Of a DNA stretch of 64,000 nt, positions 1-64,000 are shown in pieces. The position numbers were made by a program, and so were the translations under genes. The stretch is from NCBI GenBank assembly GCA_024707225.1, contig JANQAE010000002.1, positions 434,001 through 498,000 on the forward strand, in the 5' to 3' direction. The stretch's first letter is position 1. Every line of letters starts with the position of its first letter. Origin of the DNA: Dokdonella sp. Lineage in GTDB: Bacteria; Pseudomonadota; Gammaproteobacteria; Xanthomonadales; Rhodanobacteraceae. A model generated the notes under the pieces. That model saw only the letters and a list, made by a program, of their open reading frames with translations. It did no database searches and was not told the DNA's origin.

Positions 1-1260
1 GGGACGAAGCCGAGGCCGCCGCCGTGCATCGCCAGCGGCCGCAGCTCGCGCGTCGGTCGCGAACCGGTTGGCGACCGACTCGCCGTTGATCGCGCCGGCC
101 TCCGGCAGCGTGTGGAACAGCGAGTGGCGCACATGCACCGTGCTCGGGTTCTGCGGCGAGGTCGAGGCATGCGACAGGTCGGTCGCCGGCGTCGCGCTGG
201 TGCCGTTGGTGTTGTGGTTGAACAGCGTGCTCTCGATCGTCACCGTCGTGGCGGTGCCGGACACCCACAAGGCGCCGCCCGCGCCGACCGGATCGGAGTA
301 GGTCGGACCGTTCTTGTTGTAGGCGAACGTGCTGTTGCGGATCACCGTGTTGCCGCCGGTCAGCGACAGGGCGCTGGCGCGTCCGGACTGGTGGCGCGAT
401 CGGTTGTCCGAGAACGTCGTGTTCTCGATGACCGCGCCGGGGTCGCCGGGATTGTTCGACACGGTCAGCTCGAGGCCGCCGCCGTGCGGCTGCCCGGTCG
501 AGTTGGCGAAGAACGTGCTGTTGGCGATGCGCAGGCTGGTGACGGTGTTGATCGCCGCGCCGCCGCCGGTATGGTCGGCCCAGTTGTCCTGGACCAGCGT
601 GTCGCTGATCACCACGTTCACGCGCGGCGAGCTCAGGCGCATGCCGCCGCCGAACGCGGCGCGATTGCCGGCGATGAAGCTGCGCGTGATCGTCGCGGTG
701 CCGGCGGTGAAGTAGATGCCGCCGCCGTAGCCGGATACCTCCGAGGCGCGGTTGTCGGCGACGACGACGCCGTCGAGGCCGAGGTCGGCTTCGGTCATCC
801 AGATCGCGCCGCCGTGGTTGGTCGCGACGTTCGCGCTCAGCGTCACCGCGACCAGATTGAGATTGTCGTCGTTGGCCCAGATCGCGCCGCCGTCGTCGGC
901 GCGGCCGCGCCGCAGCGTCAGCCCGCTCAGCGTGACCGTGCGCGGGTTGCCGCTCTGCCGCTGCACGCGGAACAGGCGCGTGGCGCCGTTGCCGTCGATC
1001 GCGAGCACGCCGGCACCGGGGCCCCGTACGTGCACGCTGCTGCCGATGCGGATCTCGCTGCCGAGCACGATCGAGCCGGCGAGGCCGGCCTGGAACTGGA
1101 TCAGATGCGGCTCGCCGGCGCTGGCGTTGGCCTGGGCGATCGCCTCGCGCAGGCTGCCCGGACCGCCGTCGGCCAGGGTGGAGACCGTGAACGTCGCGGC
1201 GCTCGCCGCCGGAGCGGCGGCCAGCAGGGCGGTCAACAGGGCGGATCGGGCAGGTATCAT
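1..1260 (-). CDS. Secreted right-handed beta-helix repeat protein (C-terminus off left edge)
   Basis: Reading leftwards from the ATG at 1260, the protein has a short signal peptide (MIPARSALLTALLAAAPAAS) followed by the motif GSLREAIAQAN. That motif resembles the CSLREA-type start of polymorphic-outer-membrane-like beta-helix proteins. Repeated N-G-G-x-I/A-x-N/S turns follow (for example NHGGAIW, SGYGGGIYF, AFGGGMRL), as expected for a parallel beta-helix of the choice-of-anchor type. A GGAG Shine-Dalgarno lies about 8 bases upstream of the start. Near position 50 the reading frame turns into an arginine/alanine-rich tail. The adjacent frame instead reads LRPLAMHGGGLGFVP, the usual end-motif of these proteins, so a one-base frameshift is suspected. 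It is divergent from the ECF sigma factor. The substrate is unknown, and export to the surface is inferred. Confidence 0.75.
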   Translation of the reverse strand, partial: MIPARSALLTALLAAAPAASAATFTVSTLADGGPGSLREAIAQANASAGEPHLIQFQAGLAGSIVLGSEIRIGSSVHVRGPGAGVLAIDGNGATRLFRVQRQSGNPRTVTLSGLTLRRGRADDGGAIWANDDNLNLVAVTLSANVATNHGGAIWMTEADLGLDGVVVADNRASEVSGYGGGIYFTAGTATITRSFIAGNRAAFGGGMRLSSPRVNVVISDTLVQDNWADHTGGGAAINTVTSLRIANSTFFANSTGQPHGGGLELTVSNNPGDPGAVIENTTFSDNRSRHQSGRASALSLTGGNTVIRNSTFAYNKNGPTYSDPVGAGGALWVSGTATTVTIESTLFNHNTNGTSATPATDLSHASTSPQNPSTVHVRHSLFHTLPEAGAINGESVANRFATDARAAAAGDARRRPRLRP

Positions 1261-1474
1261 GCGGGCACTCCGTTACAAGTAGCGTTGTGGACTTGAAGTC
1301 CGGTCCATTCGGGACTGGTCCGGACCAGGGCGGTCCGGTACAAGGACGGAGCGTTTCGGGGCCTCCGGCCGGACTGCGACGATCCGGGACTTCTCGCTGT
1401 CCCTAACGTCGCGCTCGACGACCAGGACGCAGTCGTGCGGAATTTCCTATCAGTGTCCGAAGTCCTTCGTACTC

Positions 1475-2049
1475 ATGACCGATCTCGCCGATGAATCACC
1501 CGCCACCCGCCGCGACGTCACCGTGCTGCTGCACGCGTGGAGCGACGGCGACGCCGCCGCCGCGGACCGCCTGACCGAGCTGGTCTACGCGCAGGTCCGC
1601 GCGATGGCCGGCAAGCACCTGCGCCAGGTCGACGCCGGCGTCACGCTGCAGGCGACCGAGCTGGCCCACGAGATGTTCATGCGCCTGCTCGAGGCCGACG
1701 TCAGTTGGCGCGACCGGCGTCATTTCTACGGCGTCGTCAGCGCGGCGCTGCGCAACATCCTGATCGACACCGCGCGTGCGCGCGGCAGCGAGAAGCGCGG
1801 CGGCCGGCAGATCCACGTGACGCTGTCGGCCGCCGACGGCGTCGCCGACGAGCGCGGCGACGCGCTGGTGCTCGACGACGCGCTGCAGGCGCTCAAGGCG
1901 GTCGACGCGCGCAAGCACGAGATCGTCGAGTTCCACTATCTGCTCGGCCTCAAGCGCGAGGAGATCGCCGAGGTCACCGGCCTGTCGGTACCGACCGTGG
2001 ACCGCGACCTGCGCTTCGCGCGCGCCTGGCTCAAGGAGCGCATGCAGGC

Positions 2050-2053
<4 letters not shown>
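1475..2053 (+). CDS. ECF-family RNA polymerase sigma factor (TIGR02999-like)
   Basis: This 192-residue protein has sigma-70 region 2 at roughly residues 15-85 (ELAHEMFMRLLEADVSWRDR, then FYGVVSAALRNILIDTARAR). Region 4 helix-turn-helix lies at roughly 130-185 (FHYLLGLKREEIAEVTGLSV). The pattern matches the ECF-like group found with Ser/Thr kinases in Xanthomonadales and Planctomycetes. No anti-sigma gene is adjacent. The stop codon overlaps the kinase start as ATGA, so the two are probably translationally coupled and the kinase may control sigma activity. That role is inference. The divergent beta-helix gene and the operon itself are candidate targets. Confidence 0.9.
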
Positions 2054-4839
<2,786 letters not shown>

Positions 4840-4892
4840 ACCGCGTCGGTGCGTGCGGCACGCCGCGCGCGCTTGCGTCACACTGCCGGCCC

Positions 4893-6554
4893 ATGCCGCT
4901 CCTGATCGTCCTGCTCGACTTCGCCGGTTCCGTGGCCCTGCTGCTGTGGGGCACGCACATGGTGCAGACCGGCGTGCAGCGCGCGTACGGGCCGCGCCTG
5001 CGCGCGCTGCTCGGCGACGCATTGCGGCGGCGCGATCGCGCGTTCCTGGCCGGCGCCTGCGTGACCGCGCTGCTGCAGAGCAGTACCGCGACCGGCCTGA
5101 TGACCACCGGCCTGGCCAATCGCGGCGTCGTCGCGCTGGTGCCGGCGCTGGCGGTCATGCTCGGCGCGAACGTCGGCAGCACGCTGATCGTGCAGGTGTT
5201 CTCGTTCGACGTCGCGGCGCTGGCGCCGGCGTCGATCCTGATCGGCGTGATCGCGTTCCGGCGCGGCGCCGGCTCGCGCACGCACGATCTGGGCCGCGTG
5301 TTCGTCGGCCTGGGCCTAATGCTGATGGCCTTGCATCAGCTGCTCGGCCTGATGGTGCGCTACGAGGACGCGCCGGCGCTGCGGGCCGCGCTCGTCACGC
5401 TGTCTTCGTGGCCGCTGGTCGACGTCGCGCTGGCCGCGCTGGTGACCTGGGCGGTGCACTCGAGCGTCGCGGTCGTGCTGCTGGTGATGTCGCTGGCCGC
5501 GCAGGGCGCGGTCGCGCCGGAGGCGGCGTTCGCGTTCGTGCTCGGTGCCAACATCGGCACCGCGATCAATCCGGTCGTCGAGGGTGCCGCCGGCGCCGAT
5601 CCTGCCGGCCGGCGCGTGCCGGTCGGCAATCTGCTGCCGCGCATCGCCGGGGCGCTGTTGCTGCTGCCGGCGCTGCCGCTGCTCGCGCACGGCGTGACGT
5701 CGTGGCAGGCCGATCCGGCGCGCGCCGTGGCCGACTTCCACACCGCGTTCAATCTGGCGCTGGCCGCTCTGCTGCTGCCGCTGCTGGTGCCGTACGCCGG
5801 CCTGCTGCGGCGCCTGCTGCCGGACCGCCCGGCCGCCGACGATCCGGGACGGCCGCTGTATCTCGACCCGGCCGCGCGCCAGGTGCCGGTGGTCGCGCTC
5901 GGCAATGCCGCGCGCGAGGCCCTGCGCATGGCCGACGTGCTCGAGCGCATGCTGATCGCGGTCCGTCCGGTGCTGACGCGCGAGGGTCGCCACGACGCGG
6001 GTGCGATCGAGCGCCAGGACGACGTCCTGGATCGTCTCAATGCCGCGATCAAGACCTATCTGATCGGCCTGGACGCCGACGAACTCGGTGCCGCCGATCA
6101 CCGCCGGCTCAACGAGATCCTGCGTTTCGCCACGCATCTGGAGCAGGCCGGCGACGTCGTCGACCGCAGCCTGCGCGGGCATGCCGCCAGGCGGCTGCGC
6201 GACGGCACCGCATTCTCGAGCGAGGGCCGCGAGGAGCTGCTGACGCTGTTCGACCGGCTGATTCCGTCCCTGCGCATGGCCGCCGCGCTGTTCACGACCG
6301 AGGACACACGCGGCGCCGATGCGCTGGCTGCCGAGCGTGCCGCGTTCGAGCGCGCCGAGCGCGAGGCCGCCGACAGCCATTTCGAACGGCTGCGCAGCGG
6401 CCGTGCCGACACACTGCAGAGCAGCGCGCTGCATCTGGACGTGCTGCGCGATCTGGCGCAGATCAGTACGCTGATCGCCGAAGCACCGGCGCCGCCGGAC
6501 CCCGGACCCGCGCCACCCGCGCCCGCATCGACCGACGGACCGCCGCCCCGATGA
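4893..6554 (+). CDS. Na/Pi cotransporter family protein with PhoU-like C-terminal domain
   Basis: A 553-residue membrane protein. The N-terminal 330 residues contain the two inverted Na/Pi-cotransporter repeats, with the characteristic segments LLQSSTATGLMTTGL and MLGANVGSTLIVQV, and later VHSSVAVVLLVMSL and VLGANIGTAINPV. The C-terminal part (about residues 340-530) is soluble and helical and resembles PhoU, as in YjbB/NptA relatives. Likely role: sodium-driven phosphate (or related anion) transport across the inner membrane. The ATG at 4893 is chosen because it starts directly at the first hydrophobic segment. The next gene starts in an ATGA overlap with this stop, although sbcB is functionally unrelated. 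Confidence 0.9.
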   Translation: MPLLIVLLDFAGSVALLLWGTHMVQTGVQRAYGPRLRALLGDALRRRDRAFLAGACVTALLQSSTATGLMTTGLANRGVVALVPALAVMLGANVGSTLIVQVFSFDVAALAPASILIGVIAFRRGAGSRTHDLGRVFVGLGLMLMALHQLLGLMVRYEDAPALRAALVTLSSWPLVDVALAALVTWAVHSSVAVVLLVMSLAAQGAVAPEAAFAFVLGANIGTAINPVVEGAAGADPAGRRVPVGNLLPRIAGALLLLPALPLLAHGVTSWQADPARAVADFHTAFNLALAALLLPLLVPYAGLLRRLLPDRPAADDPGRPLYLDPAARQVPVVALGNAAREALRMADVLERMLIAVRPVLTREGRHDAGAIERQDDVLDRLNAAIKTYLIGLDADELGAADHRRLNEILRFATHLEQAGDVVDRSLRGHAARRLRDGTAFSSEGREELLTLFDRLIPSLRMAAALFTTEDTRGADALAAERAAFERAEREAADSHFERLRSGRADTLQSSALHLDVLRDLAQISTLIAEAPAPPDPGPAPPAPASTDGPPPR

Positions 6555-7995
6555 GCCCGACCTTCCTCTGGCACGACTACGAAACGACCGGTGCCGATCC
6601 GCGCCGCGACCGGCCGGCTCAGTTCGCGGCGATCCGCACGACCGCGGACCTCGAGCCGGTCGGCGAGCCGATCGACCTGCTGTGCCGGCCCGCGCCCGAC
6701 GTGCTGCCGCATCCGCAGGCCGTGATGATCACCGCGCTGACGCCGCAGCGGCTCGCGCGCGAGGGCCTGGCCGAGGTCGACTTCGCCGCGCAGGTGCACG
6801 AGGCGATGAGCGTGCCGGGCACCTGCGCGGTCGGCTACAACTCGATCCGCTTCGACGACGAGTTCACGCGCCAGCTGCTGTACCGCAACTTCTACGATCC
6901 GTACGAGCGCGAGTGGCGCGACGGCAATTCTCGCTGGGACCTGATCGACCTGATGCGCATCTGCTATGCGCTGCGGCCCGACGGCCTGGTCTGGCCGACG
7001 CGTGAGGACGGCAGCGCGAGCTTCCGCCTGGAGGATCTGGCGGCCGCCAACCGCATCGCGCAGTCCCGCGCGCACGAGGCGTTGTCGGACGTGCAGGCGC
7101 TGATCGGACTGGCGCGGCTGGTCCGCGAGCGGCAGCCGCGCCTGTTCGAGTACCAGTTCGCGCTGCGCCGCAAGCAGCGCGTGTTCGAGCTGTTCGACGT
7201 CGCGCGCATGGAGCCGCTGCTGCACGTGTCCTCGCGCTATCCGGCCAGCGCCGCGGCTGCCTCGCGCCGATCGCGCCGGTCGCGATGCATCCGCAGCTGC
7301 CCAATGCGGTGCTGGTGGTCGATCTGGACGCGGACCCGGCCGACCTGATCGCGCTCGATGCCGAGGCGATCGCCGATCGCGTATTCACGCCGCGCGCCGA
7401 TCTGCCCGAGGGCGTGGAGCGCATCGGCCTCAAGGCGATCCATGCCAACCGCTCGCCGGCGCTGGCGCCGCTGTCGGCCGCGCGCGGCGTCGATCCGGCG
7501 CGCATCGGCCTCGATCTGGATCGCGCGCAGCGCCACCTCGATCAGTTGCGCGCCGCCGACGGCCTGGCCGCCAAGGTGCGTCAGGTGTTCACGCTGGCAC
7601 GCGACGCGCAGGCCGCGCAGGACCCCGAGCTGGCGCTCTACGGCGGCTTCCTGCCCGATGCGGACCGCGCGCTGCTACGCGAGGTGCGGCGCACGCCGGC
7701 GGCCGACCTGGCGCGCCACGCCGCGGCGTTCCGCGATCCGCGCTATCCCGAGCTGCTGTTCCGCTACCGCGCGCGCAACTGGCCCGAGACGCTCGATGCC
7801 GACGAGGCCGCGCGCTGGCAGGCGTTCCGCCGCGAGCGGCTGCTGCGGCCGACGCCGCTGACCGGCCTGACGCTGGAGGACTACCGCGCCACGATCGCGA
7901 CGCTGCGCGCCGATCCGAACTACGCCGATCGCCAGGCGCTGCTCGACGCGCTGGAGGCCTGGGGGCTGACGGTCGAGGCCGGGCTGGCCGGATGA
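6551..7995 (+). CDS. sbcB: Exodeoxyribonuclease I (frameshifted in this sequence)
   Basis: The N-terminal part reads as the DnaQ-like exonuclease domain of ExoI: the DYETTG motif at about residue 9 (catalytic D and E), VGYNSIRFDDEF, and HEALSDVQALIGLA with the catalytic H and D. Near 7243-7262 the frame is lost. The C-terminal ExoI region (NAVLVVDLDADPADLI, LYGGFLPDADR, LLFRYRARNWPETLD) continues in the neighbouring frame to 7995. The total span is one base short of a multiple of three, consistent with one missing base. The enzyme degrades single-stranded DNA 3' to 5' in recombination and mismatch repair. A sequencing deletion is more likely than a true pseudogene because both halves are well conserved. 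Confidence 0.88.
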
Positions 7996-8111
7996 ACGCG
8001 GCGCGTCATGGGTCGGTTTCGCTGGAATCGGCGTTCGTTGCGGCGGCCGCGAGTCGGGTGGCGGAGCCTGACCGCGCCGGAGCGAGGGAGCGTACCGGTC
8101 AGGAGCGATCG

Positions 8112-8642
8112 ATGCGTTCGAGGCGCTGCGCGGCGGCGATCGCGATGGTCCTGTTCGCGGCCGTCGGCGCGGCGCCGGCCGTGGCGCAAGCGCAGCCGAG
8201 CGCCGCTGGCGGGGTGGAGGCCCGCAGCATCGAGCTGATCTGCGGCGGTGGCTTCACCGGCGCGTCCGGCGGCCGCCGCATCGACGCCGATGGGCGGCTC
8301 CGTCAGCTGCGACAGCCGCTCGGCGCGCCGCGCAGCGAGCAGCCGCTCGGCGAGGATGCCGAGGCCTTGCAGCGCTGGCATGCGCTGCTCGACGCCGCGC
8401 ATTTCGAGCGGCTGAGCTATCGCAAGACCGGCAATCTCAGCTGCACGCTGTCGCGCGGCGGCAACGGCGCCACGCATCGGATCACCTGGAGCGGCAGCGC
8501 CGTGCCGGCCACGCTGCCGGCGCAGGTCATCCGCGTCGTCGGCGAGCTGCGTGCCTGGACGCCGCCGGAGCACGACACGGCAGTCGACGCTGCGCAGCGC
8601 CCGAGCGAGGCGGCGGTACCGTCGAACCGGTCCGAACGCTGA
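8112..8642 (+). CDS. Hypothetical secreted protein
   Basis: Not recognised. The ATG at 8112 is chosen over the upstream in-frame start at 7992 because AGGAG lies 6 bases before it. It also opens directly with a signal peptide, ending near AVGAAPAVAQAQ. The mature region of about 145 residues contains two cysteines and a stretch of repeated short polar segments, with no motif I can assign. It probably sits in the periplasm. It follows sbcB in the same orientation without an obvious promoter. Confidence 0.6.
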   Translation: MRSRRCAAAIAMVLFAAVGAAPAVAQAQPSAAGGVEARSIELICGGGFTGASGGRRIDADGRLRQLRQPLGAPRSEQPLGEDAEALQRWHALLDAAHFERLSYRKTGNLSCTLSRGGNGATHRITWSGSAVPATLPAQVIRVVGELRAWTPPEHDTAVDAAQRPSEAAVPSNRSER

Positions 8643-8680
8643 CGCTGTCCGGCCCGGCGCCGCTGGTGAGCGATCGCGGC

Positions 8681-9373
8681 TCAGCGTGGGCCGAACAGCG
8701 ATTTCAGCAATGCGCTGCCGGTCGCGACCGGGTTCTCTCGGATCTGTGCTTCCTGCTCGGCGATCGTGTGGAACAGGCCGTCGAGCGCCTTGTCGGTCAC
8801 GTAGCGGTCGATGTCGAGCGACTCCTTGCTCGCGCCGAGCGCGGCGAGCTTGCCGCCGCCCTTGTCGGTCAGCTGCTTGTAGGCCTTGGTGACGCCGGTC
8901 GAATCGGTCGCCTGCTCGACCAGCGGCAGCATCTTCGCGCGCAGGGCCTCGCCGCTGCTGCGGCGGAAGTACGCGGTCGCCGCATCCTTGGAACCACCGA
9001 CGATGCCGAGCGCGTCCTGTACCGACATCGTGCGGATCGCCTCGCCGAAGATCTCGGCCGCGGCCGGTACGGCCTGTTCGGCGGCGCGGTTCATCGCGGT
9101 TTCGAGCTGGTCGACGTACTTGCCCTGGCCGAGCTTGCGAGCGGTCTTGGCGACCGGTTCGAGCGACTTGGGCACGGCGATGCGCACGGCCTGGTCGGCG
9201 AGAAATCCGTCGGGCCTGCCGAGCTGGGCGATCGCGGCCTCGACGCTGCGCGACAGCGTCTCCTTGATGCCGGCGGCGGCCTCGGGCGTGTCGGTGGCGA
9301 TGGCGGGAGCGCCGATCGCAAGCAGCGCGATCAGCGCGAGGACCCGCATCGGGCGTAGGGACAGGTGTTTCAT
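8681..9373 (-). CDS. DUF4197 domain-containing secreted protein
   Basis: A 230-residue protein starting at MKHLSLRPMRVLALIALLAI, a signal peptide with predicted cleavage after the alanine-rich segment. The remainder matches the DUF4197 pattern: GIKETLSRSVEAAIAQLG near the start, then VPKSLEPVAKTARKLGQGKY, and a C-terminal TDKALDGLFHTIAEQEAQIR followed by the LLKSLFG end. Function is unknown; the family is periplasmic in proteobacteria. A GGAG ribosome site sits 8 bases before the ATG at 9373. It converges with the preceding plus-strand gene, leaving only 38 bases between them. Confidence 0.88.
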   Translation of the reverse strand: MKHLSLRPMRVLALIALLAIGAPAIATDTPEAAAGIKETLSRSVEAAIAQLGRPDGFLADQAVRIAVPKSLEPVAKTARKLGQGKYVDQLETAMNRAAEQAVPAAAEIFGEAIRTMSVQDALGIVGGSKDAATAYFRRSSGEALRAKMLPLVEQATDSTGVTKAYKQLTDKGGGKLAALGASKESLDIDRYVTDKALDGLFHTIAEQEAQIRENPVATGSALLKSLFGPR

Positions 9374-9632
9374 CGGCGGCTCCGGGTTGGCGGGAGGTGA
9401 AGCCGATTCTACGTGCGGCGTGGACCGCCATTCGCAAACAAAAGCGACGAGCCGGCGTTGATGCGCCGGCCCGCAGCTTCCCCCTGAACAGCGTGACGGC
9501 ATGCATCCTGCAGCCGCCGCGCCCGGCCGGTGCGCGGTGCGCGGCCGTCGAGCCCGTGGGGGCTCGTGCGGCGGCCCGATACGGGCGGACCGCCGCTCGT
9601 GCCGGCGGCGTCCTGCCGCCGCGCGACGCGGA

Positions 9633-10250
9633 TCAGAACCGATAGCCGAACGCGACGCCGTAGACGATCGGATCGATGTTGACGGTGCCGACCTTGCTGC
9701 CGTCGACCTTGACGTCGGTGTCGATGTCCATCCAGCGCGCGTCGAGCGTGACCGACCAGCGGTCCTTCAGCGCGAAGTCGACACCGACGTGGGCGGCCAG
9801 GCCCCAGGAGTCGTCGAGGTCGAGGTTGGTGCCGGCCAGCGGACCGGTTTCCTTGGTCGAGAAGAAGCGCGTGTAGTTCAGGCCCAGGCCGACGAACGGA
9901 CTGACCTTGGCGTCGGGCAGGAAATGCCACTGCAGCGACACGGTCGGCGGCAGATGCTTGGTCGAGCCGGCCTTGGTGCCGTTGAGGCTGATGTCGTGCT
10001 TGAACGGCAGCGCCGCCAGCACTTCCAGGCCCAGGTTCTGCGAGAAGTAGTACTCCAGCGAGAACGTCGGCTTCCAGTCGCTGTCGACGTCGGCCTTCAG
10101 CGTGCCGCCGGCCAGCGTACCATTGTTGGACTTGGGATCGACGACGTGCGCGCCGAACTTGAACTGCCAGTCGCCGGCATTGGCGGCCTTGAGGGCGGGC
10201 GCGCCGAGCGCGAGGGCCGCGAAGACGGCGAGAGACAAGGGGTGCTTCAT
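9633..10250 (-). CDS. ompW: OmpW-family outer membrane beta-barrel protein
   Basis: A 205-residue protein with a signal peptide (MKHPLSLAVFAALALGAPAL) and the eight-stranded barrel pattern of OmpW. Visible elements are WQFKFGAHVVDP at the start, PTFSLEYYFSQNLGLEVLAA, PPTVSLQWHF, VSPFVGLGLNYTRF, the late motif DIDTDVKVDG and a terminal YGVAFGYRF ending in aromatic F. OmpW forms a small hydrophobic channel and is often responsive to stress or oxygen. It stands alone; the next upstream gene on this strand is the radical SAM gene, nearly 400 bases away. Confidence 0.93.
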   Translation of the reverse strand: MKHPLSLAVFAALALGAPALKAANAGDWQFKFGAHVVDPKSNNGTLAGGTLKADVDSDWKPTFSLEYYFSQNLGLEVLAALPFKHDISLNGTKAGSTKHLPPTVSLQWHFLPDAKVSPFVGLGLNYTRFFSTKETGPLAGTNLDLDDSWGLAAHVGVDFALKDRWSVTLDARWMDIDTDVKVDGSKVGTVNIDPIVYGVAFGYRF

Positions 10251-10636
10251 GACGGGGCTCCGGGTTTTATTGATGTGCCGCCATCATCCGTTCCGGCCCG
10301 GCCCTCGACTTGATCGAGGTCAACTAGCGGAGCGGGTGCGGCACCGTGTCACGCGGCGAGCGCCGGCCCCTGCCACATCGCTTTCGTGCGGTGCCTGGCG
10401 TGTCCATCGGCAGCGTGGGACCGATGCGTCGGTGCGGATCGTGCGTACGGGGCGGCCCGAGCACGCCGCGCGATCAGGCACGAGCGGGGCTCCGATCGCA
10501 CCGGCGCGATCTCGGACCGTCCTGCTCGATGAGCGCGCAAGGCGCGGACTCGATCCGCGCGGACTCGTGCGGTGCACGTCCTGTGGCGTGCCCGGTCGGT
10601 CGTATTCGAGCAGGCGTGCCCGATCGGGCACGCCGA
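10251..10636. other. Gene-free interval between ompW and the radical SAM gene
   Basis: No reading frame here resembles a gene. The part next to 10250 should hold the ompW promoter, although no clear -10/-35 pair is visible. The right end carries a perfect 22-bp palindrome, listed separately. The middle is rich in short GATCG/CGATC-type inverted repeats. Confidence 0.5.
10613..10634 (-). terminator. Perfect palindrome just past the radical SAM gene
   Basis: Two 11-base arms (GGCGTGCCCGA and its reverse complement) meet without a spacer and begin 2 bases after the radical SAM stop codon. The position suggests a transcription end or RNA-stabilising hairpin. There is no T-run, so factor-independent termination is unproven, and the palindrome could equally be a protein-binding site. 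Confidence 0.45.
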
Positions 10637-11743
10637 TCAGAACAGGCTGCCCTGCGGCGAGTCCGGGCGCGGCGGCCGGAACAGGTCGGTCGCCAGCGGC
10701 GCCTCGCGGCCGCGGTCGAGACCGGCCTTGCGGCACGCGACCGCGAAACGCTGGCGCAGCAGATCGGCGAACACGCCCTCGCCGCGCATGCGGTGCGAGT
10801 AGCGCGGATCGTTGTCGCGGCCGCCGCGCATCTGCCGCAGCAGGCTCATGACGTGCTCGGCGCGCTCGGGCACGTGCAGGTCCAGCCAGTCGCGGAACAG
10901 GTCCTTGAGTTCCCACGGCAGGCGCAGCACGGTATAGCCGGCGCTGCGCGCGCCGGCGGCGACGGCCTGTTCGAGGATCCGCTCGATCCAGATGTCGGTC
11001 ACGGCCGGAATGATTGGCGCGACCATGACGCCGCACGGCACGCCGGCCGCGGTCAGGTTGGCGATCGCCTCGATGCGCCGGTGCGGGGCGCTCGCGCGCG
11101 GCTCGAGCGCGCTGGACAGGCGGTTGTCGAGCGAGGTCACCGACACGAACACCTGCACCAGCCGGTCGCGCGCCATCGGCGCGAGCAGGTCGAGGTCGCG
11201 TTCGACCAGCGCGTTCTTGGTGATGATCGTCAGCGGATGGCGGCACTCGGCCAGCACCTCGATCACCTGGCGTGCGATGCGATAGCGCCGCTCGGCCGGC
11301 TGGTAGGGATCGGTATTGGAGCCCAGATTGATCGGCGAGCAGACGTAGCCGGGCCGGGCCAGTTCCGCGCGCAGCCGCTCGCCGGCGTTGACCTTGGCGA
11401 ACAGCCGCGTCTCGAAGTCCAGGCCCGGCGAGAGATTGAGATACGCGTGCGACGGCCGCGCATAGCAGTAGACGCAACCGTGCTCGCAGCCGAGGATCGG
11501 ATTGATCGACTGCGTGAACGGCACGTCCGGCGATTCGTTGTGCGTGATGATGCTGCGCGCGCGGATCTCGCGGACCTCGGTGGCCGGCCGCGGACGGCCC
11601 TGTTCCTCGCGGTACCAGCCGTCGTCCTCGACGGTGCGCGTGACGGTCTCGAAGCGGCCGGCCGGATTGGACGCGGCGCCGCGGCCCTTGATGCGTTCAG
11701 GTCGGCTCAGGTCGGCGGGATCGTCGGGGCGTGGACGCGGCAT
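10637..11743 (-). CDS. PA0069-family radical SAM protein
   Basis: The protein contains the radical SAM cluster motif as CEHGCVYC (CxxxCxYC) near residue 90, preceded by FTQSINPILG. Downstream comes LGSNTDPYQPAERRY, typical of the PA0069/SplB-like family, then LTIITKNALVERD and VFVSVTSLDN. The start at 11743 (MPRPRPDD) is preferred over an in-frame ATG at 11791, but no clear ribosome site supports either. It probably generates a 5'-deoxyadenosyl radical with a 4Fe-4S cluster; the substrate is unknown. It is divergent from msrA, sharing about 150 bases of promoter region. Confidence 0.88.
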   Translation of the reverse strand: MPRPRPDDPADLSRPERIKGRGAASNPAGRFETVTRTVEDDGWYREEQGRPRPATEVREIRARSIITHNESPDVPFTQSINPILGCEHGCVYCYARPSHAYLNLSPGLDFETRLFAKVNAGERLRAELARPGYVCSPINLGSNTDPYQPAERRYRIARQVIEVLAECRHPLTIITKNALVERDLDLLAPMARDRLVQVFVSVTSLDNRLSSALEPRASAPHRRIEAIANLTAAGVPCGVMVAPIIPAVTDIWIERILEQAVAAGARSAGYTVLRLPWELKDLFRDWLDLHVPERAEHVMSLLRQMRGGRDNDPRYSHRMRGEGVFADLLRQRFAVACRKAGLDRGREAPLATDLFRPPRPDSPQGSLF

Positions 11744-11893
11744 GGAGGTGAGTATGCGCGCGGCCGTCTCAACGTCTGCGAACCGTTGCAAGCCTGCGCC
11801 GTGCCCCCATTTCCCCGACTCCGCGCGAGCGCGGATGCGCCCGGCCCCGCCGGCGCGATCCGTCTACACTGCGCGCTTTCCTAGGAGCGTGTC

Positions 11894-12538
11894 ATGGCTT
11901 TGGTCTGCGACATTCCCGGACGCAATCTCACCGTCGCGCGTGGCGACTTCCCCGATGCCGCTCGCGACATCGATCCGGCCAGCGTCACCGGTCCGCAGAA
12001 CGCGGTGCTGGCGGCCGGCTGCTTCTGGTGCGTCGAGGCGGTGTTTCGCGAGCTCGACGGCGTGATCGACGTCGTCAACGGCTACAGCGGCGACAGCGCC
12101 GCGACGGCCGACTACAAGACCGTCTGCGCCGGCGATACCAACCACGCCGAGGTCGTCTCGATCGACTACGATCCCAGGAAGATCAGCTACGGCGAGCTGC
12201 TCAAGGTGTTCTTCTCGGTCGCGCACGATCCGACCCAGAAGGACCGCCAGGGCAATGACGTCGGCCGCCAGTACCGCTCGGCCGTGTTCTATGCCGACGC
12301 GGCGCAGAAGGAGGTCGCCGAGGCCTACATCGCGCAGTTGCAGACCGCCGGCGTCTTCTCGGCGCCGATCGTGACCGAGGTGGTGCCGCTGGAGGCGTTC
12401 CACCGCGCCGAGCAGTACCACCAGAACTACGCGGCCCAGCATCCGGAGCAGCCGTACATCGCGGCCGTGGCGATCCCGAAGGTGGTCAAGGTCCGCAAGC
12501 AGTTCGCCGACCGCCTCAAGAAGGAGACCTCGCGATGA
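11894..12538 (+). CDS. msrA: Peptide-methionine (S)-S-oxide reductase
   Basis: A 214-residue protein with the family signature GCFWCVE at residues 42-48, C43 being the nucleophile. It also has [30 protein letters not shown] and the C-terminal EQYHQNY. It reduces the S-diastereomer of methionine sulfoxide, using thioredoxin. TAGGAG lies upstream of the ATG. The downstream msrB start overlaps this stop as ATGA, so the pair is translationally coupled and together repairs both sulfoxide stereoisomers. No signal peptide is present, so it is cytoplasmic. Confidence 0.97.
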
Positions 12539-12960
12539 GCAAGTCCGCTTCCGGCTACGAGCTCAGTCTCGATCCGGCCGAGCGCGACCGTCTGGCGGCG
12601 CGCCTGGATCCGGAGGAGCGGCGCATCCTGCTCGACCACGGTACCGAGCGGCCGTTCTGCGGCGCGCTGCTCGACAACCACGAGGACGGCATCTACGTGT
12701 GCAGGCTGTGCGCGCTGCCGCTGTTCCGCTCGGATGCCAAGTTCGAATCGGGCAGCGGCTGGCCGAGCTTCTTCACGCCGTACGATCCGGCGCACATCCG
12801 CGAGCTGCGCGACACCAGCCACGGCATGATCCGCATCGAGACGCGCTGCGCGCGCTGCGACGGCCATCTGGGCCATGTGTTTCCGGATGGACCGGCGCCG
12901 ACCGGCAACCGCTACTGCATGAACTCGGTCGCGCTGGACTTCCTGCCGACCGATCCTTGA
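12535..12960 (+). CDS. msrB: Peptide-methionine (R)-S-oxide reductase
   Basis: A 141-residue MsrB with the zinc cysteine pairs C56/C59 (CRLC) and C105/C108 (CARC), the substrate segment SGSGWPSFF and the catalytic cysteine C128 in RYCMNS. It reduces the R-diastereomer of protein methionine sulfoxide. It lies immediately downstream of and overlaps msrA. All zinc ligands and the nucleophile are intact, so it should be active. It is cytoplasmic, with no signal peptide. Confidence 0.97.
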
Positions 12961-13072
12961 GATCGCGGACCGGCGCGGCCTGGCCGTGCCCAGCCGTGCC
13001 GCCGGTATCGGCCGGCATCCACCGGTGTCGGCCGCGCGGCGCGTGATCGGTGCTGCGCGTGCAGCATAAACC

Positions 13073-13087
13073 TCATGATTTTCATGA
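13073..13087. promoter_or_regulatory. AT-rich inverted repeat upstream of the TonB receptor
   Basis: CATGA-TTT-TCATG forms a short inverted repeat in an otherwise GC-rich region about 100 bases before the receptor start. A related TTTCATGA recurs at about 13162. It may be an operator; resemblance to a Fur box is only partial, so the regulator is not assigned. Confidence 0.35.
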
Positions 13088-13095
13088 AATGACGG

Positions 13096-13121
13096 CGATC
13101 GGCGCGCTCAGGCGCCGATCG
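13096..13121 (+). terminator. Hairpin between msrB and the TonB receptor gene
   Basis: CGATCGGCGC pairs with GCGCCGATCG around a 6-base loop (GCTCAG). It could end the msrAB transcript or act as a leader structure for the receptor gene. No T-run follows. Confidence 0.4.
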
Positions 13122-13188
13122 GCCTTGCGGCGCCGTGCGTGATTGGGCACAACACCGGTCCTTTCATGATGTGCAGGGGCGTTTCGTG

Positions 13189-15309
13189 ATGCGTACAGGC
13201 CTGACCGGCTTCCTGGGTTCCGCACTGGTGCTGGCCGCGCCCGTTCTCGCCGAGACCGCCGCCGCGCCGGCCGAGGACACCGACAAGCTGCCGACCGTCG
13301 TCGTGACCGCCACGCGTACCGCGCGCCAGGCCGAGGACGTGCCGGCCGCGATCGACGCGGTGCCGGTCGACACCGCCGACCGCGCCAGCCTCGGCGTCAA
13401 CGTCTCCGAGGTGCTCGAGGCGGTGCCCGGCGTACTCGCGCGCAATCGCCAGAACTACGCGCAGGACGAGCAGATCTCGATCCGCGGCTTCGGCGCGCGC
13501 TCCACGTTCGGCGTGCGCGGCGTGCGCCTGTTCGCCGACGGCATCCCGGCCTCGATGCCGGACGGCCAGGGCCAGGTCTCGCATTTCAATCTCGACTCGG
13601 CCGACCGCGTCGAGGTGCTGCGCGGGCCGTTCTCGGCGCTGTACGGCAACTCCGCCGGCGGCGTGATCCAGATCTTCACGGCCGACGGCCGCGAGGCCGA
13701 CGAGCTGCGGCTCGGCCTGGTCGGTGCCAGCTACGGCATGGGCCGCGCCAGCGTCAACGCGCGCGGCAGCGAGGGCCTGTTCGGATACAACCTCGACTTC
13801 AGCCATTTCCAGACCGACGGCTACCGCGACCACAGCGCCGCGCGCCGCGAATCGGGCAACGCCAAGCTGAGCTGGGACTTCGGCACGCGCTCGCTGACGG
13901 TGATCGCCAACAGCGTCTACATCCCCGATGCCGACGATCCGCTCGGCGTCACGCGCGCGCAGTACGAGGCCGATCCGCGTCGCGTGGCCGCCGTCGCCGA
14001 GCAGTTCGACACGCGCAAGAGCGTCGATCAGAAGCAGGTCGGCGCGATCTTCGAGCAGGCGATCGGCGGGGCGCACACGCTGCGCCTGATGGCCTATGGC
14101 GGCCGCCGCGAGGTCGAGCAGTATCTGGCGATCCCGGTCGCGACCCAGTCCAATCCGCTGCACGCCGGCGGCGTGATCGACCTCGACGGCGACTACGCCG
14201 GCGCCGACGCGCGCTGGACCTATGCGCTCGACCCGATCGAGCTGACGGTCGGCCTGAACTACGACGAGCAGGACCAGGCGCGGCGCGGCTACGAGAACTT
14301 CGTCGGTCAGGCGCTCGGCGTGCGCGGCCGGCTGCGCCGCAACGAGAACAACGTCGTCGACAACTTCGACCAGTACGCCCAGGCGACCTGGCGCTTCGCC
14401 GAGCGCTGGTCGCTGATGGCCGGCGTGCGCCACAGCAAGGTGTCGTTCGACATGACCGACCGCTACGTCGTCGGCACCAATCCCGACGACAGCGGCAGCC
14501 GCGAGTACTCGGCCACTTCGCCGGTCGCCGGCCTGCTGTTCGAGGCTTCGCCGGACGCGAGCTTCTACGCGAGCTGGGGCAAGGGCTTCGAGACGCCGAC
14601 GTTCAACGAGCTGGGCTATCGCAACGACGGCGGCTCGGGCCTCAACTTCGGCCTGTTGCCGGCGCGTACGCGCAGCGGCGAGCTCGGCGCCAAGTGGCGC
14701 CTCGGCCGCAGCGCCGCGCTCGACGTCGCGCTGTTCCGCGCCGACACCGACGACGAGATCGCCGTGGCGACCAACGCCGGCGGCCGTACCAGCTACCGCA
14801 ACGTCGGCGCGGCGCGCCGCCAGGGCGCCGAGGCCGGCCTGCGCCTGGCGCTGTCCGACGACCTCAGCCTGCGCCTGGCCGCGACCTGGCTGGAAGCCAC
14901 CTTCCGCAGCGGCTTCCTGACCTGCACCGGCACGCCGTGCACGAACCCGACCACGCCGGTCGCCGCCGGCACGCGGATTCCCGGCGTGCCGCGCACCGAT
15001 CTGCACGTCGGCCTGACCTGGGGCGGCGAGCACGGCTGGCGCGTCGGCGCGCAGGCCGACTACGTCAGCTCGATCCCGGTCAACGACGTCGGCAGCGAGT
15101 CGGCGCCGATGTCGGTGGTCTACGCGGCCGATGTCGGCTACGGCTTCGAGCTGCCGAACGGACGCCTGCGCAGCTTCGTGCGCGTCGACAACCTGTTCGA
15201 CCGCGACTATGTCGGGTCGGTCATCGTCAACGACGGCAACGGCCGCTACTACGAGCCCGGTTCCGGCCGCAGCATCATGCTCGGCCTGCAATGGGTCTGG
15301 GCGCGCTGA
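13189..15309 (+). CDS. pqqU: TonB-dependent receptor, YncD/PqqU type (PQQ uptake)
   Basis: A 706-residue outer-membrane receptor with a signal peptide, a TonB-box-like start (TVVVTATRTAR), a plug and a barrel. Segments match my memory of E. coli YncD almost word for word: NRQNYAQDEQISIRGFGARS, ADGIPASMPDGQGQ, RGPFSALYGN, FETPTFNELGYRNDGGSGLN, DTDDEIAVATNAGGRTSY, and RVDNLFDRDYVGSVIVNDGN near the end. YncD was shown to import pyrroloquinoline quinone and renamed PqqU. The substrate assignment is by family only. The ATG at 13189 is chosen because it opens the signal peptide and follows AGGGG. No pqq biosynthesis gene is in view. Confidence 0.88.
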   Translation: MRTGLTGFLGSALVLAAPVLAETAAAPAEDTDKLPTVVVTATRTARQAEDVPAAIDAVPVDTADRASLGVNVSEVLEAVPGVLARNRQNYAQDEQISIRGFGARSTFGVRGVRLFADGIPASMPDGQGQVSHFNLDSADRVEVLRGPFSALYGNSAGGVIQIFTADGREADELRLGLVGASYGMGRASVNARGSEGLFGYNLDFSHFQTDGYRDHSAARRESGNAKLSWDFGTRSLTVIANSVYIPDADDPLGVTRAQYEADPRRVAAVAEQFDTRKSVDQKQVGAIFEQAIGGAHTLRLMAYGGRREVEQYLAIPVATQSNPLHAGGVIDLDGDYAGADARWTYALDPIELTVGLNYDEQDQARRGYENFVGQALGVRGRLRRNENNVVDNFDQYAQATWRFAERWSLMAGVRHSKVSFDMTDRYVVGTNPDDSGSREYSATSPVAGLLFEASPDASFYASWGKGFETPTFNELGYRNDGGSGLNFGLLPARTRSGELGAKWRLGRSAALDVALFRADTDDEIAVATNAGGRTSYRNVGAARRQGAEAGLRLALSDDLSLRLAATWLEATFRSGFLTCTGTPCTNPTTPVAAGTRIPGVPRTDLHVGLTWGGEHGWRVGAQADYVSSIPVNDVGSESAPMSVVYAADVGYGFELPNGRLRSFVRVDNLFDRDYVGSVIVNDGNGRYYEPGSGRSIMLGLQWVWAR

Positions 15310-15510
15310 CGGGCCAGCCGGAGCCCGATCCCGATCCCGCAGGCAGGCAGTGGCGCGATTCCCCGCGATCCTTCCCGATGCGCCGATCGGCCGGCTCAGC
15401 GATGCGCTGCAGATGCGTCGCCTGCGCGAGCAGGCGGCGCTCGATCATCTGACCCGTGCGGGCGTCCAGGCCGTCCATCGGCCGCGGGCCGATGTCCGGA
15501 CGGGGAAGGC

Positions 15511-15637
15511 AAAAAAATCCCGCAGATCCGGCGTCTCACGACGAGCGGCTGCGGGAGAGTGGTGTCGTCGCCCGGCCAGGGGATGACCTCGGGCGACGGC
15601 GGCTATCCTCACGCGGCGCGGTCTCACCGGTTGAGAC
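15511..15637 (-). ncRNA. Candidate small RNA ending in an intrinsic terminator
   Basis: Read on the minus strand, three hairpins follow one another. The first is GTCTCA/TGAGAC with a 5-base loop (15637-15621). The second is GTCGCCCG/CGGGCGAC with a C-rich loop containing ATCCCCT (15597-15567). The third is TCCCGCAG/CTGCGGGA (15556-15518), directly followed by seven T residues. The order is what a small RNA with a factor-independent terminator looks like. No gene on this strand needs this terminator, because the DUF11 gene already has its own hairpin 350 bases earlier. The 5' end and promoter were not identified. Confidence 0.4.
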
Positions 15638-15988
15638 GATGCGGCACGCCCGGCCCGGACCGGCGCCATCACGGCCAGAGCCGTCGCACGCCGTTCGTTT
15701 CGGAGCCGTCGGTCCGCAGGCAGGTGCGGTCGCCGGGTCGGCCGTGCGGCAGGCATTGCAACGGGCGCCGCGAGCGCCGACGGACGGGGCGAGCTGTCCG
15801 GCCTGCCGGGGTCCGGGGGGCAGTGCAGAGGGCGCCTGATGCGCGCCGGCGGCGCAGGCATGCGTGATGGCTCTGCCTCGACGGGCGGCTCGGTGCGCGT
15901 CGACCTCGTTGCGACGCGGTCCGCAGATGCCGATGCTCGAGCGAGGTCGGCGGCGCGGGTCGTTCGAGCGAGCGCGCGTCGAACCGGC

Positions 15989-16015
15989 AAGGAGCGGGCA
16001 CGAGGCCCGCTCCTT
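15989..16015 (-). terminator. Strong hairpin terminator of the DUF11 gene
   Basis: An 11-base perfect stem (AAGGAGCGGGC with its complement) with a 5-base loop lies 14 bases past the stop codon of the DUF11 gene. The stem is GC-rich with A/T at its base, as in intrinsic terminators, but the T-run is weak. Confidence 0.65.
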
Positions 16016-16028
16016 CTTCGCTGTCCGG

Positions 16029-19000
16029 TCAGCGCTCGAACCGCTGTCCGTTCCGGTACAGGCCTGCGACCGCAAGGATCGCCAGCGCCAGCAGCAAAAG
16101 GCCGAGGCGCGAGTTGACCGGCACCGGCACCACGTCAGGCGGCGCGCCGCCGGCGATCGCCGTGGACACCGAGCACGCATTGCCGGCTTCCGCGCAACCG
16201 GTATCGCCCTGATTGACCGTGTTGACGATCGAGGTCACGCCGGCCGGAATCGGATCGGACACCACGAAGGTCACCAGGACCGTCGTCGATCCGCCGGCCG
16301 GAACGCTCGCCACCGTCACCGGACAGGAACCCGCGCCCGTCACCGGCAGGCCACAGCCCGCCGTCACGCCGGCGCCGCTGACGGCCGTCAGTGTCGCGCC
16401 GAGGGGGACGTTCTCGACGAACGCGTAGTTCGGGAATCCGCCGCCGCCGAGGTCGGTCAGCGTGATCGTATAGGTCAGCGTCTCGCCCGGCTCGGCGAGG
16501 CCCGGACGGTCACCGTTCTCGCCGCTCAGCACCTTGACCAGCCGCACGTTCGAGGGCGTCGGCACGATCGCGCAGCCGGCCGGCGTCGGCGTGGCCGAGC
16601 AGGTGGGCGGCGCGGTCCCGGTGGGCATCGCCTGATTGACGATCCGGGTCACTCCGCTGGGAATCGGCGTGTTGACCGTGACCGCCACCGTCAGCACCAG
16701 CGTGCCCGGCGTCGCACCGACCTGCGCCGGAACCGTCAGGCCTGTCCAGGTGATGATGCCGGCTGCATGCGCGCCGCCGTTCGTCGCACTGACGAAACTC
16801 GTGTTCGGATCGAGCTGGTCGGTCACGTCATAGCCGGTCGCCGCACTGCTGCCGGTGTTGGTCAGCGTGATCTGATAGGTCAGCGTCTCGCCGGGCTCGG
16901 CGATGCCGTTGCCGCTGGCGTCGGTGACCGTCTTGGTCAGCGCCACGACGCTGCCGCCGGCCACCGGCGTCGTGACCGAGCAGACGTTGCCGGCCGCGCC
17001 GCAGTCGGTATGGCCGCCGCTCACGGAGTTGACGATGTTCGCCACGCCGGCCGGGATCGGATCGGCGATCGCGAAGGTGACCGACACGGCCGTCGAGCCG
17101 CCGGCCGGCACGCTGGCGACGGTGACCGGGCAGCTCGCATTGCCGGTCAGCGGCAGCGTGCAGCCCAGGCTCACGCCGGCGCCGCCGATGCCGGTCAGGG
17201 TCGCGCCGAGCGGGACGTTCTCGTCGAACGTGTAATCGGTGAACGCGCCGACGCCGCTGTTGGACAGCGTGATCGTATAGACCAGGGTCTCGCCGGGCTC
17301 GGCCGTACCGGTGACGCCGCCGCTCTCGGAGGTCAGTGCCTTGACCAGCGTGACGCAGTCGCGGCGCAGGCCGACGTCGTCGACGGCCAGATCGTTGCCG
17401 CTGCCGGCATTGGCCTGGAAGTTGACCAGCTCGATGCGGACCGAAGTCGTGGTCGCATCGAACGAGAGCTCCGGATTGGACCAGGACAGCGGGCCGGTCA
17501 ACGAGGCCGCCTGCGGCAGCGGGCCGGTCGAGTTCTGGCCGATCACGCTGCCGGTCACCGCATCGACCACGCGCATCTGCACGTTCGGCAGGATCAGATT
17601 GCCGGCGCCGACGATGTTCGCGATGGCGGCCGACATCGTGTAGCGCGCACCGATCTGCAAGCCGACGAAGGTCTTGGAATAGAACACGCCGGGTGCATCG
17701 CTGCTGTCGATGATCAGCATGTAGCCGTAGGCGCCGGCAGGATCGGTGGTGTGGTCACCCGCGTCGACCCAGGCGGACGGATTGCCGCCACTGGCCGGAC
17801 TGACCACGCGGGCGTACTCGCCTTCCACGATCTGCCACGAGCCGCGGTAGGTGTATTCGGTCGTGCCTTCGGTGCCCGACAGCGGCGGACCCCAGGGGCC
17901 GCCCGGACTGCCGATCGTCGGCGCCGTGGTCGTCGAGCCGAAGGTCTCGATCGTGCTCATGCCGCAGGCCGGCGCCGGCGTCGGGTCGGGCGGTTCGGGC
18001 GTCGCGACCGGCGTCGTCACCGAGCAGGTATTGCCGGCCGCGCCGCAGTCGGTATGGCCGCCGCTCACGGAGTTGACGATGTTCGCCACGCCGCTCGGGA
18101 TCGGATCGGCGATCGCGAAGGTGACCGACACGGCCGTCGAGCCGCCGGCCGGCACGCTGGCGACGGTGACCGGGCAGCTCGCATTGCCGGTCAGCGGCAG
18201 CGTGCAGCCCAGGCTCACGCCGGCGCCGCCGATGGCGGTCAGGGTCGCGCCGAGTGGGACGTTCTCGTCGAACGTGTAATCGGTGAACGCGCCGACGCCG
18301 CTGTTGGACAGCGTGATCGTATAGACCAGGGTCTCGCCGGGCTCGGCCGTACCGGTGACGCCGCCGCTCTCGGAGGTCAGTGCCTTGACCAGCGTGACGC
18401 AGTCGCGGCGCAGGCCGACGTCGTCGACGGCCAGATCGTTGCCGCTGCCGGCATTGGCCTGGAAGTTGACCAGCTCGATGCGGACCGAAGTCGTGGTCGC
18501 ATCGAACGAGAGCTCCGGATTGGACCAGGACAGCGGGCCGGTCAACGAGGCCGCCTGCGGCAGCGGGCCGGTCGAGTTCTGGCCGATCACGCTGCCGGTC
18601 ACCGCATCGACCACGCGCATCTGCACGTTCGGCAGGATCAGATTGCCGGCGCCGACGATGTTCGCGATGGCGGCCGACATCGTGTAGCGCGCACCGATCT
18701 GCAAGCCGACGAAGGTCTTGGAATAGAACACGCCGGGTGCATCGCTGCTGTCGATGATCAGCATGTAGCCGTAGGCGCCGGCAGGATCGGTGGTGTGGTC
18801 ACCCGCGTCGACCCAGGCGGACGGATTGCCGCCACTGGCCGGGCTGACCACGCGGGCGTACTCGCCTTCCACGATCTGCCACGAGCCGCGGTAGGTGTAT
18901 TCGGTCGTGCCTTCGGTGCCCGACAGCGGCGGACCCCAGGGGCCGCCCGGACTGCCGATCGTCGGCGCCGTGGTCGTCGAACCGAAGGTCTCGATCGTGC

Positions 19001-20345
19001 TCATGCCGCAGGCCGGCGTCGGCGTCGGACCCGTTCCTTCGGGCTCATGCGTGACGCTGTCCGAATCGTTGGAACTGTCCGGATCGAACGTGCCGATGCC
19101 GGGCAGCACCGAGGCGGTGTTGACCAGCGGGCCGGTGAAGCCCGGCGGCACCTGCAGCGTCAGTGCATAGGTGACGCTGCCGCCGGCCGGAAGGATGACG
19201 TCGGCATCGCTGATCGCGCCGGTGCCGGAGGCTGCACCGCAGACGCCGCCGCCGGAGCCGCTGCAGGTCCACGAAGCGGCGCTGATGCCGGCCGGCAGCG
19301 GATCGTCTACCGTGACGTCCTCGGCCGCGAACGGTCCTTCGTTGCGTACGAGGATCGTGTAGCTGACGCTGGCGCCGGGCGCGTAGGTCGTCGTCGGGCT
19401 GGTCTTGGTGACCGACAGGTCGGCAGCGAGCTGGACCGGGGCGTTCGGGCAGTTCGCGCCGTCGTTGCTGCCCGATGCCGGCGAGCCGGAGATCAGGCTG
19501 CGCGCACCGGTCGTCAGATCGATCCGGAACAGGCCGCCGTCATTGGACGAGCCGAACAGGCCGTTGACGGCACCGAACTGCGCGCCGAGCACGCCGCCGC
19601 CGGTCGCCGGGCCGATCGCGGTCACCGTACCGGATGCGCTGATCGAATAGAGCTGGCCGCTATCGGATACCGAATACAGCGACCCGCCGGCGCCGCCGAC
19701 CCAGCCCATGTCCGAGGCGGTGAACGAGGTGCTGAGGCTGATCGCGGTCGCGGTCCGGGCGACGAGGTCGATCGCGTAGACGACGTTGGTATTGCCGAAC
19801 GGCTTGACGTAGTAGACGCCGTCGCTGCCGACCGTGCCGCTGTTGTAGGCCACGGCCGGCAGGCCGGAGACGAGGCCCAGTTCGGTCGTCGCTCCGTTCG
19901 AGGCAACCTGCAGCAGCATGTTCAGCGCGGCGCTGCCGCCGGTGTTCATCGCATACAGCTGATTGTCGACCGGATTGAAGCCGATCGCATTGTAGAGATG
20001 GCTGCCGCTGCCGAGCGGGTCGAACACCAGCGGGCTGACGCGGGTATTGACCTCGAACAGCGTCGTGTTCGGATTGCCCTGCAGCTGCGACAGATACAGC
20101 GTCGAGGTGCACGCCGTGCCGGCGACATCGGCGTCGCCGCGCTGCTGCAGGCCATCGGGCTGAGCGGCCGACCATCCGGGCAGACCGATGACGAGTGCAA
20201 GTCCCGTCGTCAGCGACACCTTTGCGGCAAGCCTGCGGCGACTTCCATCCCGCCCGGAGGGTCCGCGCTCGAATACTCGAGTCGCGGACCCGGGATACAC
20301 GCGTGAAGCAAGCCAAGCACAGGCGCCGCGGAGTGCAGCCAACAT
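16029..20345 (-). CDS. Secreted DUF11-repeat protein with C-terminal membrane anchor and internal duplication
   Basis: A 1,438-residue protein. The ATG at 20345 is chosen because AGGAG sits 8 bases upstream and a signal-like hydrophobic stretch (VSLTTGLALVIGLPGWSAAQ) follows. An N-terminal domain of about 210 residues (TLYLSQLQGNPNTTLFEVN) looks like DUF6923. DUF11-type modules follow, with the recurrent pattern AEPGETLVYTITLSNSG. Between them lies a roughly 340-residue block, starting ACGMSTIETFGSTTT, that occurs twice with near identity. The C-terminus (VPVNSRLGLLLLALAILAVA, then GLYRNGQRFER) resembles IPTL/PEP-CTERM-type sorting tails. No exosortase-like gene is in view. A role at the cell surface is inferred. 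Confidence 0.85.
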   Translation of the reverse strand: MLAALRGACAWLASRVYPGSATRVFERGPSGRDGSRRRLAAKVSLTTGLALVIGLPGWSAAQPDGLQQRGDADVAGTACTSTLYLSQLQGNPNTTLFEVNTRVSPLVFDPLGSGSHLYNAIGFNPVDNQLYAMNTGGSAALNMLLQVASNGATTELGLVSGLPAVAYNSGTVGSDGVYYVKPFGNTNVVYAIDLVARTATAISLSTSFTASDMGWVGGAGGSLYSVSDSGQLYSISASGTVTAIGPATGGGVLGAQFGAVNGLFGSSNDGGLFRIDLTTGARSLISGSPASGSNDGANCPNAPVQLAADLSVTKTSPTTTYAPGASVSYTILVRNEGPFAAEDVTVDDPLPAGISAASWTCSGSGGGVCGAASGTGAISDADVILPAGGSVTYALTLQVPPGFTGPLVNTASVLPGIGTFDPDSSNDSDSVTHEPEGTGPTPTPACGMSTIETFGSTTTAPTIGSPGGPWGPPLSGTEGTTEYTYRGSWQIVEGEYARVVSPASGGNPSAWVDAGDHTTDPAGAYGYMLIIDSSDAPGVFYSKTFVGLQIGARYTMSAAIANIVGAGNLILPNVQMRVVDAVTGSVIGQNSTGPLPQAASLTGPLSWSNPELSFDATTTSVRIELVNFQANAGSGNDLAVDDVGLRRDCVTLVKALTSESGGVTGTAEPGETLVYTITLSNSGVGAFTDYTFDENVPLGATLTAIGGAGVSLGCTLPLTGNASCPVTVASVPAGGSTAVSVTFAIADPIPSGVANIVNSVSGGHTDCGAAGNTCSVTTPVATPEPPDPTPAPACGMSTIETFGSTTTAPTIGSPGGPWGPPLSGTEGTTEYTYRGSWQIVEGEYARVVSPASGGNPSAWVDAGDHTTDPAGAYGYMLIIDSSDAPGVFYSKTFVGLQIGARYTMSAAIANIVGAGNLILPNVQMRVVDAVTGSVIGQNSTGPLPQAASLTGPLSWSNPELSFDATTTSVRIELVNFQANAGSGNDLAVDDVGLRRDCVTLVKALTSESGGVTGTAEPGETLVYTITLSNSGVGAFTDYTFDENVPLGATLTGIGGAGVSLGCTLPLTGNASCPVTVASVPAGGSTAVSVTFAIADPIPAGVANIVNSVSGGHTDCGAAGNVCSVTTPVAGGSVVALTKTVTDASGNGIAEPGETLTYQITLTNTGSSAATGYDVTDQLDPNTSFVSATNGGAHAAGIITWTGLTVPAQVGATPGTLVLTVAVTVNTPIPSGVTRIVNQAMPTGTAPPTCSATPTPAGCAIVPTPSNVRLVKVLSGENGDRPGLAEPGETLTYTITLTDLGGGGFPNYAFVENVPLGATLTAVSGAGVTAGCGLPVTGAGSCPVTVASVPAGGSTTVLVTFVVSDPIPAGVTSIVNTVNQGDTGCAEAGNACSVSTAIAGGAPPDVVPVPVNSRLGLLLLALAILAVAGLYRNGQRFER
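16967..17984 (-). repeat. Copy 2 of the 1,044-bp-offset tandem duplication
   Basis: About 1,018 bases nearly identical to 18011-19028, offset by 1,044 bases (348 codons) in the same frame. It encodes a block of about 210 residues beginning ACGMSTIETFG plus a DUF11 module. Only a handful of single-base differences are visible away from the edges. Confidence 0.9.
18011..19028 (-). repeat. Copy 1 of the 1,044-bp-offset tandem duplication
   Basis: Partner of 16967-17984, with a 26-base non-matching junction between the copies. On the coding strand this copy comes first. Identity at synonymous positions suggests very recent duplication or gene conversion, or an assembly artefact. Confidence 0.9.
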
Positions 20346-21161
20346 GATGTGATCTCCTGATAAGTAACCCAGTACCGCCCCAGCGTGATCGGTCATTGCA
20401 TCGCTCATGGCCGTCGACGCTCCCCTCTCGAAGCAGCCCGCATCAGCAGCGGGCGCCGATGCAACGACGATCCGTTGCCCGCGCAGCAAAGCCGGAAAAA
20501 TCAATCGCGGTATCGATGCCGTGCCCGCGGTCCATGCCGATCGCCCCCGGCGGTCCAGACGGTGCAGCCAGGCGGCGAGTCCGGATGGCCGAATCGTCTG
20601 TGGGGCAGCCGTACAAGAGCCCTCGTCGACCCGATCCATCCTCCAAGCCTCCGCTTCCGGCGATGTGCGACCGCGTGGTTCTCTCATCTCCTCTTGACCG
20701 TTGCGCGTATCTCGCAAAAAGGCATCGAATCCGGACACGGCAGAGCCAATGTGGAACTCGTGAAAAATGTCGGCTGTTTCACATTTTGGTTCGGTGGAAA
20801 GGTGACTCCCGGCCTCGTTCATCGCGGTGCCCGTCGCAAGCCGGTTCGATCGAGGGATGGGTCCGCATCCAGCCGGATCGTGGCGGGATTCAGCCGATCG
20901 GGGTGGCCGACGCGAATACGGCGGATCGGTTCTGCGCCTCGCCGGAGCGCGCCGGGCGGACCGATGCCGCGTGCGTGCTCCCCCGAGAGCACTGCCGGCC
21001 GCAGCCCGACCGGGCCGGCCGTCGCGCGGTCGCGCCGGTCAGGATCGACGTCGTAGAGTCGTCCGCTCGATCGAACAACCCAGCCTCGATCCTTCCTTCG
21101 GAAGAGGCGGTCGGGCACGCTCTCGCTTCATGACCCCGGTCCTCTCCGTGCTGCCGATCTC
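20346..21161. other. 816-bp gene-free interval upstream of the DUF11 gene
   Basis: Long open frames here lack ribosome sites and recognisable motifs. An AT-rich island at about 20700-20805 (containing GTGAAAAATGTCGGCTGTTT) is unusual for this GC-rich window and may hold promoters for the minus-strand DUF11 gene. At 21130-21165 an 11-codon frame (MTPVLSVLPIS) ends in TGA overlapping the TTG start of the MFS gene. Confidence 0.45.
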
Positions 21162-22592
21162 TTGAAACGCGAACGCCTCCTGCCGCTGATCGTCGCCACG
21201 GCGTTGTTCATCGAGAACATGGACTCGACCGCGATCGCGACCTCGCTGCCGGCGATGGCGGCCGATCTGGGTGTCGAACCGGTCGCGCTGAAGCTGGCGC
21301 TGACCAGCTATCTGCTGGCGCTGGCGGTGTTCATTCCGATCAGCAGCTGGGTCGCCGACCGCTTCGGCGCGCGGCCGACCTTCATGACCGCGATCGGCGT
21401 GTTCCTGCTCGGCTCGCTCGGCTGCGCGGCCGCGCAGTCGCTCGAGAGCCTGGTCGCGGCGCGGTTCGCGCAGGGCATCGGCGGCGCGATGATGGTGCCG
21501 GTCGGCCGCCTGGTCCTGCTGCGCAGCGTGCCGAAGGCCGATCTGGTCCGCGCGCTGAGCTGGCTGACGATCCCGGCGCTGCTCGGACCGATGCTGGGGC
21601 CGGTGCTCGGCGGCCTGATCACGACCTACAGCCACTGGCGTTACATCTTCCTGATCAACCTGCCGATCGGCGTGCTCGGCATCGTGCTGGCCTGGCGCCA
21701 CGTGCCGCTGCTGCGCGAGACGGTCGGGCCGCTCGACTGGCGCGGCTTCGCGTTGTCGGGCACCGGTCTGGCGGCGACCATCTTCGGTCTGGCGACGCTC
21801 GGCCGGCATCTGGTGAATCCCGCGCTGTCGGTCGCCGTCGCGGTGGCGGGGATCGCGATCCTGATGCTGTATGCGATGCATGCGCGGCGGCGCACGCATC
21901 CGCTGATCGACCTGACGCTGTTCGGGCTGCCGACGTTCCGCATCGCCGTGCTCGGCGGTGCCCTGTTCCGGATCGGCATCGGCGCGATCCCGTTCCTGCT
22001 GCCGCTGATGCTGCAGCTCGGCTTCGGCTTCGATCCGCTGCAGTCGGGCCTGATCACGTTCACCTCGGCGGCCGGCGCGATGTTCATGAAGACGATCGCG
22101 ACGCGGATCCTGCGCCGCTTCGGCTTCAGGCCTGTGCTGGTCGCCAATGCGGTGCTGGCCTCGCTGCTGCTGTGCAGCTACGGCCTGTTCGGTCCGCAGA
22201 CGCCGGTCGCACTGATGATCGGCGTGCTGCTGATCGGCGGCTGCTTCCGTTCGCTGCAGTTCACGAGCCTCAACGCGATCACCTATGCCGAGGTCGAGCC
22301 GGCGCGGATGGGCCAGGCCAGCGGCCTGGCCGCGATGGTGCAGCAGGTGGCGCTGGCGCTCGGCGTGACGGTCGGCGGCTATGCGCTCAGCGCCGCCGGC
22401 GCGCTGACCGGCCAGCCGCTCGGTGCGCTCGACAACTACGCGCTGGCGTTCGTCGCGATCGGACTGGTCTCGGCCAGTTCGGTCTGGATGATGCGCGGGC
22501 TGGCGCCCGACGCCGGCGCCGAGATGGCCGGCCGCGCGCGGCCCGGCGAGGAAGTGACCGAGCCGAAACCCGAGGCGCGGCCCGGCAGCTGA
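21162..22592 (+). CDS. MFS transporter, DHA2-like efflux family
   Basis: A 476-residue multi-spanning membrane protein. The first helix carries MDSTAIATSLPAMAADLG, the DHA2 counterpart of the LDxTVVNVALP motif. Motif A follows as SSWVADRFGARP and motif C as IPALLGPMLGPVLGGLI. Likely role: proton-driven export of drugs or metabolites. The frame begins at TTG (21162) with no strong ribosome site; the ATG at residue 20 would cut into helix 1, so TTG is preferred. It converges with the LytTR gene, leaving one base between the stops. No adaptor or outer-membrane partner is adjacent. Confidence 0.85.
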   Translation: MKRERLLPLIVATALFIENMDSTAIATSLPAMAADLGVEPVALKLALTSYLLALAVFIPISSWVADRFGARPTFMTAIGVFLLGSLGCAAAQSLESLVAARFAQGIGGAMMVPVGRLVLLRSVPKADLVRALSWLTIPALLGPMLGPVLGGLITTYSHWRYIFLINLPIGVLGIVLAWRHVPLLRETVGPLDWRGFALSGTGLAATIFGLATLGRHLVNPALSVAVAVAGIAILMLYAMHARRRTHPLIDLTLFGLPTFRIAVLGGALFRIGIGAIPFLLPLMLQLGFGFDPLQSGLITFTSAAGAMFMKTIATRILRRFGFRPVLVANAVLASLLLCSYGLFGPQTPVALMIGVLLIGGCFRSLQFTSLNAITYAEVEPARMGQASGLAAMVQQVALALGVTVGGYALSAAGALTGQPLGALDNYALAFVAIGLVSASSVWMMRGLAPDAGAEMAGRARPGEEVTEPKPEARPGS

Positions 22593-22593
22593 T

Positions 22594-23487
22594 TCAGACG
22601 CGCTCCCTGAGCGCGGCGCGATGGCGGCGGCTGCACGGCAGCACGGTGCCGTCGACCAGATGCAGACGCGCGTCGCCGGTGTCGAGCGGCTCGATCGAGG
22701 CGATGCGGTCGAGATTGACGATGTAGCTGCGATGCACGCGCGCGAAACGGGCCGGATCCAGGCGCGCCTCGATGCCGGCGATCGTGCTGCGCAGCGGGTA
22801 GTCGTGACCGCGGACGCGCAGATTGACGTAGTTGCCGGCGGCCTGCAGCCACTCGATGTCGGCGGCGGCGACCAGGAAGTCGCGGCCGAGCTTGCGCACC
22901 AGGAAGCGCTCGGGCCGGTCGACCGGTTCCAGCGGCGGCCCTTCGTCGGGCGCCGCGAGCAGACTGGCCTCGCCCTGCAGCCGGCGCAGCAGCAGCCGGT
23001 AGACCTCGATCGCCAGCACCATGCCGGCGTAGCTGCGCACGTCCTTGAGGTACTCGTAGCCGAGGCCCGACGCCCAGTCGCCGAAGCCGTAGGTCTGGCC
23101 CATGAAACGGTAGGCCAGCGCGCGCAGGCCGACCATGCCGCCGACGTGGAGCAGGCAGACCACGACGCTGGCGATCAGGTGCAGGCCCAGATAGCGACGC
23201 AGTCCGTCCCATTGCAGCGGCACGCGCCGCGTGAACCAGACCAGGCACGGCACGATCGCCAGCCACAGCAGCGCGCTCGAGAACTCCCAGACCGCCGGCT
23301 CCCAGTCGGCGACGTCGAGCCCGACGCGATGCGCGTCCATCAGCACGGTCACGCTGTTGCCGATCGCGTTGGCGAGGATCGTGCCGACCCAGAAGCCGAT
23401 CTCGGCCAGCCGCTGCCATGGCCGGTAGCGGTCATAGGCGGACGGCGCCGGGGCGGGCGAGGCGGCAGGCGTGGACATGGCGCGCAT
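22594..23487 (-). CDS. Membrane-bound LytTR-family transcription regulator
   Basis: A 297-residue protein. The N-terminal half has four hydrophobic segments (for example LAEIGFWVGTILANAIGNSV and YLGLHLIASVVVCLLHVGGM). The C-terminal 100 residues form a LytTR DNA-binding domain: RFLVRKLGRDFLVAAADIEW, LQAAGNYVNLRV, FARVHRSYIVNLDRI and the end VDGTVLPCSRRHRAAL. There is no receiver domain, so it probably senses a membrane signal directly. The start may be 23487 or the ATG 9 bases later (MSTPAAS). It is divergent from the acyltransferase gene, a pairing frequent in Xanthomonadales, and may regulate it (inferred). Confidence 0.88.
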   Translation of the reverse strand: MRAMSTPAASPAPAPSAYDRYRPWQRLAEIGFWVGTILANAIGNSVTVLMDAHRVGLDVADWEPAVWEFSSALLWLAIVPCLVWFTRRVPLQWDGLRRYLGLHLIASVVVCLLHVGGMVGLRALAYRFMGQTYGFGDWASGLGYEYLKDVRSYAGMVLAIEVYRLLLRRLQGEASLLAAPDEGPPLEPVDRPERFLVRKLGRDFLVAAADIEWLQAAGNYVNLRVRGHDYPLRSTIAGIEARLDPARFARVHRSYIVNLDRIASIEPLDTGDARLHLVDGTVLPCSRRHRAALRERV

Positions 23488-23726
23488 GGTAGGGCGTGCG
23501 ATCCGGTTTGCCGACCCCGCGCCCGCGCCGACGCCGGCGTCGTGCCCGGCCGGACCGCCCCGGACGGTGCCGCGGCGTCGCGCGGGCGGAGGGCGGCGAC
23601 GGACGTCCCAACCGGTCCCCGCGGGACCGCGTCTCGTCCCGCGGCCGCGCGGCCGGTCACTTTCGGCTGGTCGGCGCGCATTCCACGGAACAGGCTGTCC
23701 CGGTCCCTTGACGACCAGGAGCCTCG

Positions 23727-24926
23727 ATGGAACGCCGTTACGATCTGGACTGGGTGCGCGTGTGCGCGTTCGGCGTGCTGATCCTCTATCACGTGGGCAT
23801 GTACTACGTAAGCTGGGACTGGCATGTGAAGAGTCCGCAGGCCGGTCCGGCGCTCGAGCCGTTCATGCTGCTGAGCGCGCCGTGGCGTCTGTCGCTGCTG
23901 TTCCTGGTGTCCGGCGCGGCGACGGCCTTCCTGTTCGGCAAGGCGCAGGCCGCGCGGGCGGCCGACGGGCGTCTGCGCTTCTTCGGGCCGCGCTCGTGGC
24001 GCCTGCTGCTACCGCTGGTGTTCGGCATGCTGGTGATCGTGCCGCCGCAGGCCTATTACGAGCTGCTCGATTCGCGCTATCCGGGCGGCTACCACGACGG
24101 CTACCTGGCGTTCTGGCTGCGCTACCTGAAAGCCGACTCGAGCTTCTGCGACGACGACGGCTGCCTGCGCCTGCCGACCTGGAACCATCTGTGGTTCGTC
24201 GCCTATCTGTGGGTCTACACGATGGTGCTGGGGCTGCTGGCCGTGGCGGCGCCGCGGACGGTCGAGCGTCTGCGCGCCGGGCTGGCGCGCGCGCTCGGGG
24301 GCTGGGGTCTGCTGGTCTGGCCGATCCTGTTCCTGGCGGCCGCGCGCATCGGCCTGATCGGGCGCTTCGGCTCCACGCACGCGCTGATCGACGACGGGTA
24401 CAACCACGTGCAGTACCTCGGCGTGTTCGTGGCCGGCTTCCTGATCGCGCGCAGCGGTCCGGTCTGGGATGCGATCGAGCGCCGCCGCTGGCCGGCCCTC
24501 GGGCTCGCGCTCGGCGCCTGGATCTTCATCGCCGCGTACTTCGCCGCCTACGCCGACACCGATCCGCCGGCAGCGCTGCGCCAGATCCAGCGCGCGGTCT
24601 GGGCCGTGCAGCAGTGGTGCGCGATCGTCGCGGTGCTCGGCTTCGCGCGGCGCTTCGCGTCGCACGACGGTCCGCTGCTGCGCTACCTGGTGCCGGCGGT
24701 GTTCCCGGTCTACATCCTGCATCAGACGCTGATCGTCGTGCTGGCCTACGAACTGCGGCCGCTGGCGCTGCCGCCGCCGCTCGAGGGGCCGCTGCTGGTG
24801 GCACTGACGCTGGCCGGCTGCTTCGGCGGCTACGAGCTGATCCGCCGGATCGGCTGGCTGCGGCCGCTGTTCGGTCTGAAGGCGCAGCCGCGAACGGACC
24901 GGCGGGCGGCCCTCTCCGCGCCGTGA
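23727..24926 (+). CDS. Acyltransferase-3 family membrane protein
   Basis: A 399-residue protein with about ten hydrophobic helices. The start RRYDLDWVRVCAFGVLILYH carries the R/D and H positions expected in helix 1 of acyltransferase-3 proteins (OpgC/MdoC-like). Other typical parts are LFLVSGAATAFLFG, NHLWFVAYLWVY and VFPVYILHQTLIVV near the end. It would transfer acyl or succinyl groups to an extracytoplasmic glycan; the acceptor is unknown. AGGAG lies upstream of the ATG. It is divergent from the membrane LytTR regulator. Confidence 0.88.
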   Translation: MERRYDLDWVRVCAFGVLILYHVGMYYVSWDWHVKSPQAGPALEPFMLLSAPWRLSLLFLVSGAATAFLFGKAQAARAADGRLRFFGPRSWRLLLPLVFGMLVIVPPQAYYELLDSRYPGGYHDGYLAFWLRYLKADSSFCDDDGCLRLPTWNHLWFVAYLWVYTMVLGLLAVAAPRTVERLRAGLARALGGWGLLVWPILFLAAARIGLIGRFGSTHALIDDGYNHVQYLGVFVAGFLIARSGPVWDAIERRRWPALGLALGAWIFIAAYFAAYADTDPPAALRQIQRAVWAVQQWCAIVAVLGFARRFASHDGPLLRYLVPAVFPVYILHQTLIVVLAYELRPLALPPPLEGPLLVALTLAGCFGGYELIRRIGWLRPLFGLKAQPRTDRRAALSAP

Positions 24927-24951
24927 CGGACCGGCGTGGCTTCGGTCGCGC

Positions 24952-24980
24952 TTTCATGTAACATACAAAGTTATATGAAA
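24952..24980. promoter_or_regulatory. Inverted-repeat operator over the Rrf2 start codon
   Basis: TTTCATGTAAC, 7 bases, then GTTATATGAAA form an 11-base inverted repeat with a single mismatch. The right arm contains the Rrf2 start codon, so binding here would block its own expression. It is strikingly AT-rich against the background. Confidence 0.65.
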
Positions 24981-25430
24981 AGCGACAGTCGTCTCTCCTC
25001 GGTGCTGCACGTCCTGCTGCACATGATCCACAGCGATCGCCCGCTGACTTCCGAAGCGCTCGCCGGCTACCTCGGGACGCATCCGGTCGTCGTGCGGCGC
25101 ACGCTGGCCGGCCTGCGCCGGCTCGGCTACGTCGATTCGGCCAAGGGCCACGGCGGCGGCTGGGTCGTGCGCTGCGATCCGGCCGCGGTCACGCTGCGCG
25201 ACGTCTATGCCGCGGTCGGCGCACCGCCGTTGCTCGCGATCGGGCACCGCACGCCCGATCCGGTCTGTCTGGTCGAGCAGGCCGTCAACGCCGCGTTGGA
25301 CGAGGCGTTCCAGGCGGCCGAGGCGGTCGTGATCGGCCGTCTGGGCAGCGTCACGCTGGCCGCGCTGGCGGCCGATTTCGGGCGACGCCTGGCCGCCCAC
25401 CCCAGAGAGGAAACCTTGCATGGTCACTGA
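24975..25430 (+). CDS. Rrf2-family transcriptional regulator (non-Fe-S type)
   Basis: A 151-residue protein starting at MKSDSRLSSVLHVLLHMI. The winged helix is visible in LTSEALAGYLGTHPVVVRRT, with the wing GHGGGWVVR. The three closely spaced cysteines that hold Fe-S clusters in IscR/NsrR are absent; only isolated cysteines (in RCDPA and PVCLVEQ) are present, as in YwnA-like members. The ATG at 24975 is chosen because it lies inside the palindromic operator. It overlaps the FAD oxidoreductase by 11 bases, so both form one unit. A redox or thiol-reactive signal sensed through the single cysteine near PVC is plausible but inferred. Confidence 0.88.
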   Translation: MKSDSRLSSVLHVLLHMIHSDRPLTSEALAGYLGTHPVVVRRTLAGLRRLGYVDSAKGHGGGWVVRCDPAAVTLRDVYAAVGAPPLLAIGHRTPDPVCLVEQAVNAALDEAFQAAEAVVIGRLGSVTLAALAADFGRRLAAHPREETLHGH

Positions 25431-26322
25431 AGCGACCGATCGCGTCGACGTCGCCGTGATCGGCGGCAGCTATGCCGGTCTGTCGGCGGCCCTGCAGCTG
25501 GCGCGTGCGCGCCGGCGCATCGCCATCATCGATGCCGGCCTGCGGCGCAACCGGTTCGCCGCGCATGCGCACGGCTTCATCGGCCAGGACGGCCGTGCGC
25601 CCGGCGACATCGTCGCGGCCGGCCGTGCCGACCTGCTGGCCTATCCGACCGTGCGCTGGCACGCCGACACGGCCGTCGCGGCGCAGGCGGACGGCGAGGG
25701 CTTCCGCGTCGCGCTCGCCGGCGGTGCCGCGATCCGGGCGCGCCGGCTCGTGCTGGCGGTCGGGGTCGAGGACCGTCTGCCGCCGTTGGACGGTCTCGCC
25801 GAGCGCTGGGGTCGCAGCGTCTTCCATTGCCCGTACTGTCACGGCTACGAACTCGACAACGGCCGCATCGGCGTACTGGCGTCGAGCGAGCTGTCGCAGC
25901 ATCACGCGATGCTGCTGCCGGACTGGGGCCGCGTGACGCTGTTCACCGACGACCGCTACGCACCCGATGCCGCGCAGCGCGACGCGCTGATCTCGCGCGA
26001 CGTCACGATCGAGCCCGCAGCCGTGGCGCGCATCGTCGACACCGCCACCGTCGTGCTGGCCGACGGCAGGCGGATCGAGCTCGACGGCCTGTTCACGCTG
26101 AGCCGCACCGCGGTCAACGGCACGCTGGCCGACCAGCTCGGCTGCACGACCGAGGCCGGTCCGCTCGGTGCATACCTGCGCACCGACCAGACCCGGGCGA
26201 CGTCGGTGCCCGGCGTCTACGCCTGCGGCGACGCGGCGCGCATGGCCGGCAGCATCGCATTCGCGGTCGCCGACGGCATGCAGGCCGGCGTCGCCGCGCA
26301 TCAATCGCTGATCGCCGCCTGA
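25420..26322 (+). CDS. FAD-dependent thioredoxin-reductase-like oxidoreductase
   Basis: A 300-residue flavoprotein with the FAD-binding start DVAVIGGSYAGLSAALQLAR. The redox-active pair CPYC (C137/C140) sits in HCPYCHGYE, and the C-terminal FAD motif is VYACGDAARMAGS. The NADPH-binding domain is degenerate: after RIGVLASSELSQHHAMLL no clear GxGxxA dinucleotide motif is seen, so the electron donor is unclear. The partner is unknown because no thioredoxin is adjacent. It is co-transcribed with the Rrf2 regulator, which probably controls it in response to redox or electrophile stress (inferred). Confidence 0.88.
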   Translation: MVTEATDRVDVAVIGGSYAGLSAALQLARARRRIAIIDAGLRRNRFAAHAHGFIGQDGRAPGDIVAAGRADLLAYPTVRWHADTAVAAQADGEGFRVALAGGAAIRARRLVLAVGVEDRLPPLDGLAERWGRSVFHCPYCHGYELDNGRIGVLASSELSQHHAMLLPDWGRVTLFTDDRYAPDAAQRDALISRDVTIEPAAVARIVDTATVVLADGRRIELDGLFTLSRTAVNGTLADQLGCTTEAGPLGAYLRTDQTRATSVPGVYACGDAARMAGSIAFAVADGMQAGVAAHQSLIAA

Positions 26323-26394
26323 GCGCTCCTGCGCGGATCGGCGGGCCGCGCCGCGCGCGGTCCGCACGCCGCTGCGGCACGGAATGTTAGTGAT

Positions 26395-26421
26395 AGTTTC
26401 ATACGTTATGTAAGTGAAACT
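26395..26421. promoter_or_regulatory. Inverted repeat related to the Rrf2 operator
   Basis: AGTTTCA, 13 bases, then TGAAACT. The arms share TTTCAT/TGAAA with the operator at 24952-24980, and the centre holds GTTATGTAA. The region is AT-rich. It may be a second Rrf2 site controlling whatever is transcribed rightwards from here. Confidence 0.45.
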
Positions 26422-26482
26422 TGCATGCGCCGATCCGTTGTGCCAGCCTGCGATCACGACACGGCACTTCAGGGAGAAGACC

Positions 26483-26755
26483 ATGCGGACTGATGCGGCA
26501 GCGCGATCCAGCGCTCGAGGACGGACGCGGCAAGGCGCCGCTCCGCGCCGGCCGATGGCCCGAGTCGCGGCCGATGCCGGCCCGCCGCGTCGCCTGAGCG
26601 CTGCGCCGCGCGATTCGCTCGCGTCGCGGCCGTGCCGCTCGCATCGCTCCCGTATGCGCTTGAGCCTGCGCCGCGCGCCGCCGGCTCGCGCACGCCGCTC
26701 CCGTTTCGATCCCGCATCGCGGCCGCCGGGCCGGGGGAGGGCGCACCCGAACTGA
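26483..26755 (+). CDS. Doubtful small Arg-rich ORF
   Basis: Not recognised. A 90-residue frame starts with ATG 6 bases after AGGGAG and about 60 bases downstream of the operator-like repeat, which is the layout of a real gene. Its composition (about a quarter arginine, no hydrophobic core, low complexity) is what random GC-rich DNA gives. It may be a decayed or frame-broken gene. Confidence 0.22.
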   Translation: MRTDAAARSSARGRTRQGAAPRRPMARVAADAGPPRRLSAAPRDSLASRPCRSHRSRMRLSLRRAPPARARRSRFDPASRPPGRGRAHPN

Positions 26756-26859
26756 GTCCAGCGCGATACCTCATCGATGTGGTGTGGCGTCGTCCGGTTG
26801 CCTGGGGCAGGCATGGGCCGGTCGGCAATGAAACCGACAACCGAAGGAGATATGCACCG

Positions 26860-27423
26860 ATGAAATTCCATCTGATCCTCGCCGCTCTGGTCGCCTTTCC
26901 GATCGCCTGCCAGGCGGCCGATCTGCAGTCGCGCGAGCAGCCCCCGGCCTATATCGACGCGAGCATGCAGCCGGCGTTCGATACCGAAGTCCAGCGCCGC
27001 CGCGACATCGAGCAGTTCCTCGCACCGATCAAGTCCGCACAGGACCTGCAGGCGCATCTGGCGAACCGGCTCGGACGCGGATCGCCGCTGGATGCGCTGA
27101 GTCCGCATGCGCGCGAGCGCTTCCTCGCCGGTCTCAGCTTCAATGCGCGCGGCCTGACCGGCTATCGCTACGACGATGTCGAGGCCGAGCTCAGCGTGAG
27201 CCAGGCATTCGAGCTGCTCGGCCTGTTCGGCGTGCAGGACACGCTGCGGATCCTGCATCTGCGCCAGACCACCGACCGTGACGCGCAGCTGCTCGGCCTG
27301 TACGTGAACGGCGGCGAGCACGTCGCCGCCGACCACTACAACTACCGCTGCGCAAGCCGCGCCTCGTGCGAGTTCAGCCGCAACTTCATCTGCATGACCG
27401 GCTGCGCCGCCTACATCGAGTGA
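26860..27423 (+). CDS. Hypothetical secreted protein with C-terminal cysteines
   Basis: A 187-residue protein of unknown family. The ATG at 26860 is chosen because AAGGAG precedes it and it opens a signal peptide (MKFHLILAALVAFPIACQAA). The middle is helical (DTEVQRRRDIEQFLAPIKSA). The C-terminal 30 residues contain four cysteines (RCASRASCEF and ICMTGC), suggesting two disulfides in the periplasm. The thioredoxin-like gene lies 72 bases downstream on the same strand and might act on such disulfides, which is only a guess. Confidence 0.7.
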   Translation: MKFHLILAALVAFPIACQAADLQSREQPPAYIDASMQPAFDTEVQRRRDIEQFLAPIKSAQDLQAHLANRLGRGSPLDALSPHARERFLAGLSFNARGLTGYRYDDVEAELSVSQAFELLGLFGVQDTLRILHLRQTTDRDAQLLGLYVNGGEHVAADHYNYRCASRASCEFSRNFICMTGCAAYIE

Positions 27424-27495
27424 CGGCGCACGGGCCCCGGCCCGGCCGGGGCCCGACCCGCCTGCGCGCACCCGCACGATCCGAGACCCGACACG

Positions 27496-28413
27496 ATGCC
27501 GATGACCGTCACACGCCATGGCTGGATACTCGCGCTGGCATTCGGCGGCGCGCTCCTCGGACTCGGCGGCGCGTTCGCCTCGACGCCCGCGCCGCGCGAC
27601 CTGCAGGCCGACTACGATGCGCTGGTGGCCGTGCAGACCCGCGCGATCGACCGCTCCGAGGCCGAGCGCGCCGCGACGATCGCGGCAAGCTACCGCGAGC
27701 GCTTCGGCACGCTGAGCGCCGCGGAGCTCGACGCGCTGCCCGATGCCTCGCTCGATCTGCTGTTCCGCGCGGCCGAGATCCCGGTCGGCTACACGCTCGA
27801 TCCGTACTACGCCGAGCAGATGAGCGCGGCCTACGAGCGGCTCGCGGCGCGCTCGCGCGTCGAACCGCGCCATCGCCGTTCGATGTTCGAGGCCTGGGTC
27901 ATGGTGCGGCGCTTCGCTGCGGCGCGCCGCATCGCCGATGCCGCGCCGGACGCCGGCCATCTGCCGCTGCTGCAGGCGACGCCGGTGCCGTCCGGCACCG
28001 CGGCGCTGTGGGCGCCGGGGGAGGGCGCCGACACGCTGACACGTCGGCCTGCCGACCTGACGCAGCCGCGGATCGTCGTGGTCTCGCATCCGTTGTGTGG
28101 CTTCAGCCAGAACGCGGCCCGCCAGATCGCCGCCGACCCCGAGCTCGGGCCGCGCTTCGCGAAGCAGTCGCTGTGGCTGCTGCCGCAGACGGCGACGCTC
28201 GACGTCGACCAGGTCCGCGCCTGGCAGAACGCGCACGCGCCGTACCGGATGGCCTACGTCGACCTGCAGCGCGACTGGCCCGGCATGGACGAGTGGGGGA
28301 CGCCGACGTTCTATTTCTTCAAGGACGGCCGCGTCGTCCACAAGGTCGTCGGCTGGCCGGCCGACGGGCGCAAGGCCGATCTGCTCGAGGGCCTGGCCCG
28401 GATCGGCGGCTGA
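27496..28413 (+). CDS. Periplasmic thioredoxin-fold protein with CGFS motif
   Basis: A 305-residue protein with an N-terminal hydrophobic signal/anchor (residues 10-28), a helical region (35-160) and a C-terminal thioredoxin fold from about 190. The active-site position reads HPLCGFSQNA with C201 and S204, so there is only one cysteine in place of CxxC. The cis-proline loop and following strand are WGTPTFYFFKDG and VHKVVGW. CGFS is the signature of monothiol glutaredoxins, but the rest looks like thioredoxin. It could act as an isomerase- or reductase-like protein via mixed disulfides, or be non-catalytic. It follows the cysteine-containing secreted protein. Confidence 0.75.
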   Translation: MPMTVTRHGWILALAFGGALLGLGGAFASTPAPRDLQADYDALVAVQTRAIDRSEAERAATIAASYRERFGTLSAAELDALPDASLDLLFRAAEIPVGYTLDPYYAEQMSAAYERLAARSRVEPRHRRSMFEAWVMVRRFAAARRIADAAPDAGHLPLLQATPVPSGTAALWAPGEGADTLTRRPADLTQPRIVVVSHPLCGFSQNAARQIAADPELGPRFAKQSLWLLPQTATLDVDQVRAWQNAHAPYRMAYVDLQRDWPGMDEWGTPTFYFFKDGRVVHKVVGWPADGRKADLLEGLARIGG

Positions 28414-28915
28414 GCAAGCGCTTCGCGCGCGATCCGCGACGCCCGGCCATCCGGGGCCGCAGCCGGCCGCTGCCGCACTGTGGTCGCGGCCGGCACACGC
28501 TTGATCGCAGGGTGTCCGGGGGCTGCATCCGGTACGGCGGCCACGCCCGTGACCTTGCGGCCCTGCGTCCGTTGCCGATCGCCCGCCGCTGCGGTGTGTC
28601 GCAAGCAGCCGGCATCCGCCGCCGGTCGACGCGGCTTCCGACCGCCGGTCGCATCGCGGCCCGTATCGGTCCGGCGACCGCGCCTGCGCCCTCGGCGTCG
28701 ACCGCTCGCGCGCCGGTGCATCGGATGCGCAAGTCGCTGATTTCACGTCCCGATAAGCACCTCGTCATGAGTCCGTGATGGCAGCGGAGCGGTCTGGGTG
28801 ATCGAATGCAGCGGTCCGGTCCGCTCAGCTGCGGTCCGGCACGCTCATCCGACTGTCCGTGTCGCCGGCCATGCGCCGACGCGCGCCGGCTCCGTATCCA
28901 GAGGTCGAATCCGTC
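28414..28915. other. 502-bp gene-free interval
   Basis: No reading frame with a ribosome site or recognisable motif, no clear hairpin terminator and no tRNA. The last 20 bases hold the GAGG ribosome site of the next gene. Confidence 0.5.
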
Positions 28916-29896
28916 ATGCTCGCGACATCCGCTGCTCCGTTCCCCCTGGCGCTGCTCCTGGCGCTGCCGTTCACGGCCGATGCGGCCGGCTGGCTGCCGG
29001 CCGAAGGTGCCGGCGTGTGCTCGGTCACCGACGTGGACTTCTCCGACGCACTACACGGCTTCGCAGCCGGTGCGTTCAACTGCGGCCTGGTCACCGCCGA
29101 CGGCGGCCTGACCTGGACCGAGATCGACGTGGTGCCGCAGCAGGGTCAGAGCCTGCTGTTCGGCCATGCGGCCGACGCCGACACGTTCTACGCGGCGCGT
29201 CAGAGCCTGTACCGCAGCATCGATCGCGGCGCGACCTGGGTCGAACTGCCCGCGCTCGGCGCGGCCGGCGGCGGCAGCGTGTTCGACATGCATTTCGCCG
29301 ATGCGCAGCACTGGGTCGCGATCAAGGGCGGCCAGATCCACGTCACCGACGACGGCGGCGACAGCTGGACGCTGGCGTTCCCGGGCAAGTTCAACATCAA
29401 CTTCGACGAGCTGCACGCACCGGACGCGAACATCCTCTATGCGACCGGCGGCATCATACGCAGCTCCGGCGAGCTCGGCTCGGTCCTGCGCAGCGACGAT
29501 GCCGGCGCGACCTGGACCCTGCTGACGTTCACGCACGGCAAGATCAACGCGGCCGACTTCCTCAGCGCCGACCACGGCATCGTCTCGACGCAGAACCAGG
29601 GCATGTTCGAGACGCTCGACGGCGGCCAGACCTGGACGCGCATCGGCGACACGCCGGGCGATACGCCGCTGCTCGACCTCAGGCATCGCGGCACGCATTG
29701 GTATGCGGCCAGCTACGGCGGCTGCCTGTACGAGTCGTTCGATCTGGCCCGGACCTGGCAGACCGGCTACTGCGATCCGTCCGAACGCGCACTGGCGACG
29801 CTGTCGGTGCGTGGCGGCGCCGTCGTCGCCGCCGGCAACGACGGCCTGGTGCTGTTCGAGGACCGCATCCTGCACGCCGATTTCGAGTCGCCCTGA
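28916..29896 (+). CDS. Secreted beta-propeller protein with Asp-box (BNR/YCF48-like) repeats
   Basis: A 326-residue protein with a signal peptide (PFPLALLLALPFTADAA). At least six repeats of the type S/T-x-D-x-G-x-T-W follow: TADGGLTWTEI, SIDRGATWVEL, TDDGGDSWTL, RSDDAGATWTLL, ETLDGGQTWTRI and the degenerate SFDLARTWQTG. These are Asp-box hairpins of a six- or seven-bladed propeller, related to YCF48/Hcf136-type and sialidase-like folds. There are no catalytic sialidase residues that I can identify. It is probably a periplasmic or surface binding protein. Its 3' end faces the winged-helix regulator with 52 bases between them. Confidence 0.82.
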   Translation: MLATSAAPFPLALLLALPFTADAAGWLPAEGAGVCSVTDVDFSDALHGFAAGAFNCGLVTADGGLTWTEIDVVPQQGQSLLFGHAADADTFYAARQSLYRSIDRGATWVELPALGAAGGGSVFDMHFADAQHWVAIKGGQIHVTDDGGDSWTLAFPGKFNINFDELHAPDANILYATGGIIRSSGELGSVLRSDDAGATWTLLTFTHGKINAADFLSADHGIVSTQNQGMFETLDGGQTWTRIGDTPGDTPLLDLRHRGTHWYAASYGGCLYESFDLARTWQTGYCDPSERALATLSVRGGAVVAAGNDGLVLFEDRILHADFESP

Positions 29897-29948
29897 GCGA
29901 TCCGTCCGACGCGGCCGTCATCCACCGCCGACGGCGCGCGCGGCCGGC

Positions 29949-32358
29949 TCAGCGCATCGTCGTGGCCGGCGTGCCGGCCGGCAGCGCGAACTCGATCGCC
30001 GCGAGCGTTTCGCGCGCGCCGCGTTCGAGATCGGCGCGGCGCTGCCGCGCCCGCGCGGCGACCTCGTGCTCGCCGAGGGCCTCGGACCACTGCGCGTAGA
30101 GGCGCAGGACCTCGGCATCGTGACTGGTCAGCGGATCGAACCCGTCCGAGGCCAGCGCGGCGATCGTCGCATCGTCCCGGGCCAGCGCGATGTGCAGCGT
30201 GACGCGGCTGAGCTCGTTGCGCTGCGGGTCGTCGCGGTCCGGATCGTCGCGTTCGGCGCGCAGCGCCGCGGCGGCAGCCTCGCGATCGCCGGCCGCCGCG
30301 GCCGCGAGCGCCTCGATCAGGCGCGCGGCATGCCGATAGGTATCCGGCGTCTTCGCATCGGCGACGACCTGGCGCAGCCGCGCGCGGATCGACGCCAGCG
30401 CAGCCGGCTCGGCGACGAACGCCGCCAGCGCCTCGTACTGCAGCACCAGCGCCGCCAGCGACGGATCTTCCTGCGTGTCGACCAGCGGCCAGGCCGCGCG
30501 ATACGCGGCCAGACCGCCGGCCGCGTCGCCGCCGGTGCGCCGGCAGCGCGCGTCGGCCGCGGTCGCGATCGCCGACCAGTAGCGGTTGGACTGGTCGCGC
30601 AAGGTCTCGAGCAGGGTGCCGGTCACGGCGCAGGCCTCCGCGTAGAGGCCGGTCTCGACCAGCACCCAGGCCAGTTCGACGCCGCTGGAGACCTGCGTGA
30701 ACAGCATCTGCGCGTCGATCGCACGCTGCCAGGCACGCACCAGCAGCGGCAGTGCCTCGAGCGGACGCTCCTGCCAGCTCAGCATGCGGCCGAGCAGGTA
30801 GGTCTGGCCGATCGCGGTGCGCTCGTCGCCGATCGCCTCGGCTGCCGCCAGCGCGCGCCGCGCCGCCGCGTGCTGCGCCGGGTAGTCGCGCCGCGTCTCG
30901 GCGATCAGGCCTTCGGTATGCGCCAGCATCGCCAGGCGCTGGCGCAGGCCATGCGTCTCGATCAGCTCGCGTGCGCGCAACAGCTGGCGGGCCGACTCGG
31001 ACGGGCGCTCGAGAATCGCCAGCGCCTGCGCGGCCATCAGATCGCCGCGCGCGCGCAGATCCGGATCGCCACCGCGTTCGGCCGGCACGCGCGCGCGCTC
31101 GATCAGCGCCAGCGCAGCCGAGCGGTCGCCGCGGCGGAACTGGTTTTCCGCGAGCGCGAGCAGGGCCGCCGCCTGCAGGTTCGGCTGCTCGCGCGCGGCC
31201 GCCGCGTCGACGAGTTCGCTCAGCGTGACGTCGCTGCGCGCCAGATCGCGCGTATTGGCCTCGGCCTCGCCCAGACGCAGCCGCGCCGGCAGGAAGTCCG
31301 GCGCGCTCTGCACGCACAGCGCGAAGTACGGCTTGGCACGCGCCCAGTCGCCCTGCGTCGCCAGATCCATGCCGCGCGCGAACGTCTGCGCGAAGTAGTC
31401 GTCGCCGTGCGCACCGGCATCGGGCCGCGCCGGCGGTGCGTGCAGACCGAGCAGACGCAGGATCCGCGGCGCGGCATTGACGCCGAGCGTGGCGACGTCG
31501 GCCGCGCTGACGACGAGACGGCCCTCGCGCGCGAGCGCGCCGTCGCCGTCGATGCGCAGTCCCAGTTCGTAGAGTCCGTCGCCGATCCGGCGCAACCGGC
31601 CTTCGACGACCAGATCGGCACCGGTCGCGCGGCGCAGACGCTCCTGCGCCGAGCCGCCGCCGACCGGCGCGAAGTTGCCGGCGCGCGCGCCCTGCAGCGC
31701 GTCGCCGGCGTCGACCGCTCCGGACTCGGCGACCAGGCTGCCGATCAGTCCGGGCAGACCGTTGCGGACCCAGTCCAGCCCCGGATCGCCGGTCGCATTC
31801 TCGATCGGCAGGAACGCGATGCGGGGTAGCGCGGCCGGCGGCGACGCCGGACTCGGCCACAGCAGCACGACCGCGGCGGACACCGCCGCCGTCAGCGCGA
31901 GCGCGCGCGGCGGCGAGGAGGCTGCGGCGGCGTACCGGCCGTCGCGGCGCGGCGGGCGCCTCGTCCGGCCCGGCGGCGACCGGCAATGGCCGATCGGACC
32001 GGCTGGGCGGTTCCGAAGGCTCCAACACGACCGCTTCGGTCGGTGCCGCCCATTGCAGACCGCGGCCGTACACGGTGCGGATCATCGCCTGGCGCTCGCC
32101 GTCGTCGTCGAGCACGCGCCGCGCCTTGTAGACGAGCTGGCTGAGCGCGGTATCGGTGACCGGGCGCCGGCCCCACAGCGCCTCGGCCAGCGTGCGCTTG
32201 TCGAGCGCGCGATCGCGATGCTCGATCAGCAGCACGATCAGGTCGAAGACCTTCGCTTCCAGTTCCAGCGCCTCGCCGCGGCGCAGCAGGCGGCGCTCGG
32301 CGGGAACGATCGTGTAGTCGCCGCAGCGGTAGGCAGCGGGTGTCGCCGGGTGGGCCAT
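29949..32358 (-). CDS. Winged-helix (OmpR-type) transcription regulator with TM and TPR domains, frameshifted
   Basis: The N-terminal ~100 residues form an OmpR/CadC-type winged helix (GDYTIVPAERRLLRRGEALE, EAKVFDLIVLLIEHRDR, TALSQLVYKARRVL, VYGRGLQW). Near 31935-31945 the frame changes. The next part, in the adjacent frame, is one transmembrane helix (ALALTAAVSAAVVLLWP), a TolB/FlgO-like segment (RIAFLPIENATGDPGLDWV) and a long run of TPR-like helices to the end. The span has one base too many, fitting a single insertion. CadC-like proteins bind DNA from the membrane; the signal here is unknown. There is no histidine-kinase partner nearby. Its start is 76 bases from the stop of the upstream glycosyltransferase gene. 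Confidence 0.82.
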
Positions 32359-32434
32359 CCGAACTCCGGGTCCGCGCGCGGATCGGCCGCGGACGCCGCG
32401 CTAGGATACCCTGCGGCCGGCGCCGCGCAGCCGG

Positions 32435-33298
32435 TCAGGCGTCCCGTTCGAGATCGTGCGCGATCAGCCAGTCCCGCGCCTGCGCGATCGAGGCCGGATT
32501 GCGCTGCATCTCGTACAGCCGGAAGCGCCGGTAGACCGCCGCATGGGCGCTCAGGTGCGCGCTGATGTAGCCGCGTGCGCCGTCCAGCACGGCCAGCCGC
32601 AGCAGGTATTCCTTGAGGAACGTCGCGACGAAGATCAGCGGGCTGAGCGCGATCCACGGCCGCTTGCCGGCGGCGTGGCGATCGGTCGCCTTGAGTTCGG
32701 CGTAGAGGGTGGACTTGATCTGCTTGTGCAGCAGGCTCGGCGTGGTGCGGTGGTGCAGCGGCGCGTCGAGCATCGCGGTCGGGCCGCGCGCGCGCAGCGT
32801 CTCGTGCACGCGTGCCTCGGTCCAGCGCGCGCGATCGCGGTGGTAGAGCCGCAGCTTGCGTTCGCCGCGCAGCGGCCGGTAATGGCGCATCGGCTCGGCC
32901 ATGAACAGGCCGTGCCGGCGCAGTCCGACCGCGGCGATGGAGCCGGCCAGCCAGGCCGGCAGGCGCTCGCGGCATTCGATCACCAGTTCGGGCGACAGGA
33001 ACTCGTCGGCGTCGAGCACCAGCAGCCAGTCGTGGCACGCCAGCGCGGCGGCGGCATTGCGCTGCGCGCCGAAGCCGAGCCAGGGCTGATGAACGACGCG
33101 TGCGCCGTGTGCCTGGGCGATCGCGACGGTCGCATCGGTGCTGCCGCAGTCCACGACCAGCTTCTCGGCTGCGAACGGCACGCTGTCGAGGCAGCGCGCG
33201 ATCGTGTGCGCTTCGTTGTAGGTCAGCACGACCAGACTGATCGGCAGCGTCGTCGGGCCGCTCGCGAGCGCGGCCGGATCGGGCAGGAAGGCGGTCAT
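32435..33298 (-). CDS. Family 2 glycosyltransferase (WaaE/KdtX-like)
   Basis: A 287-residue GT-A enzyme starting with LPISLVVLTYNEAHTIARCL. The metal/nucleotide motif is VLDADEFLSPEL, followed by the KLRLYHRDRARWTEARVHET segment typical of LPS core glucosyltransferase WaaE-like proteins. The C-terminal hydrophobic region (IALSPLIFVATFLKEYLLRL) should associate with the inner membrane. Likely role: adding a sugar in LPS core or related glycan synthesis; donor and acceptor are not determined. The ATG at 33298 is preferred; the ribosome site is weak. Confidence 0.88.
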   Translation of the reverse strand: MTAFLPDPAALASGPTTLPISLVVLTYNEAHTIARCLDSVPFAAEKLVVDCGSTDATVAIAQAHGARVVHQPWLGFGAQRNAAAALACHDWLLVLDADEFLSPELVIECRERLPAWLAGSIAAVGLRRHGLFMAEPMRHYRPLRGERKLRLYHRDRARWTEARVHETLRARGPTAMLDAPLHHRTTPSLLHKQIKSTLYAELKATDRHAAGKRPWIALSPLIFVATFLKEYLLRLAVLDGARGYISAHLSAHAAVYRRFRLYEMQRNPASIAQARDWLIAHDLERDA

Positions 33299-33552
33299 CG
33301 GCGGATCGCCTGCAGGCGACGCGAAGCGCGGATCCGGCGTGCAGGCGGCGACGGGCGGGCAGGGGACGGCTTCATCGGGTACGACTCTTCGACGCCCGGC
33401 TGGGCGCGGCGGATCGTGCGCGCTCCCGATTAAACGAGATGCGAACGGCCGCGTGAAGATTCGGTGACCGTTGGCCGGCCGGGCCGGGATGCGGGCGGAC
33501 CGTCGCCGGACCGCCTGCGCCCGCTCCGGCCGCGCGCGACTGCGCGGCAGTG

Positions 33553-36500
33553 TCAGCCGCCCGACGTCGGAGCCATGTCCGATCGCGCGCGGCGCGCGGC
33601 ACGCCTGGCCTCGCGCAGGGCGCGCTTCTCGGCGCGGCGCTGCTTGCGCCGCGCGGCCATCCGCGCGAAGACCAGGTAGATCGCCGGCGTCGACAGCAGC
33701 GTCAGCGTCTGCGAGACCAGCAGGCCGCCGATCATCGCGATGCCGAGCGGCTGGCGCAGCTCCGAGCCGACGCCGAAGCCGATCGCCAGCGGCACCGCGC
33801 CGAGGATCGCGACCATCGAGGTCATCATGATCGGCCGGAAGCGCACCAGGCAGGCCTCGCGGATCGCCTCGATCGGCGGCAGTCCGAGGTCGCGCTCGGC
33901 GTGCAGCGCGAAGTCGATCATCATGATCGCGTTCTTCTTGACGATGCCGATTAGCAGCACGATCGCGATGATCGAGATCAGCGTCAGCTCGGTGTTGGTC
34001 GCCAGCATCGCGAGCAGGCAGCCGACGCCGGCCGAGGGCAGGGTGGAGAGAATCGTCACCGGATGGATCAGGCTCTCGTAGAGCATGCCGAGCACCAGAT
34101 AGACCGCGAGCACCGCCGCGATCAGCAGCAGGCCCTGGCTCGACTGCTGCTGCTGGAAGCGGCGCAGCTCGCCGCCGAACTCGCCCTGGATGCTGCCGGG
34201 CATGCGCAGATTGCGCATCGTCTGCTGGATCAGCGGGATCACCTGGCCCATCGTCACGCCCTCGGCCATGTTGAACGTGAGGTCGAGCACCGGGAACTGG
34301 AAATCGTGCTGGATCATCAGCGGCGCGCGGCTCGGCTCGATCCGCGTGACCGCGTCGAGCGGCACCATCGCGCCGCTGTTGGATCGCACGTAGAGGCGCT
34401 TGAGCGTGTCGACGCCCGGCGATTCGCCGGTGATCGCGTTGAGCACGACGCGGTACTGGTTGAGGTCCGAGTAGATCGTCGAGATCTGGCGCTGGCCGAA
34501 CGCGTTGTACAGCACGCTGGAGATCGCGCCGATCGACACGCCCAGGCGCGAGGCGGTGTCGCGGTCGATGACCAGGTTCTGCTCGATGCCGCCGTCGTCG
34601 AGCGAGGTGCCGACGCTGGTCAGCTGCGGCAGCTTCTTCATCTCGGCGGCCAGGCGCGGTCCCCACTCGAGCAGTTCGGCGTAGTTGCTGCCCTTGATCG
34701 AATAGCTGAACTGCGAGTCGCCGCCGCGCGGACCGCCGCCGCCGCCGCCCAGATCCTGCACCGGACGCAGGCGCAGCTCGACGCCGGGCAGGTTCTCGGT
34801 CTTGCGGATCAGCCGGTCCATGACCTGGAACGTCGATTCCTCGCGGCCCTTGCCGAGCGGCTTGAGATTGATGAAGAACTGGCCGCGGTTGGCGCTCGCG
34901 CCGGGACCGCCGCCGCCGCCGACCGACGAGCCGACGCTGGCGACCGCCGGATCGGCCATCAGGATGCCGGCCACCTTGCGCTGCAGCTCGACCATCGCCT
35001 CGTAGGAGACCGATGCGCTGGCCACCGCGGTGCCGTTCATCATGCCGGTGTCCTGCTGCGGGACCATGCCGAACTTCAGGAACGTCGACAGCCAGATCGT
35101 GACGATCACCAGCAGCAGCGGCTGCAGGCTCATCAGCCGCGGATGGCGCAGCGACCAGTCCAGCGCGCGCCGATAGCCCGACAGCATGCCGGCGTGCATC
35201 GCGTCGATCGCCCGGCCCAGGCGCGAAGGCGTCTCGACGCCGCCGTGCGGCTGCAGGTAGCGCCCGCACAAGGCCGCCGTCAGCGTCAGCGAGACCAGGG
35301 CCGACATCGCGATCGCCGCGGTGATCGTGACCGCGAAGGAATGCAGGAACATGCCGATGAAGCCGCCCATGAACAGCAGCGGCACGAACACCGCGATCAG
35401 CGAGGCGGTGATCGACACGATCGTGAAGCCGATCTCTTTGGCGCCGTCGAGCGCGGCCTGCAGGCGCGACTTGCCCATGTCGAGGTGGCGCACGATGTTC
35501 TCGATCACGACGATCGCGTCGTCGACGACGAAGCCGATCGAGATCACCAGCGCCATCAGCGTCAGGTTGTCGAGCGTGAAGCCGAGCGCGTACATCACGA
35601 TGAACGCGCCGGCCAGCGACAGCGGTACCGAGAGTCCGGCGATCACGGTCGGCGCGATGCGGCGCAGGAACAGCAGCATCGTCATGATGACCAGGGCCAG
35701 GCTGATCAGCAGCGTGATCTGCACTTCCATGACCGAGGCGCGGATCGTCGCGGTGCGGTCGTTGAACGGCGTCAGCTCCACCCCCTCGGGCAGCCAGCTG
35801 CGCATCAGCGGCAGCTCGTCGTAGATGTGGTCGACGGTCTGGATGACGTTGGCGTCGGCCTGCTTGCTGATGACCATCAGGATCGCGCGCTGGCCGTTGA
35901 ACCAGGCCGCCTGATTCTTGTTCTCCTGGCCGTCGCCGACGGTGGCGATGTCGCGCAGCCGGATCGGCACGCCGTTGCGCACGGCCACGACGATGTCGGC
36001 GAACTGCGCGCCGGTGGTCAGCGCGTCGTTCGCGGCGATCGTCATCATCGTGTGGCCGTCGCTGAGGAAGCCCTGCGGCGAGGTCACGTTGGCCGCGGCG
36101 ATGGCGTTGCGGACCTGATCGGCCGACAGGCCCATCGAGGTCAGCTTGCGCAGGTCCACGTCGACGCGCACGGCCGGCGTCGCGCCGCCGGTGATGTTGA
36201 CGTCGGCGACGCCGGGCACCTGGCGCACGCGCTGCGCCAGCAGCGAGTCGGCCATGTTGTACAGGTCCGCGGTCGTGCGCGTCTTGGAGGTCAGCGCCAG
36301 CAGCAGCACCGGATCGTTGTTCGGATTGGCCTTGCGGTAGACCGGCGCGGTACGCAGCCCGGACGGCAGGTCGGCCATCGAGGCGTTGATCGCGGCCTGC
36401 ACGTCGCGCGCGGCCGCGTCGATGTTCTTGTCGAACGTGAAGAACAGGATCACCACGGCCGAGCCCTGGCGGCTGGTCGAGCTCATCTGGTCGACGCCGG

Positions 36501-36723
36501 AGACGCGGCCCATGTGGCGTTCCAGCGGCGCGGCGACGGTCGAGGCCATGTTCTCGGCATCGGCACCGGGCTGGTTGGCGACGACGAAGATCACCGGAAA
36601 CTCGACGTTCGGCAGCGCGGCGACGCCGAGCTGGAAGTAGGCGATCAGGCCGCCGACCATGACGCCGAGGGCGAGCAGGATCGTGCCGATGGGGCGTTTG
36701 ATGAAGGGGGCGGCGATGTTCAC
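33553..36723 (-). CDS. mdtC: RND efflux pump inner-membrane subunit, MdtC-like
   Basis: A 1,056-residue HAE1-family permease starting at GTG (MNIAAPFIKRPIGTILLALG). It shows the proton-relay helix 4 motif VISIGFVVDDAIVVIENIVR with paired aspartates, the second-half helix motif IVLLIGIVKKNAIMMIDFAL, and periplasmic porter loops (AAPLERHMGRVSGVDQMSS). The C-terminal tail is strongly basic (RKQRRAEKRALREARRAARR). With mdtA and mdtB upstream it forms an MdtABC/MuxABC-type tripartite pump in which two different RND subunits form a mixed trimer. The outer-membrane component is not in view. The first 1 kb upstream is the repeat array, and no Shine-Dalgarno is visible before the GTG. Confidence 0.93.
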   Translation of the reverse strand: MNIAAPFIKRPIGTILLALGVMVGGLIAYFQLGVAALPNVEFPVIFVVANQPGADAENMASTVAAPLERHMGRVSGVDQMSSTSRQGSAVVILFFTFDKNIDAAARDVQAAINASMADLPSGLRTAPVYRKANPNNDPVLLLALTSKTRTTADLYNMADSLLAQRVRQVPGVADVNITGGATPAVRVDVDLRKLTSMGLSADQVRNAIAAANVTSPQGFLSDGHTMMTIAANDALTTGAQFADIVVAVRNGVPIRLRDIATVGDGQENKNQAAWFNGQRAILMVISKQADANVIQTVDHIYDELPLMRSWLPEGVELTPFNDRTATIRASVMEVQITLLISLALVIMTMLLFLRRIAPTVIAGLSVPLSLAGAFIVMYALGFTLDNLTLMALVISIGFVVDDAIVVIENIVRHLDMGKSRLQAALDGAKEIGFTIVSITASLIAVFVPLLFMGGFIGMFLHSFAVTITAAIAMSALVSLTLTAALCGRYLQPHGGVETPSRLGRAIDAMHAGMLSGYRRALDWSLRHPRLMSLQPLLLVIVTIWLSTFLKFGMVPQQDTGMMNGTAVASASVSYEAMVELQRKVAGILMADPAVASVGSSVGGGGGPGASANRGQFFINLKPLGKGREESTFQVMDRLIRKTENLPGVELRLRPVQDLGGGGGGPRGGDSQFSYSIKGSNYAELLEWGPRLAAEMKKLPQLTSVGTSLDDGGIEQNLVIDRDTASRLGVSIGAISSVLYNAFGQRQISTIYSDLNQYRVVLNAITGESPGVDTLKRLYVRSNSGAMVPLDAVTRIEPSRAPLMIQHDFQFPVLDLTFNMAEGVTMGQVIPLIQQTMRNLRMPGSIQGEFGGELRRFQQQQSSQGLLLIAAVLAVYLVLGMLYESLIHPVTILSTLPSAGVGCLLAMLATNTELTLISIIAIVLLIGIVKKNAIMMIDFALHAERDLGLPPIEAIREACLVRFRPIMMTSMVAILGAVPLAIGFGVGSELRQPLGIAMIGGLLVSQTLTLLSTPAIYLVFARMAARRKQRRAEKRALREARRAARRARSDMAPTSGG

Positions 36724-36841
36724 GGGGAGGATCCGGTGTTCCGCTCTTCGTCGCGCGGGGTGCGCGCCGATCGCGGGCGGTTGTCGCTGAGGTGTGTTGC
36801 GGACGAGGAGGGGATTACGCCGTAGGCGGTCGGGGCCCCAG

Positions 36842-37045
36842 TTTTTCTCCGCTGGCCTCTACGCGAGTGGATCGATGGGTTCATGCCCGATCCGAAGAGT
36901 TCTACTTCGTCGGTGGACGTTGTCCCGCCTTGTTCCGCCCGCTTCCAGCCGAGTGGACCGCCTATGTCCGCCAACGATCTGCTGGGTTTCACCACATAGG
37001 TGAGCGGCATCCCTGCCTTATTCCGCTCGCCTCCAGGCGAGCGGG
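36842..37045. repeat. Three degenerate tandem units of about 87 bp
   Basis: The core TTCCGCyCGCyTCCAgsCGAGyGG recurs with CGAGTGG/CGAGCGG at 36864, 36950 and 37038, spaced 86 and 88 bases. Each of the first two units ends with a GTGG/GGTG-n-CCC-GCC block. The third unit is the outermost hairpin of the left inverted copy. Confidence 0.7.
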
Positions 37046-37272
37046 TCACTTCTCTTTGCGTGCCCAAAGAGAAGTAACCAAGAGAAAAGGGCACCCCGGT
37101 ACCGCGGTCTCCGGGCATCCTGCCCTGCGACTGCGCGAAGGCGCTCCGGGGTCCGCTGACGGCGCCTCCTGCGCCGACAGCGGACTGGGCCACGTCCTGT
37201 GGCCCACCCTTCGGGCTGTTCCTCCGCACCTTCGCCGCGCACAGGGGCCCCGTTGGCGCGCATCCTGCGCGC
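37006..37272 (-). repeat. Left copy of inverted hairpin element (GGA loops on the minus strand)
   Basis: Read on the minus strand, five hairpins show GGA in the loop. They are GCGCGCA/TGCGCGC (37272-37256, loop GGA), GGGCCAC/GTGGCCC (37205-37187, loop AGGAC), GGCGC/GCGCC (37175-37161, loop AGGAG, inside a larger GTCCGCTG stem), GGGCA/TGCCC (37125-37113, loop GGA) and CCGCTCGCC/GGCGAGCGG (37044-37023, loop TGGA). An 11-bp A/T-richer hairpin (ACTTCTCTTTG with its complement, 37048-37075) sits between the last two. It mirrors 37408-37675. Confidence 0.85.
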
Positions 37273-37407
37273 TCGAGCGGAAAGCGGGGGCAAGAGCGAG
37301 ACGCGGAAACGAGGAGCGAGCTCGCGCGCATGTGTGAATGCAAGCGCCCGGGCGCGAGCCACGCCGCGTCGCCTTTGGCTGCTGCTGTTGCTGTTGCTTC
37401 GTCTTCT

Positions 37408-37675
37408 GCGCGCAGGATGCGCGCTGATGGGTCCCGTGAGACGCGGTGGGCCGGCGCCGGATCAGCCCGGAGGGGCGCGGGCAGGGAGGCCCGCGCGTTC
37501 GTCGTCAGCACAGGAGGTGCTGTCGACGAACCCCGGCGCCGGTCCACGCACCCGCAGGGCAGGATGCCCGGAGGGCGCGTCTCGGGGGTGCCCTTCTCTT
37601 TGGTTACTTTCTCTTGGGCACGCAAGAGAAAGTGACCCGCTCGCCTGGAGGCGAGCGGAAAAAGGCAGGGATGCC
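37408..37675 (+). repeat. Right copy of inverted hairpin element (GGA loops on the plus strand)
   Basis: Inverted counterpart of 37006-37272. The hairpins are 37408-37424 (loop GGA), 37475-37496 (stem GCGCGGGC, loop AGGGAG), 37506-37522 (stem CAGCAC, loop AGGAG, extended by GTCG/CGAC), 37557-37569 (loop GGA), 37606-37633 (11-bp stem ACTTTCTCTTG) and 37637-37658 (stem CCGCTCGCC, loop TGGA). The last ~120 bases match the left copy almost exactly. The inner hairpins are conserved in form but not in sequence. Confidence 0.85.
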
Positions 37676-37738
37676 GTCCACCGACGAAGCAAAGCCCAGC
37701 CGATCGCTCGCGAACGAAAGCTATGGCACGCCCCGCGC

Positions 37739-40700
37739 TCACGCCGCGCGCGCCCGCGCCAGCTCACGCCGCTCGCGGCGCGCCTTGAGCCAGTCCGATA
37801 CCCGTTCCATGTACAGGTACAGCACCGGCGTCGTGTACAGCGTGATCAGCTGCGAGAGCAGCAGACCGCCGACGATCGACACGCCCAGCGGTCGGCGCAG
37901 TTCCGAGCCGATGCCGGTGCCGAGCGCCAGCGGCAGCGCGCCGAACAGCGCGGCGGCGGTCGTCATCAGGATCGGCCGGAAGCGCAGCAGGGCGGCGCGG
38001 CGGATCGCGGCGTGCGCGTCGGCGCCGGCGCGCTGCGCGTCGATCGCGAAGTCGATCATCATGATCGCGTTCTTCTTGACGATGCCGATCAGCAGGATGA
38101 TGCCGACGATGCCGTCGATCGACAGGCTGAAGCCGCACAGCGTCAGCGCGAGCAGCGCGCCGACGCCGGCCGGCGGCAGCGTCGAGATGATCGTGATCGG
38201 ATGGATGTAGCTCTCGTAGAGCACGCCGAGCACGATGTAGATCACGATCAGCGAAGCCAGGATCAGCAGCACCTCGTCGGTCATCGACGCGGAGAACTCG
38301 GCGGCCTTGCCGATGAAGTTGCCGCGCACCTGCGGCGGCATCTGGATCGAGGTCTCCACCTCCTCGATCGCACGCACCGCCTGCGACAGCGAATGGCCGG
38401 GCGCGAGGTTGAACGAGATCGTCACCGCCGGCAGCTGGTTCTGGTGGCTGATCACCAGCGGCGCGTTGACGACCTTGGCGTCGACCAGCGAGGCCATCGG
38501 GATCGTGCCGCCGGAACCGAGCGCGATGCCGGTGTTGCCCTGCGCGCCGATGCCGCTCGGCGTCGCCGAGTTGCTCGAGGTGACCTGGCCGAGCGTGGTC
38601 GCATTGGAGCCGATCAGCGCGCCGCTGCCGCTGCCGCGCACGCCGAGCCGGTTCAGCAGGTCGGCGCTGGTGCGGAACTTCGGGTCGACCTCGAGCACGA
38701 CGCGGTACTGGTTGAGCTGCGTGAAGATCGTCGAGATCTGGCGCTGGCCGAACGCCGAATACAGCGTGTCGTCGATGGTCTGGATCGGCACGCCGAGCCG
38801 GCTGGTCTGGTCGCGGTCGATCGTCAGCTGCAGCTGCAGGCCGGCCGCGGCGAGGTTGTTGTCGACGTCGGCGAGCTCGGGACGCGCCTGCAGCGCCGTG
38901 GTCATCTTCTCGGCGAACGCGTGCAGCTCCTCGGCGTTGACGTCGGTGAGCGCGTACTGGTACTCGGTCGGCGCGATGCGGTTGTCGAGCGCGATGTCCT
39001 GGACCGGCTTGAGGTACAGCGCGACGCCGGGAATCGCGTCGACCGCGTCCTGCAGGCGCGGCAGGATCTCGGTCAGGCCGCCGCGCTCGGCACGCGGCTT
39101 GAGCACGATGCTGAGCTGGCCCTGGTTGAGCGTGGGATTGATCGAGCCGGCGCCGATGAACGCGGCCACGCCGCTGACGGCCGGGTCGGCGCGCAGCGTC
39201 TCGGCGACGCGCTGGGTGCGCTCGAGCATCGCCGGGAACGCGATCGACTCGTCGGCCTGCACCACGCCGGTGATCATGCCGGTGTCCTGATCGGGCAGCA
39301 GGCCCTTGGGCATCGTCACGAACAGCAGCACGGTCAGTGCGACCGTCGCGGTCAGCACCAGCATCGTCAGCGGCTGATGCGCGAACACCCAGTCCAGACT
39401 GCGCGCGTAGCCGTTGACGAGGCGGTCCCACCAGCTGCGCCTGCGGCCGGCGCGCGGCGCGTGGTCGCCCTCGGCCTCTTCCTTCGGTGCGTTCTCGCGC
39501 CGCAGCAGGTACGCGCACATCATCGGCGTCAGCGTCAGCGAGACCAGCATCGACAGCGCGACCGCGATCGACAGCACGACTGCGAACTCCTTGAACAGGC
39601 GTCCGGTCACGCCCGGCATCAGCAGCAGCGGCAGGAACACCGCGATCAGCGAGACCGTCAGCGACAGCACGGTGAAGCCGATCTCGCGGGCGCCTTCCTC
39701 GGCGGCTTCCTTCGGCTCGCGGCCTTTCTCGAGGTAGCGCACGATGTTCTCGATCATCACGATCGCGTCGTCGACGACGAAGCCGGTCGCGACCGTCAGC
39801 GCCATCAGCGACAGGTTGTCGAGCGAGAAGCTCGCGAACGCCATGACCGCGAACGTGCCCATGATCGACAGCGGCACCGCCACGCTCGGGATCACGGTCG
39901 CCCACAGGCGGCGCAGGAACACGAAGATGACCGCGATGACGAGGCAGATCGTCAGCATCAGCGTGAACTCGACGTCCTCGACCGACGCGCGGATCGTCAC
40001 CGTGCGGTCGGCGAACACGTCCAGATGCACGTTGGCCGGCAGCACCGCGCGCAGCTCCGGCAGCATCGCCTTGATCGCGTCGACGGTCTGCACGATGTTC
40101 GCGCCCGGCTGGCGGCGGATGTCGAGCAGCACGGCCGGCTTGCCGTTGGCCCAGGCCGCGAGCTGGTCGTTCTCGACGCCGTCGACGACGTTGGCGACGT
40201 CGCCCAGCCGCACCGGCGCCTCGCCGCGGTAGCTGATGATGACGCGACGGTATTCGTCGGCGTCGGAGATCTGGTCGTTGGCGCCGATCGTGAACGACTG
40301 CGCCGCGCCGTCGATCGTGCCCTTGGGACCGTTGACGTTGGCCTGGGTCAGCGCCGAGCGCACGTCCTCGATCGTCAGTCCCTGGTTGGCCAGCGCGGCC
40401 GGATCGACCTGGATGCGCACGGCCGGCCGCACGTTGCCGGCGATGCTGACCAGGCCCACGCCGGCGACCTGCGACAGCTTCTGCGCGAGGATCGAGTCGG
40501 CGTAGTTGTTGACCTCGCGCAACGGCAGCGCGTCGGAGCTCATGACCAGGGTCAGGATCGGCGCATCGGCCGGATTGACCTTGTTGTAGACCGGCGGGTA
40601 CGGCAGGTTGTTGGGCAGGGTACCGCGGGCGGCGTTGATCGCCGACTGCACGTCCTGCGCGGCCGCGTCGATGTCGCGGCTCATGTTGAACGTCAGCAGG

Positions 40701-40972
40701 ATCGTCGAGAGGCCCGCCGAGGAATCGGAGGTCATCATCGACAGGCCGGAGATCTGGCCGAACTGGCGCTCCAGCGGCGTCGTCACCAGGGCCGCCATCG
40801 TCGTCGGGCTGGCGCCCGGATACTGGGTGGTGACCTGGATCGACGGCGCATCGATGTCGGGCAGGGCCGAGACCGGCAGCTGGCGATAGCCGATGAAGCC
40901 GAGCAGCAGCAGGCCCGCCATCAGCAGCGAGGTGGCGACCGGTCGTCGTATGAACAGGGTGGAGAAGCCCAC
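37739..40972 (-). CDS. mdtB: RND efflux pump inner-membrane subunit, MdtB-like
   Basis: A 1,077-residue permease. The start is taken as GTG at 40972 (MGFSTLFIRRPVATSLLMAG), the usual MdtB beginning. Helix 4 carries VATGFVVDDAIVMIENIVRY with two acidic residues for proton relay, and the second half has IILLIGIVKKNAIMMIDFAI. It has a long basic insertion between the helical halves (APRAGRRRSWWDRLVN). It pairs with MdtC. The reading frame is continuous with mdtA upstream, so the sequence as given encodes one 1,500-residue MdtA-MdtB polypeptide, probably through a base error near 41060. Confidence 0.92.
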   Translation of the reverse strand: MGFSTLFIRRPVATSLLMAGLLLLGFIGYRQLPVSALPDIDAPSIQVTTQYPGASPTTMAALVTTPLERQFGQISGLSMMTSDSSAGLSTILLTFNMSRDIDAAAQDVQSAINAARGTLPNNLPYPPVYNKVNPADAPILTLVMSSDALPLREVNNYADSILAQKLSQVAGVGLVSIAGNVRPAVRIQVDPAALANQGLTIEDVRSALTQANVNGPKGTIDGAAQSFTIGANDQISDADEYRRVIISYRGEAPVRLGDVANVVDGVENDQLAAWANGKPAVLLDIRRQPGANIVQTVDAIKAMLPELRAVLPANVHLDVFADRTVTIRASVEDVEFTLMLTICLVIAVIFVFLRRLWATVIPSVAVPLSIMGTFAVMAFASFSLDNLSLMALTVATGFVVDDAIVMIENIVRYLEKGREPKEAAEEGAREIGFTVLSLTVSLIAVFLPLLLMPGVTGRLFKEFAVVLSIAVALSMLVSLTLTPMMCAYLLRRENAPKEEAEGDHAPRAGRRRSWWDRLVNGYARSLDWVFAHQPLTMLVLTATVALTVLLFVTMPKGLLPDQDTGMITGVVQADESIAFPAMLERTQRVAETLRADPAVSGVAAFIGAGSINPTLNQGQLSIVLKPRAERGGLTEILPRLQDAVDAIPGVALYLKPVQDIALDNRIAPTEYQYALTDVNAEELHAFAEKMTTALQARPELADVDNNLAAAGLQLQLTIDRDQTSRLGVPIQTIDDTLYSAFGQRQISTIFTQLNQYRVVLEVDPKFRTSADLLNRLGVRGSGSGALIGSNATTLGQVTSSNSATPSGIGAQGNTGIALGSGGTIPMASLVDAKVVNAPLVISHQNQLPAVTISFNLAPGHSLSQAVRAIEEVETSIQMPPQVRGNFIGKAAEFSASMTDEVLLILASLIVIYIVLGVLYESYIHPITIISTLPPAGVGALLALTLCGFSLSIDGIVGIILLIGIVKKNAIMMIDFAIDAQRAGADAHAAIRRAALLRFRPILMTTAAALFGALPLALGTGIGSELRRPLGVSIVGGLLLSQLITLYTTPVLYLYMERVSDWLKARRERRELARARAA

Positions 40973-40997
40973 GGCGTGGAAGGTCCTGGCGGCGCCG

Positions 40998-41013
40998 CGC
41001 CCGTGCACGGGCG
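40998..41013. repeat. 16-bp palindrome in the mdtA-mdtB junction
   Basis: CGCCCGTG followed by CACGGGCG. It lies between the presumed mdtA stop and the mdtB start, in sequence that looks intergenic when compared with the protein family. Confidence 0.5.
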
Positions 41014-41055
41014 GCGGCTGGGATGGAATGGGGAAGGGGAGGGCGGTCGGGCGCC

Positions 41056-42241
41056 TCAGCCGCCGCGCGCGCCGCGGCGCCTTGTCGCCGTCGGCCGGCG
41101 GCGCCGCCGGCGGTGCCACTTCGCCCGGTGCCAGCGGCTTGACCTTGCTGCCGACCTTGAGCCGGAACTGGCCTTCGGTCACCACGCGGTCGCCGAGCGC
41201 GAGCCCTTCGTCGATCAGTATCAGGCCGCCGTCGACCGGGCCGGCGGTCTTGACCGGCTGCATCTTGACGGTGTCGTCGCCCTGCACGATCCAGGCGTAC
41301 TCGCCCTGCGGTCCCTGCTGCACGCCGGTGGCCGGCACGACGATGCCGTCCTTCACGGTCCGCACCTGCAGGCGCACGTTGACGAACTCGCCCGGCCAGA
41401 GCCGGCCATCGGCATTCGGGAACTCGGACTTGAGCTTGAACGTGGCGGTCGAGGTGTCGATCGTGTTGTCGATCACCACCAGCTCGCCCTCGGCGATCGG
41501 GGTGGCGTCGTTGCGCGACAGCGCGAGCACCTTGAGCGGGGTCGCGTCGGCCTCGCGGACCCTGGCCATGTCCTGCTGCGGCAGGTTGAACATCACGTTG
41601 ACCGGCTGGGTCTGGGTCAGCACGACGATCGCCGTCGCATTGGCCTGCACCAGGTTGCCGACGTCGACCTGGCGGATGCCGGCCAGGCCGTCGATCGGCG
41701 CGGTGATGCGGGTAAAGCCGAGCTGGGTACGCGCGCTCGAGATCGCCGCCTCGTCGGATGCGACCTGCGCCTCCTGCTGGCGCACGGTCTGGCGCTGGTT
41801 CTCGAGATCCTGCGCCGACACGAACTTCTGTCCGCTGAGCTCGTCGTAGCGCTTGAGCGTGCTGCGCGAGGCCGCCAGCTGGGCCTCGTGCTGCTTGCGC
41901 AGGCCGATCGCCTGGTCGAGCGCCGCTTGGTAGGTGCGCGGATCGATCTCGGCGATCAGGTCGCCCTTCTTGACGGCCTGGCCCTCGCGGAAATGCAGCG
42001 CGGTCAGCTGGCCGCCGACCTGGGCGCTGATCGTCACCGTGTTGAGCGCCTGCACGGTGCCCAGCGCGGTCAGGAACAGCGGCACGTCCTGGGCGACCGC
42101 GGCGACGGCCGTGACCGGGATCGGGCCTTCGTCGCGGTTCTGCCCTTCGCGCGGGTTCTTCGGCGACCCGACGATGCGCCAGGCGACGGCCGCGACGAGG
42201 AGAACCGCCACGACGGTGATGATGAGCTTGCTGCGGGACAT
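41056..42241 (-). CDS. mdtA: RND efflux periplasmic adaptor, MdtA-like
   Basis: An adaptor protein starting at MSRSKLIITVVAVLLVAAVA (membrane anchor/signal). The family pattern follows: TVTISAQVGGQLTALHFREG (lipoyl half), a coiled-coil hairpin around KQHEAQLAASRSTLKRYDEL, FTRITAPIDGLAGIRQVDVG, then the beta-barrel and membrane-proximal parts to about residue 385. It links the permeases to an outer-membrane channel. In the given frame there is no stop before mdtB. A TGA at 41056-41058 lies one base out of frame just after DGDKAP, so the likely true end is there and one extra base sits in the GC run at 41059-41075. AGGA precedes the ATG. First gene of the pump operon. Confidence 0.88.
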
Positions 42242-42641
42242 GCGGGGGAGTTCCTGGTGTTCCTGGCGGTGGCGGGGAGGCGCATCGATGCCTCCTCACG
42301 GACCGAGGTGGCGTTGCCGGCGATTGTCCGGGGGCGGACCGTGCCCCGCATCGGCCGAGCGTCATGCTCGATCCGTCAGTCAGCGGGCCGTCAGGAAACG
42401 CCGGGGCGCGGAGTCTGCGACACGTCCACGGTGGCGTCAGTTGCATCGGGCCGGCCTTTACGTGAATTTTCGGCACCGAACCGGCACGATCGGTGCGCGC
42501 GGGCCGCCTTCGGGGCGCGGCCTGCAAGCTGTGCGGTGCGTCCCTGCACGCGAGTGTGGCGGTCTGCACACTCCGGCGGGGGTGCCTGGCACACCGACTG
42601 CTTCCCGTTCAGCGTACTTTCCAGACCCAAGGGACTCTTGA
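42242..42641. other. 400-bp divergent promoter region of mdtA and the gamma-carbonic anhydrase gene
   Basis: No gene was seen. The only AT-richer part, around 42460-42485 (TTTACGTGAATTTTCGGC), may carry promoter elements for either direction. The right end has AAGGGA before the plus-strand ATG. Confidence 0.45.
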
Positions 42642-43175
42642 ATGAACATCCGACCGTTCCTCGGCGTGGCGCCGCGGCTGGCTGCCAGTGCCTACGTCGA
42701 TCCGGCCGCCGTCGTCATCGGCAACGTCGAAATGGAGGAAGACGCCTCCCTGTGGCCCGGCGCGGTCGCGCGCGGCGACGTGCACGCGATCCGCATCGGC
42801 GCGCGCACCAACATCCAGGATTGCGCGGTCCTGCACGTGACCCACGACGGCCAGTACACGCTCGGCGGCTTTCCGCTGTCGATCGGCGCCGACGTGACGA
42901 TCGGGCACGGCGCCGTCGTGCACGCCTGCACGATCCAGAGCGCGGTCCTGATCGGCATGAACGCGACGATCCTCGACGGCGTCCTGGTCAAGAAGCACAG
43001 CATGGTCGGTGCCGGCGCGGTGGTGACGCCGGGCAAGGTGGTCGGCGAGGGCGAGCTGTGGCACGGCAACCCGGCGCGCTTCGTGCGCAAGCTCAGCGAC
43101 AACGAGATCGAGCACCTGTACTACTCGGCCAAGCACTACGTGCGGCTCAAGAACCAGTATCAGGGCAAGCTCTGA
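42642..43175 (+). CDS. Gamma-carbonic anhydrase family protein (YrdA/PaaY-like)
   Basis: A 177-residue left-handed beta-helix protein with hexapeptide repeats throughout (IGNVEMEEDASLWPG, IGARTNIQD, IGADVTIGHGAVVH). The zinc-histidine candidates H65/H68 (LHVTHDG), H89 (IGHG) and H94 (VVHAC) have the spacing of gamma-class enzymes. The C-terminal helix (LSDNEIEHLYYSAKHYVRLK) packs on the trimer. It may hydrate CO2 or hydrolyse a thioester; many bacterial members lack proven activity. It stands alone and is divergent from the efflux operon. Confidence 0.93.
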   Translation: MNIRPFLGVAPRLAASAYVDPAAVVIGNVEMEEDASLWPGAVARGDVHAIRIGARTNIQDCAVLHVTHDGQYTLGGFPLSIGADVTIGHGAVVHACTIQSAVLIGMNATILDGVLVKKHSMVGAGAVVTPGKVVGEGELWHGNPARFVRKLSDNEIEHLYYSAKHYVRLKNQYQGKL

Positions 43176-43197
43176 GCGGCGCCGCCCGGCCGGCCGC

Positions 43198-43617
43198 TCA
43201 GGCCGATGCGGCCGGCTCGGCGATCGCGTCGTAACCCTGCGCGCTGAACGCGATCAGGCAGATGCCGTGGCCGAACGGGTCGGCCAGCCGCACGATGCGG
43301 CCCCAGGCCGCCGAGCGGATCTCGCCTTCGCGCGTGGCGCCGGCGGCCTCGGCGCGCGCGAGCGCGGTTTCGAGATCGTCGACGACCCAGTCCAGGTGCA
43401 CCGGCGTCCAGTGGCGTCGATAGTCGCGGCGGCTGTCGGCCGCGGCGATGCTGTCCTTGGGCTGGTACAGCAGATACAGCGGCACGCCGGCACCGAGCAG
43501 CTCGACGCCGCCGCCGCCGAAACGGCGGCCCGGTCGCAGGCCGAGCGCGGCCGTGTAGAACGCCTCGGCGCGCGCCAGATCCGGTACGTCGATGTTGACC
43601 AGCAGGTTCGCGTCCAC
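43198..43617 (-). CDS. VOC-superfamily (glyoxalase-like) protein
   Basis: A 139-residue protein beginning at GTG with NLLVNIDVPDLARAEAFYTA, the usual first beta-alpha unit of a vicinal-oxygen-chelate domain. Later units are HLDWVVDDLETALARAEAAG and RIVRLADPFGHGICLI, with the metal-ligand-like H of FGHG. It may bind a divalent metal and act on a small substrate, but residues diagnostic of a known enzyme are not evident. It is convergent with the gamma-carbonic anhydrase gene and in line with phhA. Confidence 0.85.
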   Translation of the reverse strand: MDANLLVNIDVPDLARAEAFYTAALGLRPGRRFGGGGVELLGAGVPLYLLYQPKDSIAAADSRRDYRRHWTPVHLDWVVDDLETALARAEAAGATREGEIRSAAWGRIVRLADPFGHGICLIAFSAQGYDAIAEPAASA

Positions 43618-43682
43618 CGGTTCCGCCCGGGCCGTCGCAGCTCAGCCGATCAGACACCGCGGCGCGGCGCCGCGCAAGCGGC

Positions 43683-44573
43683 TCAGACGTCGCCGTCGTG
43701 CAGCCAGCCCTCGCCGCTGCCGCGCTGCAGGACGCGGTCGGTCGCCAGCACGTCGCCGGCCGGAACCGACGGCTGGTCGGCCAGCCGTGCGTAGATCGGC
43801 GTGAAGTCCGGCCGCGTCGCGTCCATCAACTGCTCGAAGCTGTCGATGACGTGATAGGTCTTCTGGTAGGTGTCGATGCGGTAGCGCGTGCGCATGATGC
43901 GCTCCAGATCGAAGCCGATCCGGTTCGGCGCAGCCGATTCGAGCGAATGGATCGACTCGCCCTTCGACGAGACGATGCCGGCACCGTAGATGCGCAGGCC
44001 GTCGTCCTGGCGGATCAGGCCGAATTCGACCGTGTACCAGTACAGCCGGGTCAGGTTGACCAGCGCCTCGGCACCGATCGCGTGCGCCTTCACACCGCCC
44101 TTGCCGTAGGCCTCCATGTAGTCGGCGAACACCGGATTGAGCAGCAGCGGCACGTGTCCGAACAGGTCGTGGAACAGGTCGGGCTCGGCGATGTAGTCGA
44201 TCTGGTCGGGCCGGCGGATCCACCAGGTGACCGGAAAGCGCCGGTTGGCCAGGTGGTCGAAGAAGGTCAGCTCCGGCAGCAGGCCCTCGACGCCGACCAG
44301 CTGCCAGCCGGTCGCGCGCGCCAGCACCTCGTTGAGATCGTCGAAGCGCGGGATCGCCTCCGGCGACATCTGGAAGCGCTCCTGGTTGTCGATGAACTCG
44401 CGACAGGCGCGGCCCTTGAGCAGCTCGCGCTGACGGCGGAACAGCGTCGCCCAGGTCTGATGATCGGCCGGCGCATAGTCGCTCCATGGCTGCTCGACGA
44501 TCGCGGTGGTATAGACCGGCACATAGCCTTTGTCGGTCTGCAGGCTTTCGACGCGACGGGGCGCTTGGCTCAT
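43683..44573 (-). CDS. phhA: Phenylalanine 4-monooxygenase
   Basis: A 296-residue monomeric bacterial hydroxylase, without the regulatory domain of animal enzymes. The iron ligands are visible as H135 and H140 in HDLFGHVP and E183 in WYTVEFGL. The pterin-binding region includes FFDHLANRRFPVTWWIR. It converts phenylalanine to tyrosine with tetrahydrobiopterin and oxygen. The ATG at 44573 is chosen because GGAG lies about 7 bases upstream and the protein begins like the family; the longer open frame from 44804 has no support. It is divergently transcribed from an Lrp-type regulator that probably controls it. Confidence 0.97.
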   Translation of the reverse strand: MSQAPRRVESLQTDKGYVPVYTTAIVEQPWSDYAPADHQTWATLFRRQRELLKGRACREFIDNQERFQMSPEAIPRFDDLNEVLARATGWQLVGVEGLLPELTFFDHLANRRFPVTWWIRRPDQIDYIAEPDLFHDLFGHVPLLLNPVFADYMEAYGKGGVKAHAIGAEALVNLTRLYWYTVEFGLIRQDDGLRIYGAGIVSSKGESIHSLESAAPNRIGFDLERIMRTRYRIDTYQKTYHVIDSFEQLMDATRPDFTPIYARLADQPSVPAGDVLATDRVLQRGSGEGWLHDGDV

Positions 44574-44634
44574 CGGTGGCTCCGGTCGGACGGGGACGCT
44601 CCATGCTATCCCGGTTGCCGCGCAAGAAGTTTGC

Positions 44635-44669
44635 GATATTGCGGCTGGCAGCGATATTCGCGCAATATC
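44635..44669. promoter_or_regulatory. Probable operator between phhA and lrp-type gene
   Basis: GATATTGCG at 44635 and its complement CGCAATATC at 44661 form a 9-base inverted repeat with 17 bases between. A further GCGATATT copy sits in the centre. This AT-rich repeat cluster lies between two divergent starts, which fits binding of the adjacent Lrp/AsnC protein. Confidence 0.6.
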
Positions 44670-44700
44670 ATTGCGTATACATGAAGAACGGAGCAAAGCC

Positions 44701-45183
44701 GTGGCCGAATCCGCGATCCGGCTCGACCGCACCGATCTGCGCCTGCTGACCCTGCTGCAGCGCGAGGGCCGCGCCACCAACAGCGACATCGCCGCGCGCA
44801 TCAACCTGTCGGCGTCGGCCTGCCTGCGCCGGATCCAGCGGCTCGAGGCCGCCGGCGTGATCGCCGGCTATGGCGCCTGGATCGATCCGAAGGCGGTCGG
44901 CCTCGGCCTGCAGGCCTTCGTGCGCGTCCAGCTGGAGAAACACGGGCCGAGCGCGATCGAGCACTTCGTCGAGCGCGTGCAGCGCTGGGACGAGGTCGTC
45001 GCCTGCCACGCGCTGACCGGCGACATGGACTACCTGCTGCACGTCGTCGTCGCCGATCTGGAGCATTTCTCGCGCTTTCTGCTCGACAAGCTGCTCGACG
45101 CCTCCGGCGTGGCCGACATCAACTCGAGCTTCGTGCTGCGCACGGTCAAGCAGGCGCGGCAGCTGCCGATCGAGCCGGCCTAG
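44701..45183 (+). CDS. Lrp/AsnC-family transcriptional regulator
   Basis: A 160-residue protein from GTG at 44701 (MAESAIRLDRTDLRLLTLLQ), with GGAG 7 bases upstream. The helix-turn-helix is NSDIAARINLSASACLRRIQ, and the C-terminal RAM ligand-binding domain includes VVACHALTGDMDYLLHVVVA. Lrp-type proteins bind amino acids. The divergent phhA suggests phenylalanine or tyrosine as effector (PhhR-like role carried out by an Lrp protein), which is inference. A longer open frame reaches back into phhA but is not needed. Confidence 0.92.
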   Translation: MAESAIRLDRTDLRLLTLLQREGRATNSDIAARINLSASACLRRIQRLEAAGVIAGYGAWIDPKAVGLGLQAFVRVQLEKHGPSAIEHFVERVQRWDEVVACHALTGDMDYLLHVVVADLEHFSRFLLDKLLDASGVADINSSFVLRTVKQARQLPIEPA

Positions 45184-45358
45184 GTCGAGCTGCCCGGACC
45201 GGGCGACGCCTTTTCGCGTGCGCGACCGACACGAAAGGCCCTGGGGGCGGCGCGCGGGGCGCGCGCGGTGCCTTGCGGTGTTCGCCGTAGCGGACGTGCT
45301 GTCGCGCACCGCGACGGCTCGGCGATAATCGCCGGCCGCGAAAGAGGGCAGAGGATCG

Positions 45359-47074
45359 GTGGTGCATCAGCGTCTGCGTTTCGGCCTGGCGGCCGCCGTC
45401 ATCGGCGCCGGACTTGCCGGTTGTACGGCTGCGCGTCCCGCGCCGCATGCGGCGGCGCCTGTCCATGCGCCCGCCATCGAGGTGGCGGCGATCGCCCGTC
45501 CCGCTGGCGAGACCCCGGAATGGTGGTTCCGCGCCGGCGCTGCGGCTGCGTCCGCAGCGCGCGGCGGCGCGGCCGGCCGCGCGCGCAATCTGATCGTATT
45601 CATCGGCGACGGCATGAGCCTGGCGACGATCTCGGCCGCACGCATCCTCGAAGGCCAGCGCCGCGGCGACTCGGGCGAGGAGAACCGCCTGAGCTTCGAG
45701 ACGTTCCCGCATACCGCGCTCAGCCGCACCTACGAGACCAACCAGCAGACGCCCGATTCGGCCGGCACGATGTCGGCGATCATGACCGGCGTGAAGACGC
45801 GCGCCGGCGTCATCAGCGTCAACCAGCGCGTGCCGCGCGGCGATTGCGCGGCGATGCGCGGCAACGAGGCGGTCACGCTGCTCGAGCTCGCGCAGGCCGC
45901 CGGCCTGGCGACCGGCATCGTCACGACCGCGCGCGTCACGCACGCCACGCCGGCCGCGACCTACGGCCATTCGCCCGACCGGCACTGGGAGCACGACGCG
46001 GCGCTGCCGGTCGCGGCACGTGCGGACGGCTGCCTCGATCTGGCCCGGCAGCTGGTCGAGTCGGCCGCGCCGATCGACCTCGTGCTCGGCGGCGGCCGCG
46101 CACGCTTCCTGCCGGCCTCGCAGCCCGATCCCGAACATGCCGGACGCAGCGGGCTGCGCCAGGACGGCCGCGATCTGACCGCCGAATGGCTGCGCCATCG
46201 CGGCGCGGCCTACGTGTGGAACGCCGCCCAGCTCGCAGCGCTCGATCCGGCACGCACCGGTCCGGTGCTCGGTCTGTTCGAGCCGGGCCACATGCAGTAC
46301 CAGCACGAGCGCGAAGCCGACGCCGGCGGCGAGCCGAGTCTGGCGACGATGACGCGGCTGGCGATCGACCGGCTCGCGCGCGCACCGGACGGCTATTTCC
46401 TGATGGTCGAGTCCGGCCGCATCGACCACGCCCACCACGCCGGCAATGCGTTCCGCGCGCTCGACGAGACGGTCGCGCTGTCGGATGCGGTGCGCATCGC
46501 ACGCGAGATGACCGACGATCGCGACACGCTGATCCTGGTCACCGCCGATCACGCGCACACGCTGAGCTTCGCCGGCTATCCGATGCGCGGCAATCCGATC
46601 CTCGGCCTCGTGCATGGCGTGGCCGACGAGGATCACGACGATCCGGGTCCGGCGCTCGACCTGCTCGGCCGGCCGTACACGACGCTGAGCTACGCGAACG
46701 GGCCCGGCTACGCCGGCGCCAGCGCTACCCAGGCCGCCGGCGCCAAGCGCTTCCCGCACCTGCCGGGTCGCGCAGAGCCGGCAATCGGTCGCCCCGACCT
46801 GCGCGGCGTCGACACCGAGTCGCCGGACTATCTGCAGGAGGCGCTGCTGCCGCTGGCCTCCGAATCGCACAGCGGAGAGGACGTTGCGGTCTTCGCGAGC
46901 GGCCCCGGTGCCGAGGCGGTGCGCGGTTCGCTCGAGCAGAACGTGCTGTTCCATCTGCTGGTGCAGGCCAATGCGCCGATCCTGCGCACACTGTGCACGC
47001 TCGGCAGCTGCGATCGCCACGGCATTCCGGTGGCGCTGCCCGAGCGCGCGCGCCTGCTCGATCTGCGCCGCTGA
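45359..47074 (+). CDS. Lipoprotein alkaline phosphatase
   Basis: A 571-residue PhoA-family enzyme with a lipoprotein signal ending in the lipobox LAGC (C22). Active-site elements are seen: IGDGM (D84, metal ligand), TPDSAGT (S134, nucleophile serine), and the metal-site histidine cluster VESGRIDHAHHAGN followed by VTADHAHT. The final cysteine pair (LCTLGSCD) may form a disulfide. It hydrolyses phosphate monoesters at the cell envelope. Translation begins at GTG 45359 (GTG GTG CAT) after GAGGAT. It may pair functionally with the phosphate transporter at 4893, though not linked to it. Confidence 0.93.
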   Translation: MVHQRLRFGLAAAVIGAGLAGCTAARPAPHAAAPVHAPAIEVAAIARPAGETPEWWFRAGAAAASAARGGAAGRARNLIVFIGDGMSLATISAARILEGQRRGDSGEENRLSFETFPHTALSRTYETNQQTPDSAGTMSAIMTGVKTRAGVISVNQRVPRGDCAAMRGNEAVTLLELAQAAGLATGIVTTARVTHATPAATYGHSPDRHWEHDAALPVAARADGCLDLARQLVESAAPIDLVLGGGRARFLPASQPDPEHAGRSGLRQDGRDLTAEWLRHRGAAYVWNAAQLAALDPARTGPVLGLFEPGHMQYQHEREADAGGEPSLATMTRLAIDRLARAPDGYFLMVESGRIDHAHHAGNAFRALDETVALSDAVRIAREMTDDRDTLILVTADHAHTLSFAGYPMRGNPILGLVHGVADEDHDDPGPALDLLGRPYTTLSYANGPGYAGASATQAAGAKRFPHLPGRAEPAIGRPDLRGVDTESPDYLQEALLPLASESHSGEDVAVFASGPGAEAVRGSLEQNVLFHLLVQANAPILRTLCTLGSCDRHGIPVALPERARLLDLRR

Positions 47075-47249
47075 GTCCGCTGCGATTCAGCACGCGTTCC
47101 CGTGACGTCGGCTGCGTGTTCGACGCGGCGTTCGTGCGTTCGAATTCTCGCGCACGAAGACGCTTTCGCGCGCGGCCGCAAGCCTCGTCGGACGGAGTCT
47201 TCATGCGTCCGCACGCGCGCGCGAGCGTGTCCCCGGAGGCGCCGGCAGG

Positions 47250-47266
47250 GTTCAGCGGCAATTCAA
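47250..47266 (+). promoter_or_regulatory. Direct-repeat box, candidate PhoP site
   Basis: GTTCAG, 5 bases, ATTCAA: two related hexamers with an 11-base period, the geometry bound by PhoP/OmpR-type regulators. It lies about 60 bases upstream of the PepSY gene that starts the phoPQ unit. A weaker ATTCAG-n5-GTTCCC lies at 47095. The box sequence is not the enterobacterial one. Confidence 0.4.
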
Positions 47267-47328
47267 TCCGTGCTGTCGAGACTGTCGCTCCGCGGTCAGC
47301 CTTGCGCCTGATTGCGGGCGCCTTCAAG

Positions 47329-47577
47329 ATGAAGTCCATGCCTCCGTCCCGCTGGTTGTTGTCCCTGATCGTCCTGCCGGTTGCGCTCGCCATTGCGCAT
47401 CCGGCGTCCGCACGCGAGATCAGCGTGCAGGAGGCGGTCGACCAGGTGCAGCGCGAGACCGACGGCAAGGTGTTGTCGGTGCAGACGATGGAACGCAACA
47501 AGCGCAAGATCTACCACATCAAGGTGCTGACTCGGGACGGCCAGGTGAAGGTGTTCCAGATCCGCGCCAACCAATAA
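47329..47577 (+). CDS. Small secreted PepSY-domain protein
   Basis: An 82-residue protein with a signal peptide (SRWLLSLIVLPVALAIAHPA) and a single PepSY-like unit: ISVQEAVDQVQRETDGKVLS, then KRKIYHIKVLTRDGQVKVFQ. It is periplasmic. The start may be 47329 or the in-frame ATG at 47338; no strong ribosome site separates them. It precedes phoP by 19 bases, a gene order repeated in Xanthomonadales. It could modulate the PhoQ sensor domain, which is inference. Confidence 0.82.
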   Translation: MKSMPPSRWLLSLIVLPVALAIAHPASAREISVQEAVDQVQRETDGKVLSVQTMERNKRKIYHIKVLTRDGQVKVFQIRANQ

Positions 47578-47596
47578 GACACTAAGGAGATCCGAC

Positions 47597-48310
47597 ATGC
47601 GCGTACTGCTGGTCGAAGACGAAGCGCCGCTGCGCGAGACCCTGGCGGCCCGGCTCAAGCGGGATGGGTTCGCGGTCGACGCCGCGGGCGACGGCGAAGA
47701 GGGTCTCTACCTGGGCCGCGAGGTTCCGTTCGACGTGGCGATCATCGACCTGGGCCTGCCCAAGCTGTCGGGCATGGACCTGGTCAAGCAGCTGCGCGAC
47801 GGCGGCCAGCGCTACCCGATCCTGATCCTCACCGCACGCTCGTCGTGGCAGGACAAGGTGCAGGGCCTCAAGAACGGTGCCGACGACTACCTCGTCAAGC
47901 CGTTCCACGTCGAGGAGCTGCTCGCGCGCATGAATGCGCTGGTCCGCCGCGCCAGCGGCTGGTCGCGTCCGCAGCTCGAATGCGGTCCGATCGTGCTCGA
48001 CACCACCGCACAGACCGTGCACGTCAACGGCCAGTCGGTCGATCTGACCAGCTACGAGTACAAGGTGCTCGAGTATCTGATGCTGCATGCCGGCGAGCTG
48101 GTCTCCAAGGCCGACCTCACCGAGCACATCTATCAGCAGGATTTCGATCGCGATTCGAACGTGCTCGAGGTGTTCATCGGCCGCCTGCGCCGCAAGCTCG
48201 ATCCGGAGAACACGATCAAGCCGATCGAGACCGTGCGCGGCCGCGGCTACCGGTTCGCGCTCGAGCGCACCGACGCGCCGGAAGAAGCGGAAACCGCAAC
48301 CGGCAACTGA
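47597..48310 (+). CDS. phoP: Response regulator, PhoP
   Basis: A 237-residue OmpR-class regulator. The receiver domain has acidic residues VEDEA (7-9), phospho-acceptor D51 in IIDLGLP, and the K of LVKPF near 100. The DNA-binding winged helix ends in SNVLEVFIGRLRRKLDPENT and TVRGRGYRF. AAGGAG precedes the ATG. The downstream kinase starts 3 bases after this stop. In Xanthomonas relatives PhoPQ responds to low magnesium or cationic peptides; here that is by family resemblance. Confidence 0.95.
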   Translation: MRVLLVEDEAPLRETLAARLKRDGFAVDAAGDGEEGLYLGREVPFDVAIIDLGLPKLSGMDLVKQLRDGGQRYPILILTARSSWQDKVQGLKNGADDYLVKPFHVEELLARMNALVRRASGWSRPQLECGPIVLDTTAQTVHVNGQSVDLTSYEYKVLEYLMLHAGELVSKADLTEHIYQQDFDRDSNVLEVFIGRLRRKLDPENTIKPIETVRGRGYRFALERTDAPEEAETATGN

Positions 48311-48313
48311 GCG

Positions 48314-49699
48314 ATGCCACGGCCGCTGTCGCTGCAGGCGCGCTCGCTGGCAGCGGCCGGTATCGCGCTGACGGCCTTCCTGGGTCTGGCGTTCTTCGCG
48401 CTCGACCAGGCGTTCTACGACGCCGCGGAAGGCTCGATGCGCGAGCGTCTGCAAAGCTACGTCTTCGCGTATCTGGCCGGGTCCGACACGACGCGCGGGG
48501 GCGAACTGCTGCCGCCGGAGTACGGACCCGATCCGCGTTTCGACCGTCCGGCCGGATCGGGTCTCTATGCGGGCATCGTCGGCGCCAAGATCCGCGGCGC
48601 CAAGGACCAGGTCTGGCGCTCGCCGTCGGCGCAGGGACGTGACCTGCCGTTCGGCGAGGAGCTGCCGCAGGGTGCGGTGCGCTTCCGCGGTCCGATCAGG
48701 ACCGAGCAGGGCGATCTGTTCCTGCTGTCGCAGGGTGTCACCTGGAACACGCCCGGCGGCGGCGAGCTGCAGCTGACGTTCCACGTCGCCGAGGACGTCA
48801 ACGGCCTGCGCCGCCAGGTCGAGATCTACCGGCGCACCCTGCTGGCCTGGCTCGGTGGCCTCGGCGTGCTGCTGCTGCTGTTGCTGATGGCGGTGCTGCA
48901 CTGGAGCCTGGCCCCGCTGCGGACGCTGACGCGCGATCTGCGCCGCGTCGAGCAGGGCAGCCAGCAGCGCCTGACCGGCAACTACCCGGTCGAGGTCGCC
49001 GGCATCACGACCGGCCTCAATGCGTTCATCGACGGCGAGCGCCATCGGCTGACGCGCTATCGCAACACGCTGGCCGATCTCGCACACAGCCTCAAGACGC
49101 CGCTGGCGGTGGTGCGCAACCAGCTCGAGTCCGACAGCGATCCGGAGCAGCTGCGCTGGACCGTGCTCGAACAGGTCGGCCGCATGGACGAGATCGTCGC
49201 CTATCAGCTCTCGCGCGCCGCGACCTCGGGGCATTCGACGTTCGCCGCGCCGCTGCCGGTCGAGCCGTACGCCGAGGAGGTCGTGCGCAGCCTCGAGAAG
49301 ATCTACGTCGCCAAGAACATCCTGTGCGAGTTCGACATCGACAGCCAGTCGCGCTTCCACGGCGAGCTCGGCGATCTGATGGAGGTGCTCGGCAACCTGC
49401 TCGAGAACGCGTTCAAGTGGGCCGCCCACCGCGTGGTGCTGACGGTGCGCGAGATCGCGACGCACGACAGGGCACGTCCGGGTCTGCAGATCCTCGTCGA
49501 GGACGACGGGCCGGGCATTCCCGAGGACAAGATCGAGCACATCCTGCAGCGCGGCGTGCGCGGCGACGAACGCGTGCAGGGACACGGCATCGGCCTTTCG
49601 ATCGTGCAGGACATCGTCAAGGCCTATCGCGGCGAGCTGGTCGTGTCGCGCTCGGCGCTCGGCGGCGCGCGCTTCGACGCGCGCTTCCGCGTCAACTGA
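48314..49699 (+). CDS. phoQ: Sensor histidine kinase, PhoQ
   Basis: A 461-residue membrane kinase. TM1 is about residues 10-30, a periplasmic sensor domain about 31-170, TM2 about 175-197, then HAMP. The phospho-acceptor is H258 in LADLAHSLKTPLAVV. ATP-lid motifs are the N-box LGNLLENAFKWA, VEDDGPGIPE and GHGIGLSIVQDIVKAY. The sensor domain fits the PhoQ family without the long acidic patch of enteric PhoQ. It forms one operon with PhoP. The 3' end faces acvB with 52 bases between them. Confidence 0.94.
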   Translation: MPRPLSLQARSLAAAGIALTAFLGLAFFALDQAFYDAAEGSMRERLQSYVFAYLAGSDTTRGGELLPPEYGPDPRFDRPAGSGLYAGIVGAKIRGAKDQVWRSPSAQGRDLPFGEELPQGAVRFRGPIRTEQGDLFLLSQGVTWNTPGGGELQLTFHVAEDVNGLRRQVEIYRRTLLAWLGGLGVLLLLLLMAVLHWSLAPLRTLTRDLRRVEQGSQQRLTGNYPVEVAGITTGLNAFIDGERHRLTRYRNTLADLAHSLKTPLAVVRNQLESDSDPEQLRWTVLEQVGRMDEIVAYQLSRAATSGHSTFAAPLPVEPYAEEVVRSLEKIYVAKNILCEFDIDSQSRFHGELGDLMEVLGNLLENAFKWAAHRVVLTVREIATHDRARPGLQILVEDDGPGIPEDKIEHILQRGVRGDERVQGHGIGLSIVQDIVKAYRGELVVSRSALGGARFDARFRVN

Positions 49700-49751
49700 G
49701 CGGCACCGGCCGGGCGGCCGCGTCGCTTGCGGCGCCGCCCGCGTTCCTGCA

Positions 49752-51212
49752 TCAACGCGCGGCGGCGCCCTCGAGGATCGTCGCGGTCAGGCGCTCGTAG
49801 TCGCCGCCGAAGTGGTGGTTGCCCGGCAGCGTGACGACGCGGAAGCGCTGGCGGTCGATGCGCGTGCAGGCGTTGTCGTCATCGCCTTCGCCGGCCACGC
49901 ACAACAGCGGCACCGTCAGTCTGTCGATTTCCGGCGCGACCGGCTGGCCGTCGTCGCTGTCGCTCATCCAGTTGCTGACGTGGAACTCGAAGGTCGCGTT
50001 CAATCCGGGCGCGAGCGCCGCACCGTAGGCGATCTGCGCACGCGTCGCCTCGGGCAGCCGGTTCAGCGCGAACGGCAGGACCTCCGCCCCCATCGAGTAG
50101 CCGATGACGATCGCGCTGCGCTTGCCCCAGCGCTGCAGATAGTGCGTCAGGATGCGGTCCAGATCCTGCGCGGTGCGTTCGGGCGTCTTGGCCGACCAGA
50201 AATACTTCAGCGTCGACAGGCCGACGACCGGAATGCCGCGGCCGGCCAGCGTGTCGGCGACCTCGCGATCGAGGCCGGCCCAGCCGCCGTCGCCGGTCAG
50301 GATCACAGCCATGCGATCGTCGGTGCCGCCGCTGGCCGGCACCTCGACCAGCGGCAGATCGGCCAGATCGGTCGGCGCGCCGGAGCGGTCGGCGCGCCGT
50401 GCGGCATCGGCCAGCGCGTCGAACGCGGCGAGATAGTCCGCGCGCCAGGACGGCTGCAGCCGGTAGTCCGCAGCGGCGCCGCTCGATGCGACATAGCGCG
50501 CGCCCGACACCGCGGCGACGAAGGCCGCGACGTCGCCGCCCGCCGCCGCCGATTGCAGCACGATCCACGGCGCCGGCGCGGCGGTCGGATCGAGCGCCTC
50601 GCGATGCGGCGTCGAGGCCGGACGGCTGCGCAGCGCGTAGGCGCCGCACAGGGACTTGTCGAGGGCGACGGTCGGCGAGAAGCCCAGGCTCAGCGCGCCG
50701 GCGAACGTGCCGGGCGGCTGCTGGACGAGGATCGCGTAGGCCATCGTCGCGCCGGCCCCGACACCGGCGAGCAGCGGTGGCATGAAGCTGGCCAGACGAT
50801 AGTGTGACTGCACAGCGCGGCCCAGGTCCTCGAAATCCGACGACAGGTACAGGCATGGCGCGCCGTCGCGATCGACGGTCGCGGCGAAGCGCGCATAGTC
50901 GATGCCGACGACCAGGGCGCCGCGCTCGGCCAGCGGCTCGGCCAGCGCCGTCATCGCCGCGTTCCATCCATCCTCGCCGGACATGTACAGCACGACGTCG
51001 CTGGGTACGCCGGCCGGCTCGATCACGGTCAGCGCGCCGAAGCGGCCGAACGCGAAGCCGGTGTCGGTGCGGATCGGGCCGGCGGCGACCGGTGGTGTCG
51101 CGTCCGCCGCCGCGGGGTGCGGCCGCTCGCCGTAGCGCAGCCACACCACGGCGGTGCCGATCACCAGCATGGTCATCGAGATCCAGAAGACGAGCGGGCG
51201 CAGTCGGGTCAT
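49752..51212 (-). CDS. acvB: AcvB/VirJ-family periplasmic hydrolase
   Basis: A 486-residue protein with an N-terminal signal anchor (VFWISMTMLVIGTAVVWL) and two alpha/beta regions. The C-terminal VirJ domain carries the serine-hydrolase motif GYSMG (371-375, S373), preceded by VILTGDGGW (an acidic loop), and a late GNHHFGG that supplies the histidine. In Agrobacterium AcvB hydrolyses lysyl-phosphatidylglycerol made by the adjacent synthase (as I recall the literature). The start codon overlaps the mprF stop as ATGA, supporting the same role: removing the lysyl group in the periplasm. Confidence 0.88.
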   Translation of the reverse strand: MTRLRPLVFWISMTMLVIGTAVVWLRYGERPHPAAADATPPVAAGPIRTDTGFAFGRFGALTVIEPAGVPSDVVLYMSGEDGWNAAMTALAEPLAERGALVVGIDYARFAATVDRDGAPCLYLSSDFEDLGRAVQSHYRLASFMPPLLAGVGAGATMAYAILVQQPPGTFAGALSLGFSPTVALDKSLCGAYALRSRPASTPHREALDPTAAPAPWIVLQSAAAGGDVAAFVAAVSGARYVASSGAAADYRLQPSWRADYLAAFDALADAARRADRSGAPTDLADLPLVEVPASGGTDDRMAVILTGDGGWAGLDREVADTLAGRGIPVVGLSTLKYFWSAKTPERTAQDLDRILTHYLQRWGKRSAIVIGYSMGAEVLPFALNRLPEATRAQIAYGAALAPGLNATFEFHVSNWMSDSDDGQPVAPEIDRLTVPLLCVAGEGDDDNACTRIDRQRFRVVTLPGNHHFGGDYERLTATILEGAAAR

Positions 51213-53807
51213 GAGTCGGATCGTGTCGGAGGCGGAGGATGGGACGGCCCGCGCAGCGCGGCCGGACCACGATTGATCAGGCGGGTCAGATCGAGGAAGA
51301 CGCCGGCCAGGTGCACACCGCCGGGCGCGGCCAGATAGCGCGGCCGCCAGTCCGGGCCGAACTTGTCCTTGTAGCGGCGCAGCCCTTCGAAGCCGTAGAA
51401 GCGCTCGCCGTGGCCGGCCAGGAAGCCGAGCAGGCGCTGCGAGCGCGCGGCCAGGCGATGGCGCGCCATGCCCGAGAGCGGCGCCATGCCGAGATTGAAG
51501 CTGCGATAGCCCTGTGCCTTGCCCCAGAGCATCAGCTCGATGAACAGGACATCCATGACGCCGCGCGGCGCGTCGGCGGCATGGCGCATCAGGTCGATCG
51601 ACAGTTCGCCGCCGGCCGGCGCCGGCCACAGGTTCGCGAACGCGACCGGTGTGCCGTCGGCGGCCAGGACGACCGCGGCCGGAAAGCGGCGCAGATAATC
51701 CTCGTCGAAGAAGCCCAGCGAGAAACCCTTCTCGCTGCCGGCCTTGAGCGCCAGCCACTGGTCGGAGATGCGCCGCAGCGCCGGCAGCCACGCGCCGATC
51801 TCCTCGGCGGCCAGATGCACGACGCGCAGCCCCTCGCGCTGGCCGCGGTTGCGCGACTGGCGCAGCTCGGCGCGCGCGCTGCCTTCCAGGCCGAACGTGG
51901 TCAGGTCGACCACGGCTTCCTCGCCGAGCTTGACCAGGGCCAGGCCGAGGTCGAGATAGGCCTCCAGATCCTCGCGATCGACCTGATAGAACACGCAGCG
52001 CAGATCGCGCTGGTCGGCCATCTCGCGGAACGTCCAGCGCAGCCGCGCGCGCTCCTCGGGCGAGCCGAGCGGATCGCCCATCGCGATCAGCGAACGACCG
52101 CCCTGGCGGAACATCAGCAGACCGCCGTCACCGGTGGTCAGCAGCGCCTTGTCGCCGAGATAGGCCAGATTGGCCTGGCTGCGCGTCGCGCCGTCGATGC
52201 GCGGCTTGAGTGCGTCGAGCTGCTCGCGGTCGGGCAGCGGATCGCGTCGCGGCGCCGGCCGCAGCAACTGCCACAGCGCGACCAGCGACAGCACGATCAC
52301 CACGGCCAGCAGCGCGCGCAGCGCACGCGGTGCGTCGCCGCTGAGCTCGAACTGCCACCACAGCCGGTTGCGATACGGCACGTTGCGGTACGCGAACAGC
52401 ATCAGCCAGCCGGTGCCGAGCACGACCAGCGCGACGTTGCGCCACCAGATCGGACTGAAGCGTGCCTCGAGCACCGCCGCCGGGCGCGAGAAGTGGCTGC
52501 GGCCGGCCAGCAGCAGTGCGGCCAGCACGACGAACGCGGCGATCAGCAACGGCGGGTCGCCGCGGATCAGTGCGGATCGGCACGCCGGCCGTGAGCACGC
52601 CGAGGGTCAGCAGCCAGGCGCCGTGGCTGCAGCGCTGGATGCCGAGCGCGAGCACCAGCAGGAATACGCCGAGCAGGCTGCCGAGCAGATGCGACAGTTC
52701 CAGCAGCGGCAACGGTGCCGAGACCACGGTCTGCTCGGGCACCGGCAGCACGCCGGCCACCAGCAGCCAGGCACCGGCCGTGAACACCGCCGCCGCCGCG
52801 ACGGCCGGGATCACCGAGGCGGCCAGCCGCGAGAAGCGGCGGGCCGTGCCGCCGGCGCTCCAGACGACCATGCCGGCCAGTGCCAGCAGCAGCGGGACCA
52901 CGTAGTAGACGAGGCGATAGGCGACGATCGAGGCGAGCAGGGCGTTGCGATCGATCTGCGGCAGGGTCTGGATCAGGGTCCACTCGAACACGCCGAGCCC
53001 GGCCGGTACGGTCGAGATCACGCCGGCGAGGATCGCGATCACATAGCTGCCGGCGAATTCGATGAACGGCGGCGCGCCATCCGGCAGCATCACGTACAGC
53101 GCGCCGGCCGCGCAGCACAGCTCCGCGGCGCTGATCAGCAGCGCCAGGCCGGCGACGTGCCGGCTCGGCAGCCGCAGCGAGACCCGGCCGATCGACAGCT
53201 GGCGCGGCTGGCGGCCGAGCGCGATCAGGCCGGCCGCGAGCACGCCGAGGATCGCGATGCCGAGGCCGCGCCAGAACGTCGCATCGCCGGGCAGCACCGC
53301 GCGCCAGATGGGCCGGCGCCGCGCCAGGGTCAGGCCGGTCAGGCTCCAGGCACCGAGCAGGAACGCCAGACTGACGTGTACGGCGATCCGGCCGACGTCG
53401 GCCAGGCCGACGCCGGCGTCGCCGTAGCCTTTCAGACGCACCGTGCCGCCGGTCAGCGGCGCCAGGCCGAGACTATGGCCGAGCGCATTGGCGACGAACG
53501 AGGTCGCCGCGAGGCGGGCCGGCGCGACGCGCTTGTCGACCAGGGCCAGCCCCTGGCGGTCGAACAGCACCAGCAAGGCATAGCTGGCCAGCGTCAGGGC
53601 CAGGCCGGCCGCCAGCGCGCGCAGCGGGACTGCGCGCAGCTCGGCCATCAGCTGATCCCAGTGCGTATCGCGGAACTCGTGCTCGAGTGCGTAGAGCGCC
53701 AGCGCGACCACCAGGACACCGAGCACGCTGCGCAGACGCGTCGGCGAGAAGGGCAGTTTCACGCAGTGTGGGTTCGGTCGGTCCGGCGATCCGGGGGCGC
53801 CGTGCAT
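51209..53807 (-). CDS. mprF: Phosphatidylglycerol lysyltransferase/flippase, MprF-like, frameshifted
   Basis: The N-terminal flippase module (residues 30-480) has many TM helices, including SLGLAPLTGGTVRLKGYGDA and SYVIAILAGVISTVPAGLGV. The C-terminal DUF2156-like synthase domain is recognisable in NLAYLGDKALLTTGDGGLLM, GRSLIAMGDPLG and RGVMDVLFIELMLWGKAQGY, ending in KDKFGPDWRPRY. The two parts lie in different frames, with the switch near 52575. The span has one base too many. The enzyme transfers lysine (or alanine) from tRNA to phosphatidylglycerol and flips the product, lowering sensitivity to cationic peptides. The start is uncertain: ATG 53807 or GTG 53762. AcvB is coupled downstream. 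Confidence 0.88.
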
Positions 53808-53973
53808 GCTACTGCGGCGGGCCCCGCCTTGGCACGCGACGGCGCGGGCCGTCCGTCCGTCATTCAGCTTGCCGGGGCGGTCCGTGCGCGGAGCGCCCCG
53901 GCATCACGACACGGTGTGCAAAGCAACATCGCTTTGCGCAGAATGCGACCAATCCCCAGGTGACCTCCGATCG

Positions 53974-55037
53974 ATGGCTCCGAACGCGCCCCTGTTTCCG
54001 ACACCGGCGGGCCGCCGCTCGCCCCAGCTGAGCGTCGTGGTGCCCTGCTTCAACGAGGAGGCGGTCATCGGCCAGACGCATCAGCGGCTGACCGCGCCTG
54101 CGCCGCCGCGGCCGGCGACGATTACGAGATCGTCTACGTCGACGACGGCTCGCGCGATGCCACCTGGTCGCTGCTGGAGGATCTCGCCGGCGCGGACGGC
54201 CACGTCGTCGCGGTTTCGCTGTCGCGCAACTTCGGTCACCAGCTCGCGCTGAGCGGCGGCCTGTCGGTCGCGCGCGGCGAGCGCATCCTGATGATCGACG
54301 CCGACCTGCAGGATCCGCCCGAGCTGCTCGGCGAGATGATGCGGCGCATGGACGCCGGTGCCGACGTGGTCTACGGCCTGCGCACCGAGCGCGAAGGCGA
54401 GACCGCGTTCAAGAAGTCGAGCGCGCGGCTGTTCTACCGCACGCTCAACCGGCTGACCGACCTGCCGATCCCCGAGAACGTGGGCGATTTCCGCCTGATC
54501 AACCGCCGCGTGCTCGACGCGCTGCTCGCGATGCCCGAGCAGCACCGCTTCGTGCGCGGCCTGATCGCCTGGCTCGGCTTCCGCCAGGAGGCCCTGCCGT
54601 ACGTGCGCCATGCGCGCGCGGCCGGCGAGACCAAGTATCCGCTGCGGCGCATGCTCAAGCTCGCGGCCGACGCGATCACCGGCTTCTCGGTGCGTCCGCT
54701 GCGCGTCAGCATCCTGTTCGCCGGACTCTCGTTCGGCGTGGCGCTGGCGATCCTGCTCTATGCGCTGGGCTCCTGGATGCTCGGCAATACCGCGCGCGGC
54801 TGGACCAGCCTGATCATCATCGTCGCGCTGTTCTCGGGCGTGCAGCTGCTGTGCCTGGGCATCATCGGCGAGTACCTCGGCCGGATGTTCATGGAACTCA
54901 AGCGCAGGCCGCTGTTCGTGTTCCGCGAAATCAGGGCCGGCAATCGGGCCAGTGGCGGCTCAGGATCGAAGACGGCACCTGCCGCCGTGAACGCGGTGCC
55001 GACTCTCTCCGCCGAGCCGACGCAACCGGTGGAATGA
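53974..55037 (+). CDS. Family 2 glycosyltransferase, DPM/GtrB-like, frameshifted
   Basis: The N-terminus (MAPNAPLF) leads into LSVVVPCFNEEAVIGQTHQR. At about 54095 the frame must shift by one base to continue as YEIVYVDDGSRDATWSLLED, VSLSRNFGHQLALSGGL and MIDADLQDPPELLGEM (the metal-binding DxD). It ends with two TM helices (ILFAGLSFGVALAILLYALG and SLIIIVALFSGVQLLCLGII) and the end GRMFMELKRRPLF. The span lacks one base. It probably loads a sugar onto undecaprenyl phosphate. The downstream mannosyltransferase gene starts 2 bases after this stop, so the pair is likely one operon. Confidence 0.87.
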
Positions 55038-55038
55038 C

Positions 55039-56218
55039 GTGACGGCCATCCAGGGCTCGATCCAGACCGTGCGTCGCAGCTGGCCGCCGGCCGTGACGGG
55101 ATTGTGGTCGCGCCTGGCGCAAAGTCCGCTGATTCCGATCCTCGGGCTATACCTGCTGTCGCGCGCCGCACTGGCTGCGATCGGCTATCTGGCCGTCTTT
55201 ACCGTCGACGATGCGACGTATCTGGCGACCGGCCGGTCGCTGTGGTGCCGCTGGGATTGCGGCTGGTATCTGGACATCGTGCGCAACGGCTATTCGACGG
55301 CCAGCGCCGTGGATCAACCGGGTCAGACGAACTTCGCGTTCTTTCCGGTGTATCCGATTCTCATTTCGGCGCTGTCGGCACTGCTCGGCATCGGACCTCA
55401 CGGCCGCGCTGACGATCTCGAACCTGTGCTTCGTCGCGGCGCTCGTCTACATTCATCGTTATGCGCGACTGCTCGGCTTCTCGCCTCGAACCGCGCTTCT
55501 GAGCGTGGCCCTGATGTGCTTCGTTCCGCAAGGCTTCGTGTTCTCGGCTGCGTACACGGAGAGCCTTTTCGTGCTGCTGCTGGCCGGCGCGATGGTTCAC
55601 CTGCGTCAGGGGCAGTTCCTGGTGGCCGGCTTGATGGCGGCGACGCTGTCGGCGGTCCGCGCCAACGGCGTCTTCTTCGTGTTCTTCGCGCTGTTCTGGA
55701 TCGTTCGCAGCTGCGGCTGGGCGACTGTGCTGCAGCCGTGGCGACGCCCGCAGGTGTTCGTGCCGGTCGTTCTGGCGCCGCTGGGACTGTTCTGCTTCTG
55801 GTTCTACGCGTTCATCTCGACGGGAGACGCTTTCGCTCAAGCGTCCACCGTCGCCCACGGATGGGGCTGGCATTCGGACCTGCCCTGGCGAAACCTCGCG
55901 ACCCATCTGCGGGGCGACATCGCGTCGAAGTACTGGGCGCTGTGCAGCCTGGCGGCCTTCGGGAGCTCGCTGTTGCTGTTGCGCTACCGGCTGTACGAAG
56001 AATTCTGCCTGTGCGCGTTGATCCTCCTGCTGCTCTGGACTGGGCAGATTCCCAATTCGCTGCTCCGGTACACGATCGTCCTGTTTCCGATTGCAATCGC
56101 ACTCGCGCGCTGCCTCGAGGGACGCGTGGTCGCCACCGCCTGCGTGTTCTCCTGTTTCTCACTGCTCAACGGCTTCCTGATGACCGCATGGACCATCGGC
56201 AGACAGATCACGATCTGA
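55039..56218 (+). CDS. Polytopic mannosyltransferase (PIG-V-like), frameshifted
   Basis: A membrane GT-C-type protein starting at GTG. The first helix is PLIPILGLYLLSRAALAAIG. A catalytic-type acidic loop follows (RWDCGWYLDIVRNGY with W-D-x-x-W-Y), then FAFFPVYPILISALSALLG. Near 55399 the frame changes by one base and continues as ALTISNLCFVAALVYIHRYA to GRQITI. The span has one base too many. PIG-V-like bacterial enzymes transfer mannose from a lipid donor. The upstream GT2 would make that donor. Some alternative (other GT-C family) is possible. Confidence 0.8.
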
Positions 56219-56223
56219 ACGAC

Positions 56224-56814
56224 ATGCCGGCGATCCGGCGCTGGCCGCTGCTGGCGGTACTGGTCGCGGTCGGCTGCGCGTACGTGGGCGCGTTCGTGTT
56301 CTTCGTGACGCACAGCGAGGATTTCGTGGAACGTCGATTCGAAGAAGACGCGTTCCGCCACGCCTGCTCACACGGCCCGACGATGCCCATCGTGTTCGAT
56401 CTCGGTCCGGGGCGTCCCGATCTGGAGCGGCTCGGTACCGGCTGGAATGCGCCCGAGCCCACGGGCATCTGGACCAGCGACGAAGAAGCCTCGTTGATGG
56501 TCTGCGTGCCGGCCGGACAGGATCTATCGATCGATGTGGCATTTCACAGCTTCGTCGCGCGCCGGCATCCGGAGGTGACCGTCGAGCTGCTCGCGAACGC
56601 AACCCCGCTCGCCCGCTGGGACACGCGGCTCGGGCGAGATCGGGTCGTCGACCGCGTCTCCCTGCCTCGCGCCGTGGTCGGCGACGGTCGCGTCAAGCTC
56701 ACGTTCCGCGTCGACACGCCGGCGTCGCCGCTGTCGCGCCGTGCGGGGAGCGACCGCCGCCGCCTCGGCGTGTTCGTTTCGCGCCTGGCGATCGAGCCGG
56801 CCGATGCCTCGTGA
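56224..56814 (+). CDS. Hypothetical membrane-anchored protein
   Basis: A 196-residue protein with one N-terminal TM helix (WPLLAVLVAVGCAYVGAFVF) and an extracytoplasmic beta-rich domain. It shows FDLGPGRPDLERLGTGWNAP, EASLMVCVPAGQDLSIDVAF and FRVDTPASPLSRRAG. I do not recognise it with confidence; the pattern resembles the C-terminal carbohydrate-binding-like module appended to some bacterial glycosyltransferases. It starts 6 bases after the mannosyltransferase stop, so it is probably its partner. Confidence 0.65.
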   Translation: MPAIRRWPLLAVLVAVGCAYVGAFVFFVTHSEDFVERRFEEDAFRHACSHGPTMPIVFDLGPGRPDLERLGTGWNAPEPTGIWTSDEEASLMVCVPAGQDLSIDVAFHSFVARRHPEVTVELLANATPLARWDTRLGRDRVVDRVSLPRAVVGDGRVKLTFRVDTPASPLSRRAGSDRRRLGVFVSRLAIEPADAS

Positions 56815-56877
56815 ACGCGGCGGGAGGGCAGGTTCGGCTCTCGCAGGCCGGCCATCCAACCCACCCGTGAGGCGCAC

Positions 56878-57306
56878 GTGACACCGTCCGATCTCCCGCT
56901 GCTCGTCACCGGGGCCGAGCTGCAGCATCTGGTCTCGCATGAGGCGGTCTTCACCCGCAGCTACGGGTTCGTCGTCGTGCGCGCCGCGCCTGGTCTGTGC
57001 GAGCTGGAGGTGCCGCATCTGCCGCAGTACGAGCGCCCCGGCGGCATCGCCAGCGGACAGGTGCTGATGAATGCGGCCGACGTCGCGATGTGGCTGGCGA
57101 TCAAGACCGTGCGCGGCCTGGACGATCCTTCGGTGACCGGTCACATGCAGACACAGTTTCTACGCAGCGTGCGCGGCGAGGCGTTCCGCTGCGTGGCGCA
57201 GCTGATCCAGCTGAGCCGGCGCACCGCCTATGGCGAGGCGCGCTGCCTCGATCTGCGCGGCGACCTGCTCGCGCATCACACGCTGACCTTCATCAGTCCG
57301 GTATAG
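56878..57306 (+). CDS. Hotdog-fold thioesterase, PaaI-like
   Basis: A 142-residue protein. The core helix-strand pattern is GGIASGQVLMNAADVAMWLAIK, followed by VTGHMQTQFLRSVRGEAFRC and AYGEARCLDLRGDLLAHHTLTF. The catalytic aspartate position of PaaI-like enzymes (ADVAM region) is present. It starts at GTG. Likely a cytoplasmic acyl-CoA thioesterase with unknown substrate. It is convergent with the his operon and unrelated by function to the glycosyltransferases upstream. Confidence 0.85.
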   Translation: MTPSDLPLLVTGAELQHLVSHEAVFTRSYGFVVVRAAPGLCELEVPHLPQYERPGGIASGQVLMNAADVAMWLAIKTVRGLDDPSVTGHMQTQFLRSVRGEAFRCVAQLIQLSRRTAYGEARCLDLRGDLLAHHTLTFISPV

Positions 57307-57342
57307 CGCGCACCTGTCCAGTCTGGCCCGGACCCGTGCGCG

Positions 57343-57957
57343 TCAGCGCGGACGGTGGCGCGCGGCGAGCTCGCCGACGACGTCGGCCAGCGTCAGATCG
57401 CCGCTGCGCAGCAGCACCAGCAGGTGGAACACCAGATCGGCGGCCTCGGCGCGCAGCTCGTCGCGGTCGCCGGCGACCGCGGCCAGCGCGGTCTCCAGGC
57501 CTTCCTCGCCGACCTTCTGCGCCTGGCGCTTGGTTCCGCGCGCGAACAGGCCGGCGACGTAGCTGGTCTCGGGATCGGCGCCTCGGCGCGATTCGATCAA
57601 CGCCTCGAGCCGGTTCAGCCACGGATGCGCATCGCCTTCGCCGTCGAAGCAGCTGGCCGTGCCGGTGTGGCAGGTCGGACCGGCCGGCAGCGCCTGGCAC
57701 AGCACGCTGTCTGCGTCGCAGTCGAGCGCCAGCGAGACCAGATTCAGCACATGGCCCGAGGTCTCGCCCTTCTTCCACAATCGGCCGCGACTGCGCGAAT
57801 GGAAATGCACCTGGCCGCTGGCGAGCGTCGCGGCCAGGGCCTCGCGGTCGGCGTAACCGAGCATCAGGACGCGGCCGTCGTGTGCGTGCTGCACGATCAC
57901 CGGCACCAGGCCACCGCCCTTGTCCCAGTCGACGCGGTCGATCAGCTCGCCGCTCAC
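57343..57957 (-). CDS. hisIE: Bifunctional phosphoribosyl-AMP cyclohydrolase / phosphoribosyl-ATP pyrophosphatase
   Basis: A 204-residue fusion. The HisI domain (1-~110) has [20 protein letters not shown], the metal-binding DCDADSVL and [17 protein letters not shown]. The HisE domain (~115-204) has [30 protein letters not shown] and [11 protein letters not shown]. It catalyses steps 2 and 3 of histidine synthesis. The start is GTG at 57957, overlapping the hisF stop as GTGA. Last gene of the operon. Confidence 0.96.
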
Positions 57958-58730
57958 AGCCGCACCTCGATGCCGCGCGCGGCCAGATAGCGCTTCAGGT
58001 CACCGATGTGAATCTCCCCGCTGTGGAACACGCTGGCGGCGAGCGCCGCATCGGCCTCGCCGCGTTCGAAGACCTCGGCGAAGTGCTCGGGCGCGCCGGC
58101 GCCGCCGGATGCGACCAGCGGCAGCCGCGTCGCCGCGCGCACGGCCGCCAGCTGCGCGTGCGCATAGCCGCCGCGCACGCCGTCGGCGCGGATCGCATTG
58201 AGCACGATCTCGCCGGCGCCGCGCTCGCCGATCTCGCGGACCCAGCCGAGCAGGTCGCGGCCGCTGTCCGACGCGCGGTCGGGGCGTCCGCTGTCGGCGA
58301 TCACGCGCCAGCTGCCGTGATCGTCGCTCGCCGCGTCGACGTCGATGCCGATCACCACGCACTGGCTGCCGAAGCGGGCGGCCAGCTCGCCGATCAGCCC
58401 GGGCCGGGCCAGGGCCGGGCTGTTGACCGAGATCTTGTCGGCGCCGGCCGCCAGTACCTGCTCGGCATCGGCGACCGTCCGGATGCCGCCGGCGACGCAG
58501 AACGGAATGTCGAGCTCGGCGGCGACGCGCGCGATCCAGCCGGTGTCGACGCGCCGGCCCTCGGGGCTGGCGGTGATGTCGTAGAACACGAGCTCGTCGG
58601 CGCCCTCCTCGGCATAGCGGCGCGACAGCTCCAGGATGTCGCCGACCACGCGATGGTCGCGGAAGCGCACGCCCTTGACGACGACGCCACCGGCGACGTC
58701 GAGGCACGGAATCAGGCGATGCGCGAGCAT
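57954..58730 (-). CDS. hisF: Imidazole glycerol phosphate synthase, cyclase subunit
   Basis: A 258-residue TIM barrel with catalytic D11 in IPCLDVAGG and D130 in VIGIDVD. Phosphate-binding loops are [20 protein letters not shown] and [16 protein letters not shown]. The subunit uses ammonia channelled from HisH to form imidazole glycerol phosphate and AICAR. It overlaps hisA by 19 bases and hisIE by 4, so translation is coupled. All key residues are present. Confidence 0.97.
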
Positions 58731-59449
58731 GCGGCGATCTCCTCCAGCGGCAGGCTGCCGTCGAGCAGGGCGGTGCCGGCGACGCAGGCGGCGACGCCGC
58801 TGCCGCGCAGCGCGGCCACATCGGCCTCGTGCCGTACGCCGCCGGACGCGATCCAGGCCAGGCCGGGCCAGCGGCCGGTCAGCATCCGGTACAACACGAG
58901 GTTGGGACCTTCGCCCATGCCGTCGTGCGCGATGTCGGTACTGAGCACGTGGCGCAGGCCGCGCTCGGCGAGCGCGTCCAGCAGCTCGGCGACGTCGGCG
59001 TCGCCGGCGGACTGCCAGGCATCGACGGCCGGCAGCCAGCGCCCCTGCGCATCGCGCAGCAGGTCGAGCGCCAGACACAGCCGGTCGGCGCCGAACGCAT
59101 CGAGCCAGGCCGCGAACGTATCGGGCTCGCGGATCGCGACGCTGCCGACGACGACGCGCGCGACGCCGGCCGTGAGCAGGCGCTCGACGTCGGCGCGGCT
59201 GCGCACGCCGCCGCCGGCCTGGACCGGCGTGCCGAGCGCGGCGATGCGCCCGAGCAGCTCGGTCTGCACCGGATGACGCGCGCGTGCGCCGTCGAGATCG
59301 ACCAGATGCAGCCAGCGCGCGCCGGCGTCGGCGTAGCGCCGCGCCAGCTCGACCGGATCGTGGTCGAACTGCCGGCTGCGCTCGAAGTCGCCCTGGCGCA
59401 GGCGCACGACGCGACCGTCGCGCAGATCGATGGCGGGAATGATCAGCAT
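58712..59449 (-). CDS. hisA: ProFAR isomerase (HisA)
   Basis: A 245-residue (beta/alpha)8 protein with catalytic D8 in [10 protein letters not shown] and D129 in LCLALDLL. Also seen are [35 protein letters not shown] and [13 protein letters not shown]. It opens the ribose ring of ProFAR to PRFAR. It overlaps hisH by 7 bases and hisF by 19. Cytoplasmic, histidine step 4. Confidence 0.97.
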
Positions 59450-60039
59450 GGCGTCGAGAAGAAGTTGGCGAGCACGCGGCGGCCGGCGGCGGCGGATTTC
59501 TCCGGATGGAACTGCACGCCGTGGACGGAGCCCGCACGCACGGCCGACGCGAACGCCGTGCCGTAGTCGGTGCAGGCCTGTGCCGACGCGTCGAGCGGAG
59601 CCGCATAGCCGTGTACGAAGTAGAACCAGGCCTCGGCATCGAGGCCGTCGAACAGCGCGGCCCCGGGCAGCGCATGCGCGCGGTTCCAGCCCATGTGCGG
59701 CCAGCGCGGCTCGGCCGGCAGACGCCGCACGCGCCCCGGCAGCACGCCGAGACACTCGGTATCGTCCTCGTCGGAGCCCTCGAACAGCAGCTGCATGCCC
59801 AGACAGATGCCGAGCAGCGGCTGGCCGAGCGTGCGGATCAGGCGATCGACGCCGCGCGTGCGCAGGCCGCGCATCGCATGGCCGGCGGCGCCGACGCCGG
59901 GCAGGATCACGTGACTGGCCGCGCCGACGCGGGCCGGATCGTCGCTGACCTCGGCCTCGACGCCGATCCGCAGACAGGCCTGGCGCAGCGAGCCGAAGTT
60001 GGCGCCGCTGCCGGGGATGATGACGGCACGCACGTTCAC
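59443..60039 (-). CDS. hisH: Imidazole glycerol phosphate synthase, glutaminase subunit
   Basis: A 198-residue class-I glutamine amidotransferase. The nucleophile is C79 in [11 protein letters not shown], the oxyanion strand is [12 protein letters not shown], and the terminal catalytic H/E pair sits in [11 protein letters not shown]. It supplies ammonia to HisF. The start is GTG at 60039, overlapping the hisB stop (GTGA), chosen because [18 protein letters not shown] is the family N-terminus. All catalytic residues are intact. Confidence 0.97.
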
Positions 60040-61104
60040 GCCAGCACGCCCTTGCTGCTCGGCACGTCGCCGCTGCCGCGCGCGATCGCCTGCCGCAGCG
60101 CGCGGCCGACCGCCTTGAAGCAGGCCTCGATCATATGGTGCGTGTTCTCGCCGCGCACGCGCAGATGCAGGTTCGCGCCGAGCGCGTCGGACAGGCTGCG
60201 GAAGACGTGCGGGACCAGCTCGGTCGGCAGCGTGCCGACCGCCTCGCGCGGAAAGCGGCCGTCGAACACGAAGTAGGGGCGTCCGGACAGATCGATCGCG
60301 ACCTCGGCCAGGCTCTCGTCCATCGGCAGCGTGAAGCCGTAGCGGCCGATGCCGCGGCGGTCGCCGAGCGCGTCGCGCAGCGCCTGGCCGAGGGCGAGCG
60401 CGCAGTCCTCGACGGTGTGGTGCTCGTCGATGTGCAGGTCGCCGTGGCAGGTCAGGCGCAGCGCGAACCCGCCGTGCACGCCGAGCTGTTCGATCATGTG
60501 ATCGAAGAAGCCCAGGCCGGTCGTGACCTCCGGCCGCGCGCTGCGATCGAGGTCGACCTCGACGACGATCCGGGTTTCGCGCGTCGTCCGCTCGACGCGG
60601 CCCACGCGCGGCGCGTCGAGCAGCGTGCGCGCGATCTGGGCCCAATCCCCGTCGGGGCCCAGGCGCAGACCGCGGATGCCGATGTTGCGTGCGAACTCCA
60701 GATCGGTCTCGCGATCGCCGATCACCGCGCTGCGCGCGCGGTCGAGCGCGCCCTCGCCGAGGTAGTGGCGCACCAGGCCGGTGCCCGGCTTGCGCGTCGG
60801 CGCACCGTCCTCGGGCCGGTGCGGATCGATCAGGATCTCGCGGAACGCGATGCCTTCGCCGGCGAGAATGTCGAGCAGCAGCTGCTGCGGACCGACGAAG
60901 TCGGCGTGCGGGAAGCTCGCCGTGCCGAGGCCGTCCTGATTGCTGACCATGACGAGCTCGTAGCCGGCCTCGACGCAGCGGCGCAGTGCCGAGATCGTGC
61001 CCGGTACCAGACGGAACTTTTTCGTAGCGGTCGATCTGCTCGTCGGGTGGTTCGACGATCAGCGTGCCGTCGCGGTCGACGAACAGGACCTTCGGCGCGC
61101 TCAT
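60036..61104 (-). CDS. hisB: Bifunctional histidinol-phosphatase / imidazoleglycerol-phosphate dehydratase, frameshifted
   Basis: The N-terminal HAD phosphatase begins VLFVDRDGTLIVEPPDEQID with nucleophile D10 and D12. The frame is lost at a run of five T on the plus strand (61018-61022). In the adjacent frame it continues as YELVMVSNQDGLGT, ILIDPHRPEDGAPTRKPGTG (zinc/phosphate loop) and VIGDRETDLEFARNIG. The dehydratase domain follows from about residue 165 (TTGLGFFDHMIEQLGVHGGF, HTVEDCALALGQAL, HHMIEACFKAVGRAL). Four T would restore one frame. It carries out steps 6 and 8 and overlaps hisC and hisH. Confidence 0.93.
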
Positions 61105-62150
61105 GCCAGCGCCTCCAGCAGGGCTTCGTTCTCGTAAGGGCTGCCGACCGTGATGCGCAGGCAGTCGGTGAGGCCCGGCTGCGCAGAGACGTCACGCAGC
61201 ACGATGCCGGCGGCCAGTGCGCGTTGCAGCGCGGCGGGTCCGTCGGCGAAGCGCGCCAGCACGAAGTTCGCCGCCGACGGCCAGACCGTGCGCACGTCCG
61301 GCCGTGCGGCGAGCGCGTCGGCGAGCTGGCGGCGCTCGCCGACCAGGGTCGCGATGCGTGCCCGCGTGCGCTCGAGCGCGGCGGGCTCGAGCGCGGCGAT
61401 CGCCGCCGCCACGCACGGCAGCGGCAGCGGATACGGCGCGGCGATGCGGCCGATGAAGCGCGCCACGTCCGGATGCGCGATCAGGCTGCCGATGCGCGCG
61501 CCGGCCAGCGCATGGGCCTTGGACAGCGTGCGCAGCACGACGAGGTTGTCGTACCGGTCGAGCAGGGCGGCCGCGCTCGGAATGCCGGCAAACTCGATGT
61601 AGGCCTCGTCCACGACCAGCAGCGCCCGGCCGGCCAGCGCCTCGGCGAGGAAGCCGACGACCTCGTGGTGCAGCTCGCCGGTCGGGTTGTTCGGCGAGCA
61701 CAGCACGACCAGCTTGGTATCGGCATCGACCCGCGCCAGCAGCCGCTCCGGATCCAGCGCGAAGCCGTCGTCCGGGCTCAGCGTCAGCGCGCGGTACTCG
61801 GCGCCCTGCAGCTGCGCGCCGATGCGGTACATGCCGAAACTCGGCGCCAGGCCGACCACGTTGTCGCGGCCGGCACGGCAGAAGCCGCGCAGCAGCAGAT
61901 CGATCGCCTCGTCGCTGCCGCGGCCGGTCCACAGCCGGTCCTCGGCGACGCCGTACAGCGTGGCCAGATCGCTGCGCAGCGCGAGCGGCTGCGGATCGGG
62001 ATAGCGGTTGAGCGCGGCCGGATCGCCGTCGTCGGCCCACGGCGACTCGTTGGCATTGAGCCGGATCGCGCCGACCAGGCCGCTGCGGCGTGCCGACGCG
62101 TACGGTACGAAGGCGGCCAGGTCCGGCCGTGCGCGTGCGAGCGGGCTCAT
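61101..62150 (-). CDS. hisC: Histidinol-phosphate aminotransferase
   Basis: A 349-residue PLP enzyme (fold type I). The cofactor lysine is K211 in [16 protein letters not shown]. Other conserved segments are [23 protein letters not shown] and VVDEAYIEF, and the late [10 protein letters not shown]. It transfers the amino group to imidazole acetol phosphate. The ATG at 62150 overlaps the hisD stop, and its stop overlaps the hisB start (ATGA). Confidence 0.97.
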
Positions 62151-63466
62151 GCCGTCACCGCTTGGCGCTGCGGCAGCGCGGCCAGGCGCAGGTCGACCGC
62201 GCGGGCATGCGCCTCGAGCCGTTCGGCGCGCGCCAGCAGGGCCGCGTCGCCGCCGATCGCGGCGAGTCCGTCGGCGCTGAGCTCCTGCACGTAGACGCGG
62301 CGCACGAAGCTGTCGACGCCGACGCCGCTGAATGCGCGTGCGAAGCCGAGCGTCGGCAGCACGTGATTGGGTCCGGCGCAGTAGTCGCCGAGCGTCTCCG
62401 GCGACCACGCGCCGAGGAAGATGCTGCCGGCGGCCGACAGGCGCGGCAGCAGCGCGCGCGGATCACGCGTCTGCACGATCAGATGCTCGGGCGCGTAGCG
62501 CTCGGAGACGGCGACCGCCTCGTCGAGGTCGCCGACATGGATCCATCGCGCGTGCGCCAGCGCGGCCTCGGCGATCGCGCGGCGCGGCAGCGTCGCGCTC
62601 TGCCGCTCGACCGCGGCCGCGACCTCGCGCAGCAGGACGTGGCTCGGGCTGACCAGCACGACCTGCGAGTCGGCGCCGTGCTCGGCCTGGGCGAGCAGGT
62701 CGGCGGCGACGAAATCGGGATCGGCGCCGTCGTCGGCGATCACCAGCACCTCTGACGGTCCGGCCGGCATGTCGATTGCGGCGCCTTCCGGATCGGCGGC
62801 GACCTCGAGCTTGGCCTGGGTGACCCAGGCGTTGCCGGGCCCGAACAGCTTGTCGCAGCGCGGGACGCTGCCGGTGCCGTAGGCCAGCGCGGCGATCGCC
62901 TGCGCGCCGCCGAGCTTGAACACGCGCGTGACGCCGCACAGACGCGCCGCGGTCAGGATCACCGGGTCGGCGCTGCCGTCGGCGCGCGGCGGCGTCGCCA
63001 GCACGATCTCGGGGCAGCCGGCCAGAGCTGCCGGCACCGCGAGCATCCAGACCGTCGAGGGCAGCGGTGCACTGCCGGCCGGCACGTACAGGCCGACGCG
63101 GCCGATCGGACGGATCAGTTGTTCGCAACGCACGCCCGGCGCGGTATCGGCGCGCAGCGCGCGCGGCAGCTGTGCCGCGTGGAACGTGCGCACGCGCCCG
63201 ATCGCACGCTCGATCGCGGCGCGCAAGGCGGCGTCGACGGCCGCTTCGGCCGCCGCGAACTCGGCCTCGTCGACCGCGAAGTCGGCCAGGTCGCAGCCGT
63301 CGAGCTGCCGGGTCAGCGTACGCAGCGCCGCGTCGCCGTGCCTGCGCACCTCGGCGAGGATCGCGCGCACGCGCTCGAGCTGCTGCGGGTCGCGCACCTG
63401 GCGCGGACGGGCCAGCGCCGCGTCGCGCTCGGCCGGTCCGAGCGCGCGCCAATCGAGAATTCTCAT
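62147..63466 (-). CDS. hisD: Histidinol dehydrogenase
   Basis: A 439-residue zinc enzyme. Recognisable parts are [20 protein letters not shown], the NAD segment [55 protein letters not shown] (with zinc ligands Q and H) and the late [18 protein letters not shown]. It oxidises histidinol to histidine in two NAD-dependent steps. It overlaps hisC by 4 bases and hisG by 4. No frame break was seen. Confidence 0.97.
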
Positions 63467-64000
63467 GCCAGCATCCGCTCCACGTTCAGCACCATCAGGC
63501 CGCGCGCGCCGAGCCGCTTGAGGTCTTCCAGGTGCTGCCAGTCCAGCGCGCCGTTGCACAGCGCCTGCACGGCAATGTCGTCGGGCAGGCCGTCCAGGCT
63601 CAGCACGCTCGGTGATTCGCGCACCGGCAGCAGGCGCGTGATCGCGGCCAGGGCCGCGCGCGGTGCCTGCATCATCAGCAGGCGCGCGCCGTCGCTGGAG
63701 CGCGCGCCTTCGATGCGCGCGCAGAGCCGCTCGATCTGTTCGGCGCGCAATCCGCTCTGCGGCAGCGGCCCGGCCACGAGCACGGCCTCGCTGCGCAGGA
63801 TCGTGTCGATCTCGTGCAGCTGATTGGCGGCCAGTGTCGCGCCGGAGGACACCAGGTCGCAGATCGCGTCGGCCTTGCCGAGCCAGCGGGGCGATCTCGA
63901 CCGAGCCGTTCAGCACGACCACGTCGGCGCGGATGCCGCTGCGCGCGAGCCAGTCGCCGACCAGGGCCGGATACGAGGTCGCGATGCGCAGACCGTCCAG
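63463..64000 (-). CDS. hisG: ATP phosphoribosyltransferase (N-terminus off the right edge; frameshifted)
   Basis: About 179 codons are in view. Residues near the right edge read [20 protein letters not shown] then [13 protein letters not shown], and after a shift at about 63880 [20 protein letters not shown]. This is the PRPP-binding region of HisG. The C-terminal regulatory-type domain follows ([20 protein letters not shown]) to [12 protein letters not shown]. One extra base explains the shift. HisG starts histidine synthesis by joining ATP and PRPP and is feedback-inhibited by histidine in the long form. The promoter and any leader lie beyond the window. Confidence 0.92.

Follow-up and report, generated by a model that had tools for sequence, protein, structure and literature searches.

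The 670-bp stretch at positions 37006-37675 of the Dokdonella sp. DNA analysed here (64,000 nucleotides, hereafter the window) is a copy of a dispersed two-armed repeat. Read outward, each arm would give an RNA that probably binds CsrA/RsmA through two adjacent GGA-loop hairpins, P2 and P3, and that probably has a triple-helix pseudoknot as its 3' closure. This interpretation is drawn from comparisons of sequence and predicted structure among the copies and from their link with csrA.

The element at the mdt junction

The inverted pair occupies a 1-kb gap, and the flanking genes are both on the minus strand. The features of the locus and of the two arms are as follows.

33553..36723, minus: RND pump gene (Pfam ACR_tran) downstream of the element, named mdtC-like in the sequence-only reading
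37006..37272, minus (its own direction and also the strand of the mdt genes): left arm, type A
37006..37017, minus: left P7 hairpin, loop AGGGAT
37023..37044, minus: left P6 hairpin, loop TGGA, adjoining the triplex domain on its 3' side
37044..37094, minus: left putative triplex/pseudoknot domain, with GTGCCC, pyrimidine strand Py1, GGTTAC, stem S2 and a loop complementary to GTGCCC
37113..37125, minus: left P5 hairpin, loop AGGAT
37151..37185, minus: left P3 hairpin, loop AGGAG, conserved GGA core
37186..37206, minus: left P2 hairpin, loop AGGAC, conserved GGA core
37256..37272, minus: left P0 hairpin, loop AGGAT
37273..37407: centre separating the arms, 135 bp, in which no sigma-70-like promoter is found
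37408..37675, plus (its own direction): right arm, type C
37408..37424, plus: right P0 hairpin, loop AGGAT
37475..37496, plus: right P2 hairpin, loop AGGGAG, conserved GGA core
37497..37531, plus: right P3 hairpin, loop AGGAG, conserved GGA core
37557..37569, plus: right P5 hairpin, loop AGGAT
37588..37637, plus: right putative triplex/pseudoknot domain, parts in the same order as on the left
37637..37658, plus: right P6 hairpin, loop TGGA
37664..37675, plus: right P7 hairpin, loop AGGGAT
37739..42241, minus: ORF with HlyD-type and RND domains (Pfam HlyD_D23, ACR_tran), on the mdtB side, upstream of the element

The sequence-only reading had described two copies of ~270 bp facing each other around a 135-bp centre. 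The copies and the centre are present, but the arms point outward in the GGA-displaying direction, which places the left arm on the operon strand. Read in their own directions, the two arms are 78% identical across 273 aligned positions. Each arm carries six GGA loops (P0, P2, P3, P5, P6 and P7) rather than the five first counted, and the A/T-richer 11-bp hairpin of that reading sits at the heart of a more extensive triplex/pseudoknot signature, which it had not described. Compared with dinucleotide shuffles, the folding energy has a z score of -7.0 for the left arm and -8.9 for the right arm; for the whole element, in which one long stem is possible, it is -29.9 (20 shuffles).

A 340-aa open frame on the minus strand (36720-37742) spans the whole element; it has no Pfam match and is regarded as a non-gene, which could nevertheless be mis-annotated as a gene. 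On the mdtB side, a single 1500-aa open frame (37739-42241, minus) joins an HlyD-type membrane-fusion domain to an RND pump domain and may represent a fusion of mdtA with mdtB, or two genes sharing one frame. An RND pump gene (L032, 3811-6501, minus) also adjoins a second element cluster.

Copies and layout across genomes

A genome search followed by inspection of the clusters reveals 42 matches in nine clusters in the source genome. Eight of the nine hold both arm types, A on one side and C on the other, which are marked in the P3 stem by GTCCGC or GTCTGC (A) and GTTCGTC (C). Some clusters contain two A arms, one (L039) is a single C arm only, and extra modules repeating P6 and P7 are found outside the arms of the clusters. 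In a search of relatives under strict filters, 20 of 40 genomes, the source genome counted, contain a match. With rough E-values, model R1 matches 26 of 299 genomes of the phylum, and the sequence-structure model R2 matches 95 of 369 genomes of the class, about a quarter. The genomes with the element carry 62 family labels within one class; among the matches listed for one exact pattern are Dyella, Xanthomonas, Lysobacter, Luteimonas, Pseudoxanthomonas, Stenotrophomonas, Frateuria, Halopseudomonas and others. The earlier suggestion that similar stretches recur in related genomes is borne out by the nine clusters and by the further copies sought and found in these searches.

The 62 distinct pairs of neighbouring motifs (at most 700 bp apart) comprise 45 that point outward, 12 inward and 5 in the same direction. 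The inward, tail-to-tail arms (93-182 bp apart) are L178, L194, L195, L224, L230, L234 and L252 (Xanthomonas), L179 and L212 (Luteimonas), L200 (Stenotrophomonas), and L061 and L090 (G035); at L178 and L234, low-complexity stretches resembling the usual centre sit outside the inward arms. In 44 of the 45 outward dyads the two arms have unlike triplex strands or loops; a shuffle test of this inequality within genomes is weak (fraction 0.079, 14 dyads). The element is present at the mdt junction of G000, G001, G005, G006, G007 and G008, whereas the junction is empty in G009 and G004 (G002 and G003 were left out), the flanks of the empty sites being too diverged to fix the ends of the element.

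Several single loci show further variations. At the mdt junction of G005 (L172) types A and C have exchanged sides compared with the window, as would be expected after an inversion or a fresh insertion of the element. Three wide dyads have central ORFs without a Pfam match (L139, 2373-3158, 261 aa; L141, 2285-2590, 101 aa; L140, 2409-2864, 151 aa), and such a dyad may carry passenger genes. An insert of ~60 bp with extra hairpins lies inside the triplex hairpin loop at L034 (3040-3110), L037 (3960-4030) and L038 (3800-3880 and 4180-4250). At L101 (G050), AAAGTGCGGT, the Haemophilus-type uptake signal, adjoins the element and suggests that the element is present in a Pasteurellaceae genome.

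The copies resemble REP/BIME elements and MITEs in being intergenic, repeated, palindromic and arranged as inverted pairs. They differ in their branched fold, GGA core, triplex signature and arms of ~270 nt, a length that does not fit the short, RAYT-associated palindromes of REP/BIME. A non-autonomous mobile element of MITE- or BIME-like type, in which the arms are structured ends for an unseen transposase and conservation serves transposition, would account for the nine clusters with near-identical arms in one genome, for the ORFs in the centres of the three wide dyads, and for the filled and empty mdt junctions among congeners, as is usual for MITEs. Strand-specific G-U wobble, the GGA loops and the link between GGA and csrA (all described below) would be unexpected for DNA ends; moreover, viral contigs contain no match to one exact pattern, and one dyad used as a query matched no phages and gave two short, weak plasmid matches. 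We regard this explanation as unlikely; mobility and an RNA role are compatible.

Predicted RNA structure, the GGA core and the link with csrA

A structural alignment of 35 arms from 14 genomes (17 arms from the source genome and 18 from 13 others) yields a consensus of 75 pairs, 56 of which show a double change that keeps the pair. With the pseudoknot included, 97.7% of 2736 cells are paired and 59 of 79 pairs have changed on both sides. None of 500 shuffles reaches the observed covariation, a control that is inflated by relatedness, and slid versions of the structure pair 36-48% of cells, a control that keeps relatedness yet is biased towards a structure inferred from these very arms. Selection for structure, which had been suspected from the two copies in the window, is supported by these covarying stems. 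The 72 pairs that both strands are predicted to form include 33 G-U cells and 8 A-C cells, an imbalance which suggests that the outward strand is the RNA.

The GGA loops are not equally conserved. In the P3 loop, every position of C A (N) G G A N G other than the two N has zero entropy, and GGA is present in P3 in 35 of 35 arms and in P2 in 34 of 35. Among the 18 arms from other genomes, GGA occurs in P2 in 17, P3 in 18, P0 in 9, P5 in 10 and P6 in 5. The conserved core is the pair of adjacent GGA hairpins, P2 and P3; the series of five loops first described for the left copy does lie on the operon strand, but it is a local enrichment around this core.

The A/T-richer hairpin has the order GTGnnC, Py1, GGTTAC, Py2, loop, Pu and GTGACC. 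Py1 is the mirror of Py2 and would therefore run parallel to Pu, matching it by Hoogsteen rules, and the loop is complementary to bases just upstream. Both the mirror and the loop pairing recur in new patterns in unrelated genomes. For the mirror, 201 matches were reduced to 150 aligned, 141 full-length and finally 122 with a 7-bp stem and a pyrimidine run; the mirror is perfect in 102 of these 122, which were not selected for it (500 shuffles: mean 40.8, maximum 57), and in 51 of 68 matches outside model building (shuffle maximum 34). The 42 asymmetric patterns fit a mirror in 33 cases and a direct repeat in 2. Pairing of at least 4 bases between the loop and the upstream bases is found in 55 of 66 motifs that were selected by the mirror and not by loop pairing (shuffles: mean 16.8, maximum 26).

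Two features expected of a triple-helix pseudoknot, a parallel third strand and loop-upstream pairing, are both found with matching changes, and the domain beside the GGA hairpins is likely to be such a pseudoknot. In the predicted fold one pseudoknot stem is spanned by two loop bases, which may be too tight for all pairs to form at once. In triple-helix pseudoknots of the telomerase RNA type, a pyrimidine strand runs parallel to the purine strand of the neighbouring stem. The predicted domain shares this arrangement and differs in origin and setting, and in that its fold is predicted from covariation only.

A DNA-level structure acting on the chromosome, a cruciform or H-DNA, is very improbable. 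Mirror pyrimidine tracts and long inverted repeats can form such structures; here, however, the mirror was scored across only ~7 bp, the wobble and the GGA loops are asymmetric between the strands, and the unlikeness of the arms in nearly every outward dyad would weaken a cruciform.

The reading of the loops as CsrA/RsmA sites can be compared with the distribution of csrA. By PF02599, csrA is found in 89 and not found in 37 of 126 element-positive genomes. A CsrA-type hairpin was defined as a C-A[N]GGAN-G loop on a stem of at least 5 pairs, and 196 of 210 full-length matches served as test arms after short and duplicate arms were dropped. Among csrA-positive genomes, 83 of 137 arms and 47 of 78 genomes have such a hairpin on the outward strand, compared with 3 of 137 arms on the opposite strand and 0.6 expected in shuffled arms; the other 31 of the 78 genomes have none in the arms seen. 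Where no csrA hit was obtained and completeness is 90% or more, 1 of 53 arms and 1 of 29 genomes (1 of 31 with added loci) carry one, the exception being G449, whose draft assembly has 470 contigs. The less complete genomes that lack a hit have hairpins in 3 of 5 cases, and in 4 of 5 once left-out loci are added. The loci added later are from G722 and G377 (no csrA, no site), G343 (csrA, no site), G487 (87% complete, no csrA hit, one site) and G687, which is too short to judge. Fisher's p for 47 of 78 versus 1 of 29 genomes is 3e-8, which overstates the contrast because 25 of the 29 csrA-negative genomes belong to one family (the others to f31, f36, f232 and f196), and the link is confounded by descent for the same reason. 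With this limit, the link with csrA backs the initial recognition of the loops as being of the CsrA/RsmA form.

Arms without a GGA site reveal a second head, TGTYTGAGC...GCGAGTT, which is present in 35 of 108 such arms and in 0 of 88 arms with a site. It was seen in G243, G254, G597, G050, G147, G352, G356, G493, G558 and G617. Its internal loop has GA on each strand (tandem G-A) and is presumably kink-turn-like.

Known relatives, transcription and significance

No Rfam family, the CsrB, RsmX, RsmY, RsmZ and RsmW families included, has a match in the window at its cut-off. TwoAYGGAY (RF01731) gives no match over the element even at E<=10 and stays below the family score in the window. In G092, however, it exceeds the gathering cut-off on the outward strand at L091 and L092 (2 of 15 loci scanned), and the match at L091 covers model positions 45-113, within the head domain only. 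Across 185 genomes of the class the family is found in 12 at E<=1e-3 and in 10 over the cut-off, often with many matches each. In 12 of 20 TwoAYGGAY loci the triplex motif lies directly 3' on the same strand; the other eight loci are from G355, G401, G046, G417 and G382. The element shares with TwoAYGGAY two adjacent GGA-loop hairpins joined by AG and a multi-copy occurrence, and the Rfam clan of TwoAYGGAY includes RsmW; in contrast to a TwoAYGGAY match, it adds the putative triplex domain and a two-armed layout. TwoAYGGAY appears in a table of Weinberg et al. 2010 (PMC2864571). PMC4333381 predicts that CsrA binds TwoAYGGAY and also Bacillaceae-1 read in reverse, so that a role for CsrA at a head of the TwoAYGGAY type has already been proposed in print.

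Bacillaceae-1 (RF01690), on the reverse of the type A outward strand, scores 30.6 bits in the window (cut-off 35) and 39.8 bits at L032. This reverse-strand match fits the CsrA-site reading published in PMC4333381. The match is short and the model has only 67 positions; it may reflect the likeness of two GGA hairpins, not descent. An RsmZ SL2 construct (PMC12047976) has the same CA[N]GGANG loop form as P3. Like the CsrB, RsmX, RsmY, RsmZ and RsmW decoys, the element displays several GGA loops on hairpins of one strand; unlike them, it forms dispersed inverted pairs, has the predicted triplex-pseudoknot and lacks a recognised promoter. RsmU of Xanthomonas campestris, from the same bacterial order as the source of the window, is described in PMC7694677 as an RsmA-binding RNA from a 3' UTR. 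Its membership is not supported: no triplex motif flanks eight comEA-type (HHH_3) loci in four Xanthomonas genomes, the RsmU locus of strain 8004 not being among them.

No description of the whole element was recognised in the literature searched by sequence and topic, judged mostly from titles and abstract openings, with subscription papers outside the search. The triplex-pseudoknot, the unequal arms and the csrA link are new here with respect to that literature, the P. fluorescens repeat families (PMC2718517) lying outside the sequence comparison. Tentatively, the copies may constitute a new class of repeat, a two-armed RNA platform with a triplex-pseudoknot and exchangeable heads, in which the GGA head would serve CsrA/RsmA in cells that have it, the other head a different partner elsewhere, and TwoAYGGAY would be one such head.

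No sigma-70-like promoter is found in the region, and the promoters of this group may differ from the sigma-70 consensus. The gene context could be used for 31 of the 45 outward dyads (11 at contig edges, 2 in predicted ORFs and 1 too far away were excluded). Dyads lie between convergent genes in 12 of 31, co-directional genes in 17 and divergent genes in 2, compared with 30, 92 and 43 of 165 other gaps (convergent excess, p 0.016; divergent deficit, p 0.018). This preference would suit a two-way transcript end or mRNA stabiliser, in which RNA polymerase or 3' exonucleases would be halted by the hairpins and the triplex, the GGA loops being incidental, as would the 3 terminator-like sites versus 0.8 expected. 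These sites, however, lie inside the arms and not at their ends, the element is positioned inside the mdt operon, and the constant GGA loops and their absence where csrA is absent are left unexplained, which makes this explanation quite unlikely.

The pairing of the arms into one long stem, as first proposed, is predicted for read-through RNA, but its consequences vary. In seven dyads of the source genome, the predicted read-through giant stem leaves P2/P3 displayed in 14 of 14 native transcripts and in 0 of 14 when the arms are made identical (the loose P3 pattern of this count also re-counted P0 as 'not'); P2/P3 would stay displayed in these dyads because the two arms differ there. In the predicted read-through RNA of 56 dyads from other loci, one of which (L085) is another copy of the source genome, 77 sites are local and 105 of 182 are absorbed. 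Unequal arms as a general device for displaying P2/P3 were rejected on this count, and display is not claimed as the reason for the inequality, since elsewhere the rule is not general.

In the proposed mechanism, the arms would be transcribed by read-through from neighbours, as in the mdt operon, or from unrecognised promoters. P2 and P3 together may hold one RsmA dimer, and the triplex/P6 end may shield the RNA from 3' exonucleases. Each copy would add to the pool of RsmA-binding RNA and locally mark its host mRNA. In the case of mdtC, the simplest prediction is that RsmA bound to the leader would alter the stability or translation of the downstream part of the operon mRNA.

If this is true, the element would be a widespread and overlooked platform for gene control, and many genomes would contain several to dozens of unannotated CsrA/RsmA landing pads, which would determine how much of a global regulator is free and would bring that regulator next to particular genes. 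The orphan TwoAYGGAY RNA would gain a larger home and a ligand test, and a natural bacterial triple-helix pseudoknot with three-strand covariation would be added to those known. A class of intergenic repeats would thereby become a testable family of structured RNAs, for which the occurrence of one scaffold in genomes with and without csrA would provide a ready natural experiment.
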